A stretch of DNA of 64,000 nucleotides from Rhizobium sp. BG4 (GTDB lineage: Bacteria > Pseudomonadota > Alphaproteobacteria > Rhizobiales > Rhizobiaceae). Position numbers and translations under genes: made by a program. Position 1 is the first letter of the stretch. Each line of letters begins with the position of its first letter. The notes beneath the pieces are model-generated. The model was not told the DNA's origin, ran no database searches, and saw only the letters and a list, made by a program, of their open reading frames with translations. Shown one piece after another: positions 1-64,000 of the stretch. The stretch covers positions 2,134,501 to 2,198,500 of the forward strand of contig NZ_CP044125.1 of NCBI RefSeq assembly GCF_016864575.1, given 5' to 3'.

Positions 1-1421
1 GGGGTTGCCGCGAGCGTTGCGCGGTAGCCTTCGGTCGGGTTGAACTTGTTGTCGCGGGCGTCGCGCTCATAGGTCAGCGGCAGAGCGAAGGTCAGGTATT
101 CGCTCTGGCCGAAGGCGTCGTCGTCCTTTTCGTAGCTGATCTCGCCCGCCGCCGAGACGGTGTCCTGATCGCTGAGCTCATAGGCATAGCCGAGCGAACC
201 GGTGAGCAGCGAGGCATTGTAGGCATCCGGGTTTTCGGTCTTGGCGAGGATCGATGCCTTCAGCGTTCCGGCGGGCAGGAAGGCGCCGGGCTTGGTGAAG
301 GAGATGCCGGCCGAGTAATCGAGATTGCTGATGTCGTTTTCGCCGAGACGGCCGACCGCGCCTTCGATGCGCAGCGATTCCGCCTCGCCGAAGAGGTTGC
401 GGTGGCCCCAGTACCCCTGAACGCCGAAGCCGTCGATCGTCGAATAATTGGCGCCGAAGCCGAAGTAGCGCTGCTTGCCTTCGGAGACCTCGATGGTCAT
501 CGGCAAAGTGCCATCGGCAGCAAGCTCGTTGGCTTCGTGAATGGTGACGCTGGAGAAGACGCCGAGCGCCCGCAGCCGGTCACCGGCCTTCTTCAGGGCT
601 TCGGGCGAATAGGCATCGCCGCGGTTGAGCCGGGAATAGCGCTGGATGAAGTCCGGTTTCACACCCTTTTCGCCGGTGACGCCGACGGAGCCAACAGGTG
701 CGACCGGGCCGCCTTCCGTGGTGATGATGATGTCGACGGTGTTGCTGCTGTGGTCGGCGACGACCTCACGCTTGGTGAGCTTGGCAAGCGGGCGGCCTTC
801 GCTCTTCAGTTGCTCGACGATCTTGTCGCCGGCCTTGATGATGACGAGGGATCCGGCTTCCTGGCCGGGCGCGAGGTCATAGTCGGCCGGATTGCGCATC
901 GCCGCGTCGCCGCCGAACTGGACATCGCGGACATGGAAGACGGGGCCTGGATCGACGGAGACGTTGACCGGGACCGGCTTCGAGCGGTCGAAGACCGGAT
1001 TGGGCGGCAGGTCATCGATATTCTTGCCGCCGATGGTGATGGTGACCACACCGCCGTAGCGGGCCTTTTCGTAAAGCGTGGCGATCAGCCGGTCGCGATC
1101 GTCGCGCGCCTTGACGACGACGCCGAGATCGCCGGAGACGGGCTTATCCTTGTCGCCGACCAGACGAGAGCTGTTCTGTAGCGCTTCCGTGAGATCGGGA
1201 TCGGCGGTGCCCGCGGTCAGATCGACGTCATAGCGCACCGGATCAGGAACCTGCTCCGCGTCGCTATCGTCCTTGCCGAATATCGTTATGCCAAACAGCT
1301 TGAAGGCGTATGCCTCATTGACCAGAATCGGCGAAAGCGCGGCGGTTGCCGCGATCACCATCATGGTGCCTGTCCGCCGATACGCGAAACCCGCTTTCGG
1401 TGTCTTCCCTCTGATCTGCAT
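1..1421 (-). CDS. tamA: TamA-like outer-membrane assembly factor (Omp85 family), 3' end cut by window edge
   Basis: The reverse strand is open from an ATG at 1421 to the window edge, giving about 473 N-terminal residues. A hydrophobic segment at residues 20-39 looks like a signal peptide. POTRA-like repeats follow (GGVVTITIGGK, VAPVGSVGVTGEKGV), then the barrel start (RYFGFGANYSTIDGFGVQGYW, and later GSLGYAYELSDQDTVSAAGE). In the family this barrel inserts autotransporters and other outer-membrane proteins together with an inner-membrane TamB, whose gene would lie outside the window to the left. BamA is less likely because too few POTRA repeats precede the barrel. The C-terminal strands and beta-signal are not in the window. 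Confidence 0.8.
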   Translation of the reverse strand, partial: MQIRGKTPKAGFAYRRTGTMMVIAATAALSPILVNEAYAFKLFGITIFGKDDSDAEQVPDPVRYDVDLTAGTADPDLTEALQNSSRLVGDKDKPVSGDLGVVVKARDDRDRLIATLYEKARYGGVVTITIGGKNIDDLPPNPVFDRSKPVPVNVSVDPGPVFHVRDVQFGGDAAMRNPADYDLAPGQEAGSLVIIKAGDKIVEQLKSEGRPLAKLTKREVVADHSSNTVDIIITTEGGPVAPVGSVGVTGEKGVKPDFIQRYSRLNRGDAYSPEALKKAGDRLRALGVFSSVTIHEANELAADGTLPMTIEVSEGKQRYFGFGANYSTIDGFGVQGYWGHRNLFGEAESLRIEGAVGRLGENDISNLDYSAGISFTKPGAFLPAGTLKASILAKTENPDAYNASLLTGSLGYAYELSDQDTVSAAGEISYEKDDDAFGQSEYLTFALPLTYERDARDNKFNPTEGYRATLAAT

Positions 1422-1545
1422 CCGCCGCTTTTTGTTACATGAAAATGAAGCTTCGCGTTGCCCAGCCGCGGGCACCTTAGCGGCAAAAATGCGAAACGTG
1501 TACCAATTTAAGTTGTTGCTGGGCTAATTTAGTACAAAAAATGAA

Positions 1546-1569
1546 AAATCCCGGCGCTGGCCGGGATTT
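1546..1569 (-). terminator. Rho-independent terminator of the glycine-zipper lipoprotein gene
   Basis: A perfect 10-bp inverted repeat (AAATCCCGGC / GCCGGGATTT) with loop GCTG lies just downstream of the stop codon at 1591. Read on the reverse strand it is followed by a T-rich tract, as expected for an intrinsic terminator. Confidence 0.8.
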
Positions 1570-1590
1570 CTGCATCGTCGAATTTAAGTC

Positions 1591-1857
1591 TTAGTAGCCG
1601 CCGCGTGGGCAGTCGTCGATATAGCGGTTGCCGTTCCGGTCGCGGTAGTAGCACTGGCCAGGCTGCTCGGCGACACGGCCGATCAGGGCGCCGGCGACAC
1701 CGCCGATTGCTGCGCCAACAGCGGCGCCACGAACATTACCGGTTGCAACGCCGCCGATCACGGCGCCGGATGCGGCGCCAATGCCGGCACCCTGCTGGGT
1801 TGGAGTACAGCTCGCGATCGAGAGGCCGACGAGTACGAATGCAATAATCTTCTTCAT
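1591..1857 (-). CDS. Small glycine-zipper outer-membrane lipoprotein
   Basis: An 88-residue protein with a signal peptide and lipobox (LSIASC) followed by an Ala/Gly-rich two-helix glycine zipper (GAGIGAASGAVIGGVATG, then AAVGAAIGGVAGALIG) and a short polar tail with two Cys (QCYYRDRNGNRYIDDCP). Such lipoproteins (17 kDa antigen / SlyB-like 2TM fold) sit at the outer membrane and are usually called envelope-stability proteins; the exact role is unknown. An upstream in-frame ATG at 1863 directly abuts AGGAG, so the second ATG at 1857, six bases from AGGAG, is preferred. It has its own terminator and is probably monocistronic. Confidence 0.75.
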   Translation of the reverse strand: MKKIIAFVLVGLSIASCTPTQQGAGIGAASGAVIGGVATGNVRGAAVGAAIGGVAGALIGRVAEQPGQCYYRDRNGNRYIDDCPRGGY

Positions 1858-2137
1858 TTTCATCTCCTGGGTTGGCTGCCCCCGGGCAGCAGCTGTCCCT
1901 CACGTGTTTTTCTTTTTGTCACGCTGCCTGCAAACTATGGCGTAAAGAAATCGTGTCCAGCAAGTGCCACGAAAAAATCCGGTCACGCTTCATTTCAGAA
2001 CGTTGCAAGAGGGCTCGTGGCTTTTCCTCCCGCATAGTGAAGCAAAATTGATACAACTCCCTAAAGTAGCGGTTGATAGTGCAGGGAAAAAGTCAAATGA
2101 TGCCGCTTGTGCCTGGAGGAGGCACGAGGAGGACATC

Positions 2138-2629
2138 ATGGCGAAAGTCAAACTGACGGTGAATGGCCGCGCGGTGAGCGGCGACTGTGAAGAAAGAACG
2201 CTTCTCGTCCATTTCATTCGCGAAAAGCTCGGCCTGACCGGCACCCATGTCGGGTGCGACACGACCCAATGCGGTGCCTGCGTCGTTCACATGGACGGCA
2301 AGTCGGTGAAGAGCTGCACGATCCTTGCCGTCCAGGCATCCGGCTCATCGGTGACGACGATCGAGGGGATTGCCGCAAACGGCGAACTGCACCCGGTCCA
2401 GGCTGCCTTCAAGGAGCATCACGGCCTGCAATGCGGCTTCTGCACGCCCGGCATGGTGATGGCCTCGGTTGATATGATCAACCGGCATGGCGGCCAGCTG
2501 GACGAAGACACCGTCCGCCACGAGCTCGAAGGCAATATCTGTCGTTGCACCGGCTATCACAACATCGTCAAGGCCGTGCTCTCTGCCAATGCTGAAATGC
2601 ATGGCGGCGCCAAGCAGGCTGCCGAATAG
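2138..2629 (+). CDS. coxS: Molybdenum hydroxylase small subunit (CoxS-like, 2x[2Fe-2S])
   Basis: A 163-residue iron-sulfur subunit of an aerobic-type CO dehydrogenase / xanthine-oxidase-family enzyme. The N-terminal plant-type ferredoxin cluster motif is [13 protein letters not shown]. The C-terminal four-helix cluster motif is CGFCTPG followed by CRCTGY. These relay electrons from the Mo site in the L subunit to FAD in the M subunit. The frame is open further upstream, but ATG 2138 has a strong GAGGAGG seven bases away and matches the family N-terminus. It is the first gene of coxS-coxL-coxM; the gap to coxL is 83 nt. Confidence 0.9.
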
Positions 2630-2712
2630 CATCTCCCTGAATTCGTCTGGCAGCTGCCGAACACGATACCCTTTGGCGGAATGCCAGGCCCGAAACCCCA
2701 TTGGAGGACATC

Positions 2713-5058
2713 ATGGGTGTTGAAGGAATTGGTGCACGCGTCGCACGCAAGGAAGACAAGCGGTTCCTGACCGGCAAGGGCCGTTATACCGACGATATGG
2801 TCGTCCCGGGCATGAAATACGGCTATTTCATTCGCAGCCCGCATGCGCATGCAAAGATCAAGAATATCGACGTTTCTGCCGCCAAGGCGATGCCTGGCGT
2901 GATCGACGTGCTCGACGGCAAGCAGCTGCTCGCCGACGGCATCGGCAATCTGATCTGCGGCTGGATGATCCATTCGCGCGACGGTTCGCCGATGAAGATG
3001 GGTGCCTGGCGGCCGCTGGCCGTCGATACCGTTCGCTATGTCGGCGATGCCGTGGCCATCGTCGTTGCGGATTCGCTCGGCGAAGCACGGGATGCCGCCG
3101 AGGCCGTTAGCATCGATTATGAAGAGCTTCCCGTCGTCACGGAGGCCGTCGAGGCTTTGAAGCCCGGGGCGCCGCAGATTCATCCGGAATCATCCGACAA
3201 TCTGATCTTCGACTGGGTGATCGGCGATGAAGGCGCGACCGACAAGGCGATTTCGGAGGCCGCCCATGTCACCGAAATCGAGCTGACCAACAACCGTCTG
3301 TCGCCGAATCCGATGGAGCCGCGCGCGGCGCTCGGGATCTACGATTCCGCCGAGGATCACTACACCTGCTACACGACCAGCCAGAACCCGCATGTGGCCC
3401 GTCTTGTGATGAGCGCCTTCTACAATGTCGCGCCGGAAAACAAGCTGAGGGTGATCGCGCCCGATGTCGGCGGCGGCTTCGGATCGAAGATCTATATCTA
3501 TCCGGAAGAGATCGTCTGTCTCTGGGCCTCGAAGAAAACCGGCGTTCCCGTGAAGTGGAATTCCGATCGCACCGAGGCGTTTCTGACGGATGCGCATGGG
3601 CGCGACCATGTCTCCAAGGTGAAGATGGCCTTCGACAAGGATCATCGCATCATCGGCCTGAAGGTCGATACGATCGCCAATCTCGGCGCCTATATGTCGC
3701 TCTTCTCCTCCGCGGTGCCGACCTATCTCTACGCGACGCTGCTTTCCGGCCAGTACGACATCCCGGCGATTCACGCCAATGTCCGTACCGTCTATACCAA
3801 CACCGCGCCTGTCGATGCCTACCGCGGTGCCGGGCGGCCGGAGGCGACCTATCTGCTTGAGCGGACGATGGAGACGGCGGCGCGCGAGCTCGGCATTTCT
3901 CCGGCGGAACTCCGGCGCAAGAATTTCATCCGCTCCTTCCCGCATCAGACACCCGTGATCATGATGTATGATGCCGGCGACTACGACGCGTCGCTGAATG
4001 CGGCGATGCAGGCTGCCGACTGGAGCGGTTTCGAAAGCCGCCGGGCGGAGGCTGCGAACCGCGGCATGAAGCGCGGTATCGGCATGAGCTGCTATATCGA
4101 AGCCTGCGGCATCGCGCCGTCTCAGGCGGTCGGCTCGCTCGGTGCTGGTGTCGGCCTGTGGGAATCGGCAGAGGTGCGGGTCAATGCGGTCGGCACGATC
4201 GAAGTTCTGACTGGCTCGCACAGCCATGGCCAGGGCCACGAGACGACCTTCGCGCAGCTGGTAGCGGACCGTCTCGGCGTTCCGATCGACAGCGTCTCGA
4301 TTGTCCATGGCGACACCGACAAGGTACAGATGGGCATGGGCACCTACGGCTCGCGCTCCGGCGCCGTCGGCATGTCCGCCGTCGTCAAGGCGCTCGACAA
4401 GGTGGAGGCCAAGGCCAAGAAGATCGCCGCGCATCTGATGGAAGCCGACGAGAGCGATATTGTCGTCGAGAACGGCGAGCTGAAGGTTGCCGGTACCGAC
4501 AAGGCGCTGCCGTGGTTCCAGGTGGCGCTCGCTTCCTATACTGCGCACAACCTGCCGGCGGGCATGGAGCCCGGTCTGAAGGAGACTGCGTTCTACGATC
4601 CGTCGAACTTCACCTTCCCGGCCGGGTGCTACATCTGCGAGGTCGAGGTCGACCCGGAAACAGGTCATACCAAGATCGTGCAGTTCGTCGCCGCCGACGA
4701 CTTCGGCAATATCATCAACCCGATGATCGTCGAGGGGCAGGTGCATGGCGGCATCGCCCAGGGTATCGGCCAGGCGCTGCTCGAAGGCGTCCATTACGAC
4801 GAGAACGGCCAGCTGCTGACGGCGAGCTACATGGATTATGCCATGCCGCGCGCCGACGATCTGCCGTCGTTCAAGATCTCGCACCAGAACACGCCTTGCC
4901 CCAGCAATCCGCTGGGCATCAAGGGCTGCGGTGAGGCGGGTGCGATCGGCTCTCCGCCGGCGCTGATGAACGCCATCACCGACGCCATCGGCAACAACAT
5001 GCTGACCATGCCCGCCACACCGCAGAAGGTGTGGATGGCGGCACGCGCAACGAACTGA
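2713..5058 (+). CDS. coxL: Molybdenum hydroxylase large subunit (CoxL-like, form II)
   Basis: A 781-residue Mo/MCD-binding catalytic subunit: an N-terminal hammerhead domain (GKGRYTDDMVVPGMKYGYFIR), then Mo-cofactor regions with VGGGFGSK, and GEAGAIGSPPALMNA near the C-terminus. The active-site loop reads AYRGAGR near residue 365, the form II signature; true CO dehydrogenases (form I) carry AYXCSFR with the Cu-binding Cys. The substrate is therefore unknown and need not be CO. ATG 2713 is preferred to an in-frame TTG at 2701 because GGAGG lies at 2703-2707. coxM follows after 12 nt. Confidence 0.88.
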   Translation: MGVEGIGARVARKEDKRFLTGKGRYTDDMVVPGMKYGYFIRSPHAHAKIKNIDVSAAKAMPGVIDVLDGKQLLADGIGNLICGWMIHSRDGSPMKMGAWRPLAVDTVRYVGDAVAIVVADSLGEARDAAEAVSIDYEELPVVTEAVEALKPGAPQIHPESSDNLIFDWVIGDEGATDKAISEAAHVTEIELTNNRLSPNPMEPRAALGIYDSAEDHYTCYTTSQNPHVARLVMSAFYNVAPENKLRVIAPDVGGGFGSKIYIYPEEIVCLWASKKTGVPVKWNSDRTEAFLTDAHGRDHVSKVKMAFDKDHRIIGLKVDTIANLGAYMSLFSSAVPTYLYATLLSGQYDIPAIHANVRTVYTNTAPVDAYRGAGRPEATYLLERTMETAARELGISPAELRRKNFIRSFPHQTPVIMMYDAGDYDASLNAAMQAADWSGFESRRAEAANRGMKRGIGMSCYIEACGIAPSQAVGSLGAGVGLWESAEVRVNAVGTIEVLTGSHSHGQGHETTFAQLVADRLGVPIDSVSIVHGDTDKVQMGMGTYGSRSGAVGMSAVVKALDKVEAKAKKIAAHLMEADESDIVVENGELKVAGTDKALPWFQVALASYTAHNLPAGMEPGLKETAFYDPSNFTFPAGCYICEVEVDPETGHTKIVQFVAADDFGNIINPMIVEGQVHGGIAQGIGQALLEGVHYDENGQLLTASYMDYAMPRADDLPSFKISHQNTPCPSNPLGIKGCGEAGAIGSPPALMNAITDAIGNNMLTMPATPQKVWMAARATN

Positions 5059-5070
5059 GGAGGACGGGCC

Positions 5071-5868
5071 ATGTATGAACTCAATTATCACCGCGCTTCT
5101 TCGGTCGATGAAGCCGTCAAGCTGATTTCGGGCAAGCCGGAAGGCAAGTTCGTCTCCGGCGGCATGACGCTGATCGCGACGATGAAGCAGCGTCTCGCCG
5201 CGCCGAGCGATCTCGTCGATCTGCGCCACATCGATGCGATGAAGGGCATCAAGGTCGATGGCCGCAAGGTGACGATCGGCGGGGCAACAACGCATGCCGA
5301 AGTGGCGGCCTCGTCCGCCATCCGCGGCGTGTGTCCGGCTCTCTGTGAGCTCGCCGGGCTGATCGGCGATCCGCATGTCCGGCACATGGGAACGATCGGC
5401 GGATCGATCGCCAACAACGACCCGGCCGCAGATTATCCGGCGGCGATGCTGGCGCTCGGCGCGACCATCATCACCAGCAAGCGGCAGCTTGCGGCAGACC
5501 AGTTCTTCACCGGTCTGTTCGAGACGGCGCTCGCGGATGGCGAGATCGTCACGGGTGTCAGCTTCGATGCACCGGACAAGGCCGGCTACGCCAAGTTCCG
5601 CAACCCGGCGTCGCGCTATGCGATGACCAGCGTTCTGGTGGCCAAATCCGGGGGGACGGTTCGGGTCGGCATCGCGGGGGCGGGCAGCAACGGCGCGTTT
5701 CGGCACGGCGGCCTCGAGGCGGCTCTTGCTGCCAACTGGTCGCCGGATGCGGCGATGGGCGTTCAGGTCGATGCCAGCGGCCTGCTCTCCGATCTGCATG
5801 CCAGCGCGGAATATCGCGCCAATTTGATAAAAGTCATGACGAAGCGCGCGGTTGCCGCTGTAGGCTAG
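5071..5868 (+). CDS. coxM: Molybdenum hydroxylase medium subunit (CoxM-like, FAD)
   Basis: A 265-residue FAD-binding subunit that passes electrons from the iron-sulfur subunit to an acceptor. The two FAD-contact motifs are VSGGMTLI near residue 30 and TIGGSIANNDPAADYPA near residue 110; the C-terminal CO-dehydrogenase flavoprotein domain follows. An AGGAGG precedes the ATG. It is the last gene of the operon, with a strong terminator 35 nt downstream. No coxD/E/F/G maturation genes are adjacent, which fits a form II enzyme rather than a full CO-oxidation cluster. Confidence 0.88.
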   Translation: MYELNYHRASSVDEAVKLISGKPEGKFVSGGMTLIATMKQRLAAPSDLVDLRHIDAMKGIKVDGRKVTIGGATTHAEVAASSAIRGVCPALCELAGLIGDPHVRHMGTIGGSIANNDPAADYPAAMLALGATIITSKRQLAADQFFTGLFETALADGEIVTGVSFDAPDKAGYAKFRNPASRYAMTSVLVAKSGGTVRVGIAGAGSNGAFRHGGLEAALAANWSPDAAMGVQVDASGLLSDLHASAEYRANLIKVMTKRAVAAVG

Positions 5869-5902
5869 AACTACAGGGCAATTGACGGCATTCCCGATAT
5901 GT

Positions 5903-5939
5903 CAACCCAGCCGCTTTATCGGCTGGGTTGAAGCTTTTT
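5903..5939 (+). terminator. Rho-independent terminator of the cox-like operon
   Basis: An 11-bp perfect stem (CAACCCAGCCG / CGGCTGGGTTG) with loop CTTTAT is followed by GAAGCTTTTTC on the forward strand, 35 nt after the coxM stop. Confidence 0.88.
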
Positions 5940-6057
5940 CGTCTGGAATGATTCAAAAATATGCGCCTTTTGCCGCAGTTGATGCTAAAGCAGGGGCCAT
6001 GGGTTGACGCGCGTCGGTGTGCCCAGCAAAACGGTCGCGTGATACTGGAGCATATGC

Positions 6058-7272
6058 ATGGATTTCGAAGCGTTTTTCAAAAGCGAGCTGGAAGGTCTTC
6101 ACGCCGAAGGCCGCTATCGCGTTTTTGCCGACCTTGAGCGCCACCGCGGAAGTTTCCCGCGTGCGACGCGCCACACGGCCGACGGCCCGAAAGACGTAAC
6201 AGTCTGGTGCTCCAACGACTATCTCGGCATGGGGCAGCATCCCAAGGTGATCGAGGCGATGAAAGCCGCCATCGAGCACTGTGGCGCGGGTGCGGGAGGC
6301 ACCCGGAATATCTCTGGCACCAACCACTACCACGTTCTGCTTGAGCGCGAGCTCGCCGATCTGCATGGCAAGGAAGCCGCGCTGACCTTCACGTCGGGCT
6401 ATGTCTCGAACTGGGCGGCGCTCGGCACGCTCGGCGGCAAGATCCCCGGCATGATCATCTTCTCTGACGCACTGAACCACGCCTCGATGATCGAAGGCAT
6501 TCGCTATGCGAAGTGCGAAAAGGTTATCTGGAAGCATAACGACATCCACGATCTCGAGGCCAAGCTGGCGGCCGCCGATCCGAAGGCGCCGAAGCTGATC
6601 GCTTTCGAAAGCGTCTACTCGATGGACGGCGATATCGCGCCGATCAAGGAGATCTGCGATCTCGCCGACAAGTATGGGGCGATGACCTATCTCGACGAAG
6701 TGCATGCCGTCGGTATGTACGGCCCGCGCGGCGGCGGCATTGCCGAGCGCGAAGGACTGATGGACCGGATCACGGTCATCGAAGGCACGCTTGCCAAGGC
6801 TTTCGGCGTCATGGGCGGCTATATCGCGGCGTCGACGGCGCTTTGCGATTTCATCCGCTCGTTTGCATCGGGCTTCATCTTCACGACCTCGCTGCCGCCG
6901 GCGCTCGCTGCTGGTGCCGTCGCTTCGATCCAGCACCTGAAATCGAGCCCGTTCGAGCGTGCCCGTCATCAGGATCGCGTGCGCAAGCTGCGCGTGCTGC
7001 TCGACCAGCAGGGCATTCCGCATATGCCGAACCCGAGCCATATCGTGCCGGTCATGGTCGGCGATGCGGCCAAGTGCAAGTGGATCTCGGATCTGCTGCT
7101 CGACAATTTTGGCGTCTACGTGCAGCCGATCAATTACCCAACCGTGCCGAAGAAGACCGAGCGCCTGCGCTTCACGCCGACGCCGCAGCATACGGATGCC
7201 GATATCGAACATCTGGTCGGTGCGCTGCATTCGCTCTGGTCGCGCTGCGCATTGGCGCGGCACGTTGCCTGA
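6058..7272 (+). CDS. hemA: 5-aminolevulinate synthase
   Basis: A 404-residue PLP enzyme of the alpha-oxoamine synthase family that condenses glycine with succinyl-CoA to 5-aminolevulinate, the alphaproteobacterial (Shemin) entry to heme and cobalamin. Visible landmarks are [13 protein letters not shown], the PLP aspartate region YLDEVHAVG, and the Schiff-base lysine in [14 protein letters not shown]. Length and start ([11 protein letters not shown]) match rhizobial HemA. GGAG precedes the ATG. It is transcribed alone, between the cox-operon terminator and a bidirectional terminator shared with dxr. Confidence 0.96.
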
Positions 7273-7299
7273 GCGGAAAAGAGAAACAGCTTGATAAAC

Positions 7300-7323
7300 A
7301 AATGGCCGCTTAAGCGGCCATTT
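7300..7323. terminator. Bidirectional terminator shared by hemA and dxr
   Basis: A perfect palindrome with 10-bp arms (AAATGGCCGC / GCGGCCATTT) and loop TTAA separates the two convergent genes. The reverse-strand dxr stop codon TAA is at 7310-7312, inside the loop, so the last dxr codons form one arm. Confidence 0.8.
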
Positions 7324-8503
7324 CCTTTTGAGCGATGATTTCGCCCGCTCGGCGTCTCGCCTCGCCATCGGCGGCAAATACGTCTTCCATCGTTGCTGCC
7401 GCCTTGTAGCCGGTCATGTCGTCCATGACGCGCTCGGCGATATCTGCCATTTCAAGGAAGCCGATCCGTCCATCGCAGAAGGCGTGGAAGGCGATCTCTT
7501 CGGCTGCATTCATGACGGCGCCCTGCAAGCCGCCGCGCTCGAGCGCGGTGCGGGCGAGGCGCAGAGCAGGGAAGCGCACTTCGTCGGGCGCTTCGAAATC
7601 GAGCCGTGCGAGCTTTGCAAAATCCAGCCGTTCGACGTCGAGCTTCGAGCGGTTCGGATAGGTCAGCGCATAGCCGATCGCCGTGCGCATGTCTGGGCAG
7701 CCGAGCTGCGCCAGCACCGAGCCGTCGACATAACCGACCATCGAATGGATCACCGACTGCGGATGGACGATGACTTCCACCTGATCCGGACGGAGGTTGA
7801 AGAGATGCTTCGCCTCGATCATCTCCAGCGCCTTGTTGAACATCGAGGCGCTGCCGATCGAGATCTTCAATCCCATCGACCAGTTCGGATGGGCACGGGC
7901 GATATCGGCGGTGACACCGGCCATCTGCTCACGCGTCCAGGTGCGGAACGGACCGCCGGAGGCCGTGAGAACGATGCGCTCGATCGCATGATGCTGGCCG
8001 TCTTCGAGCGACTGGAAGATGGCGCTGTGTTCGCTGTCGACAGGGATAAGCTGCCCGCCGCCTTCGGCCACGGCCTTGACGAAGAGCTCGCCGGCGGACA
8101 CCAGGCATTCCTTGTTGGCGAGCGCGATGTCGGCGCCGCGTCTTGCGGCTGCCAACGTCGGTTCCAAACCGGCCGTCCCGACGATCGCCGCCATGACGAC
8201 ATCCGCGTCGCGGGCGCCGGCCTCGATCAGGGCTTCGCGGCCTGCGGCGACCTCGATGCCGGTGCCGGATAGTGCATCCTTCAGGGCGCCGTAGCTTGCC
8301 TCATCGGCGGTGACGGCGAGCTCGGCGCCGCAGGCTTTTGCCTGCTCCGCCAGCAGCGCGACATTGGCGTTGCCTGATATGGCGACGACCTCAAAGGCTT
8401 CGCGGCCACCAAGCTGGGTGACCACATCGAGCGTGTTGACGCCGATCGAGCCGGTTGAGCCGAAAATGCTGAGGCGCCGCGGCGCGTTAGGGCCGGTCTT
8501 CAT
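7310..8503 (-). CDS. dxr: 1-deoxy-D-xylulose-5-phosphate reductoisomerase
   Basis: A 397-residue NADPH enzyme of the MEP isoprenoid pathway that converts DXP to 2-C-methyl-D-erythritol 4-phosphate. The NADPH-binding GSTGSIGVNTLDVV is at residues 15-28. ALANKECLVSAG, PVDSEHSAIFQ (metal ligands) and the LTASGGPFR loop are all present. Full family length. The last codons lie within the terminator palindrome. It stands apart from the bamA/rseP/cdsA genes that accompany dxr in many Proteobacteria. Confidence 0.96.
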   Translation of the reverse strand: MKTGPNAPRRLSIFGSTGSIGVNTLDVVTQLGGREAFEVVAISGNANVALLAEQAKACGAELAVTADEASYGALKDALSGTGIEVAAGREALIEAGARDADVVMAAIVGTAGLEPTLAAARRGADIALANKECLVSAGELFVKAVAEGGGQLIPVDSEHSAIFQSLEDGQHHAIERIVLTASGGPFRTWTREQMAGVTADIARAHPNWSMGLKISIGSASMFNKALEMIEAKHLFNLRPDQVEVIVHPQSVIHSMVGYVDGSVLAQLGCPDMRTAIGYALTYPNRSKLDVERLDFAKLARLDFEAPDEVRFPALRLARTALERGGLQGAVMNAAEEIAFHAFCDGRIGFLEMADIAERVMDDMTGYKAAATMEDVFAADGEARRRAGEIIAQKEMAA

Positions 8504-8780
8504 GCGCGTGTCTTATCCAGAGCCGTCATTTGTCTTCGGCTCTAGCGCGCTTTCCGGGGTGCGGCAAGTGTGCAACGCAGCAGTTTTCTCTTCCAGCGGG
8601 GTTTACAGAGCGGCATCGGGATGGGATTCCTATAACATCCGTGGAGGATGACGGGATGCGCGGCTGCTTGCGGCCATCGGTGTATCCCAGCGCTCCGGCG
8701 CATCGGGTAGAGGGCATCGCGATGCCTCTGCCATTTCAAAAATCGGGAGGATCGACAGAGGTGCCGCAAGGCGCATCTGC

Positions 8781-9467
8781 ATGATTGTTGTGCGCTTCAG
8801 GCGCCAAGGGACCGGCTTGCTGACGATGCTGAAAATGACCTTTCTCTTCGCCGTAGGGGCTTTCGCCGCGCTTCCCGCGCGGGCGGATAATCTGCTGATC
8901 TGGAATCCGGTGCAGGTGTCCGATCAGTCCTACAAGGCGACGATGGGTTTCCGTCTGCCGTTCGAATGGGAAACGAGCGCTGGCGCCGATCTCGGGCTCG
9001 CCGCAACCGATGGCGATGCGATCCTGCCTGGATCGGGGCAGGCGACCCTCTGGGGCAAGATCACCCGCGTCAGGGTGACCCCGGCCGGCAATGCGCAACA
9101 ATCGGCGGGCGTGCGGGTCGATACGCTGCGGGGCAGCGGATCGCTGATGCTCAGCCGAGCGAAGAGCTTCATCCTGTCCGACTCTCTCGACCTGCAGACC
9201 AGCCGCTTCGTCAATGTCGGCTACGATCCGCTTGCGGCGCGCCAGACCTCGGTGACGGCGACGCAGGCGGTCAAGCTCATCTATCCCTGGACGGGAACAT
9301 CGCTGACGGCGAATGGCAGCGTCACCGATTTCGGGCAGGATTTTTCGAGCACCGTCGGCGTCAGCCAGAACATTCTGCCGAACCTCAATCTCAATGCTGC
9401 CGTCAACGATCCGCTCTCCGCCGGGCGGGCGGCCAGCGTCAACGTCAACTACCGCGTCACCTGGTGA
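8781..9467 (+). CDS. Exported beta-barrel-like protein of unknown function
   Basis: Not recognised as a named family. The 228-residue product has an N-terminal hydrophobic export signal ending near PARADN. The body is almost entirely alternating-pattern beta strand. It ends in VNVNYRVTW, an aromatic-terminated last strand like the beta-signal that the BAM complex recognises. A small outer-membrane barrel or a beta-rich periplasmic protein is the best inference. An internal ATG at 8826 (MLKMTFLF) would put the signal peptide right at the N-terminus and may be the true start. A BON-domain gene follows after 58 nt. Confidence 0.6.
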   Translation: MIVVRFRRQGTGLLTMLKMTFLFAVGAFAALPARADNLLIWNPVQVSDQSYKATMGFRLPFEWETSAGADLGLAATDGDAILPGSGQATLWGKITRVRVTPAGNAQQSAGVRVDTLRGSGSLMLSRAKSFILSDSLDLQTSRFVNVGYDPLAARQTSVTATQAVKLIYPWTGTSLTANGSVTDFGQDFSSTVGVSQNILPNLNLNAAVNDPLSAGRAASVNVNYRVTW

Positions 9468-9525
9468 TCTGAAACCAAGCCCGGCCTCCGGCGTTTCCCT
9501 GAGATCACCATAAGGAGGACGAGTG

Positions 9526-9792
9526 ATGGTTTTCAAGGAAGCCACATTTCATGGCAAGCAGCCGGAGATCGAGGTGGAGTTCGTCAATCACGCGGCGTTG
9601 GAAATCGCCGCTGCCGAGGCGCTGGCGACCGCCGGAGATATCGATGCCTCGGATGTGCAGGTGACGTCCGATGCCGACGATATCGTCCTGACGGGTACGG
9701 TTGCGACCGTCGGCGAAATCGAGCGGGCGACCGCAATCGTCCAGGCTGTGCAGGGGGTCCACGACGTCCGCAACCAGATCCTGCTCGGATAA
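9526..9792 (+). CDS. BON-domain protein
   Basis: An 88-residue protein made largely of one BON domain (about residues 25-87; VQVTSDADDIVLTGTVATVGEIERATAIVQAV then GVHDVRNQILLG). BON domains bind phospholipid or mediate contacts at membranes. No signal peptide is visible, unlike OsmY, so it is probably cytoplasmic or peripheral. AAGGAGG lies seven bases before ATG 9526; the GTG three bases upstream is too close to the ribosome site. Confidence 0.75.
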   Translation: MVFKEATFHGKQPEIEVEFVNHAALEIAAAEALATAGDIDASDVQVTSDADDIVLTGTVATVGEIERATAIVQAVQGVHDVRNQILLG

Positions 9793-9810
9793 AATTGCGC
9801 GCGTTAACCA

Positions 9811-9826
9811 TTAACAAAAGATTAAC
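9811..9826 (+). promoter_or_regulatory. CtrA-type binding box upstream of the methyltransferase gene
   Basis: The sequence TTAA-CAAAAGA-TTAAC matches the alphaproteobacterial CtrA consensus TTAA-N7-TTAAC exactly. It lies about 77 nt before the ATG at 9903, in the only sizeable gap between the BON gene and the methyltransferase gene. Another TTAAC begins seven bases earlier (9804). Regulation by CtrA is inferred from the motif alone. Confidence 0.5.
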
Positions 9827-9902
9827 GTTCTGTAATTGGACCCCACCTGCCTTGCGGCCTAGGTCTAGAGCCATGCAACTGGCTTAACCGGAGGTGCGGC
9901 AA

Positions 9903-10700
9903 ATGCATCGCATGGAAGAGATCAACCGCAGGACCTGGCGCAATCCGATCGCCCGGCGCGATTACCGGGCGAGCACCGGCTTCATCAACGAAGGCGAACG
10001 GCTGGTGTTTGAGATCGCACGAAAGCGCGCGAGCGGCGGGCGGATCCTGGATATCGGCATTGGCGGCGGACGGACGACCGGGCTGTTTTGCGATATCGCC
10101 GCAGACTATGTCGGCATCGACTATACGCCTGAAATGGTGGAGCTTGCCCAGCGCAATTATCCGCAGGCGCAGCTGGCGCATATGGATGCGCGCGATCTCT
10201 CTGCTTTCGGCAATGCCAGCTTCGATCTCGTGCTGTTCAGCTATAATGGCATCGATTCCGTCGATGCGGAGGGACGGCGAGCCGTTCTGTCCGAGGTATC
10301 GCGCGTGCTCAGGGCGGGCGGGACCTTCGTCTTCTCCACCTTCAATCGCAACTGGCATGGGTTCGGCGAAAAGCGGGCGCGCTCATCGATCGTCTGGTCG
10401 AACGATCCGCTGCGACTCGGCTTCCGGCTGGTAAAGCATGCGATGGGTCTCGTTCGCGAGCGCCGGTTTGCCCCGCTTGAGCAGCGTGAAGGCGAGCACG
10501 CGATCCTGCTGCACCGCGCCCATGATTTCGGGATCATGGTCTATGCCACGACGCCGCAGCAGCTGCGCGCGCAACTGGGCGCCAGCGGTTTCGACGGCGA
10601 TCCGATGCTGTTTTCCGTCGATGGCCACCTTCTCAGCGGCGGAACCCTTCCCGAGGAAGAGTATTTCCACGTCGTCGCCTATAAGCCGGCGCTCAGCTGA
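9903..10700 (+). CDS. Class I SAM-dependent methyltransferase
   Basis: A 265-residue Rossmann methyltransferase. Motif I is ILDIGIGGGRTTGLF near residue 48, motif II VGIDYTPEMVELAQ, and motif IV FDLVLFSYNGID, followed by the AGGTFVFSTFNRN strand. The substrate is unknown; the general fold resembles methyltransferase domain 11/25 enzymes. ATG 9903 is chosen because GGAGG (9890-9894) is eight bases away. A possible CtrA box is in the promoter. The 3' end abuts the convergent small gene at 10701. Confidence 0.8.
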   Translation: MHRMEEINRRTWRNPIARRDYRASTGFINEGERLVFEIARKRASGGRILDIGIGGGRTTGLFCDIAADYVGIDYTPEMVELAQRNYPQAQLAHMDARDLSAFGNASFDLVLFSYNGIDSVDAEGRRAVLSEVSRVLRAGGTFVFSTFNRNWHGFGEKRARSSIVWSNDPLRLGFRLVKHAMGLVRERRFAPLEQREGEHAILLHRAHDFGIMVYATTPQQLRAQLGASGFDGDPMLFSVDGHLLSGGTLPEEEYFHVVAYKPALS

Positions 10701-10865
10701 TCAGCCGGCGAAGCGCTCGACCAGGAAATGCGAGCCAGTGCTGGCGCCGGCGACACGGTCGGTCTTCTGCGTGGTGACCGGACCCTGCGGATGATAGGCG
10801 AGCACCAGCAGGATGGCGCTGATCGCGACATAGGCGACGGTGAGCAAAGCAAGTTTCTGACGCAT
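10701..10865 (-). CDS. Small single-pass membrane protein, unknown function
   Basis: A 54-residue protein starting MRQKLALLTV with one N-terminal transmembrane helix (LALLTVAYVAISAILLVLAY), then a short polar tail. The ATG at 10865 is preceded by CAGGAG eight bases upstream, which makes it a better start than the earlier in-frame codons. No family is recognised. Its stop directly adjoins the methyltransferase stop. Confidence 0.55.
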   Translation of the reverse strand: MRQKLALLTVAYVAISAILLVLAYHPQGPVTTQKTDRVAGASTGSHFLVERFAG

Positions 10866-10945
10866 GACAAAACTCCTGTTTTGCCAGCTTAACGCCCGCC
10901 TTTTCTCAAAGTTCCAGCTGCGGCGATTGGCGTCCGCCCAACAAA

Positions 10946-10970
10946 AAACCGGCCGCGTGGCGGCCGGTTT
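10946..10970 (-). terminator. Rho-independent terminator of the His-rich secreted gene
   Basis: An 11-bp perfect stem (AAACCGGCCGC / GCGGCCGGTTT) with loop GTG is followed by TTTTTTG on the reverse strand, 20 nt downstream of the stop at 10991. Confidence 0.85.
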
Positions 10971-10990
10971 CAATCATGCTGAGCTATCTG

Positions 10991-11212
10991 TTAGCGGCAG
11001 ACGCGGGTCTTCCTGACGACCCAGTGGCCGTGTTCGTGAATGCGGGCCGTCTTGGTGTAGCAATGCGTCATGACGTGATGCATCGGCTTATGCCAATGAT
11101 GGTCCGGACCGCGCTCGGTGGTGGTGACCGTCATGCTGGCCGCCTGGGACGGGGCGGTGGTGGAGACAATGGCGGCTGCGGCAAGCATGGAAGCAAGAAT
11201 AAGAGATTTCAT
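10991..11212 (-). CDS. Small secreted His-rich protein, unknown function
   Basis: A 73-residue protein with a clear Sec signal peptide (cleavage likely after PSQAA near residue 25). The mature part of about 48 residues is rich in His (HHWHKPMHHVMTHC, then IHEHGHWVV) and holds two Cys. Periplasmic metal binding is possible from the composition but not shown. It is monocistronic with its own terminator. Confidence 0.6.
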   Translation of the reverse strand: MKSLILASMLAAAAIVSTTAPSQAASMTVTTTERGPDHHWHKPMHHVMTHCYTKTARIHEHGHWVVRKTRVCR

Positions 11213-11563
11213 GGTTTTGGCCTTTCAATTAACCGGACGATGAACTCGCCAGACGGTGGGCCGGTTCCAACCTTACGAAATATTTAGGTTTTTCGCCCGA
11301 AGGCGGCTATGATTAGCCACCGCTCAATTTCTGCGTGGGGTTGCCCAAGCGGGCATTCGGACATCGAGTGCGGCCAATAAGCAACGGTCCTGCCTTCGAA
11401 TTGTCCCCTTTGCGATCAGAACGTTAAGGACGTTCTTCATTGTGCATGGAAACAATGAAGGCTGTTTGGATCGTTCTGCGATCCCATACGTTATTTGTGG
11501 CTGGGTTTGCTTGCCGGTGCGTTTTCGATCTGAAGCTGCCGGTGCCATTTTGAGAAGGAGACC
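11213..11563. other. 351-nt intergenic region with no gene but strong secondary structure
   Basis: No convincing coding frame is present. It holds the promoter of the reverse-strand His-rich gene on the left and the leader of the DUF992 gene on the right. Three adjacent hairpins occupy 11419-11484 and are listed separately. The rest shows no recognised element. Confidence 0.6.
11419..11484 (+). ncRNA. Candidate structured RNA: three tandem hairpins in the DUF992 leader
   Basis: Three perfect inverted repeats follow each other: GAACGT-taagg-ACGTTC (11419-11435), CTTCATTGT-8 nt-ACAATGAAG (11435-11460) and GGATCG-ttctg-CGATCC (11468-11484). They lie 80-145 nt before the DUF992 ATG. The sequence matches no RNA class I recognise. 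It could be a 5' leader element, a small RNA or operator DNA. There is no U-tract after the last hairpin on either strand, so strand and type are uncertain. Confidence 0.35.
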
Positions 11564-12082
11564 ATGATGAAAAAGACCATTGCGATGGTAGTTGCAGCAG
11601 CTTCGCTTGCCCAGGCTTGCGTTACGGCGGCCAGTGCAGCCGATATGGTCCGGACCTACGAGGAACCGGATACGCGCGGCGGCGTCAAGATCGGCATGCT
11701 CACCTGCGATATCGGCGGCGGTCTCGGCTATGTGCTGGGTTCTGCCAAGGAAGCCGATTGCGTCTTTAGCTCGACGATCGGCAATGAGGTCACCGACCAC
11801 TATACCGGCGATATCCGCAAGCTCGGCATCGACCTCGGCTTTACCACCCGCAGCCGCCTCGTCTGGGCCGTCTTCGCACCGACCGCCGGCTATCACCGCG
11901 GCTCGCTCGGCGGCCTCTATGTCGGCGCATCGGCCGAAGCCACCGTCGGCGCCGGCGTCGGCGCCAACGTCCTGATCGGCGGCACCTCCGGCTCGATCCA
12001 CCTCCAGGCCCTCAGCGTCACCGGCCAGCTCGGCCTCAACGTCGCTGCCGGCAGCGCTTCGATGACGCTGACCCCGGGCTGA
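11564..12082 (+). CDS. DUF992 exported protein
   Basis: A 172-residue protein with a Sec signal peptide (about residues 1-26, ending TAASAADM). The body fits the DUF992 family common in rhizobia: GVKIGMLTCDIGGGLGYVLGS, a second Cys in KEADCVFSS, DHYTGDIRKLGIDLGF, and a glycine/alanine-rich end (GASAEATVGAGVGANVLIGG). The two Cys may form a disulfide. Function is unknown. Two consecutive ATGs (11564 and 11567) follow AGAAGGAG; either could be used. The leader carries three hairpins. Confidence 0.8.
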   Translation: MMKKTIAMVVAAASLAQACVTAASAADMVRTYEEPDTRGGVKIGMLTCDIGGGLGYVLGSAKEADCVFSSTIGNEVTDHYTGDIRKLGIDLGFTTRSRLVWAVFAPTAGYHRGSLGGLYVGASAEATVGAGVGANVLIGGTSGSIHLQALSVTGQLGLNVAAGSASMTLTPG

Positions 12083-12097
12083 TTTCAGGCCAATTCG

Positions 12098-12125
12098 CGC
12101 CCCTTCCGCCATGGCGGAAGGGGCG
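12098..12125 (+). terminator. Strong hairpin after the DUF992 gene
   Basis: A perfect 28-bp palindrome (arms CGCCCCTTCCGCC / GGCGGAAGGGGCG around AT) lies 16 nt after the stop. No T-tract follows, so it may act as an mRNA 3' stabiliser or a Rho-assisted terminator rather than a classical intrinsic terminator. Confidence 0.55.
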
Positions 12126-12161
12126 TGGCGAATATGAAATTGCGTATGAGAACATTGAAGG

Positions 12162-12183
12162 TTCCGACGTGATCGGACGCGTG
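12162..12183 (-). repeat. Degenerate copy of the tRNA-Arg 3' end (putative attachment-site remnant)
   Basis: This 22-nt stretch aligns with 13553-13575, the T-arm and acceptor end of the tRNA-Arg(CCT) gene, in 20 of 23 columns (two mismatches and one gap; shared blocks TTCCGACG, GAT, CG, ACGCGTG) in the same orientation. The two copies flank the PIN cassette exactly, as attL and attR would flank a tRNA-integrated island. Confidence 0.55.
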
Positions 12184-12187
12184 GCAA

Positions 12188-12682
12188 TCAAACTTGAAGT
12201 CTGCGCTGAGGGTCTTCCGGTGGTAGAGGAAGATCATCAATCATTCTGAGCGCTACCGAACTTCCTTCCAGATATCTACCGAGACCTGGATCATCTGTGT
12301 AGAGGTCGCTTGCTCCTCTCACTACAGCTGTTGCAGCGATCATCGCGTCGTATTTCATAGCTACTCGCCATCCCGGCAACCTCTGATCCTGAGGGATTTT
12401 CTCGATTGCCTGAGCTATGCGCTCGCCGGTTTCGATCGCTATAACCTCATCGAAAGCCTGGACATTAAAACCTTTCTGCTTTCGAATTATCTCTACCATT
12501 TCCTCAACGCGTTGCGCTCTGCCTGCAACGAATTCTGCCAGAGAAGGGGCGGGGACCGTGATGACAGTGTTCTTCGATAAGGTGTTCAAGAAGAAATTTA
12601 CACGATCGGATCGGCCATCTTTGTCCTGCGTGCTGGTCGGATCGATCATGAAAATTAAAAAATTTGTATCGACGACAATCAT
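12188..12682 (-). CDS. PIN-domain ribonuclease (VapC-like)
   Basis: A 164-residue PIN fold protein. The four acidic residues of the metal site are visible: Asp5 in MIVVDTN, Glu in SLAEFVAGR, Asp in KYDAMIAATA, and Asp-Asp in LYTDDPGLG. PIN proteins in this setting are usually toxin endoribonucleases that cut tRNA or rRNA. Its start overlaps the stop of the upstream 241-residue gene by four bases (ATGA), implying translational coupling. Base composition is AT-richer than the neighbouring genes, and the gene ends five bases from a tRNA-end repeat, which fits transfer. A VapC role is inferred from fold and linkage only. Confidence 0.78.
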   Translation of the reverse strand: MIVVDTNFLIFMIDPTSTQDKDGRSDRVNFFLNTLSKNTVITVPAPSLAEFVAGRAQRVEEMVEIIRKQKGFNVQAFDEVIAIETGERIAQAIEKIPQDQRLPGWRVAMKYDAMIAATAVVRGASDLYTDDPGLGRYLEGSSVALRMIDDLPLPPEDPQRRLQV

Positions 12683-13404
12683 GCGCGGCGTAGCTCATCT
12701 ACATTCTTGACGATCTCTTGAGCAGAGCCAGGCTCCAGCAAATTTTTGAGTTTGCTAAGAGTTTCGTCAAGGGGCTCGTCGTCGAGAACCTCAAAGGCTG
12801 TTGCTTTCAAGTTGTCGAGAGACCATTTCCCTTCCGTGTTTCGACTCCACTTTCCTTCACCACTTAAACGAACGAACTGGTGGAAACAGTGGGCGAGTTC
12901 AATTGCGGCTGTCGCGTTCAACGATATGCCAGCGGCGCTCAAATCCCCGTCGATTTCCAAGCCAACTTTCACCAGATCTCCTGCACCCTCAATGCGGATC
13001 AGCCGTCCTTGGATGGCGGTATGCTGAGTGACACTCCTGATTGCTTTCGAAGCCCTTACTTTGCCAGGGAACGAGATAGTTTCTCCCCCTTTGGGCAGCG
13101 GCAGTTCGGCGGTCCAGCCGTCTTCCGCCAGAGCTTCATTAATCTTGCGCCAAGGAGCTGCCGCTTCTGCATCATTGTCGTTATGCGCCGCCTCCCGTAT
13201 CCGTGGAGAGATTACGGCAACCTGTTGCGCATCCGCGCATGCCACGATGCTCACGCTTTTGTTGAGAACTTCTTTGAAATGAACGTGCTCGGGCGACCCC
13301 ATGAGCTTTGCAAGCTCGGCCATATAAAAGGCGAGTCGAGCCATTGGAATAGTATCGGGCTTTGGACCAATGATGCGGAAAGGGTATTCAAGGAAATCGC
13401 TCAA
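12679..13404 (-). CDS. Unknown protein coupled to the PIN nuclease (possible antitoxin or partner)
   Basis: A 241-residue protein with no family I recognise and no membrane segment. It has a helical N-terminal third, a beta-rich middle (RLIRIEGAGDLVKVGLEIDG), and an acidic C-terminus (LDDEPLDETLSKLKNLLEPG). The start is a TTG at 13404 preceded by GGGGAGGG, and the 3' end overlaps the PIN gene by ATGA. It occupies the antitoxin position but is about three times the length of VapB-type antitoxins and has no evident DNA-binding motif. AT-richer than its surroundings. Confidence 0.6.
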   Translation of the reverse strand: MSDFLEYPFRIIGPKPDTIPMARLAFYMAELAKLMGSPEHVHFKEVLNKSVSIVACADAQQVAVISPRIREAAHNDNDAEAAAPWRKINEALAEDGWTAELPLPKGGETISFPGKVRASKAIRSVTQHTAIQGRLIRIEGAGDLVKVGLEIDGDLSAAGISLNATAAIELAHCFHQFVRLSGEGKWSRNTEGKWSLDNLKATAFEVLDDEPLDETLSKLKNLLEPGSAQEIVKNVDELRRA

Positions 13405-13442
13405 TTTACCCTCCCCGGTTCTGATATATATTTAGACTTCAC

Positions 13443-13457
13443 ATGATAACGCATCAT
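13443..13457 (-). promoter_or_regulatory. Inverted repeat in the promoter of the PIN cassette
   Basis: ATGAT-5 nt-ATCAT lies about 40 nt upstream of the TTG start, next to an AT-rich run that reads TAAATATATATC on the reverse strand and could serve as a -10 region. Autoregulation would fit a toxin-antitoxin-like module, but the repeat is short. Confidence 0.3.
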
Positions 13458-13546
13458 TAAGCCAAAACGATGCCCCATATTCGAAACAGGGAAATTAAAA
13501 GTCGTCTCGCTGGCGCCAGTCTGCGTAAGATAAGCCGCTCAAATAA

Positions 13547-13623
13547 TGGTGATTCCGACGCGATTCGAACGCGTGACCCTCAGATTAGGAATCTGATGCT
13601 CTATCCTGCTGAGCTACGGAACC
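13547..13623 (-). tRNA. tRNA-Arg (anticodon CCT)
   Basis: A 77-nt cloverleaf on the reverse strand. The acceptor stem pairs GGTTCCG with CGGAATC (one G-U). The D-arm is TAGCTCAGCAGGATAGAGC, the anticodon arm TCAGA-TTCCTAA-TCTGA has anticodon CCT (codon AGG), and the T-loop is GTTCGAATC. The CCA end is encoded. Its 3' end points toward the PIN cassette and serves as the presumed integration site. Confidence 0.95.
13553..13575 (-). repeat. tRNA-internal copy of the putative attachment repeat
   Basis: The T-arm and acceptor part of the tRNA-Arg gene, matching 12162-12183 in 20 of 23 aligned columns. This intact copy keeps the tRNA functional, as expected when an element integrates at a tRNA 3' end. 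Confidence 0.55.
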
Positions 13624-13642
13624 ACTTGGTGCTCATGCATAC

Positions 13643-13671
13643 AAAAGGCTTGGCGGGAAGCCAAGCCTTTT
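13643..13671 (-). terminator. Terminator of the M20 amidohydrolase gene
   Basis: A 12-bp stem (AAAAGGCTTGGC / GCCAAGCCTTTT) with loop GGGAA. On the reverse strand it follows the amidohydrolase stop at 13696 by 24 nt and ends in CCTTTTG. It also separates that gene from the tRNA. Confidence 0.75.
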
Positions 13672-13695
13672 TCAGGTTTAGCTGCAAGTATCGGA

Positions 13696-14856
13696 TCAGG
13701 CGCCGAGGCGCTGTTCGGTGAGGCGGACCCAGTAGGAAATGCCGTGGGCGATGGCCTCGTCGTTGAAATCGTAGGCCGGGTTGTGCAGGCCTGCGGTGTC
13801 GCCGTTGCCGATGAAGATGAAGGCGCCGGGGCGGGCGTTCAGCATGTAGGAAAAATCCTCGCCGCCCATCATCGGATCGATCTCGGGATTGACGTTTGCC
13901 GCACCGGCGATGTCGGTTGCCGTTGCGATCGCGTGGCCGGTCTCGTCGGCGTGGTTGACGGTAACCGGGTAATTGCGATGGAAGGCGATTTCGGCTTCGG
14001 CGCCGTGGGTGGCGGCAACGCCGTTCACCACCTGCTTGAAGCGGCTTTCGGCTAGGTCGCGAACCTCACCGTCGAGCGTGCGGATCGTGCCGGCGATCTG
14101 GGCGTCGTTCGGAATGACGTTATGGGCGAAGCCAGCGTTGAACTTGGTAACGGAGATGACGACCGAACGCAGCGGATCGACGGTGCGGGCGGCGATCATC
14201 TGCAGGTTGGAGACGATCTGGGCGCCGATGGCGATCGGGTCGATCGTCCGGTGCGGCTGGGCGGCGTGGCCGCCGCGGCCCTTGATGGTGACGGTGAATT
14301 CGTCGGTCGCTGCCATGATCGGGCCCTTGCGGATGGCAAACTGGCCGACGGGCAGGCCCGGCAGGTTGTGCATGCCATAGACCTCTTCGATGCCGAAGCG
14401 CTCCATCATGCCGTCCTTGACCATCAGGTTGCCGCCGCCGCCGCCTTCTTCGGCGGGCTGGAAGATGACGGCGACATTGCCGGTGAAATTGCGGGTCTCG
14501 GCTAGGTATTTCGCGGCGCCGAGCAGCATGGCCGTGTGACCGTCATGGCCGCAGGCATGCATCTTGCCGGCTGTCGTCGAAGCCCAGGGCTTGCCGGTGA
14601 TTTCGGTGAGCGGCAAGGCGTCCATATCGGCGCGCAGGCCGATGGTGCGGCCTTCGCCCTTGCCCTTGATCAGGCCGACGACTCCAGTGCGGCCGATGCC
14701 GGTCACGATTTCGTCAACGCCGAACTCCTTGAGCCTTTCGGCAACGAAAGCGGCAGTGTTTTCGACGGCGAACAGCAGCTCGGGCCGGGCGTGAATATGG
14801 CGGCGCCACTCGGTCACTTCATCCTGCAATTCAGCGGCTCTGTTCAAAATCGGCAT
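13696..14856 (-). CDS. M20 family amidohydrolase (hippurate hydrolase / N-acyl-amino-acid hydrolase type)
   Basis: A 386-residue dinuclear metallohydrolase. Metal-binding motifs are MHACGHDGHTAMLLGAA, PAEEGGGGGNLMV and GGEDFSYML; RRHIHARPELLF lies near the N-terminus. The family cleaves N-acyl amino acids and similar amides; the substrate here is not determined. Earlier in-frame codons exist, but ATG 14856 (MPILNRAAEL) has AGGA eight bases upstream and matches family N-termini. It appears monocistronic. Confidence 0.88.
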   Translation of the reverse strand: MPILNRAAELQDEVTEWRRHIHARPELLFAVENTAAFVAERLKEFGVDEIVTGIGRTGVVGLIKGKGEGRTIGLRADMDALPLTEITGKPWASTTAGKMHACGHDGHTAMLLGAAKYLAETRNFTGNVAVIFQPAEEGGGGGNLMVKDGMMERFGIEEVYGMHNLPGLPVGQFAIRKGPIMAATDEFTVTIKGRGGHAAQPHRTIDPIAIGAQIVSNLQMIAARTVDPLRSVVISVTKFNAGFAHNVIPNDAQIAGTIRTLDGEVRDLAESRFKQVVNGVAATHGAEAEIAFHRNYPVTVNHADETGHAIATATDIAGAANVNPEIDPMMGGEDFSYMLNARPGAFIFIGNGDTAGLHNPAYDFNDEAIAHGISYWVRLTEQRLGA

Positions 14857-15006
14857 GCGAAAATTCCTATAACGAAAACGGGTTTTCCACGGCACCGAAG
14901 ACATGGTGCCGCGAAAAGAACTTATTCAATGGCCTTTGCCATGTCATGGCCATATACGTTAAATAGGTGAAGGTTTCGAGATTTCCGGACAATTTAAGGA
15001 CTAGAC

Positions 15007-16128
15007 GTGTCGACGCGCCAGAATCGTTTGTTCGCTGCTTTGCGGCCGGTATCATTCGCAGTCAGTGCTGCCGCAGCTCTGCTTTCTTCGGTCCCGCTGG
15101 CGCAGGCCAATCCGCATATTCTCGTCGATGTCCAGAGCGGCCGCGTGATCGAGCATGAGGAAGCCTTCCGCAAATGGTATCCGGCATCGCTGACCAAGCT
15201 GATGACCGTCTATACGACCTTCGATGCCATCCGCTCCGGCCAGATCAGCCTCGACACCCCGATCGTCATGAGCAAGCAGGCTGCCGCCCAGCCGGCCGCC
15301 AAGATGTATTACAAGCCCGGCCAGAAGCTGACGCTCGACAGCGCACTGAAGATCCTGATGGTCAAGTCGGCCAACGATATCGCGGTTGCTGTCGCGGAAG
15401 CCGTTGCAGGCACGCAGGATGCCTTCGTGCTGCGGATGAATGCCGAGGCCGTCAAACTCGGCATGACGGATTCGCATTTCGTCAATCCGAACGGCCTGCC
15501 GGGCAAGGGGCAATATACGACGGCGCGCGATCTGGCGATCCTGACGGTCGCGCTGCGCCGCGACTTCCCGCAATATGCCGGCTATTTCGCGCTCGAAGGT
15601 TTCACCAACGGCAAGACGAATACGCCGAGTATCAACCTGCTGATCGGGCGCTTCGCTGGCGCTGACGGCATGAAGACGGGCTTCATCTGCGCTTCCGGTT
15701 TCAACCAGATCGGTTCGGCAACCCGCAACGGACGCACGGTGGTTTCCGTCGTGCTCGGCACGGACAGCCTTGCGGCGCGCGCAGATGCGACGGCTAACCT
15801 GCTGGAGAAGGCATTCTCCTCGCCGACGTCCTCGGGCGATACGCTCCGCTCGCTCAAGCCCTATGGGCCGGGGCAGGATGCGGTCACCGATATCAGCGCC
15901 GACATCTGCAGCGCCAAGGGCGCCAAGGTGCGCAGCGAAACGCGCGATGAAGTGGGCCGCATGAAGGTACAGTCGCCGTATATCCATGAGATGGACCACG
16001 AGCCGAACTTCGTCTTCGCCGGTCTGATCCCCGGCCAGGACCCGCAGCCCGACAAGACCGCCAAGGCGGATGCGATCGGCGATGCTGCCAATGTTCCGGT
16101 GCCGCTGCCGCGTCCCACGTCCTTCTAA
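15007..16128 (+). CDS. D-alanyl-D-alanine carboxypeptidase (PBP5/6 class)
   Basis: A 373-residue serine peptidase S11 with a signal peptide (about residues 1-34). The catalytic SLTK is at 61-64, SAN at 121-123 and KTG near residue 220, so all three penicillin-binding motifs are intact. It trims the terminal D-Ala of peptidoglycan stem peptides in the periplasm. The start is GTG with AAGGA six bases upstream. The Pro-rich end (PLPRPTSF) lacks an obvious amphipathic membrane anchor. A CobW-family gene follows after 11 nt. Confidence 0.92.
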   Translation: MSTRQNRLFAALRPVSFAVSAAAALLSSVPLAQANPHILVDVQSGRVIEHEEAFRKWYPASLTKLMTVYTTFDAIRSGQISLDTPIVMSKQAAAQPAAKMYYKPGQKLTLDSALKILMVKSANDIAVAVAEAVAGTQDAFVLRMNAEAVKLGMTDSHFVNPNGLPGKGQYTTARDLAILTVALRRDFPQYAGYFALEGFTNGKTNTPSINLLIGRFAGADGMKTGFICASGFNQIGSATRNGRTVVSVVLGTDSLAARADATANLLEKAFSSPTSSGDTLRSLKPYGPGQDAVTDISADICSAKGAKVRSETRDEVGRMKVQSPYIHEMDHEPNFVFAGLIPGQDPQPDKTAKADAIGDAANVPVPLPRPTSF

Positions 16129-16139
16129 AGGCAAGTCCC

Positions 16140-17306
16140 ATGAGCCTGCATGCAGACCGGATCCCGGTCACCATCCTCACCGGCTTTCTCGGTGCAGGAA
16201 AGTCGACGCTTCTGAACCGGATCCTCAAGGATCCCGCGATGAAGGAAGCGGCCGTCATCATCAATGAGTTCGGCGATGTCGGTATCGACCACCTGCTGGT
16301 CGAAAGCTCCGGCGATGCGATCATCGAGCTTTCGGACGGATGCCTTTGCTGCACGGTGCGCGGCGAACTCGTCGATACGCTGGCCAATCTGATGGATGCG
16401 ATCCAGACCGGGCGCGTGAAGGCTGTGAAGCGCATCGTCATCGAGACGACGGGGCTTGCCGATCCGGCACCGGTGATGCAGGCGATCATGGGCAATCCGA
16501 TCATTGCCACGAATTTCCAGCTGGATGGCGTGGTCACCGTCGTCGATGCGGTCAATGGGCTGCAGACGCTCGACAATCACGAGGAGGCCCGCAAGCAGGT
16601 GGCAGTTGCCGACCGGCTGATCGTCTCCAAGCGGCCTATGGCCGATGTGGCGCTGCTAAAGGCCCTGGAAGCGCGGCTGCGCGATCTCAATCCGCGGGCG
16701 GCGCTGATGGATGCCGATGGCGGCGAGGCCGGTACGGCTGCCGTTCTCGTCAACGGGCTCTACGATCCGGACACGAAGATTGCCGATGTTGGCCGCTGGC
16801 TGCGCGATGAGGATGCTGATGATGCGCATCATCATCACCGCCATGACCATGGTCACGATCATCACCACGGGCATCACCACCACTATCACGGCCACGACGA
16901 CCAGGATCCGCATGATGTGAACCGTCACGATGCCTCGATCCGGTCCTTCTCGATCGTCGAGGAGAAGCCGATCGATCCGATGGCGCTGGAGATGTTCATC
17001 GATCTGCTGCGCTCGGCACACGGCGAGAAGCTGCTGCGGATGAAGGCGATCGTCGCGGTATCGGACAGGCCGGACAAGCCGCTGGTGCTGCACGGCGTGC
17101 AGAACATCTTCCATCCGCCGGTGTGGCTGCCTGCATGGCCTGACGCCAGCGACCGGCGCACGCGCATGGTGCTGATCACCAAGGATCTGCCGGAGGATTT
17201 CGTGAAGACGCTGTTCGATGCGTTTCTGGGCAAGCCGCGCATCGATACACCGGACCGTGCCGCACTTCACGACAATCCGCTCGCCATTCCCGGTATGAAG
17301 ATCTGA
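16140..17306 (+). CDS. CobW/COG0523 family GTPase, putative metal chaperone
   Basis: A 388-residue G3E GTPase. The P-loop GFLGAGKST is at residues 15-23, the CxCC metal motif (DGCLCC) at 66-71, followed by a CobW C-terminal domain (MFIDLLRSAHGEKLLRMKAI). A His-rich stretch near residues 225-260 (HHHHRHDHGHDHHHGHHHH) is typical of zinc- or nickel-handling members. The family delivers or inserts metal ions with GTP hydrolysis. Despite the name, a direct role in cobalamin synthesis cannot be read from the sequence. No Zur box was identified. Confidence 0.88.
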   Translation: MSLHADRIPVTILTGFLGAGKSTLLNRILKDPAMKEAAVIINEFGDVGIDHLLVESSGDAIIELSDGCLCCTVRGELVDTLANLMDAIQTGRVKAVKRIVIETTGLADPAPVMQAIMGNPIIATNFQLDGVVTVVDAVNGLQTLDNHEEARKQVAVADRLIVSKRPMADVALLKALEARLRDLNPRAALMDADGGEAGTAAVLVNGLYDPDTKIADVGRWLRDEDADDAHHHHRHDHGHDHHHGHHHHYHGHDDQDPHDVNRHDASIRSFSIVEEKPIDPMALEMFIDLLRSAHGEKLLRMKAIVAVSDRPDKPLVLHGVQNIFHPPVWLPAWPDASDRRTRMVLITKDLPEDFVKTLFDAFLGKPRIDTPDRAALHDNPLAIPGMKI

Positions 17307-17309
17307 CGC

Positions 17310-17543
17310 TTATTTCCTGCGGATCAGGAAACGGTGGCCGCTTTCCGTCTTTACCGTTTCCAGCAGTTCGTGGCCGTCTTCATTGCAGAAATGCGGGATG
17401 TCGATGCCTGCCAGCGGGTCCGTGGTTTCCACGCGGATCAGCGCGCCGCTTGCCATGGATGACATCTTGCGGCGCGTCTTCAGGACGGGCAGGGGGCACT
17501 TCAGACCGCGAAGGTCATAAGTTACGGCGTCGGTACCGCTCAA
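17310..17543 (-). CDS. tusA: TusA-family sulfur carrier protein (TTG start)
   Basis: A 77-residue protein with the TusA/SirA signature YDLRGLKCPLPVLKTRRKM, including the persulfide-accepting Cys in the CP motif, and the PHFCNEDGHELLE second half. It carries sulfane sulfur for tRNA thiolation or cofactor synthesis. No ATG or GTG gives the right N-terminus. The TTG at 17543 overlaps the TGA of the upstream transpeptidase gene (TTGA), which gives the normal family length and indicates translational coupling. It ends 3 nt from the convergent CobW-family gene. Confidence 0.8.
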   Translation of the reverse strand: MSGTDAVTYDLRGLKCPLPVLKTRRKMSSMASGALIRVETTDPLAGIDIPHFCNEDGHELLETVKTESGHRFLIRRK

Positions 17544-18799
17544 TTCTTGGACCAGAATTTCCAGAACGGCTTCTTGGAGGCGTCGGCAGTTTCCTGCGGC
17601 GGCTCGGGTGCGAAGGCGAGCGGGTTCTGCTGCGGAACCGGAACGTTTGGAGGCGTTGCTGCTGCCACGGCCGTGGCGTTGGCTGCGGCCGGAGCGGCGG
17701 CGGGCGCTGCCGTAGCCGGCGCTGCTGCCGGGGCAGCGGATGCGACCGCGGCTTCCGGTACCGTCGCGGGGACAGCCGGCTTCGACATCATACCTTCGAG
17801 TTCGGCGACCTTGACCATGCGGCCAGCTTCCAGCGAGGTGCCGGTCGGGGCGTAGGCGAGCTCGCGGCCCTTGCGGGTCTTGGCGACGACGGCCTTGCGC
17901 TCGGCTTCTGTCGGATCGTACCAGGCGAGGCCGTCGAACTTCTTCTCGGCCTTGGCATAATCCATCGCGTAGGTCTTGTCGTAGGACGACAGCGCGGATG
18001 CGAGCGCCGGAGGCGTCGACATGGCCGGGCACTTGCCGGCCGGATTGAAGGCGCCGCCATCGGTGGTCTGCTGGTTGAAGACGTATTTCTTCTCGCAGAC
18101 ATTGACGTCAGGCGGGCGCTTGGTGACTTCGAAATTGTCGTAGCCGACCTTCAGCATCTTCCAGAAGTCGTAGCTCGGATCGAGCCGGTGCTTGTACATG
18201 TTCTCCGCAGTCATGCGGAACGGGAAGGCCTGCAGCTGCACCGAGGTCTGGCCGCCCTTGAAGGCGTCGCGCGCAAAGGCGTAGATCTCGAGAACCTGTT
18301 CGTCGGTCATCGAATAGCAGCCGGACGATGAGCAGGCGCCGTGGATCATCAGATCGGAACCCGTACGGCCGTTGACGGCGTCATATTTGTTCGGGAAGCC
18401 GGTATTGATCGCGAGATAATATTTCGAATTCGGGTTCAGGTTGGCACGGGTGAGGTTGTAGAAACCTTCCGGGGCCTGACGGTCGCCGGTCTTCACCTTC
18501 GGACCGAGACGGCCGGACCAGGCGCAAATCTTGTAGTCGGCGATCTTGTCGAAACGGTTGTCGGTCTTCGCCTTCCAGATCTCGAGCGCGCCTTCCTCTT
18601 TGAAGATGCGGATCAGGATCGGCGAATTGCGATCCATGCTCTTGGCGCTCATCTGCGCCAGGATGCGCGGCGGCAGCGGTTGCTCCACCTTGTTCTTGAC
18701 GGTGGAGAGGTCGATCTTGCTGGCGGATTCGAGAGTGTCGTTGCAGCCCGCAAGTGCGAGCGCCATCAGCGACACGTAGGCGAAATGACGAATGCGCAT
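17540..18799 (-). CDS. L,D-transpeptidase-like murein lipoprotein (YkuD/YafK type)
   Basis: A 419-residue lipoprotein with lipobox LALAGC near residue 19. The catalytic domain carries HGACSSSGCYSMTDEQ, a His/Ser-Gly-Cys motif like that of YafK-type L,D-transpeptidases. These act on meso-DAP cross-links or on the murein-lipoprotein bond. A long Ala/Pro linker (about residues 335-400) precedes a basic/aromatic end (KPFWKFWSKN). Its stop overlaps the TTG start of tusA. Whether it makes or cuts the bond is not visible. Confidence 0.78.
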   Translation of the reverse strand: MRIRHFAYVSLMALALAGCNDTLESASKIDLSTVKNKVEQPLPPRILAQMSAKSMDRNSPILIRIFKEEGALEIWKAKTDNRFDKIADYKICAWSGRLGPKVKTGDRQAPEGFYNLTRANLNPNSKYYLAINTGFPNKYDAVNGRTGSDLMIHGACSSSGCYSMTDEQVLEIYAFARDAFKGGQTSVQLQAFPFRMTAENMYKHRLDPSYDFWKMLKVGYDNFEVTKRPPDVNVCEKKYVFNQQTTDGGAFNPAGKCPAMSTPPALASALSSYDKTYAMDYAKAEKKFDGLAWYDPTEAERKAVVAKTRKGRELAYAPTGTSLEAGRMVKVAELEGMMSKPAVPATVPEAAVASAAPAAAPATAAPAAAPAAANATAVAAATPPNVPVPQQNPLAFAPEPPQETADASKKPFWKFWSKN

Positions 18800-18998
18800 T
18801 CAACTAGCCCAACTAAGGATTCAGCCCACTCCGCACGCAGAGTTCCGGGCATTACCAGGAATCATAGGCGGCTTATACTTTACAAATCCTTACCAGCCTA
18901 TGACCTGCCTGCGGCGCCCCCGCAAGCACGAAGTTCGGTAGATAACATTATTGTGGCCAAGATTTGGCCCCAATCGGGCCATTTTCACTGGCTTTGCC

Positions 18999-19952
18999 TT
19001 AGAGGTTACGACCCATCGACAGGAATTTCTGTCGGCGATCGTTGCGCAATTGCTCGCCGGTACGGGGCGAAAGCTCGGCCAGAGCGTTGGCGATGACGTC
19101 GCCGGTTGCGGCAATCACGTTGTCCGGATCGCGGTGCGCGCCACCGAGCGGCTCGGGAATGATGCCGTCGATGATGCCCAGCGATTTCAGGTCTTCGGCG
19201 GTGATCTTCATGTTGGTCGCCGCTTCCTTGGCGCGGGTGGAATCGCGCCAGAGGATGGAGGCCGCGCCTTCCGGCGAGATCACGCTGTAGATCGAATGTT
19301 CGAGCATGAAGACCTTGTTGCCGGTGGCGATGGCGATCGCGCCGCCCGAACCGCCTTCGCCGATGACGACGGAGATGATCGGAACCTTGACGCCAAGGCA
19401 CATTTCCGTGGAGCGGGCGATGGCTTCTGCCTGGCCGCGCTCTTCGGCGCCAACGCCCGGATAGGCGCCTGCGGTGTCGACGAGCGTTACGACCGGGAGG
19501 CCGAAGCGGTCAGCCATTTCGAGAACGCGGATCGCCTTGCGATAGCCTTCAGGACGGGCGCTGCCGAAATTGTGCTTCAGGCGGCTCTTCGTGTCGTTGC
19601 CCTTTTCCTGGCCGATGACGGCGACAGGCTGGCCACGGAAACGGGCGAGGCCGGCCTGGATTGCGGCGTCCTCGGAAAACTTGCGGTCGCCGGCGAGCGG
19701 CGTGAATTCCTGGAACAGCACCTTGGCATAATCGACGAAATGCGGACGCTGCGGATGGCGCGCGACCTGCGTCTTCTGCCAGGCGTTGAGCTTGGAATAG
19801 ATATCGACCATCGCTTCGCGAACGCGAACTTCGAGGCGGCCGACTTCATCCGACGTGTCGATGCTCTCGCCCTCGGACGCGAGCTTCTTCAGTTCGATGA
19901 TCTTAGCTTCGAGGTCGGAGATCGGCTTTTCGAAGTCGAGATAGTTGTGCAT
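18999..19952 (-). CDS. accA: Acetyl-CoA carboxylase carboxyltransferase subunit alpha
   Basis: A 317-residue subunit, the usual length for AccA, that with AccD transfers the carboxyl group from biotin to acetyl-CoA to form malonyl-CoA. Recognisable are [18 protein letters not shown] at the start, RNFGS-like [36 protein letters not shown], and [13 protein letters not shown]. The ATG at 19952 is chosen over an upstream in-frame codon because it matches the conserved N-terminus. It lies downstream of xerD on the same strand with a 62-nt gap. Confidence 0.96.
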
Positions 19953-20014
19953 GAGGTGCGTTTCCGTTCCTTGTGCCCAGGGCAAATTGCTGGCGTCGCC
20001 CCTTGTCGCCGGTC

Positions 20015-20968
20015 CTATTCGTGCTTTTTCGCCTGTTTTGCAAGAGGGTGATGCGTTTGCACCAGTTGTTGCAGGCGTTCTTCGAGGACGTGGGTATAGA
20101 TCTGCGTGGTCGAAATGTCCGAATGTCCCAAGAGTTCCTGCACGACGCGAAGGTCTGCGCCATTGGCCAGGAGATGGCTGGCAAAGGCGTGGCGCATCAC
20201 GTGCGGCGAGATCATAGACGGCGTCAGCCCGGCCCGGATCGACAGGTTCTTGAGATCGCGGGCAAAGACCTGACGGGGAAGATAACCTTCCTTCGAGGCA
20301 GCCGGAAAGAGCCAGGGGCTTTCCACAGGCTGTTTGCTATTGGCGCTTTCCACTGCCATCGAGCGGCCATAGACCTTCAGCGCGGCGATTGCCGATTGGG
20401 AAAGCGGAACGAGGCGTTCCTTGTTGCCCTTGCCGCGGATGATCAGGAAGCGGCCTTCCTGATCGAGGACGCGGGCGGGGAGCGAGACGAGCTCACTGAC
20501 GCGCATGCCGGTCGCGTAGAGCAGCTCCAGCAGGGCGAGCATGCGCTGGCGCTGCAGCTGGCCGGGCGCTGTGTCGGACGCTTCCTGTTCGGCCTGTGTC
20601 AGCAGTTTCGTGACTTCTGCTACGCCCATTGTCTTCGGCAGGGCGCGGCCTTTCTTCGGTGCGTCGAGGATGCCTGTCGGATCGTCGGTGCGGATGCCTT
20701 CGGCATAGAGAAACTTGTAGAATTGCCGCATGGCGGCGAGGCGGCGTGCCTGAGAGGAGGGTCTGAAGCCCTGGCTTGCAAGCGAGGAGAGATAGGCGGT
20801 CAGGTCGGCGGAAGCTGCCTCGGTCAGCCGCACGCTCTTGCCGCTCAGGAAGCCGTGCAGGTCATCAAGATCGCGCTCATAGGAGAGCAGCGTGTTTTGA
20901 GCCGCGCCGCGTTCGGCGCTCATCATCTCGAGAAAGGCTTCCACATGGGCGCGTCCGAGATCCCGCAT
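20015..20968 (-). CDS. xerD: Tyrosine recombinase XerD
   Basis: A 317-residue site-specific recombinase that resolves chromosome dimers at dif together with XerC. The N-terminal SAM-like DNA-binding domain is followed by catalytic Arg ([12 protein letters not shown]), [12 protein letters not shown] (HxxR), GHSDIS and the nucleophile Tyr in TQIYTHV. The motif [19 protein letters not shown] favours XerD over XerC or a phage integrase. ATG 20968 is four bases after the stop of the small upstream gene, which suggests coupling. This is a housekeeping gene, not an island integrase. Confidence 0.92.
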
Positions 20969-20972
20969 CGGC

Positions 20973-21149
20973 TCACTTCTTTGCAGGGGCAATCGTTCCC
21001 GTCGCCGGCGGATTGACGCGCTCGGAGGGGATGCGGATCGTCACGTCACGGGGCTGCGGCTCGACGAAGGTCACAAGTGCGACCATGCCGCCATAGATGA
21101 TCCCGGCTATGACAGCCAAGACAGCCAGAAAGCGGAAGAGGGTCGGCAT
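20973..21149 (-). CDS. Small membrane-anchored protein upstream of xerD, unknown function
   Basis: A 58-residue protein with one transmembrane helix ([25 protein letters not shown]) and a short polar, Pro-containing tail ([21 protein letters not shown]). The start at 21149 (MPTLFRFL) is the ATG nearest the hydrophobic segment. It is separated from xerD by four bases, so the pair is probably one transcript, diverging from aroK. Confidence 0.6.
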
Positions 21150-21296
21150 TCCAGAACTCCATGGGCTCGGCTTCTTTTTAGGAAGAAGCGTGATTGCGTG
21201 CAAGAAGCGGCATTTGGATCATGTTTCCCTTGCCCGCGACTTGACGCTGTACCTGCATTTGTCGATACCGTTTGCAAACAAAGTGTGAATGGACCA

Positions 21297-21887
21297 ATGA
21301 GTGATCCCGTTCTGACAGTTGCAGACAGTCTGAAAGACAGAGCTCGCGCCGCGCTCGGGTCCCGCAATCTTATCCTTGTCGGCCTCATGGGAGCCGGGAA
21401 ATCCTCCGTCGGCCGTCTCGTCGCGAGCCAGCTCGGCATCCCCTTCGTCGACAGCGATGTCGAGATCGAGCGCGTGTCGCGCATGACGATTACCGAGCTG
21501 TTTGCCGCCTATGGGGAAGAAGAGTTCCGGGCGCTGGAAACGCGGGTGATGAAGCGGCTTCTAAAGAATGGTCCGCGCGTGGTGTCCACCGGCGGCGGCG
21601 CTTTCATCAACGATCGCACCCGCAAGCATATCAAGAAGGGCGGCCTGTCGCTCTGGCTGAAGGCCGATCTCGATGTTCTCTGGGAGCGCGTCAACAAGCG
21701 CGATACCCGGCCGTTGCTGAAGACCGAGAACCCGAAGCAGACGCTCGAAAACCTGATGAATGCGCGATACCCGGTCTATGCGCAGGCTGACGTCACCGTT
21801 TTGTCGCGCGATGTGCGCAAAGAACTGATGGCCGACGAAGTCTTGAAGGCCGTGATCGAATACCAAACCGAAAGTGCAGTGCCATGA
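21297..21887 (+). CDS. aroK: Shikimate kinase
   Basis: A 196-residue P-loop kinase that phosphorylates shikimate at the 3-OH. The Walker A GLMGAGKSS lies near residue 29; shikimate-binding DSDVEIE and STGGGAF follow, and the lid carries RDTRPLL. ATG 21297 (MSDPVLT) removes an implausible Cys-rich extension and is the likely start. The stop overlaps aroB by four bases (ATGA), forming the classical aroKB pair. Confidence 0.94.
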   Translation: MSDPVLTVADSLKDRARAALGSRNLILVGLMGAGKSSVGRLVASQLGIPFVDSDVEIERVSRMTITELFAAYGEEEFRALETRVMKRLLKNGPRVVSTGGGAFINDRTRKHIKKGGLSLWLKADLDVLWERVNKRDTRPLLKTENPKQTLENLMNARYPVYAQADVTVLSRDVRKELMADEVLKAVIEYQTESAVP

Positions 21888-23017
21888 ATGCGATCGCTTC
21901 CGTTGCAACCGAAAAGAAGGTGCATGTGCCGCTCGGCGAGCGTGCCTATGACATCCTGATCGGTCCAGGGCTGATTGCGCGCGCCGGCGCGGAGATCGCC
22001 TCGCGTCTCAAAGGCCGCAAGGCTGCTGTGATCACCGATGCGAATGTCGCGCCGCTTTATCTCGACGCGCTGGTTTCGAGCCTCGAAGCCGCTGGCATTA
22101 CCGCTTCTTCGCTTGTCCTGCCGGCTGGCGAGAAGACCAAGAGCTTCGAGCATCTGATGACTGTCTGCGACAAGGTGCTGGAAGCCCGTGTCGAGCGAAA
22201 TGACTATGTGGTCGCGCTTGGCGGCGGTGTGATCGGCGATCTCGCGGGCTTTGCAGCCGGGATCGTGCGCCGCGGTGTGCGCTTCGTGCAGGTGCCGACC
22301 TCGCTGCTGTCGCAGGTGGATTCTTCCGTCGGCGGTAAGACAGGCATCAATAGCCGCCATGGCAAGAACCTCATCGGCGTCTTTCATCAGCCAGATCTGG
22401 TTCTCGCCGATACCGACGTGCTGAATACGCTGACGGAGCGTGAATTCCGTGCCGGTTATGCCGAAGTCGCGAAGTATGGCTTGATCGACAAGCCGGATTT
22501 CTTTTCCTGGCTGGAGAAGAACTGGCAGGCGGTCTTTGCCGGTGGCGATGCCCGCATCGAGGCTATCGCGACGAGCTGCCAGGCGAAAGCCGATGTCGTC
22601 GTCGCCGACGAGCGGGAGAACGGTCCTCGTGCGCTTCTTAACCTTGGCCACACGTTCGGACACGCGCTGGAAGCCGTCACGGCTTATGACAGCGCCCGGC
22701 TCGTGCATGGCGAAGGCGTTTCGATCGGTATGGTGCTGGCGCATGAGTTTTCGGCGCGCATGAACCTTGCAAGCCCCGACGATGGCAAGCGCGTCGAGAA
22801 GCACCTGAAAGAGGTTGGCCTGCCGACGCGCATGTCCGATATTCCGGGCGAGCTGCCGCCGGCAGAGCGGCTGATGGAAGCAATGGCGCAGGACAAGAAG
22901 GTCAAGAACGGCAAGTTCACCTTCATCCTGACGCGTGGCATCGGGCAGTCTTTTATCGCCGACGACGTACCGCAATCCGAAGTGTTGAGTTTCCTGAAGG
23001 AAAAGCACCCTCAATGA
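21884..23017 (+). CDS. aroB: 3-dehydroquinate synthase
   Basis: A 377-residue NAD- and metal-dependent enzyme of the shikimate pathway. Motifs: LPAGEKTKSFEHL, ALGGGVIGDLAGFAAG, VPTSLLSQVDSSVGGKTGIN, and the metal-ligand HTFGHALEA. It overlaps aroK upstream and the CNNM/CBS gene downstream by ATGA each, so the three genes form one tightly coupled operon. Confidence 0.96.
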   Translation: MNAIASVATEKKVHVPLGERAYDILIGPGLIARAGAEIASRLKGRKAAVITDANVAPLYLDALVSSLEAAGITASSLVLPAGEKTKSFEHLMTVCDKVLEARVERNDYVVALGGGVIGDLAGFAAGIVRRGVRFVQVPTSLLSQVDSSVGGKTGINSRHGKNLIGVFHQPDLVLADTDVLNTLTEREFRAGYAEVAKYGLIDKPDFFSWLEKNWQAVFAGGDARIEAIATSCQAKADVVVADERENGPRALLNLGHTFGHALEAVTAYDSARLVHGEGVSIGMVLAHEFSARMNLASPDDGKRVEKHLKEVGLPTRMSDIPGELPPAERLMEAMAQDKKVKNGKFTFILTRGIGQSFIADDVPQSEVLSFLKEKHPQ

Positions 23018-24324
23018 GCATCGAAGGCACGCTGGCATTTCTTTCCGTCTACTGGCCAGAAATCGTCTCCATCGTGGCCCTCGTCCTCATGTCTGCCTTC
23101 TTCTCCGGCTCGGAAACGGCGCTGACGGCCGTTTCGCGCAGCCGCATCCATACGCTTGAGGCCAATGGAGAGGAGCGCGCCGGCGTCGTGCGCGAGCTCA
23201 TCGAACGGCGTGACCGGCTGATCGGCGCCATGCTGATCGGCAATAATCTCGCAAACATTCTCTCCTCGTCGCTGGCAACCAGCCTGTTCCTCGGGCTTTT
23301 CGGCAATTCGGGCGTGGCACTTGCAACGCTGGCGATGACCGTCATTCTCGTCATCTTTGCCGAAGTGCTCCCGAAGAGCTGGGCGATCTCGACGCCTGAC
23401 CGCTTTGCGCTGGGCGTCTCGCGTCCGGTCAAGATGTTCGTCGCCGTCGTCGGCCCGGTCTCGTCCTTCATCAATGGAATCGTTCGCAGAATCCTCGGCA
23501 TTTTCGGGATCACGCTTTCACGCGAAACCTCGATGCTGACGGCGCATGAGGAGCTTCGTGGCGCGGTCGATCTGCTGCATCGCGAGGGATCGGTGGTCAA
23601 GGCCGACCGCGACCGTCTCGGCGGGGTGCTCGATCTCAGCCAGCTCGAGCTTTCCGACATCATGGTCCACCGCATGGCGATGCGGGCGATCAATGCTGAC
23701 GATGCGCCGGAGGCGATCGTCCGCATCATTCTCGAAAGCCCCTATACGCGCATGCCGCTCTGGCGTGGCACGATCGACAACATCATCGGCGTCGTCCACG
23801 CCAAGGACCTGTTGCGGGCGCTGGCAGAGCCGAATGTCGAGCCCGAAAATCTGGACATCGTGAAGATTGCCCAGAAGCCGTGGTTCGTGCCTGACAGCAC
23901 CAATCTCGAAGACCAGCTCAACGCCTTCCTGCGCCGGAAGCAGCATTTCGCCGTCGTCGTCGACGAGTATGGCGAGGTACAGGGCATCGTGACACTCGAG
24001 GATATCCTCGAGGAGATCGTCGGCGATATTTCCGACGAGCATGATATCGACATGCAGGGCGTGCGGCAGGAGGCGGATGGGTCGATCGTCGTCGATGGCG
24101 GCGTGCCGATCCGCGATCTCAACCGCGCCCTCGATTGGCAGCTGCCAGACGAGGAGGCGACGACGATCGCCGGTCTGGTCATCCACGAGTCGATGACCAT
24201 TCCCGAAGAGCGCCAGGCTTTCACCTTCTATGGCAAGCGGTTCATCGTCATGAAGCGCGAGAAGAACCGCATCACCAAGCTGCGCATCCGCCCGGCGGAA
24301 GAAGAAGCGACCAAGGCGCTCTGA
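23014..24324 (+). CDS. CNNM/CBS-domain membrane protein (HlyC/CorC family)
   Basis: A 436-residue protein. The N-terminal CNNM (DUF21) domain has about four membrane helices (residues 15-160, with FFSGSETALTAVSRSR). Two CBS domains follow (LSDIMVHRMAMRAIN; DEYGEVQGIVTLEDILEEIVG), then a CorC/HlyC C-terminal domain. Family members are linked to Mg2+/Co2+ efflux; a hemolysin label is historical. It starts within the aroB stop. Nothing in the sequence ties it to aromatic synthesis beyond linkage. Confidence 0.88.
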   Translation: MSIEGTLAFLSVYWPEIVSIVALVLMSAFFSGSETALTAVSRSRIHTLEANGEERAGVVRELIERRDRLIGAMLIGNNLANILSSSLATSLFLGLFGNSGVALATLAMTVILVIFAEVLPKSWAISTPDRFALGVSRPVKMFVAVVGPVSSFINGIVRRILGIFGITLSRETSMLTAHEELRGAVDLLHREGSVVKADRDRLGGVLDLSQLELSDIMVHRMAMRAINADDAPEAIVRIILESPYTRMPLWRGTIDNIIGVVHAKDLLRALAEPNVEPENLDIVKIAQKPWFVPDSTNLEDQLNAFLRRKQHFAVVVDEYGEVQGIVTLEDILEEIVGDISDEHDIDMQGVRQEADGSIVVDGGVPIRDLNRALDWQLPDEEATTIAGLVIHESMTIPEERQAFTFYGKRFIVMKREKNRITKLRIRPAEEEATKAL

Positions 24325-24377
24325 GCGGTTTTCGGTTGGATTGCCGGGCGGGAATGCCTATATGGAGCCTGTCTCCG

Positions 24378-24659
24378 CTACCAGCGGGTGGCTTCACCGG
24401 GTGCTGCCGGTTCGACGGCCAGGGCGTGCAGTCCGGCGTCGAGTTCCGGCTTCAACAGCTCGGTGATGGCACGGTGGCGGGCGAGCCTCGTCATCCCCGA
24501 AAATTTTTCAGAGACGATGCGAACGCGCATATGCGTTTCGCCTGTTCCTGTTATGTCAGGCTGGTGCCCGGCGTGGAGATGGCTTTCGTTGATGACGCTC
24601 AAACGTTCGGGCGCGAAAGCCTCGGTGAGTTTTTCTTCAATGCGGGCCTGCAGGGTCAC
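24378..24659 (-). CDS. BolA family protein
   Basis: A 93-residue BolA domain protein. RIEEKLTEAF opens the fold, followed by VINESHLHAGHQ, ETHMRVRIVSEKFSGMTRLARHRAI and LHALAVEPAAP. BolA proteins pair with monothiol glutaredoxins in iron-sulfur handling and iron sensing. The GTG at 24659 gives the family N-terminus (VTLQARIEEKL); an in-frame ATG at 24710 would add 17 residues. It is divergent from the J-domain gene, an arrangement seen in other rhizobia together with cobS-cobT. Confidence 0.88.
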   Translation of the reverse strand: MTLQARIEEKLTEAFAPERLSVINESHLHAGHQPDITGTGETHMRVRIVSEKFSGMTRLARHRAITELLKPELDAGLHALAVEPAAPGEATRW

Positions 24660-24765
24660 GTTTTCGTCTCGTTGCTTGTGAAAAAAGGGTTCCCAAGAAG
24701 CCAGCAACATTCCCGTTTGTCAATTCTTGTTGTCGCTTCGCGGCAGCCCCATAATTAGCGCCGTC

Positions 24766-25383
24766 ATGAGACTTGATTCCAAATATTTCGATCGCATCCG
24801 GACCCGCCGCAAACGCGAGCAGGAGCCCGAAAAGGCTCCTCCGGTCTGTCAGTGGGATGGCTGCGATCAAAAAGGCGTGCATCGCGCTCCCGTCGGGCGC
24901 AATGCCGAGGGGCAGTTCTTTCTGTTCTGTTTCGAGCACGTCAAGGAATACAACAAGGGCTACAATTATTTCTCCGGCCTCTCGGACGGCGAGATCGCGC
25001 GCTATCAGAAAGAGGCGATCACCGGCCACCGGCCGACCTGGACGGTCGGCGTCAACAAGGATGCCAAGAACAGCCCGCTGCATTCGGACGTCCGTTCCGG
25101 CTCCTACAATCGCGTCCGCGACCCGTTCGGCTTCGTCAGCGGTACCAAGGGCGCCGGTCCGCGTTTTCCCGAGCAGCAGCGCAAGCTGAAGAGCCTGGAA
25201 GCGAAGGCTTTCGACACGATGGGGCTGGAGGCGAATGCGACCTCGGCCGAGATCAAGACGCGCTACAAGGAGCTCGTCAAGAAGCATCACCCGGATGCCA
25301 ATGGCGGCGACCGTGGCTCCGAAGAGCGTTTCCGTGCCGTCATCCAGGCCTATCAATTGTTGAAGCAGAACGGTTTTTGTTAA
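24766..25383 (+). CDS. J-domain protein with C-terminal J domain
   Basis: A 205-residue protein with the J domain at the C-terminus (about 145-205: AFDTMGLEANATSAEIKTRYKELVKKHHPDANGG with intact HPD), unlike DnaJ where it is N-terminal. The N-terminal half has a Cys/His cluster (CQWDGCD, FLFCFEHVKEY) that might bind metal. It would stimulate an Hsp70; the client is unknown. ATG 24766 (MRLDSKYF) is the likely start. cobS lies 305 nt downstream on the same strand. Confidence 0.85.
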   Translation: MRLDSKYFDRIRTRRKREQEPEKAPPVCQWDGCDQKGVHRAPVGRNAEGQFFLFCFEHVKEYNKGYNYFSGLSDGEIARYQKEAITGHRPTWTVGVNKDAKNSPLHSDVRSGSYNRVRDPFGFVSGTKGAGPRFPEQQRKLKSLEAKAFDTMGLEANATSAEIKTRYKELVKKHHPDANGGDRGSEERFRAVIQAYQLLKQNGFC

Positions 25384-25688
25384 TTCCCGTCCTTGCTCTC
25401 CGCCTTCAATCGGGTATGGTCCAAATTGGCTAGGGCCGCAGGCCAACGCGGCATGCATTATTGCGTTTTGCTTCTGGCGCCTTTGCCTTCCTTCCGGACG
25501 CGGCGTTTCTTGTCCGGGACTTTGTTCTAAAATGCTCGGGCGTCATCATCCCGCCGAGGTTTCATTTCAGTCCCGGAGAAGCATCGCCGACGTTCTCACC
25601 ACGGACGGCGCGGAATAGAACTGCGGCGTCGTGGTCGCGAAATGGCCTGAGAGATATGGCCGGGCGTTTTGCCCGCCTTGGAGACGTG
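25384..25688 (+). other. 305-nt gap upstream of cobS, no feature recognised
   Basis: The cobS reading frame stays open back to 25461, but the upstream part ([17 protein letters not shown]) is not CobS-like and ATG 25689 gives the normal protein. No cobalamin riboswitch core, terminator or small gene was recognised here; a cobS promoter is expected. Confidence 0.5.
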
Positions 25689-26681
25689 ATGAGCAAGATT
25701 GACTTAGATATTCCCGCTCTGCCGGATACCACCGTTTCGGTCCGGGAGGTTTTCGGCATCGATTCCGATATTCGCGTTCCCGCCTACAGCAAGGGCGACG
25801 CCTATGTTCCGGATCTCGATCCCGACTATCTCTTCGACCGCGAGACGACGCTCGCCATTCTTGCAGGCTTTGCGCATAACCGCCGCGTCATGATCTCCGG
25901 CTATCACGGCACGGGTAAGTCCTCGCATATCGAGCAGGTCGCTGCGCGCCTCAACTGGCCGTGCGTGCGTATCAACCTCGACAGCCATGTCAGCCGTATC
26001 GATCTCATCGGCAAGGACGCGATCGTCGTCAAGGACGGCTTGCAGGTCACCGAATTCAAGGACGGCATCCTGCCCTGGGCCTACCAGCACAACGTCGCGC
26101 TGGTCTTCGACGAATACGACGCCGGCCGCCCTGATGTCATGTTCGTTATCCAGCGCGTTCTGGAATCCGCCGGCCGCCTGACGCTGCTCGACCAGAGCCG
26201 CGTTATCCGTCCGCACCCGGCTTTCCGTCTGTTCGCGACTGCCAACACGGTCGGCCTCGGCGATACGACCGGCCTCTATCACGGCACGCAGCAGATCAAC
26301 CAGGCGCAGATGGACCGCTGGTCGATCGTGACGACGCTGAACTATCTGCCGCACGACCACGAAGTGAACATCATCGCCGCCAAGGTGAAGACCTTCGGCA
26401 AGGACAAGGAAGGCCGCGACACCGTTTCGAAGATGGTTCGCGTCGCAGACCTGACGCGCGCTTCCTTCATGAACGGCGACCTGTCGACCGTCATGAGCCC
26501 GCGTACCGTCATCACCTGGGCCGAGAATGCGGAGATCTTCGGCGATCTCGCCTTCGCGTTCCGCGTCACCTTCCTCAATAAGTGCGATGAGCTCGAGCGT
26601 GCGCTCGTGGCCGAGCATTATCAGCGTGCCTTTGGCGTCGAGCTGAAGGAAAGCGCTGCCAATATCGTGCTGGAGGCCTAA
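25689..26681 (+). CDS. cobS: Cobaltochelatase subunit CobS (AAA+ ATPase)
   Basis: A 330-residue AAA+ ATPase that, with CobT and CobN, inserts Co2+ into hydrogenobyrinic acid a,c-diamide in the aerobic cobalamin pathway. Walker A is GYHGTGKSS, Walker [11 protein letters not shown], and the sensor region is [15 protein letters not shown]. Start [23 protein letters not shown] and length match rhizobial CobS. cobT follows after 12 nt. cobN is not in the window. Confidence 0.96.
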
Positions 26682-26693
26682 GGCCGGTCGATC

Positions 26694-28595
26694 ATGGCAT
26701 CTCGTGGTGACAATTCGAAAGCCAAGCCCAACGGCCCCGTCGATGTGGAGCCGTTGCGGCGTGCGATAACCGGCTGCGTTCGCGCAATCGCCGGTGACGA
26801 CGAACTCGAAGTGACCTTCGCCAACGAACGTCCGGGAATGACGGCCGAGCGTATCCGGCTGCCCGAACTTTCGAAGCGCCCGACGGCGCATGAGCTGGCG
26901 GTGACCCGCGGTCTCGGCGATTCCATGGCGCTCCGGCTTGCTTGCCACGACGAGAAAGTTCACACGACGATGGCGCCGCAGGGCTCGGATGCCCGCGCGG
27001 TCTTCGATGCTGTCGAGCAGGCGCGTGTCGAGTCGATCGGTGCGCTGCGCATGGAGGGCATGGCTGCAAACCTGCGCTCCATGACCGAGGAAAAATACGC
27101 CAAGGCCAATTTCTCCGGCATCGAACGCCAGGAAGATGCGCCGATCGGCGAAGCCGTCGCCATGATGGTCCGCGAGAAGCTGACCGGTCAGAAGCCGCCA
27201 GCGTCCGCAGGCAAGGTGCTCGATCTCTGGCGGCCCTTCATCGAAGACAAGGCCGGTGCCGAGCTCGATAACCTCTCGAACGTCATCAACGACCAGCAGG
27301 CCTTTTCGAAGGTGATCCGCAACATGCTGTCGGCCATGGAAATGGCCGAGGAGTATGGCGACGACGACAGCGAGCCGGAGACCGACGAAGATTCGGATCA
27401 GGACGATCAGCCGAGCGGCGACGAGCAGGATCAGGACGAAGTCGACGAAGATGCCGGCTCGGATGCAGCACCTGTCGAAGACAGCGAAGTTGCCGACGAG
27501 CAGATGGAGGACGGCGAGACCGAAGGCGCCGAGATCTCCGACGACGACATGATGGAAGAGGGCGAGGACGATTCCGAGACGCCGGGCGAAACCCGCCGTC
27601 CGAACACGCCTTTTGCCGATTTCAACGAGAAGGTCGACTACCACGTCTTTACCGAGGAATTCGACGAGATCATCACGGCCGAAGAGCTGTGCGACGCTGC
27701 CGAGCTGGAGCGCCTGCGCGCCTTTCTCGACAAGCAGCTGGCGCATCTGCAGGGTGCCGTCGGGCGTCTCGCGAACCGCCTGCAGCGCCGCCTGATGGCG
27801 CAGCAGAACCGCTCCTGGGATTTCGACCTCGAAGAGGGTTACCTCGATCCGGCGCGCCTGACGCGCATGATCATCGACCCGATGCAGGCTCTCTCCTTCA
27901 AGATGGAGCGCGATACGCAGTTCCGCGATACGGTCGTGACGTTGCTGATCGACAATTCCGGTTCGATGCGCGGACGTCCGATCACGGTTGCCGCGACCTG
28001 CGCCGATATTCTGGCCCGCACGCTGGAACGTTGCGGCGTGAAGGTCGAGATCCTCGGCTTCACGACCAAGGCCTGGAAGGGCGGGCAGGCACGCGAGAGC
28101 TGGCTTGCCGGTGGCAAGCCGCAGACGCCGGGCCGTCTCAACGACCTGCGCCATATCATCTACAAGTCCGCCGATGCTCCGTGGCGCCGCGCCCGCAGCA
28201 ATCTCGGCCTGATGATGCGCGAAGGCCTGCTGAAGGAAAACATCGACGGCGAGGCGCTGATCTGGGCGCATAACCGCCTTCTCGCCCGCCGCGAACAGCG
28301 CCGCATCCTGATGATGATTTCGGATGGTGCGCCGGTCGATGACTCGACGCTGTCGGTCAATCCCGGCAACTACCTTGAGCGACATCTTCGCGCCGTCATC
28401 GAACAGATCGAGACGCGTTCGCCGGTCGAGCTGCTGGCCATCGGTATCGGCCACGACGTCACGCGCTATTATCGCCGTGCCGTCACCATCGTCGATGCTG
28501 ACGAACTTGCAGGCGCGATGACCGAGCAGCTGGCTTCGCTCTTCGAGGATCACGCCGCCGCCCCGCGTGGCGGGCGCCTCCGCCGCGCCAGCTGA
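26694..28595 (+). CDS. cobT: Cobaltochelatase subunit CobT
   Basis: A 633-residue partner of CobS. A long acidic linker (about residues 220-300, rich in Glu/Asp with [17 protein letters not shown]) separates the N-terminal CobT domain from a C-terminal von Willebrand A domain with MIDAS motif DNSGSMRG near residue 420, which contacts the CobN-type subunit. Full family length. An exported phytase-like gene starts five bases after its stop, so they are likely cotranscribed. Confidence 0.96.
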
Positions 28596-28600
28596 CCCAT

Positions 28601-29590
28601 ATGATCGCTCTTTCCCGCGTGGCCATGCTTGCCGCCTGCCTCGCGGGGTTGCCGTCTGCCGTCTTCGCAGAAAGCGCTCCGATCGAGAGCCGCGTCATCA
28701 ACACCTTCAAGATCGGTTCTGACGAGACCAGATTCGGCCCGCTGGAATTTATCGGTGGTCTGGAGATGGTTTCGAGCAACCGGATCTTTGGCTCGTGGTC
28801 GTCGATCAAGGTCGATCCGGACCGCAAGCATGTGGCGGGCGTTCTCGATACGGGCCACTGGCTGACGGGTTCGCTGGTGCGCGATGCGCAGGGCCGCCTC
28901 TCCGGTCTTGCCGATGTCGATATCACGCCGATGCAGGATCGCACGGGCCGCAGTTTCGAAGGCAAGGGCCGTATGGATGCCGAGGGGCTGGCGCTCGACA
29001 AGGACCGGGCGCTGGTCTCCTTCGAGGGCAATCACCGCGTCGATATCTATCCGCGCCAAGGCTTCGCGACATCAGCCGCCGTTGGCACGCTGCCGATCCT
29101 CATTCCGCGCGACGAGCTCAGGGGCAACCGCAGCCTCGAGACGGTGGCAATCGCGCCGGCAGACAGCGCCCTGAAGGGCGCTGCAGTCATCGTTTCGGAA
29201 GAGAGCCTTGATGATGACGGAAACGTCTATGCGGCGATCCTGGAGGGGCCGCTGAAGGGCCGGTTTACCGTCAGCCGCACAGATGATTTCGACCCGACCG
29301 ACGCGGCGTTCCTGCCGGATGGCGACTTGCTGCTTCTGGAGCGGCGCTTCAACATGGCAAACGGTATCGGCATGCGCATCCGGCGGATCGCTGCTGCCGA
29401 AATCCGGCCCGGTGCGGTTGCAACGGGCAAGGTACTGATGACGGCCGATTTCGGCTATCAGATCGACAATATGGAAGGGCTCGATGCCTTCCAGGCCGAG
29501 GATGGCTCGACCCATATCATCCTCGTGTCTGATGACAACCATTCGATCCTGCAGCGGAACATGATGCTGGAATTCCGGCTCCTCGACTGA
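28601..29590 (+). CDS. Exported esterase-like activity of phytase family protein
   Basis: A 329-residue protein with a signal peptide (about 1-23, ending AVFAES). The body fits the phytase-like beta-propeller family (FGPLEFIGGLEM, GRMDAEGLAL, RSLETVAIAP, FDPTDAAFLPDGDLLLLERRF, DNMEGLDAFQ). Members are predicted periplasmic phosphoesterases; activity is not established. It begins five bases after cobT, so it probably shares that transcript. A link to corrinoid metabolism is not evident. Confidence 0.78.
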   Translation: MIALSRVAMLAACLAGLPSAVFAESAPIESRVINTFKIGSDETRFGPLEFIGGLEMVSSNRIFGSWSSIKVDPDRKHVAGVLDTGHWLTGSLVRDAQGRLSGLADVDITPMQDRTGRSFEGKGRMDAEGLALDKDRALVSFEGNHRVDIYPRQGFATSAAVGTLPILIPRDELRGNRSLETVAIAPADSALKGAAVIVSEESLDDDGNVYAAILEGPLKGRFTVSRTDDFDPTDAAFLPDGDLLLLERRFNMANGIGMRIRRIAAAEIRPGAVATGKVLMTADFGYQIDNMEGLDAFQAEDGSTHIILVSDDNHSILQRNMMLEFRLLD

Positions 29591-29659
29591 GCGCGCCGCC
29601 GAACAACTGTCACAACTCTCCGCTATCTGCTCCCTCCCTTCACCCATTTCGAGAGAGCC

Positions 29660-30220
29660 ATGCTGAACATCCATGTCATGGGAGCCTCAGGCTCCGGCAC
29701 CACCACGCTCGGTCAGGCGCTCGCCGAAAAGCTCGGGATCCGTCATCTCGATACCGATCACTTCTTCTGGATGCCGACCGATCCGCCCTTCACGACGCAG
29801 CGGCCGGTCGAGGCACGCGTAGAAATGCTGCGCGAGGCGATCGGGGCCGCCGATGGCTGGGTGCTCTCGGGCTCGGCGCTGAAATGGGCGGCCGAGTTCG
29901 AGCCGCTCTACGATCTTATCGTGTTTCTCAAGATCGATCCTGCAATGCGCATGGCGCGCATCCGGCGGCGTGAGGAGACGCGCTACGGCGACCGGATCAA
30001 GCCGGGCGGCGATATGGCGGAGAAGAGCCGGGAGTTTCTGGAATGGGCCGAGAGCTATGATACGGCGGAGCCGGAGCGGCGGAGCGCTGCCTCGCATGAG
30101 GAATGGCTGAAGGAGAGGGCCACGCCGTTGCTGAGGCTCGACTCGTCACAGCCGGTCGGCGATCTCGTTGCGCAGGTTCTGGGCCATGCAGCCGTCATGG
30201 CGAAAAGGCCGCAGGCTTAG
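29660..30220 (+). CDS. P-loop nucleotide kinase-like protein (AAA_18 / adenylate kinase-like)
   Basis: A 186-residue protein with Walker A GASGSGTTTLG at residues 8-18, an HLDTDHFFW substrate region like shikimate and adenylate kinases, and a lid Arg cluster (RMARIRRREETRYGDRI). The substrate is unknown. An internal repeat of kinase features supports a small-molecule or nucleotide kinase rather than an ABC or AAA+ protein. Monocistronic by spacing. Confidence 0.72.
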   Translation: MLNIHVMGASGSGTTTLGQALAEKLGIRHLDTDHFFWMPTDPPFTTQRPVEARVEMLREAIGAADGWVLSGSALKWAAEFEPLYDLIVFLKIDPAMRMARIRRREETRYGDRIKPGGDMAEKSREFLEWAESYDTAEPERRSAASHEEWLKERATPLLRLDSSQPVGDLVAQVLGHAAVMAKRPQA

Positions 30221-30241
30221 CGCCGGCGGCCTTTGCTGCAA

Positions 30242-30877
30242 TCAGCGGGCAGGCGTTGCCTGCATCGGGCGCAGGGTGTTCATCAGCGCGCCGTAAGGCA
30301 GCAGCATGATGAGGCCGACCAGCATCTTCACGGTGAAGTCGCCGAGCGCCCAGGAAATCCAGCGCGGGGCCTCGATCGAGAGCACGCCAAGGATCGGTGC
30401 CGTTTCGAGCGCGAAGGGTTCGTTCGGGCCGAAGAAAACAAAGAAGGCTGCGAAGGCGAACGAGAAGAAGATGATCGTATCGAGCGCCGAGCCGATCAGC
30501 GAACCGACCAGCGGCGCGCGCCACCAGGCTTGGCGGCGAAGGCGGTTGAAGACCGAGATGTCGAGCAGCTGGCCTGCGAGATAGGCGGAACCGGAAGCGA
30601 TCGCGATGCGCGGGACGGCCGTATAGAAAGATAGGCCGACGCCGACGACAAAGCCTGCGAAAACGACCTTGCGGGCGGTCTGCGGGCCGAATTGGCGGTT
30701 CGTCAGGTCGGTGATCAGGAAGGCGATCGGATAGGTGAAGGCGCCCCAGGTCAGGATGTCGGCAAGATTGATACCGGCAACCGTCGCGTTCAGCGGAAAC
30801 TGGACGAGGAAGTTGGAGGCGACGACGACGAGCGTCATCAGGGCCACATAGATAAGCAGATAGCGTGTCTTCAGCAT
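30242..30877 (-). CDS. yhhQ: Queuosine precursor transporter (YhhQ, ECF-like DUF165)
   Basis: A 211-residue membrane protein with about six helices. DUF165 hallmarks are ADILTWGAFTYPIAFLITDLTNRQFGPQTARKVV and YLAGQLLDISVFNRLRR, then SAYLAGQ and DTIIFF. YhhQ imports preQ0/preQ1, precursors of the tRNA base queuosine. ATG 30877 (MLKTRYLL) is the start. It sits directly behind a preQ1-I-like pseudoknot whose 3' strand contains this AUG, so translation is probably repressed by preQ1. Confidence 0.9.
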   Translation of the reverse strand: MLKTRYLLIYVALMTLVVVASNFLVQFPLNATVAGINLADILTWGAFTYPIAFLITDLTNRQFGPQTARKVVFAGFVVGVGLSFYTAVPRIAIASGSAYLAGQLLDISVFNRLRRQAWWRAPLVGSLIGSALDTIIFFSFAFAAFFVFFGPNEPFALETAPILGVLSIEAPRWISWALGDFTVKMLVGLIMLLPYGALMNTLRPMQATPAR

Positions 30878-30903
30878 TTTTTTATCCTGGGTGATGCCAC
30901 CAG
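30872..30903 (-). promoter_or_regulatory. Candidate preQ1-I riboswitch overlapping the yhhQ start codon
   Basis: On the reverse strand CUGG (30903-30900) pairs with CCAG (30890-30887) as P1. The loop UGGCAUCAC contains GCAU, which pairs with AUGC of the start codon and next base (30877-30874) as P2, extendable by G-U and U-G pairs. AUAAAAAA joins the two. In the B. subtilis preQ1-I aptamer the U after the first P1 strand, the C before the second P1 strand (the preQ1-pairing base), CACCC and AUAAAAAA occupy the same places. The ribosome site AGGA lies inside the fold. Confidence 0.72.
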
Positions 30904-30944
30904 TTGGAGTGAACAAATTTTGGCCGGCACCATGCCGGCAAAGC

Positions 30945-30980
30945 AAAAGGCTTGTCCGGTATCAACCGTGCAAGCCTTTT
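30945..30980 (-). terminator. Rho-independent terminator of rpmB
   Basis: AAAAGGCTTG pairs with CAAGCCTTTT, with a second inner stem (CGGT/ACCG around ATCA). It lies about 30 nt downstream of the rpmB stop on the reverse strand and upstream of the yhhQ leader, so it isolates the two genes. Confidence 0.78.
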
Positions 30981-31010
30981 GAAACTTTCGAGAAGAAAGC
31001 TGACCGATGC

Positions 31011-31307
31011 TTACGCAGCAGCGGCTTCTGCAGTCTTCTTGACGATCTGGCGGCGCAGCAGACGAGCGCGCATCGACAGTTCGTTTTCGCTTGCCTTGAT
31101 CAGGAACGCATCGAGGCCACCGCGGTGTTCAACCGAACGCAGAGCGTGGGCCGAAACACGGAGACGGTAACGCTGGCCGAGAGCGTCGGAGATCAGCGTA
31201 ACCTGGCACAGGTTCGGCAGGAAACGACGCTTGGTCTTGTTGTTGGCATGGCTGACATTGTTGCCAACGAGGACGGCCTTGCCGGTCAATTCGCACACGC
31301 GAGACAT
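31011..31307 (-). CDS. rpmB: 50S ribosomal protein L28
   Basis: A 98-residue ribosomal protein, the alphaproteobacterial length. Start [34 protein letters not shown] and [21 protein letters not shown] are characteristic. The frame extends upstream, but ATG 31307 is the family start. It has its own terminator and a 237-nt upstream region shared with the divergent DUF3108 gene. Confidence 0.96.
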
Positions 31308-31544
31308 TTGACACCTATTCTTGTTTTTCTCAGCCACCAAATTGCGACGCACGGCAAAACCGGGCTTGCAATCCAAGGCCATGATTGGAAAGTTGCGGTT
31401 CTATAGTCAGAGCGGCCGCCCGCGTCAAGCCAAACCTTGGCCTTTCCCGCAATTCTGTCAAAAAGCTCGTGTTTGCTTCGCGGGGCGGGCAGAGTATGGA
31501 CCGCTTAACAGGGCGGGTTTCGCCCGTCAAACAAGGCTTGCTTC

Positions 31545-32320
31545 ATGGCTCTTTCGGGCAGACGAATTTTGATCGCGGCAATCGCGGCGCTGATGGCCGT
31601 TCCGGCAGGTGCCGAAGAAATCCGCCATCGCACGGAATATCGCGTCGCCCTCGGCATCCTGCCGATCGCGCGTGCGGCCTTCGTCACCAAGATCGAGGAT
31701 GACAAGAGCTACAAGGTTTCCGGCGATATCAGTTCGGCGGGCCTTGCCGATCTGGTGACGACGATCTCGGCCAAGACCAGTGTCGACGGCGTCATCCGCG
31801 ACGACCGGCTGCAGGCGCAGCGCTATTACCTCTATTACAAGAGCGGCAAGCGGGCGCGCACTTATGAAGTCCGCTATGCTAACGGCAATATCGTCTCGAC
31901 GACGGTGAAGCCGGAGCGGAAGCTGCCGAACAATTGGGTCAATCTCAAGCCGGGCGACATGCGCGCCGTGCTCGACCCGATCTCCGGGCTGATCTTCCCG
32001 GCGACACAAAGCTCTGCTCGCAGCGGCTGCCGATCTATGACGGCGAGATGCGCATGGATCTGGTGCTGTCGCCGAAGGGATCGAAAGATTTCGAAACGGA
32101 TGGCTTTGCCGGTCAGGCGACGGTCTGCAGCGTGCGCTTCGTGCCGAAGGCCGGATACAAGAAGGGCCGCAAGGATATCGATTACCTCAGCAAGAGCGGC
32201 CAGATGGAAATCTGGTTTGCCAAGGCCGACGCCGCGAATGTATATGCTCCTGTCTATGTCAGTATTCCGACGCAGTATGGAACGGTGACGATCAAGGCAG
32301 TGAAATACAGCGCAAGCTGA
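31545..32320 (+). pseudogene. DUF3108 exported protein, frameshifted by one base near 32003
   Basis: The first frame codes for a signal peptide (1-24, ending PAGAEE) and MAVPAGAEEIRHRTEYRVALG through LDPISGLIFPA; it then runs into unrelated sequence. The family C-terminus (KLCSQRLPIYDGEMRMDLVL through the stop at 32320) lies in the next frame. Adding one base (for example GCGGAC instead of GCGAC) restores a single 258-residue protein. DUF3108 proteins are periplasmic and of unknown function. This is either a true frameshift or a sequence error; two other genes here show the same kind of lesion. Confidence 0.8.
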
Positions 32321-32347
32321 CGGAGCCTGTCTCCGGTTTCGGGGGAC

Positions 32348-33244
32348 ATGATGAAGCTTCGGGCGACTTTGATCGGGTTCACGGCCATTCTGATGTGGTC
32401 GTTTCTGGCGCTCTTTACTGCCGCCTCCGGCAAGATGCCGCCGTTTCAGCTTTCGGCGATCTGCTTTGCCATCGGCAGTATTCCCGGCATTGCCGTGCTC
32501 GTTCTCAATCCCTCGCGCCTGGTCCTGTTGAAGCAGCCGGCGAAGGTGTGGATCATCGGGATCGCCGGTCTCTTCGGCTACCACTTTCTCTATTTCACGG
32601 CCCTCAGGAATGCGCCGGCTGTCGAGGCGGGGCTGATCGCCTATCTCTGGCCGCTGCTGATCGTCGTCGGCTCGGCGCTGCTGCCGGGCGAGAGGTTGCG
32701 CTGGTATCACCTTGCTGGGGCGCTGGCCGGTCTCTGCGGCACTTTCCTAATCGTCGGCCGCAACGGCATCAATTTCGACGGCGCCTATGCCGTCGGGTAT
32801 GGTGCGGCTTTCCTCTGCGCTTTCACCTGGTCGAGTTACTCGCTGCTGACGCGCCGCTTCGATGCGGTGTCGACGGATGTGGTGACCGGCTTCTGCCTGG
32901 CGACCTCCGTCCTCTCTCTGATCTGCCATATCGGCCTGGAAACGACGGTCTGGCCGGAAACGTCCTTTGAATGGCTGGCTGTGGTCGGCCTCGGGCTCTT
33001 CCCTGTCGGAGCAGCCTTCTATGCCTGGGATTACGGCGTGAAGAACGGCGACATCCAGATCCTCGGTGCCGCCAGCTATGCGGCGCCGCTGCTCTCGACG
33101 CTGATCCTGACGCTGTTCGGCTTTGCCGAACCGAGCCTGCGGATTGCCTTCGCCTGCCTGCTGGTGACCGGTGGTGCGGTGCTGGCGGCTCAGGAAATGT
33201 TACGGCGGAAATCGGCCGCAGCAGAAGCTGCCGCAGCCGAGTAA
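32348..33244 (+). CDS. EamA/DMT-superfamily exporter
   Basis: A 298-residue membrane protein with about ten helices in two EamA repeats (GFTAILMWSFLALF at the start, GYGAAFLCAFTWSSYSLLTRR opening the second). The pattern resembles the YddG-type aromatic amino acid exporters, but the substrate cannot be read. The C-terminus is a short basic/Ala tail. Two adjacent ATGs (32348, 32351) precede KLRATL. It ends one base before the convergent DUF985 gene. Confidence 0.82.
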   Translation: MMKLRATLIGFTAILMWSFLALFTAASGKMPPFQLSAICFAIGSIPGIAVLVLNPSRLVLLKQPAKVWIIGIAGLFGYHFLYFTALRNAPAVEAGLIAYLWPLLIVVGSALLPGERLRWYHLAGALAGLCGTFLIVGRNGINFDGAYAVGYGAAFLCAFTWSSYSLLTRRFDAVSTDVVTGFCLATSVLSLICHIGLETTVWPETSFEWLAVVGLGLFPVGAAFYAWDYGVKNGDIQILGAASYAAPLLSTLILTLFGFAEPSLRIAFACLLVTGGAVLAAQEMLRRKSAAAEAAAAE

Positions 33245-33667
33245 TCAGGCTTCCGGCTTCCAGTCCGGCGGCGCCATCTCGAACTTCGAGAATTCGAAGC
33301 CGGGGGCGACGGTGCATCCGACCAGCGTGAATTCGCCGAGCGTTTCGGCTGATTGCCACCAGTTCGCCGGGATGATCGCCTGCGGGCGTTCACCCTTGGC
33401 GAAATCGGTGCCGAGTTTCAGCGTCTCGCTGCTGCTGCCATCTTCCGAGCGGTGCAGGGCGAGCGGCGCTCCGGCATAGTAGTGCCAGACCTCGGCGGCA
33501 TCGTGGACGCGATGCCAATGCGACCGCTGCCCGGCCTTCAGGAGATAATAGATCGCTGTCGAATGGCCGCGCTCGCCGCCATTGGTGTCGCGGAAAGTCT
33601 GGACGTACCAGCCGCCTTCCGGGTGCGGCTGCATCGAAAGCGTCTCGATGATCTCGTCTGGAGACAT
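33245..33667 (-). CDS. Cupin-fold DUF985 protein
   Basis: A 140-residue small beta-barrel protein. HPEGGWYVQTFRD opens the domain, followed by TAIYYLLKAGQRSHWHRVHDAAEVWHYYAGAPL with the His/Glu metal-type residues, and NWWQSAETLGEFTLVGCTVAPGFEF. DUF985 proteins resemble epimerases or sugar-binding cupins; activity is unknown. Its ATG overlaps the gloB stop by one base (TGATG), so it is translationally coupled to gloB. Confidence 0.85.
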   Translation of the reverse strand: MSPDEIIETLSMQPHPEGGWYVQTFRDTNGGERGHSTAIYYLLKAGQRSHWHRVHDAAEVWHYYAGAPLALHRSEDGSSSETLKLGTDFAKGERPQAIIPANWWQSAETLGEFTLVGCTVAPGFEFSKFEMAPPDWKPEA

Positions 33668-34437
33668 CAGAAATTGTCCTTGCGTTTGCGGATTTCCGCA
33701 AAGACCTCTTCGTTCGTCTTGGTTTCCATCAGCAGGTTGCGGCGGATCGCCGGATCGGCGGCGCGCAGGAAGGGGTTGGTTTCCTTTTCCAGCGCCAGCG
33801 TCGTCGGGATGGTGAAGCGTCCCTCGGCACGCAGCGCCTCGATCTCGGCCGCGCGGGTTTTCAGCCTCTCATTGTCGGGGTCGATCGTCAGGGCGAAGCG
33901 GGCGTTCGACAGCGTATATTCGTGGCCGAAATAGACTGCCGTCTCATCCGGCAGCACCGCAAGCTTCTGCAGCGAATGCCACATGTCGGCAGCGGGGCGC
34001 TCGAACAAGCGGCCGCAGCCGAGGGCGAAGAGCGTGTCGGCGGCAAAGAGCAGCTTGTCGTCCACGAAGTGGTAGCAGATGTGACCGGCGGTATGGCCGG
34101 GCGTCTCGATGACGTTGACGGTGTGATCGCCGAAGGTGAAGCTGTCGCCATCGGCCATGGTCTTGTCGAGGCCGGGAATGGCAACGGCTTCATTGACCGG
34201 ACCGATGATCTCGCAGCCGAACTGTTCCTTCAGCGCCAGATTACCTTCGACATGGTCGGTATGGTGATGGGTGGTGAAGATATGCGAGATGCGCCAGCCG
34301 CGGCGCTTGGCAGCCGCCTCGACGGCAGCCGCATCCGGCGCGTCGATCGTCGCTGTCAGGCCGGTTTCCGGATCATGCACGAGAACGCCAAAATTATCGG
34401 ATCGGCAGAGAAAAACTTCTAATTCCAAAGGTTTCAT
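33667..34437 (-). CDS. gloB: Hydroxyacylglutathione hydrolase (glyoxalase II)
   Basis: A 256-residue metallo-beta-lactamase fold enzyme that hydrolyses S-D-lactoylglutathione to lactate and glutathione in methylglyoxal detoxification. The metal motif TTHHHTDH is near residue 55, [13 protein letters not shown] and [15 protein letters not shown] follow, and [14 protein letters not shown] completes the site. It is divergent from a methyltransferase gene, an arrangement common in rhizobia, and coupled to the DUF985 gene. Confidence 0.94.
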
Positions 34438-34526
34438 AGTCTAAGCGGCCTCTTTCCCACGGACATGTCCGGAATGTAGAGGCTCCGGCCTTGAAGTCCA
34501 ACCGCCCACTGATAACATTTAGTGCA

Positions 34527-35267
34527 ATGCACGCGGATATTGTCGATCTACGCCAGTTTTATCATTCCGAGCTTGGCCGCCTGGCGGAGCAGTCGATTGC
34601 CATGGCGCTGTCGTCGCTCTGGGTCCGGTTGCCGCAGGAGCGACTGATCGGCCTTGGCTATGCCGTGCCTTTCCTCGACCGTTTCAGCGCCGACACCGAG
34701 CGCACCTTCGCCTTCATGCCGGCAGGGCAGGGCGCGGTGAACTGGCCGATGGGCTCTCTGTCGTCGACTGCCCTGATCTTCGACGAAGAACTGCCGCTGC
34801 CCGACTCGTCCATCGACCGCGTGCTGATGGTGCATTCGCTGGAATTTGCCGAAAGTCCGCGGGAGACGCTGAAGGAGCTCTGGCGCGTGTTGGCGCCGGG
34901 CGGGCGGCTCGTCATCGTCGTTCCGAACCGCCGAGGCGTCTGGGCGCGGATGGAGCACACGCCCTTCGGCTCCGGCCGGCCTTATTCGCGTGGCCAGCTG
35001 ACCCATCTGCTGCGCGAGACCAATTTTACGCCGGGCGCCACGGCCGAGGCGCTGTTCTTCCCGCCGTCCAAACTGCGCACGGTGCTCAGCCTGCGGCGCG
35101 GCTTCGAGCGGATCGGGCGCACGCTCTGGCCGGCCTTTTCCGGCGTCATCATCGTCGAGGCGCAGAAGCGTCTCTATCAGGGCCTGCCGGTGGCCGCCCG
35201 CGCCTCGCGGCGGGTTTTTGTGCCGGTTCTGGCGCCGCACGGCGTCCCGACGACCCGCAACCGTTAA
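34527..35267 (+). CDS. Class I SAM-dependent methyltransferase-like protein
   Basis: A 246-residue protein with a methyltransferase-11 core: LPLPDSSIDRVLMVHSLEFAESPRETLKELWRVLAPGGRLVIVVPNRRG. The usual motif I glycine loop is weak (GLGYAVPFLDRF), so SAM binding should be treated with caution. Substrate unknown. ATG 34527 (MHADIVDLRQFY) is the likely start. It diverges from gloB. Confidence 0.72.
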   Translation: MHADIVDLRQFYHSELGRLAEQSIAMALSSLWVRLPQERLIGLGYAVPFLDRFSADTERTFAFMPAGQGAVNWPMGSLSSTALIFDEELPLPDSSIDRVLMVHSLEFAESPRETLKELWRVLAPGGRLVIVVPNRRGVWARMEHTPFGSGRPYSRGQLTHLLRETNFTPGATAEALFFPPSKLRTVLSLRRGFERIGRTLWPAFSGVIIVEAQKRLYQGLPVAARASRRVFVPVLAPHGVPTTRNR

Positions 35268-35354
35268 GTCCTGCTCGACAAAAGCCGCTTTCCCCTTTAT
35301 TGCCACATGGCAATTTTGAGCCGGATTTCCCGGCATTTTTCCAAGGTCGAAGCT

Positions 35355-36464
35355 ATGAGCGTTGAGAAGAGCAAGCCCGTTCCGCGTCCCGGTATCCTGG
35401 ATATCGCAGCCTATGTGCCGGGCAAGGAACATGCGCCGGGCGTCGCCCGCGTCTACAAGCTCTCCTCCAACGAGACGCCGCTCGGCGCCAGCCCGAAGGC
35501 GATCGAGGCATTCAAGAGTGCTGCCGGCAATCTCGAGCGCTATCCCGATGGCCAGGCCCATGAGCTGCGCGAAGCGATCGCAGCGGTTCATGGTCTGAAT
35601 CCGGCTAACATCATGTGCGGCAACGGCTCGGACGAGCTGCTCGGCCTGCTTTGCCACGTCTATCTCGGCGCCGGCGACGAGGCGATCATCACCGAGCACG
35701 GCTTCCTCGTCTACAAGATCCAGATCATGGGCGCGGGTGCGACGCCCGTGACCGTCAAGGAAAAGGATCACGCGGTCGACGTCGACGCGATCCTCGCAGC
35801 CGTGACGCCGAAGACCAAGATGGTGTTCATAGCCAATCCGGGCAATCCGACCGGAACCTATGTGCCGGTCAGCGAGATCCGCCGCCTGCAGGCCGCGTTG
35901 CCGAAGGATGTCGTGCTGGTGCTCGATGCGGCCTATGCCGAATATGTCCGTCGCAACGATTACGAATCCGGTATCGAGATCGTCTCGTCCAACGCAAACG
36001 TCGTCATGACCCGCACGTTCTCGAAGGTCTATGGTCTGGCGGCGCTCCGCGTCGGATGGATGTATGCGCCGGCCGAGATCATCGATGCCGTCAACCGCAT
36101 CCGCGGCCCGTTCAACATGAATGCGCCTGCAATTTCTGCAGGTGCTGCCGCTGTTCGCGATCAGGCGCATGTTCAGGACGCCGTCGCCTTCAACCTGATG
36201 TGGATCGAGAAGCTCAAGGGCGCCTTTGAGGCCATTGGCCTGACGGTTACGCCGTCGGTGACCAATTTCATTCTGATCCATTTCCCCGATATCGAGGGCA
36301 AGCGCGCTGCCGATGCCGACGAGTTCCTGACCAGCCGTGGCTACGTGCTGCGTGCGGTCAAGGGCTACGGCTTCCCGAACTCGCTGCGCATGAGCGTCGG
36401 TCCGGAAGAGGCAAACCGCGGCGTTATCGAGTCGCTCGGCGAGTTTATGGGGCGTAAGGTATGA
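35355..36464 (+). CDS. hisC: Histidinol-phosphate / aromatic aminotransferase
   Basis: A 369-residue fold-type I PLP aminotransferase. [19 protein letters not shown] (PLP Asp and Tyr) and [13 protein letters not shown] (Schiff-base Lys) are visible. Its coupling to a prephenate/arogenate dehydrogenase by a four-base overlap suggests it also acts in tyrosine/phenylalanine synthesis, as HisC homologues in such pairs do. ATG 35355 (MSVEKSKPV) is chosen; an ATG at 35307 would add an unlike 16 residues. Confidence 0.88.
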
Positions 36465-37393
36465 CGATCCAATTCGACCGCATCGCGCTTATCGGTATCG
36501 GCCTCATCGGCTCCTCGATCGCCTATGACGTCAAGCGGCTCGGGATTGCCAAGGAAGTGGTGGTCTCGACCCGCAGTGCCGAAACGCTGAAGCGGGCGCA
36601 AGAGCTCGGGCTCGGCGATCGCTACGTGCCGTCGGCGGCGGAAGCCGTGAAGGGTGCGGATCTGGTGATCGTATCGGTGCCGGTTGGTGCCTCGGGAAGC
36701 GTCGCGAAGGAAATTGCCGGCACGCTGATGCCGGGCGCGATCGTCACCGATGTCGGCTCCACCAAGGCGTCGGTTATCGCGCAGATGCAGCCGCATATGC
36801 CGGAGAACATCCATTTCATCCCGGGCCACCCGCTCGCCGGTACCGAAAAGTCCGGTCCGGATGCCGGTTTTCCAGGGCTCTTCGAGCAGCGCTGGTGCAT
36901 CTTTACGCCGGTTCCCGACACGGACCCGGCTGCGATTGCCAAGCTCAGGGCATTCTGGGAAGCGCTCGGCGCCCGCGTCGACGAGATGGATCCGGAACAT
37001 CACGACAAGGTGCTGGCGATCGTCTCGCATCTGCCGCACATCATCGCCTACAACATCGTCGGCACCGCCGATGATCTGGAGACGGTGACGGAATCGGAAG
37101 TCATCAAGTATTCGGCATCCGGCTTCCGCGACTTTACGCGTCTGGCGGCATCCGACCCGACGATGTGGCGCGACGTCTGCCTGCATAACAAGGATGCAAT
37201 CCTTGAGATGCTGGCACGTTTCTCAGAAGATCTCGCCTATCTGCAGCGCGCGATCCGCTGGGGCGAGGGCGACAAGCTGTTCGAGCTCTTCACCCGCACC
37301 CGCACCATTCGCCGCTCGATCATCCAGGCCGGCCAGGACGTCGATGCGCCGGATTTCGGCCGCCCGCACGGGCAGGATCAGAAGAAGAGCTGA
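36461..37393 (+). CDS. tyrC: Prephenate/arogenate dehydrogenase
   Basis: A 310-residue NAD(P)-dependent enzyme for the last steps to tyrosine. The N-terminal Rossmann motif is [12 protein letters not shown] near residue 12, and the dehydrogenase domain carries [10 protein letters not shown] and [19 protein letters not shown]. The overlap with the aminotransferase (ATGA) makes a two-gene unit that converts prephenate or arogenate to tyrosine. Preference for prephenate or arogenate is not visible. A small hairpin follows. Confidence 0.9.
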
Positions 37394-37399
37394 TCCGGG

Positions 37400-37417
37400 G
37401 CGTTTCTCAAGAAACGC
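37400..37417. terminator. Weak hairpin between convergent tyrC and DUF2125 genes
   Basis: GCGTTTC-tcaa-GAAACGC gives a 7-bp stem; TTTA follows on the forward strand. The stem is AT/GC mixed and the T-run short, so termination is only probable. Confidence 0.45.
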
Positions 37418-37418
37418 T

Positions 37419-38420
37419 TTAGATCGGCGGGATCGAGCCGAGCGGAATGAAGCCGCTGATGGTCGCCTCGCCGCGATTGACGACCAGATCCACCGAAGCG
37501 CGCTCGCCGCCACCGGCCAGCGCCTTCAGGAGCTTGGCGGCGGTATCGACCGTCTTAGCGACCTGCGGGAAGGCCTGCTTGATGCTGTCGCGCCAAGGGC
37601 CGAGCTGCTCGATCTCCAGCTTGAACTTGCCCGAGAGGAAACCCTGCTCGTCGAAGGAGAAGGGGCCGGTCAGCGTCATTACCTTGCCGTCACCGATATC
37701 AACCACGACCTTTCGCAGCTCGCCGTTTGCGCCGTAAATGCCCTGCCTGTCGCTGCCGTCGACCATGCCTGCCTTGCCTGCGAGCGTGACATCGGCGCTG
37801 GCTGAGAATTTCGGGAAGACCTGCGGCCAATCCTTGATGACGGTATTGGCGTCCTGCAGCGAAATCGCGCCGTCGAGATCGCCCTCGTTCTGACGCAGAT
37901 GGATTTCCGTGCGGCCTGCATCGACATTAATCGTCTGCCCGTCATAGGAGGAAATCGCGGTTGCTTTAAGGCCCTCGATGACGGTCGAGGTGCGGTCGAT
38001 GCCGCGCAGCTTGGTGATCAGGCTCGATTGCAGGTTCGCCCACTGGGCGTTGATCGTCAGGCCGTTCGCCGTGCGGATTTCGGCAGGCGAATCCAGTTCC
38101 CAGACGATATGGCCGGGCGCATAGACCTGTGCGGCAGAGCGCAGGGCGCCGAAGCTTGCGGATACGCCGTTCTTGTTGTCGTCGACATCCACTTTCGAGC
38201 AATAGAGGCCGATGCGGAAGGGATAGCCGCGGAAATCGATATCGGTGCACTCGCCGCTGACGCCAGCGGTATTGCGCGGCGCGATCGCCTTCAGCACCGT
38301 GTCCTTGAGCTGCGAGGCGGCATAGAACCAGCCGCCGGTATAGATCGCGATAACCAGAACGATGCTCAATCCAAGCCACCAGAATTTTCTGCTGCTACCG
38401 GATTGGCTTGACGCTGCCAT
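37419..38420 (-). CDS. DUF2125 membrane-anchored periplasmic protein
   Basis: A 333-residue protein with an N-terminal transmembrane anchor (WWLGLSIVLVIAIYTGGWFYAASQL, residues 15-40). The body, mostly beta strands, fits DUF2125 (ECTDIDFRGYPFRIGLYCSKVDVDD with two Cys). Function unknown. Upstream in-frame codons are ignored because ATG 38420 directly precedes the anchor. It is divergent from the gamma-glutamylcyclotransferase gene. Confidence 0.8.
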   Translation of the reverse strand: MAASSQSGSSRKFWWLGLSIVLVIAIYTGGWFYAASQLKDTVLKAIAPRNTAGVSGECTDIDFRGYPFRIGLYCSKVDVDDNKNGVSASFGALRSAAQVYAPGHIVWELDSPAEIRTANGLTINAQWANLQSSLITKLRGIDRTSTVIEGLKATAISSYDGQTINVDAGRTEIHLRQNEGDLDGAISLQDANTVIKDWPQVFPKFSASADVTLAGKAGMVDGSDRQGIYGANGELRKVVVDIGDGKVMTLTGPFSFDEQGFLSGKFKLEIEQLGPWRDSIKQAFPQVAKTVDTAAKLLKALAGGGERASVDLVVNRGEATISGFIPLGSIPPI

Positions 38421-38471
38421 GATGTTCTCCAATGGTGAATCGCGAATGGGAATCTCGGTCTGGCTTGCGAT

Positions 38472-39002
38472 ATGGACGAATTTTGGGTGTTTGGCTATGG
38501 ATCCCTGATGTGGAATCCGGGCTTTGAGTTTGCCGAACGGTCGCAGGCTCTGATTTATGGCTACAGGCGTTCGCTCTGCGTCCGCTCCTGGGTTCATCGC
38601 GGTACCGAGCAGAATCCGGGGCTCGTGCTCGGGCTCGATCGCGGCGGTTCATGCCGCGGCATGGCGTTTTCGGTAGCGCCTGAGAATTGGGAAGAGGTGA
38701 TCGAGTATCTTCGGGCACGCGAACTCGTCACCAATGTCTATTTGGAGCGAAAGGTGCCGCTTCTCCTGGCTGATGGACGCGCCGTGAAGGCGGTGACCTA
38801 TGTCGTCGATCGCGCGCACAGGCAGTATGCCGGCGCGCTCGACGCGCTCGAGGCGGCGCGCGTGGTCGACCAGGCGGAGGGCCAGTCGGGGCCGAACGAC
38901 GCCTATGTTTTCAACACGCTTGCCCATCTGAAGGAGATGGGCATTCGCGATCATTGGCTGGAACAGGTGGTTGGCGAAGTCGAGCGGTTACGCGCGGCCT
39001 AG
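38472..39002 (+). CDS. Gamma-glutamylcyclotransferase (ChaC-like)
   Basis: A 176-residue protein opening with FGYGSLMWNPGFEF, the ChaC/GGCT substrate-binding signature, and GLVLGLDRGGSCRGMAFSV. ChaC enzymes cleave glutathione to 5-oxoproline and Cys-Gly. The catalytic acid is not pinned down here. A separate promoter lies in the 51-nt gap to the divergent DUF2125 gene. Confidence 0.88.
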   Translation: MDEFWVFGYGSLMWNPGFEFAERSQALIYGYRRSLCVRSWVHRGTEQNPGLVLGLDRGGSCRGMAFSVAPENWEEVIEYLRARELVTNVYLERKVPLLLADGRAVKAVTYVVDRAHRQYAGALDALEAARVVDQAEGQSGPNDAYVFNTLAHLKEMGIRDHWLEQVVGEVERLRAA

Positions 39003-39003
39003 A

Positions 39004-39801
39004 TTACGCTGATGCGGCCTGTGCCTGGCGCAGGACCGCCAGGCGATCGATCGCCGTCTGCGGCAGCGGCAGGTCCGGGTTGCGGGCAACGGTATCGAGC
39101 AGCAGCTCGTCGCTTGCCTTTTCCGTCACGTCGATCAGATGTGCAAAGAAGGCATCGGGATCCATGCCCGGCTGGATCGGGGCGAGGATGCGGACCTTGA
39201 AATGGCCGGGATAGCGCATGGTGCTGCGGCGCGGCCAGAACAGGCCGGGATGCATGGCAATGGGAACGACGGGGATGTTGAGATCGCGGTACATGCGGGC
39301 GATGCCGTATTTGTAGACCGGCTCGGCGCCCGGAGGACGGCGCGTACCCTCGGGATAGATGATCAGCTGGCGGCCGGTCGAAAGCTCTTCCTTGGTGCGC
39401 TTCAGCACCTCGACCATGACCTTGCCGCGTGCGCCGCGATCAACCGGGATCATCCGCTGCTTCTTGGCATACCAGCCGAAGAGCGGGATCCACATCAGTT
39501 CGCGCTTCAGAATATAGACCGGATCCTTCAGCCAGGGCAGGATCGCGTAGGTGTCCCAGAAGGACTGATGCTTGGGCGCCAGGATATAGCTGCCATCGGG
39601 CAGGTTCTCCAGGCCTTCGATCTCGAAGGTGGTGCCAACGATTTTTTCCATCAGCCAGTGATTGGAAAGCGCCCAGTTCTTCGGGATGCGGTAGGCGGTC
39701 TCGCGCGACACGATGAAGTAATAGGGCGAGAGCACGATCATCCGGATGATCAGGTTGGCGTAGAAGATCGTGTTGAAGAGAACGGAACGCAGGGCGAGCA
39801 T
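39004..39801 (-). CDS. plsC: 1-acyl-sn-glycerol-3-phosphate acyltransferase
   Basis: A 265-residue membrane-bound acyltransferase that makes phosphatidic acid. The HX4D motif reads KHQSFWDTYA and the second motif IIYPEGTRRPPGA; ALRSVLFNTIFYANLIIRMIV is an N-terminal membrane segment. The active-site set is intact. It ends one base after the convergent cyclotransferase gene stop. In rhizobia several PlsC-like genes coexist, so this may be one of a set. Confidence 0.9.
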   Translation of the reverse strand: MLALRSVLFNTIFYANLIIRMIVLSPYYFIVSRETAYRIPKNWALSNHWLMEKIVGTTFEIEGLENLPDGSYILAPKHQSFWDTYAILPWLKDPVYILKRELMWIPLFGWYAKKQRMIPVDRGARGKVMVEVLKRTKEELSTGRQLIIYPEGTRRPPGAEPVYKYGIARMYRDLNIPVVPIAMHPGLFWPRRSTMRYPGHFKVRILAPIQPGMDPDAFFAHLIDVTEKASDELLLDTVARNPDLPLPQTAIDRLAVLRQAQAASA

Positions 39802-39887
39802 AAGGATTCCCGAAAAGCCTATATCCGCGGGCAGGGCGGTTGCGATTTGCCTACACGATTATCGCTGCCATAAAAAGACGGTTTGGC

Positions 39888-40604
39888 TCAGCCTTCGCCG
39901 CCCATCTCCGCCGAGCGCAGGCCCGGATGGCGGCCGAAGCCGGTGATATTGCGGGCGCCGGCGAGCAGCACCTTGCCATATTCCGCCAGCATGACGCGCA
40001 GCGCATTCGGATCCATGAACCAGGCGCGGGTCTTCAGGTCGGAATTGACGACCGGGTAGGGAATGAACTGCGTGTCGCTGTCGACATAGGCAAGTTCGGC
40101 GAGGCTCCGCGGCATGTGGTAATTATTGGTGACCACGAGAACGCTTTTATAGCCCTTCGCGTGGATCCAGTTCGAGGCTTCCTCGGCATTGCCGATCGTG
40201 TCGATCGCGTCATAACCGATATCGACGCAGCAATCGAAGAGATCGGCGGAACCCGTTGTCGTCTTGCGGATCTGTGCGGGTGTCGTGGAGGGATGGACGC
40301 CGGAGATCAGCAGGCGCTTGCCGGCGCCCTTCTGCAGAAGCTCGACGGCCTGGTCGATGCGCTGGTAGCCGCCCGTCAGGACGACGATCGCGTCGGCCTT
40401 CGGGTCTGCCGGTGGCTTCATCGTGGTGATCGAATCGGCAAAACGCAGGAAGCCGCCGAAGATCAGGGCGACGGCGAGAATGCAGGCAAATCCGCTCCAG
40501 CGCAGCATCCGGCGCAGCGGGCCGCGGCGCGGCGTCTCGACCCGGTAGCTTGCAAGTGCCGGATCGGGCCGAATCGGATTGCGTCGCGTATAGCCCATGG
40601 TCAT
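39888..40604 (-). CDS. YdcF/SanA family membrane protein (DUF218)
   Basis: A 238-residue protein with a transmembrane helix (FACILAVALIFGGFLRFA, about 38-55) followed by a DUF218 domain: DAIVVLTGGYQRIDQAVELLQKGAGKRLLISG, then IGNAEEASNWIHAKGYKSVLVVTNNYHMPRSLAE. Relatives (SanA, ElyC, YdcF) act at the envelope but their reaction is unknown. It lies between ftsX and plsC on the same strand, 67 nt after ftsX. An alternative ATG two codons in (40598) is possible. Confidence 0.85.
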   Translation of the reverse strand: MTMGYTRRNPIRPDPALASYRVETPRRGPLRRMLRWSGFACILAVALIFGGFLRFADSITTMKPPADPKADAIVVLTGGYQRIDQAVELLQKGAGKRLLISGVHPSTTPAQIRKTTTGSADLFDCCVDIGYDAIDTIGNAEEASNWIHAKGYKSVLVVTNNYHMPRSLAELAYVDSDTQFIPYPVVNSDLKTRAWFMDPNALRVMLAEYGKVLLAGARNITGFGRHPGLRSAEMGGEG

Positions 40605-40671
40605 GAGTCGTGCATATATCGAGATTGCGGCGGGGAACAGGCAAAGGCGGCGGTAAATGTGATCGCTGTCA

Positions 40672-41685
40672 TCAGCTCGCTATCCCGTCTGTTCGTGTCG
40701 GATCGGAGCGGAGTGTATCGATCTCGTATATCGTGCGGACGACCGTAACGCGCGCCGTCAGCGTCGTCAGGAGAGCGATGATGATCATCGTGGCGAAGAT
40801 GCCGGCATAGCCGAGCGCGCCGACCGAGAAGGTGCCGAACAGCGCGGTTGCCTGATCGGTCTGCGGTGTGGCGATGGTCTTGCTCTGCAGGAAGCCGGCG
40901 CTGGCGAAGAAGAGGGCGGCAAGCGCGCTACCGATCGCCGAGCCCTTGAGGCTGATCTTCAGGAAGTGCTTTTGAAATTCGGTGGCGACGAAGGAGCTTT
41001 CGGCGCCGACGAAATGCAGCACCTCGACGATATGGCGGTTGCCGGACAGGGCGCCGCGCGTCGCGAAGACGACAGTCAGCACCATGGCGGTGAAAACCAG
41101 GAGCAGAATGCCGGTGCCGATCATCACGGTCGTATGCGCCATCGAGACCAGCCGGTCGACCCAGGTTCTGTGGTCGTCCAACGTCGCCTGCGGGATACTG
41201 TCCTTGAGCAGCGAGCGCATTGCCTCGAAATCCGGCGGATTGTTTTCATCGATCGTGACGATAACGAGCCTGGGAACCGGGAGTTCCTTGAGATCGAGCC
41301 CGCTGCCGAGCCAGGGCTCGAGCAGGCGTGCCGTTGCCGCCTCATCGACGATCTGGCCGCTCTTGGTGCCGACGAAGGTCATGGCGATATCACGGGCCTG
41401 GTTCAGCGCCTTTTCCATGTCGAGGCCGTCGTCCGGCTTGATCTGGATGGTGATCTCGCGGGAGATCTGGCTTTCCCAGCTGGCAGCCGTCGACCGCACC
41501 ATGCTGACGCCGCCGAGCGTCAGGCAGGCGAGGAAAGCCATGATGGCGATCACCACCATCAGCGCGTTGCCCTGAATATTCGAGGGCGGCAGGATCGGGG
41601 CCGTCGGGCGCACGCGCATTTCCGGGCGCTTCTGCTGCTGCGCTGCGGGTTCAGCCGCCGGTTTCTTGGAGGATCGCTCAGTCAT
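40672..41685 (-). CDS. ftsX: Cell division ABC transporter permease FtsX
   Basis: A 337-residue permease with a long cytoplasmic N-terminus, a first helix (NALMVVIAIMAFLACLTLGGVSMV), a periplasmic loop of about 130 residues, and three more helices near 190, 245 and 295. FtsEX couples ATP hydrolysis to activation of septal murein hydrolases. It overlaps ftsE by eight bases, as expected for a transcribed ftsE-ftsX pair. Confidence 0.9.
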   Translation of the reverse strand: MTERSSKKPAAEPAAQQQKRPEMRVRPTAPILPPSNIQGNALMVVIAIMAFLACLTLGGVSMVRSTAASWESQISREITIQIKPDDGLDMEKALNQARDIAMTFVGTKSGQIVDEAATARLLEPWLGSGLDLKELPVPRLVIVTIDENNPPDFEAMRSLLKDSIPQATLDDHRTWVDRLVSMAHTTVMIGTGILLLVFTAMVLTVVFATRGALSGNRHIVEVLHFVGAESSFVATEFQKHFLKISLKGSAIGSALAALFFASAGFLQSKTIATPQTDQATALFGTFSVGALGYAGIFATMIIIALLTTLTARVTVVRTIYEIDTLRSDPTRTDGIAS

Positions 41686-42337
41686 AGACGTCGAGATGCC
41701 CCCCGGAAAGAATCATGCGGCGCGCCTCGACCTGGTCCATCAGGGCCAGATCGTGGGTGGCGATGACGACGGCGGTGCCGAGCCGGTTGAGCTCGAGGAA
41801 GAGATTGAGCAGGCGGCGCGCCATCGGCGGGTCGACGTTGCCGGTCGGCTCGTCGGCCAGCAGGATTTCGGGGCGATCGATCAGCGCGCGGGCAATCGCG
41901 GCGCGCTGTTTCTCGCCGCCCGAAAGCACCGGCGGCAGCACGTTGATGCGCTCGCCGAGGCCGACCCATTTCAGGAGTTCCAGCACATCGGTCTTGTAGG
42001 TGCTCTCGTCCTTGCCGCGCACGCGCAGCGGAAGCGCGACGTTTTCATAGGTTGTCAGATGATCGAGAAGGCGGAAGTCCTGGAAGACGATGCCGACACG
42101 GCGGCGCAGCAGCGGCAGCTCGGGCCGCGGAATATCGGAGATATCGCGGCCGAACATGCGGATCAGACCGCGGGTCGGCTGCAGCGACATGAACAGAAGG
42201 CGCAGCAGCGTGGTCTTGCCGGCGCCGGAGGGACCCGTCAGAAACTGGAAGGACTTTTTCGGAATGTCAAAGGTCAGGTCCCGGAGGATCTCCGGTCCCA
42301 TACCATAGCGCAAACCGACATTCTCGAAGTGGATCAA
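41678..42337 (-). CDS. ftsE: Cell division ATP-binding protein FtsE
   Basis: A 219-residue ABC ATPase. Walker A GPSGAGKTTLL, Q-loop VFQDFRLL, signature LSGGEKQRAAIARAL, Walker B ILLADEPTGNVD and switch His (ATHDLAL) are all present. It pairs with ftsX, whose start overlaps its end. The 207-nt gap upstream separates it from a divergent frameshifted membrane gene. Confidence 0.95.
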   Translation of the reverse strand: MIHFENVGLRYGMGPEILRDLTFDIPKKSFQFLTGPSGAGKTTLLRLLFMSLQPTRGLIRMFGRDISDIPRPELPLLRRRVGIVFQDFRLLDHLTTYENVALPLRVRGKDESTYKTDVLELLKWVGLGERINVLPPVLSGGEKQRAAIARALIDRPEILLADEPTGNVDPPMARRLLNLFLELNRLGTAVVIATHDLALMDQVEARRMILSGGHLDVYD

Positions 42338-42544
42338 CGGGCAACTCAGATTGTTCGTGGTTTCACACCATCGACTTGTTAACCAACTCGATTAACAACC
42401 GGTAAATTTCGGCGGAAAGATGCCCGGCCGATGCCAGATTTAGCGAAGCATTAACCATTAAAATTTACGACTGGGCGGGATTCGTTTCAATGCCTGGGAT
42501 CGTCCATGCACTGAAACCATGTGAAGAGCTGAAAGGCCGTCATC

Positions 42545-43206
42545 ATGGAAGCATCTTCGTTCAGCCGCCGTTCGCCCGGCCACGCTTATGATTTCCTGCC
42601 GCCAGACCGGGCGGCGCGCCAGCCGCGGGCGAGCGCTCGCCCTGCCGATATCTCGGATGCCGAATTCGTCGTCATCGGCGGCCGGCAGTCGCAGGCGTTC
42701 AACGCCAAAAGCTTCAACGACAATCGCAAGCAACAGGCCGCAGCCGTCAGGAAGGCGGAGCCCCCAAGGCGTTTTCGGCTGCAGCGGGCATTGCCCGCGG
42801 TGTCGAGGAGCATCTGCAGCAGGCGTCGTTCAAAAGCTTCACGGCGCTGGTTTTCCTGCTGTTCCTGCTGGTTTTCGGCCTCTCCGGCGGTTTCTCCGGG
42901 CTGCAGGCAGAGGACCAGGCGGCCGCGGGATCGCCGCTGCATTTCACCCATGTGACACTGACGCCGCGTGATGCCAACGGCATGCGCATCCTGATGATCA
43001 ACGGCATTCTCGAAAACGAGAGCGGCACGACGCAGACAGTGCGGCCGATCCGCGCCGATCTCGTCAGCGACGGCAGGCTGACCGCAAGCATCGTCATCAA
43101 CCCGCCCGCTGACGTCATCTATGGCGGCGAGAGCCGCGGATTTTCGGCGCGCGTCCAGCACTCTGGTGGAAAAATGCCGGAAGTCCGGCTGTCATTCATG
43201 CCCTAA
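42545..43206 (+). pseudogene. Single-TM envelope protein with DUF3426-like end, frameshifted by one base near 42761-42765
   Basis: Frame one gives MEASSFSRRSPGHAYDFLPP through AAAVRKAE; the stretch after the C5 run codes in the next frame for APKAFSAAAGIARGVEEHLQ, a transmembrane helix (SFTALVFLLFLLVFGLSGGFSG) and a periplasmic beta domain (NGILENESGTTQTVRPIRADL) ending SFMP. Adding one base in the GCCCCC region restores a 220-residue protein. The C-terminal domain resembles DUF3426 domains of zinc-ribbon membrane proteins, though no zinc-ribbon Cys are seen. Error and true mutation cannot be told apart here. Confidence 0.7.
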
Positions 43207-43267
43207 GGGTGTTTCTCCGCGTCTAATGTGCTAACGGCTTACCCTTCATTTTCACGGAGCAAGCCGT

Positions 43268-43810
43268 ATGCCTGTCGTGCGCGGAAAAAATATCGAACCT
43301 CTTTTCACTGCCGAGCAGATTGCCGAGCGCAATGATGCGATGGCAAAGCAGATCGCCGAGGGCCCCACAAAGGACCTTCTGGTCATTGCCGTTCTGAAGG
43401 GGTCGTTCATTTTTGCCGCCGACCTTATCCGGGCGCTTCACAACAACGGTCTCGCCCCCGAGGTCGAGTTCATCACGCTGTCGAGCTACGGCACGGGCAC
43501 GGTTTCGCAGGGCGTTCGCATCGTCAAGGATATCGACAGCGACGTGAAGGACCGCGATGTCCTCCTGATCGACGACATCCTCGAATCCGGCCGCACGCTG
43601 CTGTTTGCCAAGGAATTGCTGTTCGAACGCGGCGCCCGCAACGTGACGATCGCCGTGCTGCTCGACAAGAGCGTCAAGCGCAAGGAAAAGCTCGAGGCTG
43701 ATTATGTCGGCTTCGAATGCCCCGACTATTTCGTCGTTGGCTACGGCATGGACGTCGCCTATGCCTTCCGCGAACTGCCCTTCGTCGGCGTCGTCACCGG
43801 CGACGCCTGA
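43268..43810 (+). CDS. hpt: Hypoxanthine phosphoribosyltransferase
   Basis: A 180-residue type I phosphoribosyltransferase for purine salvage (hypoxanthine, and often guanine, plus PRPP). The PRPP-binding motif is DVLLIDDILESGRTLLFA near residue 100; the start VVRGKNIEPLFTAEQI and FECPDYFVVGYGMD near the end fit HPRT. It precedes a CpdR-like response regulator by 120 nt. Confidence 0.93.
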   Translation: MPVVRGKNIEPLFTAEQIAERNDAMAKQIAEGPTKDLLVIAVLKGSFIFAADLIRALHNNGLAPEVEFITLSSYGTGTVSQGVRIVKDIDSDVKDRDVLLIDDILESGRTLLFAKELLFERGARNVTIAVLLDKSVKRKEKLEADYVGFECPDYFVVGYGMDVAYAFRELPFVGVVTGDA

Positions 43811-43930
43811 GCCGTCCTGGATGCAGACGGGTTGTTAACCATCCCGTCCATCGCCCGCCGCTGTTTACCGATCGCAAAGGAGCGGCGTGCGATCTCCGTC
43901 TTGGGGCATGAAGACGGAGCGATGCACATC

Positions 43931-44290
43931 ATGGCAAAAATTCTGATCACGGAAGACGAAGACTCCCTCCGTTCTTTCGTCGCCCGGGCACTGCGGCTCG
44001 ACGGTCATGAGACCGAAGAAGCGGCTGATGGTGCCGAGGGACTGGAGAAGCTGAAGGACGGCGTCTACGATCTGTTGCTCTCCGATATTCGCATGCCGGT
44101 CATGGACGGCATCGAATTGGCGCACCAGGCAAAGTCGGCCTTTCCGGCGCTGAAAATCCTGCTGATGACCGGCTATGCCGAACAGCGCGAGCGCGCTGAC
44201 GATCTCGCTGAAAAGATCGTCGATGTGGTCTCGAAGCCCTTTGCGCTTCCCGATATCCGCAAGGCGGTTGCCCGCGCTCTGGCTGCCTGA
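43931..44290 (+). CDS. CpdR-like single-domain response regulator
   Basis: A 119-residue stand-alone receiver. The acidic pocket is EDED (residues 8-11), the phosphoacceptor Asp lies in LLLSDIRMPVMDG near residue 53, conserved Thr in LLMTGYAE and Lys in VVSKPFAL. There is no output domain. In Caulobacter and Sinorhizobium, CpdR in its unphosphorylated form brings ClpXP to the cell pole; this protein fits that class by size, but other single-domain receivers look alike. An ATG three codons upstream (43922) sits too near GGAG. Confidence 0.7.
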   Translation: MAKILITEDEDSLRSFVARALRLDGHETEEAADGAEGLEKLKDGVYDLLLSDIRMPVMDGIELAHQAKSAFPALKILLMTGYAEQRERADDLAEKIVDVVSKPFALPDIRKAVARALAA

Positions 44291-44302
44291 TTTCGGGCAG
44301 CC

Positions 44303-44773
44303 TCAGTTATCGTCCGGGACGAACTTGCCTTCGTAGCGCACCCGGAAATTCCGCCTGTGAAAATCCTGCTCGAAGCAGACGAACACCAGTTCGATGTCAT
44401 TGTCGCTATCCCGCTTTCCGAGCAGGCTGAGCGTGATGACGATGACGCCGCTATAGCCGCGGGTGATGCGAAAGGCGGCATTGCGGATATCGGTTGCCTC
44501 CGGATCCCGCCGGTCTTCGCGGCGCTCGTAGATGATCCAGAAGCGGGCCGCATCCCATGTCTTCCTGAGGATCTCACTGACCTCGGCCTTGAACTCTTCG
44601 GCATGCATCGCCGGGCCCCAGGACAAGGCGGTCTCGCCGGCATCGCTGACGACGTTGAGATAGCCGTCATACTGGTAGGCGCCGGATAGCGCCCGTTCGA
44701 TCATCTCGAATGCCGAGTTTTCGCTGATTGCGGTCTTGAAGAGAATTGCCATCGAATCGCTGTCGTTCGTCAA
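44303..44773 (-). CDS. Unknown soluble protein, 156 residues
   Basis: No family recognised. The product has no signal peptide or membrane helix. It shows mixed alpha/beta sequence with ISENSAFEMIERALSGAYQYDGYLNVVSD, then DAARFWIIYERREDRRD, and a C-terminal half rich in beta strand (YSGVIVITLSLLGKR, IELVFVCFEQDFH). Starts at 44773 or at 44752 (MAILFKTAI) are both possible. It follows the DUF4175 gene by 57 nt on the same strand. Confidence 0.55.
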   Translation of the reverse strand: MTNDSDSMAILFKTAISENSAFEMIERALSGAYQYDGYLNVVSDAGETALSWGPAMHAEEFKAEVSEILRKTWDAARFWIIYERREDRRDPEATDIRNAAFRITRGYSGVIVITLSLLGKRDSDNDIELVFVCFEQDFHRRNFRVRYEGKFVPDDN

Positions 44774-44830
44774 TCGTCAAGATTGACATTACGAAGCTGA
44801 CCGAAAAACGCGAGCCCTTCAGCCGCCCGA

Positions 44831-47533
44831 TCACTGAATATCGAGCAGCCGCTCCAGATAACGCCGCTCCATTTCCTGCGGCGGGTTGTTGCCGAGCTTC
44901 TCGCGGATGGCATCGAGAATCTCGCGGGCGCGCTGGACGTCGATCTCGTCGGGTACCTTGACGGTGTCGCCGAAATCGGGGCCGTCGGCTCGGCGCGGAC
45001 GACCGAGCGGATCGCGGCCGTTCTGGTCACCCTGGCCAACCTGGCCGTTCGGTCCCTGTTGACCCTGCTGGCCCTGTTGCGCCTGCATCATCTGGCTCAT
45101 CATGTCGCGGGCGCCCTGGCGCAGCGCTTCCAGCGCGCGGCCCTGGCCCTGGACGGCGGTATCGCCGCGGCCCTGGCCGAGTTCGCGTCCGGCGCCTTCC
45201 ATCTCGCGCTGCGCCTGGCCGAAGCCCGGGCCGGGCTTCATGCCCATGTCGCCGAGACCCTTCTGCAGCTCGCCGAGCTGCTTGCCGAGTGCGTCCTGCT
45301 GCTCGCGCAGCTTTTTCAGCGCGTCACGCAGCTGCTGCTCGGTCATCTCATTCGACTGCTGGTCGCCCTGCTGACCGTTCTGGCCCTGCTGTTGCTGCTG
45401 GCCCTGATCCTGCTGCTCGCCGTCCTGGCCGGGCATCATGTTGTCCAGCAGCGGATCGTTCATGCCCATGTCTGGGTCGCCGCGCTGCATGCGGTCGCGC
45501 AGCTGCTGATCGAGCTTGAAGGTCTGTTCCATCAGCTGCTGCTGATCGCGCAGGATCTTGCCGAGCTTGTCCATCTGCTGGCGCATCTGGCTGTTGTCGC
45601 CCTGCTGCTGCTGGCCCTGCTGCGGCCTGCCTGCCTGCAGGTTATTCATCATCCGCTGCAGTTCGGACAGCATCTGCTGGGCCGCATCGCGGTTGCCGGA
45701 GCGGGCAAGGTTTTCGATCTGGTCCATCATGCGCTCCAGATCCTGCTGCCGCAGCATCTGCGCATTCTGGTTGGGCTGCGTCATCGGCGCATTCTGCATG
45801 CGCTGAGCGAGCTCCTTCATGTAGTCGTTCATCGCCTTGCGAAGCTCGTCCATCAGCTTCTTGATCTCGGCGTCGGGCGCATTGCGCTGCAAGGCGTCGG
45901 CGAGGTTCTGCTGGGCGTTGCGCAGGTTACGCTCCGCCTGCGAAAGGTCGCCATCCTCGATGCCGAGGGCGATGTCCCAGAGATAGTCGGCGGTGTCCTT
46001 CAGCTGTTCGTCGGTCCTGGCGAGCTTCATACGCGCCAATGCGGATTCGATCAGCAGGTAATTGGTGAGCTTCGGGATCGTCTCTTCGGGGCGGATCGTC
46101 AGCGCCTCGTTCAGCGCGATCGCCTCGGGCATCTTGCGGGTATCGAGCGCGAAGACCTGGCGCTCCTCGGCAACAGCTGCGGCCAGCGGCTCGTTGAACG
46201 GACGGGCAGGCAACGTCATTTCGTGCGGCGGGCTGCGGCCGATCTGGCCGGCGCCATCCTTGGCAACGAGCGTAACGCGGACTCGCTTGCCGGCGAGCGG
46301 ATGCTCGGTCAGGTTCTTGCTGCTGACGCCCTTTGCGTCGCGCGCATTACGGCGCGGAATCTCAAGGCGGAAATCGGGAAGCGGGTAGAGCGGCTTGGCT
46401 GACGGATCGGTCTCGACCGGCAGGATTTCGGCATGGGCTTCCTGGATGCCGTAATCGTCCTTGGCGGTGAACTTGATCTCCAGCGCGCCGTTGACGGTTG
46501 CCTTCGGGATGCCGTCGAAGGCGATCTCGGGTGCCTTGTCGGGGATGACGTTGAAGGTCCAGTTTCGGCCATTCACCTGCAGCGCGCCGTTTTCCTCAAG
46601 CTTCATCAGGTGCGTCTGCGCTGCGGGAACGGGTGTTTCGCCGGCTGCCATCTGCTGTGGCTGCGGCTGTTGGGGTTGCTGCGGCGCGCCAAGCGGCTGC
46701 TGGCTTGCCTGCTTTTCAGCGGCAATCTCTTTCGCCTCGCCGTTCTCCTTTTTGAAGACGACCTTCTCGTCGGCCTGGCCGCCGCTGACGCGCACCGTCA
46801 GGTTGGAGAATTGCGGGACGTTGATGGGCGCCTGTTCGGTGCCTGTTGCCGTGAGGTAGACGGGCGCACGGCCGGTATAGGAGGGTGGCGTGACCCAAGC
46901 GTCGATGCGCACGGCCGGATTGCTTTCCCCCTGCTCGACCGGTGGCTGGAAGGCGTCGGCGATCGAGCCGCCATTGGTCGACAGCGAATAGCCGAAGCCC
47001 ATGACGACGAGCAGCGCCGGAATGGCGCGAAGGGCAAAGCGGTCGTGTTTGGCGATATCGGGGCGGGGGAAACCGGCATCGAGTGCCGCGATCTTCTCGG
47101 CCATGCGCGTCTGGTGTTCGCGCCAAAGGGCACGGGCGAAGGGTGTGTCGAAGGCCGGTTCGTCTTCCTGCACGGTGACCGGCTGGTGCGGCAGGCCGTT
47201 GCGCTCTTCGAGAAGGCGGTCGGCTTCCGCCGTACCCGGCCAGCGCAGGCGGCGGAACGGGATTAGTGCGGCAATCAGCGCTCCGGCGAAGGCGATCAGC
47301 AGCAGAATGCGCGCGATATCGGGGACGCTGCGGAAAAGGCCGAACCAGGAGGCGGCCAGATAAAGCGCGATGACCGAAAGAACCGGCACCAGCGGCGGCA
47401 AGATTTGCTCGGAAAGGAGGACGACACGCGCGAAGAGCCGCTTTACCGCAACCAGCCTCGCAAGAGATGGCCTGATGGCAAATGCACCATGTCCCTGCCT
47501 GCCTGGGCTCTTCTTCAATCCGGTCTCCGCCAT
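44831..47533 (-). CDS. TIGR02302/DUF4175 large membrane protein with Gln-rich C-terminus
   Basis: A 900-residue protein. Two N-terminal membrane segments (near residues 45-65 and 75-95) and a third near 175 precede a long periplasmic region with DYGIQEAHAEILPVETD. The C-terminal third (about 600-850) is strongly Gln/Met-rich and repetitive (QQQQGDNSQMRQQ, GQQGQQGPNGQ) before LDAIREKLGNNPPQEMERRYLERLL. The family is widespread in Rhizobiales, usually downstream of lysA; role unknown. It is the last long gene of the argH-lptM-lysA unit. Confidence 0.85.
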   Translation of the reverse strand: MAETGLKKSPGRQGHGAFAIRPSLARLVAVKRLFARVVLLSEQILPPLVPVLSVIALYLAASWFGLFRSVPDIARILLLIAFAGALIAALIPFRRLRWPGTAEADRLLEERNGLPHQPVTVQEDEPAFDTPFARALWREHQTRMAEKIAALDAGFPRPDIAKHDRFALRAIPALLVVMGFGYSLSTNGGSIADAFQPPVEQGESNPAVRIDAWVTPPSYTGRAPVYLTATGTEQAPINVPQFSNLTVRVSGGQADEKVVFKKENGEAKEIAAEKQASQQPLGAPQQPQQPQPQQMAAGETPVPAAQTHLMKLEENGALQVNGRNWTFNVIPDKAPEIAFDGIPKATVNGALEIKFTAKDDYGIQEAHAEILPVETDPSAKPLYPLPDFRLEIPRRNARDAKGVSSKNLTEHPLAGKRVRVTLVAKDGAGQIGRSPPHEMTLPARPFNEPLAAAVAEERQVFALDTRKMPEAIALNEALTIRPEETIPKLTNYLLIESALARMKLARTDEQLKDTADYLWDIALGIEDGDLSQAERNLRNAQQNLADALQRNAPDAEIKKLMDELRKAMNDYMKELAQRMQNAPMTQPNQNAQMLRQQDLERMMDQIENLARSGNRDAAQQMLSELQRMMNNLQAGRPQQGQQQQGDNSQMRQQMDKLGKILRDQQQLMEQTFKLDQQLRDRMQRGDPDMGMNDPLLDNMMPGQDGEQQDQGQQQQQGQNGQQGDQQSNEMTEQQLRDALKKLREQQDALGKQLGELQKGLGDMGMKPGPGFGQAQREMEGAGRELGQGRGDTAVQGQGRALEALRQGARDMMSQMMQAQQGQQGQQGPNGQVGQGDQNGRDPLGRPRRADGPDFGDTVKVPDEIDVQRAREILDAIREKLGNNPPQEMERRYLERLLDIQ

Positions 47534-47682
47534 GGCGTGTTAGAGTAACAGTGGGCGCTTCCGGCGATTGCTCAGCAATTCGCTCGCATGCTGAAAGGAT
47601 AACACTCTTTGTGGCGAAGGCGAGGGCGACCGGCTGCTAATGCCGGTTTTTCACGCCCAGTCGCCAAAAAGTGATGCTTCCG

Positions 47683-48951
47683 TCAGTCGAGCCAAGCCGG
47701 GACGGAATCGAGGCCGATCAGCTCCTCGTAGGTCCGTCGCGGCCGGATGACATGGAACTCGGAGCCCTTGACGAGGACTTCGGGCACCAGCAGGCGACTG
47801 TTATAGGTGCCCGCCTGGACCGCGCCATAGGCGCCGCCGGACATCACGGCGAAGAGGTCGCCGGGCTTCGGCATCGCCATTTCGCGGTCGAGCGCCAGGT
47901 AGTCGCCGGTCTCGCAGACCGGGCCGACGATATCGGCCTTGATGCGCGGAGCGTTGGCGGCCGAAATCACCACAGGCTTGATCTCGTGATAGGCTTCGTA
48001 AAGCGTCGGGCGGATCAGATCGTTCATCGCGCCATCGACGATGACGAAGGTCTTCTCGCCGCCATCCTTCACATAGAGGACTTCGGTCACCAGGATACCG
48101 GCATTGCCGACGATGAGGCGGCCGGGCTCGGTCACGATCTTGCAGTTGAGGCTGCGCAGCTGGTTCTTGACGATCGCCGCATAGGCGTCGGGCAGCGGCG
48201 GCGGGTTGTTGTCGTCCTTGTAGGGGATGCCGAGGCCGCCGCCGATATCGACGTGATGGATGTCGTGGCCATCGCCGCGCAGCGTATCGACGAGATCGCG
48301 CAACAGCTTGAAGGCGTCGTCGAAGGGCTGCAGCTCGGTGATCTGGCTGCCGATATGCATATCGATGCCGGTAACCTCGATGCCCGGCAGGGTGGCGGCG
48401 CGCGCATAGACGGCGCGGGCGCGTTCCCAGGAAATGCCGAACTTGTTTTCCTTCTTGCCGGTCGAGATCTTCGAATGCGTCTTGGCATCGACATCAGGAT
48501 TGATGCGGAAAGAAACGGGAGCCTTCTTGCCTGCCTTGACGGCGCGCTGGTTGAGGATCTCGAGTTCCGGTTCGGACTCGACGTTGAAGCAGTAGATGCC
48601 GGCTTCGAGCGCGAAATCCATCTCGTGCGGCGTCTTGCCGACGCCGGAGAACATGATGCGGTTTGCCGGGATGCCGGTGGCGAGCGCGCGGCGCAGCTCG
48701 CCTTCGGAAACGACGTCGATACCGGCGCCGAGCTTGCCGAGGGTCTTCAGCACCGCCTGGTTCGAGTTCGCCTTCATGGCGTAGCAGACCATGGAGTCGA
48801 CATCGTTGAAGGCTTCGGCGAAGACGCGGTAGTGGCGCTCCAGCGTCGCGGTGGAATAGCAGTAGAAGGGGGTGCCAACGGCCTTGGCGATGTCGGGAAC
48901 GGGAACGTTCTCGGCGTAGAGGATGCCGTCGCGGTACTCGAAATGGTTCAC
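47683..48951 (-). CDS. lysA: Diaminopimelate decarboxylase
   Basis: A 422-residue PLP-dependent fold-type III decarboxylase that forms L-lysine from meso-diaminopimelate. VCYAMKANSNQAVLK carries the PLP lysine, DIGGGLGIPY binds phosphate, and GPVCETGDYLA holds the active-site Cys from the partner subunit. YGAVQAGTYN is near the end. Full length. It lies between lptM and the DUF4175 gene in one transcript. Confidence 0.96.
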   Translation of the reverse strand: MNHFEYRDGILYAENVPVPDIAKAVGTPFYCYSTATLERHYRVFAEAFNDVDSMVCYAMKANSNQAVLKTLGKLGAGIDVVSEGELRRALATGIPANRIMFSGVGKTPHEMDFALEAGIYCFNVESEPELEILNQRAVKAGKKAPVSFRINPDVDAKTHSKISTGKKENKFGISWERARAVYARAATLPGIEVTGIDMHIGSQITELQPFDDAFKLLRDLVDTLRGDGHDIHHVDIGGGLGIPYKDDNNPPPLPDAYAAIVKNQLRSLNCKIVTEPGRLIVGNAGILVTEVLYVKDGGEKTFVIVDGAMNDLIRPTLYEAYHEIKPVVISAANAPRIKADIVGPVCETGDYLALDREMAMPKPGDLFAVMSGGAYGAVQAGTYNSRLLVPEVLVKGSEFHVIRPRRTYEELIGLDSVPAWLD

Positions 48952-48963
48952 GGCTTTAGCCTA

Positions 48964-49158
48964 TCAGAGCAGGGGATCGAGAAGGAAAGGCTTGTCTGCG
49001 ACACCCGGCTGTTTCGTCGGCTTGGAGGAATCGCCACCCTTCGTTGCCATCGCGCTCGGCGGATCGAGATCACCTTTGCGACCGCATCCGGCAACGGCAA
49101 GGCCGATGACGGCGAAAACGACCGTCAGGCGGATGAGGTGCGGCAAGCTGGTCTGCAT
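48964..49158 (-). CDS. lptM: LptM-like small lipoprotein
   Basis: A 64-residue lipoprotein with signal and lipobox LAVAGCGRKGDLDPP; the GRKGDL segment right after the acylated Cys is the LptM hallmark. LptM assists oxidative maturation of the LptDE complex that exports lipopolysaccharide. The gene lies between argH and lysA, the usual rhizobial position, with 12 nt to lysA. Confidence 0.85.
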   Translation of the reverse strand: MQTSLPHLIRLTVVFAVIGLAVAGCGRKGDLDPPSAMATKGGDSSKPTKQPGVADKPFLLDPLL

Positions 49159-49254
49159 GGGATTCCTCTTGGAGCGGCGCTGTTGGACACCTTCATAGCG
49201 AAGTTTATCCAGCTTGTGCACCCTGATTGTTGCGCTGATAGCGGCGGCCGGAAC

Positions 49255-50658
49255 TCAGTTGCGGCCGCGCCAGTAGGCGATCTGCTTGCGCACTTCCGAG
49301 GGCGCCGTGCCGCCGAAGCTCTTGCGGCTGGCCACCGATGCTTCCACCGTCAGGACGCTGTAGACGGCGTCGGTGATGGCGGAGTTGATCGCCTGCAGGT
49401 CGGCGAGCGGAAGCTCCGCCAGATCGCAGCCCTTGCTTTCGGCAAGCGCGACAGCGCGGCCGGTAACGTGGTGGGCGTCGCGGAAGGGAAGGCCGGCTTC
49501 GCGCACCAGCCAGTCGGCCAGATCGGTGGCGGTCGAGTAACCGGAACCGGCCGCCGCCTTCATGCGCGCGGTGTTGATGGTCATGTCGCGGACCATGCCG
49601 GTCATCGCGGCAATTGCCAGTTCCAGGCTTTCGGCGGCGTCGAAGACCTGTTCCTTGTCTTCCTGCATGTCCTTCGAATAAGCGAGCGGCAGGCCCTTCA
49701 TGATCGTCAGCAGCGCGACCAGCGAGCCGTTGATGCGGCCGGTCTTGGCGCGCACGAGCTCGGCAGCGTCAGGGTTCTTCTTCTGCGGCATGATCGAGGA
49801 GCCGGTCGAGAAGGCGTCGGACAGGCGCACGAAGCCGAACTGCGGCGTCGACCAGATGACGATTTCTTCGGCAAGGCGCGACAGGTGCATGCCGCAGATC
49901 GCGGCGATCGACAGGAATTCGATGGCGAAGTCACGGTCGGAGACGGTGTCGATCGAGTTGCGGGTCGGCTCGCGGAAGCCGAGGGCCTTCGCGGTCATGT
50001 GGCGGTCGATCGGGTAGCCCGTGCCAGCAAGGGCAGCAGCACCGATCGGGCTTTCGTCGAGATGCTCGATGGCGTGGCGCACGCGCGAACGGTCGCGGCC
50101 GAACATTTCGACATAGGCCATGCAATGATGGCCGAAGGTGACGGGCTGAGCGGTCTGCAGATGGGTAAAGCCCGGCATGACGCTTTCGGCGTGCTCTTCG
50201 GCGCGGTCGAGGAAGGCGGCGATCAGGCTCGTCAGCATCGCCTCGGTCTTCTGCAGCTCTTCCTTCACCCAGAGGCGGAAGTCGAGCGCCACCTGGTCGT
50301 TGCGCGAGCGAGCGGTGTGCAGGCGGCCGGCAGCGGGGCCGATCAGCGTTGCGAGGCGCGCCTCGACATTCATGTGAATGTCTTCGAGCTGACGCGAAAA
50401 TTCGAAATTGCCGCTTTCGATTTCTGACAGGATCGTGTTTAGCCCGTGAACGATCTTGTCCTTATCGTCGCCGGAAATGATGCCCTGATGGGCAAGCATC
50501 GTCGCGTGGGCGATCGACCCGCGGATATCCTGAGCGAATAGCTTCTTGTCGAAACCGATCGAGGCATTTATCTCCTCCATGATCGCATCGGGGCCAGAAG
50601 CGAAACGCCCGCCCCACATCTGGTTGGAGGATTTGGTGTCCGTGTTGCCGTCGGCCAT
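49255..50658 (-). CDS. argH: Argininosuccinate lyase
   Basis: A 467-residue fumarase/aspartase-superfamily enzyme that splits argininosuccinate into arginine and fumarate. The family signature [12 protein letters not shown] is near residue 285, with [12 protein letters not shown] and [15 protein letters not shown] upstream. ATG 50658 ([10 protein letters not shown]) is chosen over earlier codons that overlap the divergent tlpA start. First gene of argH-lptM-lysA. Confidence 0.96.
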
Positions 50659-50699
50659 CGAAGCTGCCTGCCTTGAGGATGCATGTCCTGGAGAATGAA

Positions 50700-51362
50700 A
50701 TGACGACAAGAAAGCCGCTTGGGCTGCCATCCCTGAAACTGATCTCGATAGCCGCCGTTGCAGGCATAATTGCCGGTGCGGCAGCGGTTTACATTAAGGA
50801 GACGGGGTCTGGCAATGGCGGCGGCGAAACGGCGTCCGGCCAATGCGCTGCTGCGAAGGATCTGGCGCAGAAGATTACGCCCCTCGCCAAGGGGCAGGTT
50901 GCCGCCATGGTTGCCGCCAACGAGCCGCGCAAGCTGACAACGGTTGCCTTCAACGATGCCGACAACAAGCCGGTGACGCTCGACAGTTTTGCCGGCAAGA
51001 CCGTGCTTCTCAATCTCTGGGCCACATGGTGCGTGCCCTGCCGCGAAGAGATGCCGGCGCTGAATGCGCTGGAGAAGGATATGGGTAGCGACAAGTTCCA
51101 GGTCGTCGCCGTCAATATCGATACGGGCGATGACGAGAAGCCGAAGGCGTTTCTCAGCGAAACCGGCGTCGATTCCCTGAAGCTCTATCGCGACAACACG
51201 ATCGGCGTGTTCAACAATCTGAAGAAGGAAGGCCTGGCCTTCGGGCTGCCGGTCACGCTGCTGCTCGACGACAAGGGATGCCTGATCTCGGCGATGAACG
51301 GTCCGGCTGCCTGGGACAGCGAGGATGCGAAAGCGCTGATCAAGGGCGCGATCGGCCTGTAA
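50700..51362 (+). CDS. tlpA: TlpA-family thiol:disulfide oxidoreductase
   Basis: A 220-residue membrane-anchored thioredoxin. The anchor is [21 protein letters not shown]; the active site WCVPC ([15 protein letters not shown]) is near residue 117. TlpA keeps periplasmic thiols reduced for cytochrome oxidase copper-site and cytochrome c assembly. ATG 50700 has GGAGA in range; an earlier ATG would add nine residues. It shares a 41-nt divergent region with argH. Confidence 0.87.
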
Positions 51363-51368
51363 GGCCGG

Positions 51369-52250
51369 TCAGCGGGTCGGAACCGGAACCTCGCCGCGGT
51401 AATCGTAGAAGCCGCGGCCGGACTTGCGGCCGAGCCAGCCGGCTTCGACATATTTCACCAGCAGCGGGCAGGGGCGGTATTTCGAATCCGCCAGGCCGTC
51501 ATGCAGGACCTGCATGATCGACAGGCAGGTGTCGAGGCCGATGAAATCGGCAAGCTGCAGCGGGCCCATCGGATGATTGGCGCCGAGCTTCATGGCGGTG
51601 TCGATCGCGTCGACGGTGCCGACGCCTTCGTAAAGCGTATAGATCGCTTCGTTGATCATCGGCAGCAGGATGCGGTTGACGATGAAGGCCGGGAAGTCTT
51701 CGGCGACGGTGACTGTCTTTTCGAGCGAGGCCACGAAGGCCTTGGCGGTCGCAAAAGTCGTCTCGTCGGTGGCGATGCCACGCACCAGCTCCACGAGCTT
51801 CATGACCGGAACAGGGTTCATGAAATGGATGCCCATGAAATGCTCGGGGCGGTCGGTCGCCGATGCAAGGCGGGTGATCGACAGCGACGAGGTGTTGGTA
51901 GCAAGAAGCGCTTCCGGCTTCAGGACAGGACAGACCTGCGCGTAAATCTTGCGCTTGACTGCCTCTTCCTCGGTTGCAGCCTCGATGACGAGATCGGAAG
52001 GGGCGAGGTCGTTGAGATTGGCGGAGCCGGAAATCAGTGCAAGGACCGCCTTGCGCTCCTCGTCGGTCATCTTGCCGCTGGTTACCTGACGAGCCAGGTT
52101 TCCGTTGATGGTTGCCAGGCCCGATTCGATGCGCTCCTGGCTGAGGTCGTAGATATGGACCTTGTAGCCTGCGGCAGCCGAAACATGCGCGATGCCGCAA
52201 CCCATCTGGCCCGCACCGACAATACCGATCGTCTTCAACACCGCGCTCAT
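51369..52250 (-). CDS. 3-hydroxybutyryl-CoA dehydrogenase
   Basis: A 293-residue NAD-dependent enzyme of the HbdA/PaaH class. The Rossmann motif GIVGAGQMGCGIAHVSA is near residue 8; HFMNPVPVMKLVELV holds the catalytic His. FIVNRILLPMINEA and GPLQLADFIGLD belong to the C-terminal dimer domain. Third gene of an etfB-etfA-hbd cluster, consistent with beta-oxidation or hydroxybutyrate metabolism. ATG 52250 is used rather than the Cys-rich upstream extension. Confidence 0.93.
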   Translation of the reverse strand: MSAVLKTIGIVGAGQMGCGIAHVSAAAGYKVHIYDLSQERIESGLATINGNLARQVTSGKMTDEERKAVLALISGSANLNDLAPSDLVIEAATEEEAVKRKIYAQVCPVLKPEALLATNTSSLSITRLASATDRPEHFMGIHFMNPVPVMKLVELVRGIATDETTFATAKAFVASLEKTVTVAEDFPAFIVNRILLPMINEAIYTLYEGVGTVDAIDTAMKLGANHPMGPLQLADFIGLDTCLSIMQVLHDGLADSKYRPCPLLVKYVEAGWLGRKSGRGFYDYRGEVPVPTR

Positions 52251-52400
52251 CTCCAAACCCCCGCAGCAGTCACCCCCGAAAGCGCTGCCGTATTTTCTAA
52301 TGAAATTGCCGGGCAAATGGATCGCCCGGCAGCAGTAGTAGCGCCATAAAAGATAATTTTCCAGTCATTCGCAAGTGCGAAAAACCGGCAACCTGCCCGC

Positions 52401-53330
52401 TCAGAGAGCTTTCTGCAGCTCTGGCAGGATGTCGAAGAGATCGCCGACGAGGCCGTAGTCGGCGACCTGGAAGATCGGGGCTTCCTCGTCCTTGTTGATG
52501 GCGACGATGACCTTCGAATCCTTCATGCCGGCGAGATGCTGGATCGCACCCGAGATGCCGCAGGCGATGTAGAGCTGCGGAGCGACGACCTTGCCGGTCT
52601 GTCCGACCTGCCAGTCGTTCGGGGCGTAGCCTGCGTCGACGGCAGCGCGCGAGGCGCCGACGGCGGCACCGAGCTTGTCGGCAACCGGCAGGATGACTTC
52701 CTGGAACTTCTCGGCAGAACCGAGCGCGCGGCCGCCTGAGATGATGATCTTGGCGGAGGTCAGTTCCGGACGGTCGGAGGCCGAGAGTGCGTCCTTGACG
52801 AAGGTCGACAGACCCGGATCGGAAACGGCCGGGATGGCATCGACCGAAGCCGAGCCGCCTTCTGCCGCAGCAGCGAAGGAAGCGGTGCGCACCGTGATGA
52901 CCTTCTTGGCGTCGGTTGCCTGAACCGTCTGGATCGCGTTGCCGGCATAGATCGGGCGCTTGAAGGTGTCGGCGGAGACGACTTCGATGATCTCGGAGAT
53001 CTGCGCGACATCGAGCAGGGCGGCAACGCGCGGCAGCACGTTCTTGCCGGTCGAGGTCGCAGCCGCGATGATCGTGTCGTAGCTGCCGGCCAGCGAGACG
53101 ATCAGGTCGGAGAGCGGCTCGGCCAGATTGTTGGCGAGCTCGTCGCTTTCGGCGAGCAGAACCTTGGAGACGCCTGCGAGCTTGGCAGCCGCATCGGCAG
53201 CAGCCTTGGCGCCCTTGCCGGCGACCAGCACATGGACGTCGCCGCCTATCTTGGAAGCGGCCGTCAGTGCCTTGCCGGTCTGGTCGGAAAGGGTTGCGTT
53301 GTCGTGGTCAGCCAGAAGAAGAATGGCCAT
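52401..53330 (-). CDS. etfA: Electron transfer flavoprotein subunit alpha
   Basis: A 309-residue FAD-binding ETF subunit that carries electrons from acyl-CoA and other dehydrogenases to ETF-ubiquinone oxidoreductase. The FAD-binding C-terminal part has [35 protein letters not shown] and [17 protein letters not shown]. It follows etfB by 23 nt. Confidence 0.96.
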
Positions 53331-53353
53331 GGTGGTAAATCCTTTCTCGAACC

Positions 53354-54103
53354 TTAGAGGACGCCAGCTTCGACTTTAAGCTTTTCGACGAGCTCGGCGA
53401 CCGACTTGACCTTGACGCCTGCCTTGCGGCCGGACGGTTCTTCGGTCTTCAGCACCTTGAGGCGCGGCTCGGTGGAGACGCCGAAATCAGCCGGGCTCTT
53501 CTTGTCGAGCGGCTTCTTCTTCGCCTTCATGATGTTCGGCAGCGAGGCATAGCGCGGCTCGTTGAGGCGAAGGTCGGTGGTGACGACAGCCGGGAGCTTG
53601 ACGTCGATCGTCTGCAGGCCGCCATCGACTTCGCGGGTCACGGTTGCTTTGCCGTCACCGATCTCGATCTTCGAGGCGAAGGTTGCCTGGGCTGTGCCGA
53701 GGAGGGCGGCGAGCATCTGGCCGGTCTGGTTCGAGTCGTCATCGATCGCCTGCTTGCCGACGATGATGAGGCCGGGCTGTTCAGCGTCGGCGACGCCCTT
53801 CAGGATCTTGGCAACAGCGAGCGGCTCGACAGCATCGTCGGTCTCGACGAGAACGGCGCGGTCGGCGCCCATGGCGAGCGCGGTGCGCAGCGTTTCCTCG
53901 GCCTTGGCCGGACCGATCGAGACGACGACCACTTCCTCGGCCTTGCCGGCTTCCTTCAGGCGCAGAGCCTCTTCCACCGAGATCTCATCGAACGGGTTCA
54001 TCGACATCTTGACGTTGGCGAGCTCAACACCCGTACCGTCAGGCTTGACGCGGATCTTAACGTTGTAATCAACCACCCGCTTCACTGGGACGAGAATTTT
54101 CAT
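53354..54103 (-). CDS. etfB: Electron transfer flavoprotein subunit beta
   Basis: A 249-residue AMP-binding ETF subunit. [19 protein letters not shown] opens it; [20 protein letters not shown] and [23 protein letters not shown] follow. It leads etfB-etfA-hbd. About 140 nt upstream a palindromic operator overlaps a probable promoter, so the unit is likely under repressor control. Confidence 0.96.
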
Positions 54104-54240
54104 GGGGTCCTTCCTTCAACTCTTTCGCCAAGAAAATGCGCGCTTCGGCGCTGCTCCGATTGTCGAATGGCGACATGGATACGCGTTTTTCCTCCAAACA
54201 CAACGCTTGCCAGTCGCAGACAGACAAATTGGAGAAGGGA

Positions 54241-54267
54241 AATATATTACGTTTACGTGAACGTCAA
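54241..54267 (-). promoter_or_regulatory. etfB promoter with overlapping palindromic operator
   Basis: On the reverse strand TTGACG (54267-54262) and TATATT (54246-54241) form a sigma70-like pair with 15-nt spacing. The inverted repeat TTGACGTT / CACGTAAA (54267-54252; half-site TT-G/T-ACGT) covers the -35 box and most of the spacer, so a bound protein would block the polymerase. The shape resembles operators of the LiuR (MerR-family) group controlling acyl-CoA and branched-chain degradation genes; that match is from memory and unverified. Confidence 0.45.
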
Positions 54268-54283
54268 TATTGTGGCTGTGGGC

Positions 54284-55039
54284 TCAGGAGGTGCCATCTT
54301 CGGTCGCCACCGTGCGCCGGATTGCCGGCGTGCTGCGAACGGCGCGGGGCGTGACGATCTCCCGGTCGAAAAGCGGAACGCCGCGCCGCCGGAAGAAGAC
54401 GATGAGGATGGCGCCGGCGATGATGCCGCCGACATGCGCGCCCCAGGAGACATCGCCGTCGCGATTGATGACCAGCATGAAGAACTGCTGGCCGATCCAG
54501 AGCAATAGCGGAATGAAGGCCGGGAGAGGCAGGGGCACGCGGAAGAAGACGAGAACCCAGACCTTCACCCGCGGGTGCAGAACGACATAGGCTGCGACAA
54601 CGCCGGATATGGCGCCGGACGCGCCGATCAGCGGCGCCTGGGACTCCGTTGCCAGCAGGCCGTGGCAAAGCGCGCCGAATGCGGCGCAGGCAAGATAGAA
54701 GACCAGGAAGCGGATGTGTCCCATCGCATCCTCGACATTATCGCCGAAGACCCAGAGGAAGATCATGTTTCCTGCGATATGCCAGAAGCTGCCATGCAGA
54801 AAGGCGTAGCTGATATAGGTCAGCGGCTCGGGGACGAGCTCCAGTTCCGGCGGCAGGATCGCATGGTCGAAGGCGACGGCGGGGATATAGCCGAGCCCGA
54901 CGGTCGCCGCCTTGGCGAGATCGGGTGCTGCAAATCCGGTAAACAGCCATATCGCGACATTGGCGGCAATCAGTCCAAGCGTCACCCACTGAACCTTGAT
55001 GTGCTTCAGCGTGTTGGCATCATGCAACGGAATGAACAT
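54284..55039 (-). CDS. Rhomboid family intramembrane serine protease
   Basis: A 251-residue protein with six membrane helices. The catalytic Ser lies in GASGAISG and the partner His in WGAHVGG; GSFWHIAGNMIFLWVFG is the conserved HxxxN-type region. It cleaves membrane proteins within the bilayer; substrate unknown. ATG 55039 (MFIPLHD) is the start; a longer frame upstream is unlike the family. The adenosyltransferase gene lies 34 nt upstream. Confidence 0.92.
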   Translation of the reverse strand: MFIPLHDANTLKHIKVQWVTLGLIAANVAIWLFTGFAAPDLAKAATVGLGYIPAVAFDHAILPPELELVPEPLTYISYAFLHGSFWHIAGNMIFLWVFGDNVEDAMGHIRFLVFYLACAAFGALCHGLLATESQAPLIGASGAISGVVAAYVVLHPRVKVWVLVFFRVPLPLPAFIPLLLWIGQQFFMLVINRDGDVSWGAHVGGIIAGAILIVFFRRRGVPLFDREIVTPRAVRSTPAIRRTVATEDGTS

Positions 55040-55073
55040 GGAAGGCCGCCCCCGGCTATGTCGATGCCGGACC

Positions 55074-55652
55074 CTATCTGTTTTTTCCGGGAACCCAAAG
55101 CACATCCGCGCGGCCCCGGTCATTGGCATGACGGGCGGCGACGAAGAGGAAATCCGAGAGGCGGTTCACATATTTCAGCGCCTCGGCGCCGACGATCTCG
55201 CCTTCGGTGCGCGACAGCGCCACCATCAGACGCTCGGCCCGCCGGGAGATAGTGCGTGCGAGGTGGAGATGCGCTGATGCCGGGGAGCCGGCCGGGAGCA
55301 CGAAGGATTTCAGCGGCTCGAGATCGGCATTCAGCGTGTCGATATCGCCTTCCAGGCGCGTCACCTGCGCGGCGACGATGCGCAGCGGCTCGTAGTCGAG
55401 TGGCTTGCCGGTATCGGGCGTTGCGAGATCGGCGCCGAGATCGAAGAGGTCGTTCTGGATGATCATCAGCATCCGGTCGAGATCAGGCAGGTCCGCCGTA
55501 TGCAGTCTGACGATGCCGATCGCCGAATTGGTCTCGTCGATCGTGCCATAGGCCTCGACGCGCAGATCGTGCTTCTGTCGCCGCGGGCCGGAAACCAGTG
55601 CCGTCGTGCCGTCGTCGCCTGTCTTGGTGTAGATCTTGTTGAGCTTGACCAA
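55074..55652 (-). CDS. PduO-type ATP:cob(I)alamin adenosyltransferase
   Basis: A 192-residue enzyme that transfers the adenosyl group from ATP to cob(I)alamin. The ATP-binding N-terminus reads KIYTKTGDDGTTALVSGPRRQKHDLRVEAYGTIDETNSAIG, and LHLARTISRRAERLMVAL lies at the substrate site. It completes cobalamin activation alongside cobS-cobT elsewhere in the window. On one strand with the HIG1-like gene (23 nt upstream) and the rhomboid gene. Confidence 0.94.
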   Translation of the reverse strand: MVKLNKIYTKTGDDGTTALVSGPRRQKHDLRVEAYGTIDETNSAIGIVRLHTADLPDLDRMLMIIQNDLFDLGADLATPDTGKPLDYEPLRIVAAQVTRLEGDIDTLNADLEPLKSFVLPAGSPASAHLHLARTISRRAERLMVALSRTEGEIVGAEALKYVNRLSDFLFVAARHANDRGRADVLWVPGKNR

Positions 55653-55675
55653 TCGATCCCCCGGTTGTCAGTGCG

Positions 55676-55879
55676 TCAGGTCGGGCGGCCGCCGCCGGTC
55701 AGCCACAGTGTCAGCATGATCAGGATGACGGCGATCGCCTGCAAGAGCACGCGCAGCTGCATGAGCTTGTTCGACAGATTGGAATCGCCACCCTTCATCA
55801 TGTTGAAGAGGCCGCGGATCAGCACCAGGGCGACGAGGCCCATGACGATGATGGCGAGAATGTAAGTGGCCGTGGACAT
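55676..55879 (-). CDS. HIG1-domain (twin transmembrane) small protein
   Basis: A 67-residue protein with two helices (ATYILAIIVMGLVALVLIRGL and LLQAIAVILIMLTLWLTGG) joined by MMKGGDSNLSNKLMQLRV, the HIG1-type loop. HIG1 domain proteins in alphaproteobacteria associate with respiratory oxidases; role here is inferred. It lies 23 nt before the adenosyltransferase gene. Confidence 0.78.
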   Translation of the reverse strand: MSTATYILAIIVMGLVALVLIRGLFNMMKGGDSNLSNKLMQLRVLLQAIAVILIMLTLWLTGGGRPT

Positions 55880-55897
55880 GGCATTCGGCTTTCTTGG

Positions 55898-56731
55898 TCA
55901 GTCGGTCCAGCGCATCAGGCGGTAGAAGAGATCTGCAGGCAGCAGCCTCTTCAGCATCATGCCCTGCTTTGCCGGAACCGTTACAGGATAATGTGGCTTC
56001 GGATTTTTCGAGTTCAATGCGTGTTTCAGCACCGCATAAACCGCATCCGGTTGTAGTTTATGTCGGCTGACCGGACCGCTGCCGTCAAGGCGGGCGAGCT
56101 GGCGGCGATAATCTGCCGCATGCACGGAGCCGCGCACATCGATGTGTTCGTTGATCTTGGCGAGCGCGTTGGCCGTGAAGCGAGAGGCGATCGGCCCCGG
56201 TTCGATGAGGCTCACATGGATGCCGCTGCCCCGCAGTTCCATCCTGAGGGTGACGCTCAGACCTTCGAGCGCGAACTTCGATGCGGTATAGGCTCCCCGG
56301 TAACGATAGGGCACGACGCCGAGGATGGAAGAGCACTGGACGATCCGGCCGCTTCCGTGCCTGCGCATCAGCGGCAGCACCCGGCGCGTCAGGTCGTGCC
56401 AGCCGAAGAAATTCGTCTCGAACTGTTCGCGCAGCACGTCGGTCGTCAGGTCTTCGACGGCGCCCGGCTGGCCGTAGGCGCCGTTGTTGAAGAGCGCGTC
56501 GATCCGCCCGCCCGAGAGCGCTTCCACCTCACGCATGAAATCGGCGATGGAATCGCCATTGGCATAATCCATGCGGAAGGCTTCGATGCCATCGGCCTCA
56601 AGCGATCCGAGATCTTCCTGTTTCCGTACAGTGGCGAAGACCCTCCAGCCATCGGCCTTGAGGGCGCGTGCGCAATGGGCACCGATACCGGACGAGCATC
56701 CGGTAACGATGATTGTGCGCGGTTCAGCCAT
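55898..56731 (-). CDS. Short-chain dehydrogenase/reductase (SDR)
   Basis: A 277-residue SDR. NAD(P)-binding TGCSSGIGAHCA is near residue 10, NNGAYGQPG follows, and the catalytic Tyr/Lys are in YRGAYTASKFALEG. A C-terminal hydrophobic helix is absent, so it is soluble. Substrate unknown. It is read divergently from yihY with a 76-nt gap. Confidence 0.86.
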   Translation of the reverse strand: MAEPRTIIVTGCSSGIGAHCARALKADGWRVFATVRKQEDLGSLEADGIEAFRMDYANGDSIADFMREVEALSGGRIDALFNNGAYGQPGAVEDLTTDVLREQFETNFFGWHDLTRRVLPLMRRHGSGRIVQCSSILGVVPYRYRGAYTASKFALEGLSVTLRMELRGSGIHVSLIEPGPIASRFTANALAKINEHIDVRGSVHAADYRRQLARLDGSGPVSRHKLQPDAVYAVLKHALNSKNPKPHYPVTVPAKQGMMLKRLLPADLFYRLMRWTD

Positions 56732-56807
56732 TCAATGATTCCTGTACAAACTGGGACTCGTTTCCCATATTCGCACCGAGGTTACAATCGTCAGAGCCGG
56801 AGATGGA

Positions 56808-57772
56808 ATGCCGAAGATCATGCGCACGCTCTATGAGGTGGTCTATGACGCGATCTGCCATCTCATCGAGGACGACGGCTTCGCCATGGCGAGCCACGTG
56901 GCGCTGTCGACGCTGCTTGCGGTCTTCCCTTCCTGATCTTCGGAACGGCGCTTGCGAACTTCCTCGGCGCCGATCAGTTTTCGATGACGGCGATCCACAT
57001 CATCTTCGATACCTGGCCGGAAGCGATCGCCAAACCGCTGGCTGATCAGGTCGTGCAGGTTCTGACCATCCCGCGCGGTGGACTGCTGACGATCTCGGTG
57101 CTGGCGGCGGCCTATTTCGCCTCCAACGGCGTCGAGGCTTTGCGCATTTCGCTCAACCGCGCCTACCGGGTTCAGGAGACGCGGCCCTGGTATTTCACCC
57201 GCCTCGCCAGCCTTGGATATGTGCTGGTTGCGGTGATCATCTTCGCCGCGATCAGCATTCTGCTGGTCGCCGTTCCGGTCGGGCTGAACTATGCCCGCGA
57301 ATGGTTGCTGCACAACGATACGTTCGAGTGGGTGCCGGATACGATCCGCCAGTGGCTGCCTGTCATCGTCGATACGCTGGAGATCGTCTTCAGCTGGCGT
57401 ATCTACGGAACGCTGGTCATGCTGACGCTGGGGTTGCTTGTCGTCCATCTCTGGCTTCCGGCAGGGCGCCGGAAGGTTTTCGATGTCATCCCCGGGGTGC
57501 TGCTGACGCTCTTGCTCTGGCTCGCGGGGGCGCTGATCTTTGCCTATTACCTCGCCACCTTCGCCAACTACACCGCGACCTATGCGGGTCTGGCCTCCGT
57601 CATGGTGGTACTGATCTTCCTCTATATGGTCGGCGTGATCTTCATCATCGGGGCGGAGCTCAATGCGGCGCTTTTGAAATTCCGGGTACGGGCGATCTTC
57701 AAGCGCAACTTCCTGAGCGGCAACGGCCACAAGCGCTCAGAGACCGACAAGCTGCCTGACGCCGGCCACTGA
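56808..57772 (+). pseudogene. YihY/BrkB-family membrane protein, frameshifted by one base near 56928
   Basis: The first frame starts MPKIMRTLYEVVYDAIC and reaches HVALSTLLAVFPS before a TGA at 56934. The rest of the protein (LIFGTALANFLGADQF through to PDAGH) is in another frame. One extra C (TTCCCCTTC for TTCCCTTC) restores LLAVFPFLIFGTAL and a 321-residue protein with six helices, the family size. YihY proteins were once called ribonuclease BN but are membrane proteins of unknown role. The 3' end overlaps convergent gluQRS by 36 nt. Confidence 0.82.
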
Positions 57773-58615
57773 GAGCCCCTTGGGCAGTTCCGCCAGCCCG
57801 GTATCGCCCTCGCTCTTGGACAGCTTGCGGCCTGAAGCATCGGTGATCAGCCGGTGGTGATGGTAGATCGGTGCGGGAAGCCCGAGCAGGGACTGCAATA
57901 GCCGGTGGACCGAGGTCGCGTGGAAAAGGTCCATGCCGCGCACGACATGCGTGACGCCTTGCAGGGCGTCGTCGAGGACGACCGACAGGTGGTAGCTCGA
58001 AGGCGCATCTGAGCGCGACAGGATCACGTCTCCCCATGCCGCCGGATCGGCCTTGATCGTGCCGGTCTCGCCATCGCCGGTTTCTGTCCAATCGAGCTTG
58101 GCGCCAACCTCATCGAGCGCACGCCTTGTATCGAGGCGCCAGGCATGTTTGGCGCCTGATCTCAGCCGTTCCTCGCGCTCGTCCTGCGTCAGTCCCCGGT
58201 CCCGTGGGGGATAATGCGGCGAGCCGTCGGGATCGCGTGGCCAGCTGCCGCCATTGGCCTCGAATGCCGTAACCTCGGCCTTCACCTCGCCGCGGGTCAT
58301 GAAGGACGGATAGACGAGGCCGTGGTCGATCAGCTTTTGAAGCGCTGCCTGGTACTCGCCGAAATGTTCCGACTGGCGGCGGGCCGGTTTTTCCCAGTCG
58401 ATTTCAAGCCAGTCCATATCCCGATAGATGCCGGTCTCGAAATCGGGTGTGCAACGCGTCAGGTCGATGTCTTCTATGCGCAGCAGCAAACGGCCGCCCG
58501 AAGCCTTCGCCATGTCCTGATTGATGAAGGCGGACAGCGCGTGGCCGAGATGCAGCGGCCCGTTCGGGCTTGGGGCAAAACGGAAGACGGGCTTTTGACG
58601 CTGAGTCGTTGTCAT
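57737..58615 (-). CDS. gluQ: Glutamyl-Q tRNA(Asp) synthetase (GluQRS)
   Basis: A 292-residue truncated glutamyl-tRNA synthetase-like enzyme without the anticodon-binding domain. It attaches glutamate to queuosine at position 34 of tRNA-Asp. The HIGH-type motif is PSPNGPLHLGHALSAF and the KMSKS-type motif RKLSKSEGD. ATG 58615 (MTTTQRQKPV) shares the CATG tetranucleotide with the start of the divergent glycosylase gene, so the two start codons overlap. Confidence 0.93.
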   Translation of the reverse strand: MTTTQRQKPVFRFAPSPNGPLHLGHALSAFINQDMAKASGGRLLLRIEDIDLTRCTPDFETGIYRDMDWLEIDWEKPARRQSEHFGEYQAALQKLIDHGLVYPSFMTRGEVKAEVTAFEANGGSWPRDPDGSPHYPPRDRGLTQDEREERLRSGAKHAWRLDTRRALDEVGAKLDWTETGDGETGTIKADPAAWGDVILSRSDAPSSYHLSVVLDDALQGVTHVVRGMDLFHATSVHRLLQSLLGLPAPIYHHHRLITDASGRKLSKSEGDTGLAELPKGLSVAGVRQLVGL

Positions 58616-59300
58616 GCTTTCTTCTGCCACGGATTCGAAACCACCGCGAGGCGACGTGCAGATCATTCGAAACGAAGGCGATGTCGAGCAGGGACTGTCG
58701 GAATTGCTGCGCCTCGACCCGCGCCTTTCCGTCGTCGCCGCCGATGCCGGACCGCTGCCTCTGCGGCTGCGCGAGCCGGGATTTGCCGGACTGGCGCATA
58801 TCATCGTCTCGCAGATGGTGTCGCGGGCGAGCGCCGAGGCGATCTGGCGGCGGATGCTGCCTGCCGATGGCGAGCTGACCGCCGAGAGCTATGTGATGTT
58901 GCATGACGAGGCGTGGCGGGAGTTCGGGCTCTCCCGGGCCAAGGCCACGACCCTTTCGGGGATCGCCACCGCCGTCGCCGCCGGGCACCTCGATCTCACA
59001 GCACTTTCGGTACTGCCGCCGGGCGAGGCGTTGCATGCACTGACAACGCTGAAGGGTGTCGGCCCCTGGACGGCGGAGGTCTATCTGATGTTCTGCTGCG
59101 GCCATGCGGATATTTTTCCGTCCGGCGATGTGGCGCTGCAGAATGCCGTGGCCGCGGCATTCGGTCTCGCTCAACGGCCACAGGCGAAAGCGCTGGCTGC
59201 GATGGCGGAAGCGTGGTCGCCCTGGAGGTCCGTCGCCGCAAGGCTTTTCTGGGCTTACTATGCCCAGAAACTCGGCCGCGGCCTCGTGCCGGTCGCCTGA
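58614..59300 (+). CDS. DNA-3-methyladenine glycosylase II-like (AlkA/HhH-GPD)
   Basis: A 228-residue HhH-GPD protein that would excise alkylated bases. The hairpin LTTLKGVGPWTAEVYLMFCCG is followed by the catalytic Asp in IFPSGDVALQNAV; LAHIIVSQMVSRASAEAIW is the upstream helical region. ATG 58614 overlaps the gluQRS start on the other strand; a later GTG at 58656 could be the true start. No Ada box was recognised. Confidence 0.86.
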   Translation: MLSSATDSKPPRGDVQIIRNEGDVEQGLSELLRLDPRLSVVAADAGPLPLRLREPGFAGLAHIIVSQMVSRASAEAIWRRMLPADGELTAESYVMLHDEAWREFGLSRAKATTLSGIATAVAAGHLDLTALSVLPPGEALHALTTLKGVGPWTAEVYLMFCCGHADIFPSGDVALQNAVAAAFGLAQRPQAKALAAMAEAWSPWRSVAARLFWAYYAQKLGRGLVPVA

Positions 59301-59411
59301 TCTGCAACACTCATCGAATTGCCGTTATTGACTGAATTTATTGGACTTCACAAGGCTGTCACAACCGGCCTAATATAAGGATGCAGATGCCGAATCGATC
59401 AGGAGAGTCCC

Positions 59412-59969
59412 TTGACGATTGCAGTCTCCCCCCAGGCCCTGCCGGCGCTCGTCCTGAACGCTGACTACAGGCCTTTGAGTTATTATCCCTTGTCGCTCTG
59501 GTCCTGGCAGGACGCGATCAAGGCGGTCTTCCTTGACCGTGTGAATATCATCGCAGAGTACGAACACTCGGTGTCTTCTCCGAGCTTTTCGATGCGGCTT
59601 CCCAGTGTCGTTTGCCTCAAGACCTACGTTCAGCCGTCCCGTAATCCCGCCTTCACGCGCTTCAACGTGTTCCTTCGCGACAAGTTCGAGTGCCAGTATT
59701 GCGGCGATCACAACGACCTGACCTTCGACCACGTCATCCCGCGCGCTCATGGCGGCGAGACGACCTGGGAGAATGTCGTGGCGGCCTGCTCCCCCTGCAA
59801 TCTCAGGAAGGGCAGCAAGCTACCGAAGCAGGCAGGCATGTTCCCGCATCAAAAGCCGTATCAGCCGACAGTGCAGGACCTGCACAATAACGGCCGGCTC
59901 TTTCCGCCGAACTATCTGCACGACAGCTGGCTCGACTATCTCTACTGGGATAGCGAACTGCAGCCCTGA
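59412..59969 (+). CDS. HNH endonuclease domain protein (TTG start)
   Basis: A 185-residue protein. The HNH core is CQYCGDHNDLTFDHVIPRAHGGETTWENVVAACSPCN, with zinc CxxC pairs and catalytic His. The N-terminal YRPLSYYPLSLWSWQDAI region is the conserved part in alphaproteobacteria. The start is TTG at 59412 with AGGAG six bases upstream; no ATG fits. Role unknown, presumably DNA cleavage or repair. The gap before it (59301-59411) has TAATAT-like -10 sequence. Confidence 0.87.
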   Translation: MTIAVSPQALPALVLNADYRPLSYYPLSLWSWQDAIKAVFLDRVNIIAEYEHSVSSPSFSMRLPSVVCLKTYVQPSRNPAFTRFNVFLRDKFECQYCGDHNDLTFDHVIPRAHGGETTWENVVAACSPCNLRKGSKLPKQAGMFPHQKPYQPTVQDLHNNGRLFPPNYLHDSWLDYLYWDSELQP

Positions 59970-59984
59970 CGGCTGTAGCCATAT

Positions 59985-60500
59985 TCAGGCCGACTTGCGG
60001 ACGCCGATAAAGGCGAAGGCCGCGAGCACGAGGCTTGCAATCACGTTCCAGCCCGCAAAGGACAGGCCGAGCACGCGCAGCGCTGCGTCGGTGCAGGACG
60101 GACCCTTGATGGTGTTGAGCTCCGTCAGGAGGTCGCCGGCATTCTCGGTCATGCTGCCGGCCGTGGTCGAGCAGGCGGTCGGGCCAGCCCAGAAGTGCCA
60201 TTCGACGCCGGAGTGATAGACGCCCATGCCGGCGCCGACGACCATCAGCATGCCGGCGGCGAGAAGTAGCGCGCGGCACATCCAGTTGGGCAAACGGAAA
60301 AGCGAACCGACAGCACCGAGCAGGGCGATCGGAATGGCATAATAGTAGGGCTGGCGCTGCATCAGGCAGAGCTCGCAGGGAATGTAGCCGCCGATATACT
60401 GGAAACCGAGCGCGGTGCCGACGACGGCAGCCATGGCGACAGCCAGGACCAGCGAATAAACGAGGACTGGACGGGTGAGGGGCGAGGCAATGGCAGTCAT
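59985..60500 (-). CDS. dsbB: Disulfide bond formation protein DsbB-like
   Basis: A 171-residue inner-membrane protein with four helices. The first periplasmic loop has CELC (IPCELCLMQRQPYYY) and the second has two further Cys (GPTACSTTAG and GPSCTDAALR), so both DsbB redox pairs are present. It re-oxidises DsbA through quinones. ATG 60500 (MTAIASPLTR) is chosen. It follows the YqaA-type gene by 22 nt; no dsbA is adjacent. Confidence 0.9.
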   Translation of the reverse strand: MTAIASPLTRPVLVYSLVLAVAMAAVVGTALGFQYIGGYIPCELCLMQRQPYYYAIPIALLGAVGSLFRLPNWMCRALLLAAGMLMVVGAGMGVYHSGVEWHFWAGPTACSTTAGSMTENAGDLLTELNTIKGPSCTDAALRVLGLSFAGWNVIASLVLAAFAFIGVRKSA

Positions 60501-60522
60501 GGCGGAACTCCGCGAGTTGGGC

Positions 60523-61119
60523 TCAGTGGGCAATTAACTTGTAGGCGACGCCGAGCGCGATCAGCACGACTGCGGCAATCGCCGCCAGCTGGCCGAGGCG
60601 TTTCTCGATGAAATCGCGGATCGGCTCGCCATAGCGGCGCAGCAGCCAGGCGAGGAAGAAGAAGCGCGCGCCGCGGGCAATGATCGCCGAGATGACGAAG
60701 AAGCCGAGGTTCATGTGGATGACGCCGGCGAGAATGGTGACCACCTTGATCGGCGGCAGATGCGCGAGACCCGAGGTTACCAGAAGCAGCAGCAGGATTT
60801 CCCACTCGTCGTGGATATAGACCCTCAGCTGCTCGAAGGCATCGAGCTTGCCGTAGAATTCCAGAACGGGGCGGGCGATCGCATCATAGGCGTAGTAGCC
60901 GAGTGCCCAGCCGGCGATGCCGCCGAGAACGGAGGCGACAGTCGCGACCAGCGCGTAGCGATAGGCGCGCTCGGGCTTGGCAAGGGCCATCGGCAGATAG
61001 AGCACATCGGCCGGAACGAGAAAGACGGAGCTTTCGACGAAGGCGATAACGGCGAGCCAGACTTCGGCCGACTTGCGGGCGGCGAGAGACATGGTCCAGT
61101 CGTAAAGTCTGCGGAGCAT
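60523..61119 (-). CDS. YqaA/DedA family membrane protein
   Basis: A 198-residue protein with about four to five helices. SVFLVPADVLYLPMAL and GGIAGWALGYYAYDAIARP near the first third and the Gly-rich LLLLLVTSGLAHLPPIKV are typical of the small DedA-like YqaA group. The DedA superfamily includes lipid scramblases and flippases; activity here is inferred. In one transcriptional direction with dsbB. Confidence 0.85.
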   Translation of the reverse strand: MLRRLYDWTMSLAARKSAEVWLAVIAFVESSVFLVPADVLYLPMALAKPERAYRYALVATVASVLGGIAGWALGYYAYDAIARPVLEFYGKLDAFEQLRVYIHDEWEILLLLLVTSGLAHLPPIKVVTILAGVIHMNLGFFVISAIIARGARFFFLAWLLRRYGEPIRDFIEKRLGQLAAIAAVVLIALGVAYKLIAH

Positions 61120-61234
61120 TCCATTCCTTTCGTGCTGCGGTGCAAAAGCATTAGGGGGCCGGTCCGGCGCTGTAAATGCCGACTATGGCAATGATAGCGG
61201 CGCCGGCGTGGAAATTTTTCGTGATCTCGCGCCG

Positions 61235-62998
61235 TCAGCTTTCCGTCGAGGGCTCGTGTTGTTCGGCCTGTTTGGCGCGCTTGGCGCGCATCACGTTCAT
61301 CTCCGTGCGCTCGCGCGCCATTTCGCTGACGGCAGCCCTCAGCGCCGGGTGGCGGGCCGAGAACATGTTGAAGTCGCGCCGCTCAAGAACCAGGAACTGG
61401 CAGAAATCGATAGCGATGACATCGGCCGTGCGGCGCCCGCCGGAGAGAAGCGCCATTTCGCCGAAGAAGGATCCCGCCTCAAGCGCCACCGGTCCGCCAT
61501 TGACGCGAACCTCGACGGCGCCCGAGGAGATGAAATACATGCCGTCGCCGCGGTCGCCCTTGCGTACCACGCGTTCGCCCGGCAGAGCCGATTTCGGGCG
61601 GAAGAGCAGCAACAGCTCCTCCTGCGAATGTTCATCGACCTCGGCAAAGAGCGGGAAAGTTTCGACCAGTTTCTGCATTTCGAGCTGATGTTCGCGCTCG
61701 CGCTCTTCGCTGAGAAGCCGGTTCTTTTCGAGTTCGCGGCCCAGCATGTCGAGACGCTTGCGGCCGTAGCCGTCGTAAAGGTGCGGCCATTTCTTGTGCA
61801 CCTTCTTATGCGCGACCTCCGCGGCAAAGCAGACCAGCGGATTGAGGGTGATCGACAGGATGGCGGCGGCAAGGATCAGATCCTGGCCCTCCTGCGGCAT
61901 CAGGCCGAGCGAAACACCGAGACCGGCGAGGATGAAGGAGAATTCGCCGATCTGCGCCAAGCCGCCAGCGACCGTCAGGCCCATGCCGACGGGATAGCGC
62001 AAGAGAAGCACGACGCCGAAGGAAATGATCGCCTTGCCGACGATGATCAGCAGCAGTGCACAGAACACTGCCATCGGCTCCTTCACCAGAACCGCTGGAT
62101 TGAAGAGCATGCCGACGGAGACGAAGAACAGCACCGAGAAGGCGTTCTGCAGCGGCAGGGAATCGGCGGCGGCGCGATGGCTGAGGTTGGACTCGCTCAT
62201 GACGACGCCGGCGAAGAAGGCGCCGAGCGCGAAGGACACGCCGAAGATGGCGGCCGAACCGAAGGCGATGCCCAGCGCGATCGCCAGAACCGCAAGCGTG
62301 AAGAGTTCGCGCGAACCGGTACGCGCCACCAGCGTCAAAAGCCAGGGAACCACCTTGGGGCCGAGCACGACGGCCATGACCGCGAAGGCGCCGACCTTGA
62401 GCAGCGTCAGGCCGATGGTCAAGGGCAGCGGCAGGCCGCCGCCATGGGCGAGCGCATCGCTCGCATGGCCGCCGAGCAGTTCGGCCAGCGCCGGCAGCAA
62501 CACGAGCGCCAGAACCATGGCCAGATCTTCGACGATCAGCCAGCCGATCGCCACGCGGCCGCTGGCGGAATTGACGAGATTTCGCTCCTCCAGCGCCTTC
62601 AACAGGACGACGGTACTGGCAACCGAGAGGCTGAGCCCGAAGACGATACCGGCGCCGAGCCCCCAGCCCCAGAAGGAGCAGAGCGCAACGCCAAGCAGTG
62701 TGGCGATGACGATCTGCAGTACGGCGCCCGGAATGGCGATGCCCTTGACGGCCAGGAGGTCGCCGGCCGAGAAATGCAGGCCCACGCCGAACATCAACAG
62801 GATGACGCCCATTTCCGCGAGCTGGCTTGCAAGCCCGGTATCGGCGATGAAGCCCGGCGTGAAGGGGCCCATCAGGATGCCGGCCATCAGATAGCCGACC
62901 AGCGGCGGCAGCCGCAGCCTGTCCGCCACATAGCCGAGCACCGCTGCAAAGACGAAGCTTACGGCCACCGTCGCGATAAGGGTTGCTTCCTGATGCAC
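61235..62998 (-). CDS. Kef-type Na+/K+:H+ antiporter with C-terminal cyclic-nucleotide-binding domain
   Basis: A 587-residue membrane protein. A CPA2-type antiporter domain spans about 1-390 with many helices and DTGLASQLAEMGVILLMFGVGLHFS. A cNMP-binding domain follows at about 450-560 (GDGMYFISSGAVEVRVNG, GSFFGEMALLSGGRRTADV, with the phosphate-binding Arg). There is no RCK/TrkA-N domain, unlike KefB or YbaL. Transport of K+ or Na+ against H+, gated by a cyclic nucleotide, is the inference. Confidence 0.85.
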   Translation of the reverse strand: MHQEATLIATVAVSFVFAAVLGYVADRLRLPPLVGYLMAGILMGPFTPGFIADTGLASQLAEMGVILLMFGVGLHFSAGDLLAVKGIAIPGAVLQIVIATLLGVALCSFWGWGLGAGIVFGLSLSVASTVVLLKALEERNLVNSASGRVAIGWLIVEDLAMVLALVLLPALAELLGGHASDALAHGGGLPLPLTIGLTLLKVGAFAVMAVVLGPKVVPWLLTLVARTGSRELFTLAVLAIALGIAFGSAAIFGVSFALGAFFAGVVMSESNLSHRAAADSLPLQNAFSVLFFVSVGMLFNPAVLVKEPMAVFCALLLIIVGKAIISFGVVLLLRYPVGMGLTVAGGLAQIGEFSFILAGLGVSLGLMPQEGQDLILAAAILSITLNPLVCFAAEVAHKKVHKKWPHLYDGYGRKRLDMLGRELEKNRLLSEEREREHQLEMQKLVETFPLFAEVDEHSQEELLLLFRPKSALPGERVVRKGDRGDGMYFISSGAVEVRVNGGPVALEAGSFFGEMALLSGGRRTADVIAIDFCQFLVLERRDFNMFSARHPALRAAVSEMARERTEMNVMRAKRAKQAEQHEPSTES

Positions 62999-63185
62999 GT
63001 CTTTCCCTCGGTGTTGAATGCGGCGCCACTTTAGAACGAAGGATGAGCAGAATTAAACACTTGATTTGAGGCGCCGCAGCGCTTCCCGCAGATAATCCGC
63101 AAAAGTTGCAACAGCCTGAAGCCAGTTTCGGGACGCAATATGAGTGCGCACTAAAACAGTCGATGCCATCTCATTGGAGATTTCC

Positions 63186-63395
63186 ATGCGAGAATTAGGA
63201 ACTGTTGCTGCGTCAGCCACCTACTATTCCGAGGATACCGTCGAGTTCGGCTATGTCCGCGAGGTCTTGCTCGAAGACGAGGCGTGCTGGGGCGTGTTCG
63301 ACGAGGACGGCGACGTGATCTTCGTGGGCGACGACCTGGCGGAATGCCGGTCGTTTGCGGCGAAGGAAGAGATCAGGCTGCAGCTGATCCACTAG
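63186..63395 (+). CDS. Small acidic protein of unknown function
   Basis: A 69-residue protein, very acidic (EDTVEFGYVREVLLEDEACW, then GVFDEDGDVIFVGDDLAEC), with two Cys and no membrane segment. ATG 63186 (MRELGTV) has TTGGAG six bases upstream. No family is recognised. Confidence 0.6.
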   Translation: MRELGTVAASATYYSEDTVEFGYVREVLLEDEACWGVFDEDGDVIFVGDDLAECRSFAAKEEIRLQLIH

Positions 63396-63538
63396 CAGGG
63401 CGGCCTCCCAGCGGGCGCCGCTGTGATGGATCTGCCGCGCATTCATGCAGAAAATGCAAATCCGGCCGCTTTTTTGAGGTGTTGCCGCAAATGTGTGCTA
63501 AGGCCCCCTCGGAAACTTAGAACAGGCCTTTTACAATT

Positions 63539-63826
63539 ATGACCGAACTTACACCCGCCCTCATCTCTGCGCTGAAGCTTGCAAAGGACGGCGACCTCCA
63601 TCCTCAGCCCACCAACAAGTGGACGCATGAGAATGCCACCGTGACCTACGCGAAGAACGACCGGTGGAAAGAGCGCCCGCAGAAGATCAAGTCCGTGACG
63701 CCAAAGTCCATCGTGGAACTGAGCAACTCCGGCCTCATCGAACGCCGCAACCTCGACACCGACGCCGCCAAGGATGTCTACGGCATCACCATGGCCGGCA
63801 AGATGTGGCTGCTGAAGAACAAGTAG
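63539..63826 (+). CDS. Small basic protein of unknown function
   Basis: A 95-residue protein rich in Lys/Arg. TPALISALKLAKDGDLHP and SIVELSNSGLIERRNLDTDAAKDVYGITMAGKMWL suggest a winged-helix-like layout with a final hairpin (YGITMAGKMWLL), but no family is certain. The ATG at 63539 has a weak ribosome site. The remaining 174 nt of the window hold no recognised feature. Confidence 0.55.
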   Translation: MTELTPALISALKLAKDGDLHPQPTNKWTHENATVTYAKNDRWKERPQKIKSVTPKSIVELSNSGLIERRNLDTDAAKDVYGITMAGKMWLLKNK

Positions 63827-64000
63827 GGTCAGGAGAGCGCTGAGAGCTGCTTTGCTGAGGAGTGGTGCCCCATGCCGTTGTAAAACATCGCAATGTTTTC
63901 AACGGCCTACGCGCCCGCACCGCGTTTACATGCCCCTTTGAATTCATTGTCGAATTTGCACAACCGCCCGCACCTTTTGGGGGTCGCAAATTTAACGCCC

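Follow-up and report, generated by a model that had tools for sequence, protein, structure and literature searches.

A probable class I preQ1 riboswitch variant with a pseudoknot built on the yhhQ start codon in Rhizobium sp. BG4 and its family

A 30-nt RNA ending one base past the start codon of yhhQ, the queuosine precursor transporter gene of Rhizobium sp. BG4, is in all likelihood (a probability of roughly 0.85) a riboswitch that turns translation off in response to a queuosine precursor, most likely preQ1, and a new class I variant whose nearest relative is type III. At 30 letters, it resembles a natural metabolite switch of very small size. Class I preQ1 riboswitches serve as models of how RNA senses small molecules. 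The element lies in a 64,000-nt stretch of NZ_CP044125.1 (2,134,501–2,198,500), which is called the window and whose coordinates are used below.

The whole aptamer occupies 30874–30903 on the minus strand and is numbered from position 1 at 30903, so that position n is 30904-n and the last base, position 30, is the one 3' of the AUG. On the minus strand, 30903–30874 is CUGGUGGCAUCACCCAGGAUAAAAAAAUGC, which reads as CUGG, U, G, GCAU, CA, C, CCAG, GAUAAAAAA and AUGC. P1 is formed by CUGG (positions 1–4, 30900–30903) and CCAG (positions 14–17, 30887–30890); the final AG of the latter begins the Shine-Dalgarno-like AGGA at 30885–30888, which is thus partly inside P1 and stands 7 nt 5' of the AUG. 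U5 (30899) corresponds to U6 of the solved E. coli type III riboswitch, where its role has been described (PMC10622847, excerpted text), and is followed by the subtype-defining G6-G7 (30897–30898), in which G7 is paired with the base after the AUG. The 5' strand of P2, GCAU (positions 7–10, 30894–30897), and its 3' strand, AUGC (30874–30877), which is the start codon and the next base, are assigned by pairing and covariation. Between them lie L2 (C-A) with C13 (30891–30893), the presumed ligand-specificity base corresponding to E. coli C14 (PMC10622847, excerpted text), and the L3 A-tract (positions 21–26, 30878–30883), an A-run of 7 in 139 of 144 loci when the A of the AUG is counted. An earlier sequence-only reading had proposed P1 as CUGG/CCAG and P2 as GCAU/AUGC with the start codon, and both pairings are correct on the minus-strand sequence; its ribosome site AGGA was likewise located (30888–30885), and its A-rich linker holds except that it omitted the first G of GAUAAAAAA.

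The yhhQ gene (30242–30877, minus strand) was identified by profile matches to PF02592 and TIGR00697; its frame opens at the AUG at 30877–30875, and its product scores 91.6 bits against TIGR00697 (cut-off 50.95). The same-strand upstream neighbor, outside the element, is rpmB for ribosomal protein L28 (PF00830, 31011–31307, minus strand), and a scan of 30800–31100 found no promoter-like or terminator-like sites. By eye, an inverted repeat, AAAAGGCUUG ... CAAGCCUUUU, was seen downstream of rpmB at 30942–30980 on the minus strand; it is possibly the rpmB terminator, with a loop exceeding what the terminator scan permits. In addition, CUCC(AA) directly 5' of P1 is common to many close relatives (CUCCAA at 30904–30909, minus strand, in the window) and fades in distant members; its UCC could pair with GGA at positions 17–19, giving an alternative fold that hides AGGA.

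In the predicted mechanism, which covers ligand, binding and switching direction alike, the 4-bp P1 hairpin would present a 9-nt loop and contain the leading AG of the Shine-Dalgarno-like AGGA; when ligand is bound, loop bases 7–10 would pair with AUGC, and P2 would be built from the start codon itself. If the homologous E. coli structure is taken as a guide, the ligand's guanine face would be recognized by C13 and the rest of the pocket supplied by U5 and the A-tract, with the A of the AUG in the pocket ceiling. High precursor levels would then block yhhQ initiation and stop import. The P1 hairpin alone is stable in the 30-mer (-5.4 kcal/mol), and the isolated duplexes come to +1.4 kcal/mol for CAU/AUG and -2.0 kcal/mol for GCAU/AUGC; the three-pair P2 of the U6 subtype described below is therefore weak by itself, and the ligand would have to stabilize it.

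A protein search found yhhQ in 234 of 247 sampled genomes of the window's GTDB family, and the leaders of 90 of these (the 30 best matches and 60 picked for more genera) were read. The motif is present in 87/90 despite unrelated sequence farther upstream; the three exceptions (L047, L070, L072) have neither the motif nor a match, even with filters off, to R1, a covariance model built from 24 of the motif-bearing family leaders. U5, C13 and the A-tract, the contacts whose conservation had been proposed as a check, occur in all 87 motif-bearing leaders, with a search pattern that already included U5, C13 and ATG; U5 and C13 are also present in 30/30 family rows of an alignment. R1 matches 219 of the 247 family genomes (E up to 0.01; 8 of the 28 no-match genomes are inferred from gaps in the genome list), and comparison of the lists places the motif in 219 of the 234 genomes with yhhQ and 0 of the 13 without it (Fisher p 2.5e-14, for genomes that are related). 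Laxer filters gave only weak partial matches in two of these 13 (G122, E 0.021; G048, E 0.066). Fifteen sampled family genomes have yhhQ and no R1 match. Six of these fifteen are genomes of 1.1–1.6 Mb (G006, G091, G093, G111, G168 and, by inference from a gap in the list, G228) and may represent Bartonella-like species; it has been reported that the YhhQ of B. henselae takes queuine too (PMC11570991, excerpted text). Second R1 matches in G039 and G199 were rejected, there being no suitable gene at those places.

Both P1 and P2 covary, which is the outcome of the leader alignment that the sequence-only reading had suggested for compensatory changes. The 144 distinct loci adjoining yhhQ comprise 53 distinct aptamers. 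They were collected with a pattern that fixed G4, U5, CAU, C13, C14, the A-tract and AUG and left free positions 0–3, 6, 7, L2, 15–19 and the base after the AUG; the invariance of the fixed columns and of P2 pairs 8–10 is therefore partly by construction. Among these loci P1 is CUGG/CCAG in 142, CUAG/CUAG in one (L176/L223) and CCGG/CCGG in one (L189), so that it varies in only 2 of the 53 distinct family aptamers; the other P1 changes, to CAGG/CCUG, come from two Clostridial loci (L222, L229). These were obtained in a scan of species contigs with the pattern GTNCCATNNCCNNNNNTAAAAAAATGG, which demands AUGG and leaves P1 free except for the top pair. It returned 35 loci, 31 alphaproteobacterial and 4 from Firmicutes; all 31 of the former have complementary P1 strands and 29 of them adjoin yhhQ, while among the latter L203 and L216 lack P1 and L222 and L229 have CAGG/CCUG plus a fifth pair. 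Covariation was scored on 45 exact distinct rows, namely 42 of the forms seen at the 144 loci, all free of length changes, together with L222, L229 and L189. Four pairs are changed on both sides, in 20 such cells, and the covariation score is 0.081 against 0.026 for shuffled rows, with 0/500 shuffles as high; the rows are related, so the shuffles yield no probability. A partner slide of +2 columns scores 0.068. For further pair types, of which there are 7, the rows show no excess over the shuffles (mean 6.3, 210/500). Pairs 1-17 and 4-14 and the P2 pairs 8-29, 9-28 and 10-27 are invariant and thus uninformative, several being fixed by the collecting pattern, and pair 0-18 is missing in 30/45 rows. 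The element is not coding, for the lengths of L2, U and the A-run are off by one nucleotide in 5, 3 and 5 of the 144 loci, respectively.

The features of class I preQ1 riboswitches are found here: an H-type pseudoknot whose loop pairs with the 3' tail, by covariation; a C right before the 3' strand of P1 and a U right after its 5' strand, bases whose roles have been described (PMC11625349 and PMC10622847, excerpted texts); an A-rich tail between P1 and P2; and placement at the queuosine-precursor transporter genes yhhQ and queT, observed as position, with control predicted. The proposed likeness to preQ1-I is thus supported, with the difference that the nearest relative is the type III element of E. 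coli yhhQ and not that of B. subtilis. The E. coli leader (L194 5179–5213, K-12) reads UUGGG UUCCCU CAC CCCAA ... AAAAAGG. Its pocket, floor and ceiling are formed by G5, U6, U7, C8, U11, A13, C14, C15, A25, A26, A27 and A28, its P2 pairs are C9-G30, C10-G29 and U11-A28, and it binds preQ1 and switches in vivo, preQ1 being repressive; the type is described as almost exclusively gamma-proteobacterial (PMC10622847, excerpted text). Shared with it are the gene yhhQ, the H-type pseudoknot, the short loop, the A-rich L3 and the AC preceding the 3' strand of P1. The likeness is closest in the U6 subtype, which maps one-to-one onto type III: with L2 = CA (30 of 55 U6 loci), it is identical to the type III core at 15 of 17 positions (E. 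coli 5–15 and 25–30), and the two differences are a single compensatory pair, C10-G29 to A-U, by which the Shine-Dalgarno AAGG becomes AAUG. The U6 loop UUCCAUCAC is one base apart from E. coli UUCCCUCAC; the chance of at least 8 of 9 loop bases matching in a fixed register is about 1e-4 (28/4^9).

There are also departures from type III. The P2 of type III uses the Shine-Dalgarno AAGG, whereas the start codon AAUG is used in the window and in every motif-bearing leader, ATG being contained in the search pattern. Type III has UU after the 5' strand of P1 and a pyrimidine-rich loop, whereas the window has UG and UGGCAUCAC, and only the U6 subtype (51/119 loci) has both type III features. Type III has three conserved G-C pairs in P1 (PMC10622847, excerpted text) and here there are two, at the top of a 4-bp helix whose third pair, counted from the top, is U-A or, in variants, A-U or C-G. 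In addition, where E. coli has U7 and C8 the window element has G6-G7, and its P2 gains a fourth pair instead; the host range also differs, the present element belonging to an alphaproteobacterial family. Because of the departures at the core positions U7 and C8, the window element is not type III by published definitions and is called a new class I variant. Type I has UC before the 3' strand of P1 and UU after its 5' strand, in contrast to AC and UG in the window, and UC at that place (L2 = CT) occurs in 6/144 loci. Type II (B. subtilis, T. tengcongensis) shares, by published description in excerpt, the AC before the 3' strand of P1, the U after its 5' strand and the A-rich tail; in the T. 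tengcongensis element only the first two Shine-Dalgarno bases are held (PMC10622847, excerpted text), and the B. subtilis element acts on transcription (PMC11625349, excerpted text). Direct-occlusion riboswitches similarly hide initiation signals in a ligand-stabilized pseudoknot, typically with the ribosome-binding site in the 3' helix P2 (PMC10907184, excerpted text), whereas here P2 contains the AUG itself and the Shine-Dalgarno-like sequence is partly in P1.

A search with the preQ1 family models had also been proposed, with the lack of any score counted against the riboswitch, and such a lack is what was found: the curated Rfam model RF00522 (PreQ1) has no match in the window, the leader or the genome. 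This result does not discriminate, since no family of Rfam 15 matches the E. coli type III leader either (E up to 10), an element of known structure. R1 gives only 4.1 bits to the E. coli leader within its own 10 kb; the homology to type III therefore rests on residue mapping rather than on a profile score, and R1 cannot bridge to gamma-proteobacteria.

The subtypes are distinguished by position 6 and by a fourth P2 pair between position 7 and the base after the AUG (pair 7-30). This pair is Watson–Crick in 68/68 G6 loci (59 G-C and 9 C-G) and no standard pair in 51/51 U6 loci, so that the 119 loci counted, which leave out the 35 of the AUGG-pattern scan, divide into 59 of a GG form, 9 of a GC form and 51 of U6. 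Thirty-two of the 119 were retrieved by R1, a model with a column for the base that follows the AUG; among the 87 fetched via yhhQ alone, pair 7-30 is present in 58/58 G6 and 0/29 U6. Exceptions to the U6 rule are three Jiella loci of the AUGG-pattern scan (L214, L218, L219), which have U6 with AUGG. The remainder of the second codon is variable. When the 6/7 type is mapped by parsimony on a YhhQ tree of 143 loci, 11 changes are needed, where shuffled labels need 64 on average; the subtypes thus follow the tree yet have switched repeatedly.

The window has G6, and this bears on an alternative that we consider unlikely, namely that the fold is a riboswitch as proposed and the G6 subtypes, that of the window included, sense another compound of the queuosine pathway, e.g., preQ0 or queuine. 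G6 stands in place of the E. coli base U7, which positions an adenine touching preQ1; YhhQ imports both preQ0 and preQ1, and class I types differ in their discrimination between the two (PMC10622847, excerpted text). G6 forms are also common, as the counts of the GG and GC forms show. Against this, U5, C13 and the A-tract are unaltered in the G6 subtypes, and a GC-subtype aptamer is also found before queT, another precursor transporter gene.

The relation of P1 to the Shine-Dalgarno-like sequence is visible at position 0, where a C would give a fifth pair. In G18 loci, in which AGGA is present, C0 occurs in 2/127 and a U0 wobble in 9/127, while the frequency of C at the eleven preceding positions is 29 to 78 of 127; in C18 loci, which have no AGGA, G0 occurs in 17/17. 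P1 is held at four pairs where it overlaps the Shine-Dalgarno. The motif AUG is in frame with yhhQ, with no stop, in 131 distinct contexts. It is not the start in 11 loci (L185, L186, L188, L190, L197, L199, L204, L207, L208, L215 and L224), the seven named members of which are all Aureimonas; in 10 the AUG is out of frame, and in L207 an in-frame stop follows it. All 11 have C18 in CCAGC, hence no AGGA, and carry an AUG or GUG in the yhhQ frame 12–16 nt after the motif AUG, with an additional in-frame start at 7 or 4 nt in L190, L204, L215 and L224. AUGGA in these loci sits where a ribosome-binding site would, and it may have taken on that role. The loss of AGGA and the loss of the start are not strictly tied, since in five C18 loci (L187, L206, L211, L213, L228) the motif AUG is still in frame. 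None of these loci, start-shifted or in frame, has lost P1 or the CCAU/AUGG pairing; thus P2 is not kept merely as a start codon. In one Clostridiales genome, a GC-subtype aptamer (L222) ends in AUGGGAGGA before queT (PF06177, E 7.5e-43). A near-identical aptamer with AUGGAGG was also seen near a contig end of an Oscillibacter MAG (L229, 164–196, minus strand). The Clostridial side consists of these two loci, with the queT assignment made for L222.

These loci also weigh on a second alternative, a ligand-free structured initiation site in which hairpin and pseudoknot set a fixed low rate of translation. The element does span the whole initiation region, and the stability of the P1 hairpin by itself suits such a role. 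It is nevertheless improbable, as conservation extends to unpaired loop bases that match the type III pocket, P2 persists at loci whose AUGG is not the start codon, and the motif is tied to two precursor-transporter families, yhhQ and queT. For the riboswitch itself, it is reasonably probable that a fourth class I preQ1 subtype is represented, in which P2 is the start codon and its A lies in the pocket. This subtype would include interconvertible U6 forms (3-bp P2, type III-like) and G6 forms (4-bp P2, reaching into the second codon). In Aureimonas the P2 strand would have been re-used as a ribosome-binding site after a downstream shift of the start, so that the platform passed from start-codon to Shine-Dalgarno sequestration with the aptamer fixed, and the Clostridiales queT element would be the latter state outside alphaproteobacteria.

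Outside the family, the motif was not found beside yhhQ. The leaders of 39 members of the order from other families, and family leader L157, gave no pattern match, the best R1 score being 9 bits (E 0.95) with filters off. Searches of wider samples used Infernal's stricter filters, which lose weak matches: among 297 order genomes every strong match (12, with E of about 1e-9 or below) belongs to the window's family, and none of the weaker ones (loci L103–L117) has yhhQ; among 385 class genomes the sole strong match is that of the window and three weak ones are without yhhQ; and in 299 phylum genomes, searched with model R2, all 13 strong matches are family members and none of the 7 fetched from among many weak ones has yhhQ. 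Twelve matches on viral contigs were set aside, with no yhhQ nearby and no convincing P1 by eye. The sequence CTGGTGGCATCACCCAG or a near copy was noticed in L111, L106 and L258, away from yhhQ and, by eye, inside an apparent infB coding sequence; these copies are coincidental matches to the P1 hairpin. Recognition of the element by a protein or a small RNA, e.g., in feedback by ribosomal protein L28, would fit the near-verbatim conservation and rpmB directly upstream on the same strand; it is very unlikely given that the 39 non-family leaders lack the motif, several of them apparently also downstream of rpmB (by eye, on partial sequence), and that the aptamer recurs at the Clostridiales queT locus. 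Chance resemblance, which might be suggested by the occurrence of the 17-mer CTGGTGGCATCACCCAG away from yhhQ in another genome (L111), the hairpin part alone being able to arise by chance, is refuted by the matches in 219/247 genomes, the covariation and the yhhQ linkage, and the observation is confirmed as real.

S. meliloti is reported to be impaired in symbiosis when queC, queF or tgt is mutated, and hardly so when queA is; preQ1 supplied in the medium reportedly restored the HeLa-cell phenotype in the queC and queF mutants, which indicates that the organism takes up preQ1 (PMC3568095, excerpted text). In the genome of the window (G000), Tgt was found at E 2.6e-120 and a QueF-like match at 2.8e-7, and the E. 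coli QueC query gave no match at E up to 1e-3; of 12 other genomes in the genus, 11 have a QueC match, at E of about 1e-24 or below. No description of the element itself was found in the titles and abstract openings of the papers listed by searches of open-licence PubMed Central, and the phrase "start codon" is absent from the main text of PMC10622847 and PMC11625349; the class I platforms described in their excerpted texts act on the Shine-Dalgarno or on transcription.

The Rfam PreQ1 model passes over this start-codon variant and the solved E. coli element alike; the lack of any match for the latter is a gap in Rfam. The finding would add an expression platform built from the start codon to class I preQ1 riboswitches and provide a natural series in which the platform has changed and the aptamer is constant; in the G6 forms, RNA structure would fix the first base of the second codon. 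If QueC is truly absent, Rhizobium sp. BG4 may depend on precursor import. For the family as a whole, the element would bring class I preQ1 riboswitches into most genomes (219/247 sampled) of a large alphaproteobacterial family that includes rhizobia.
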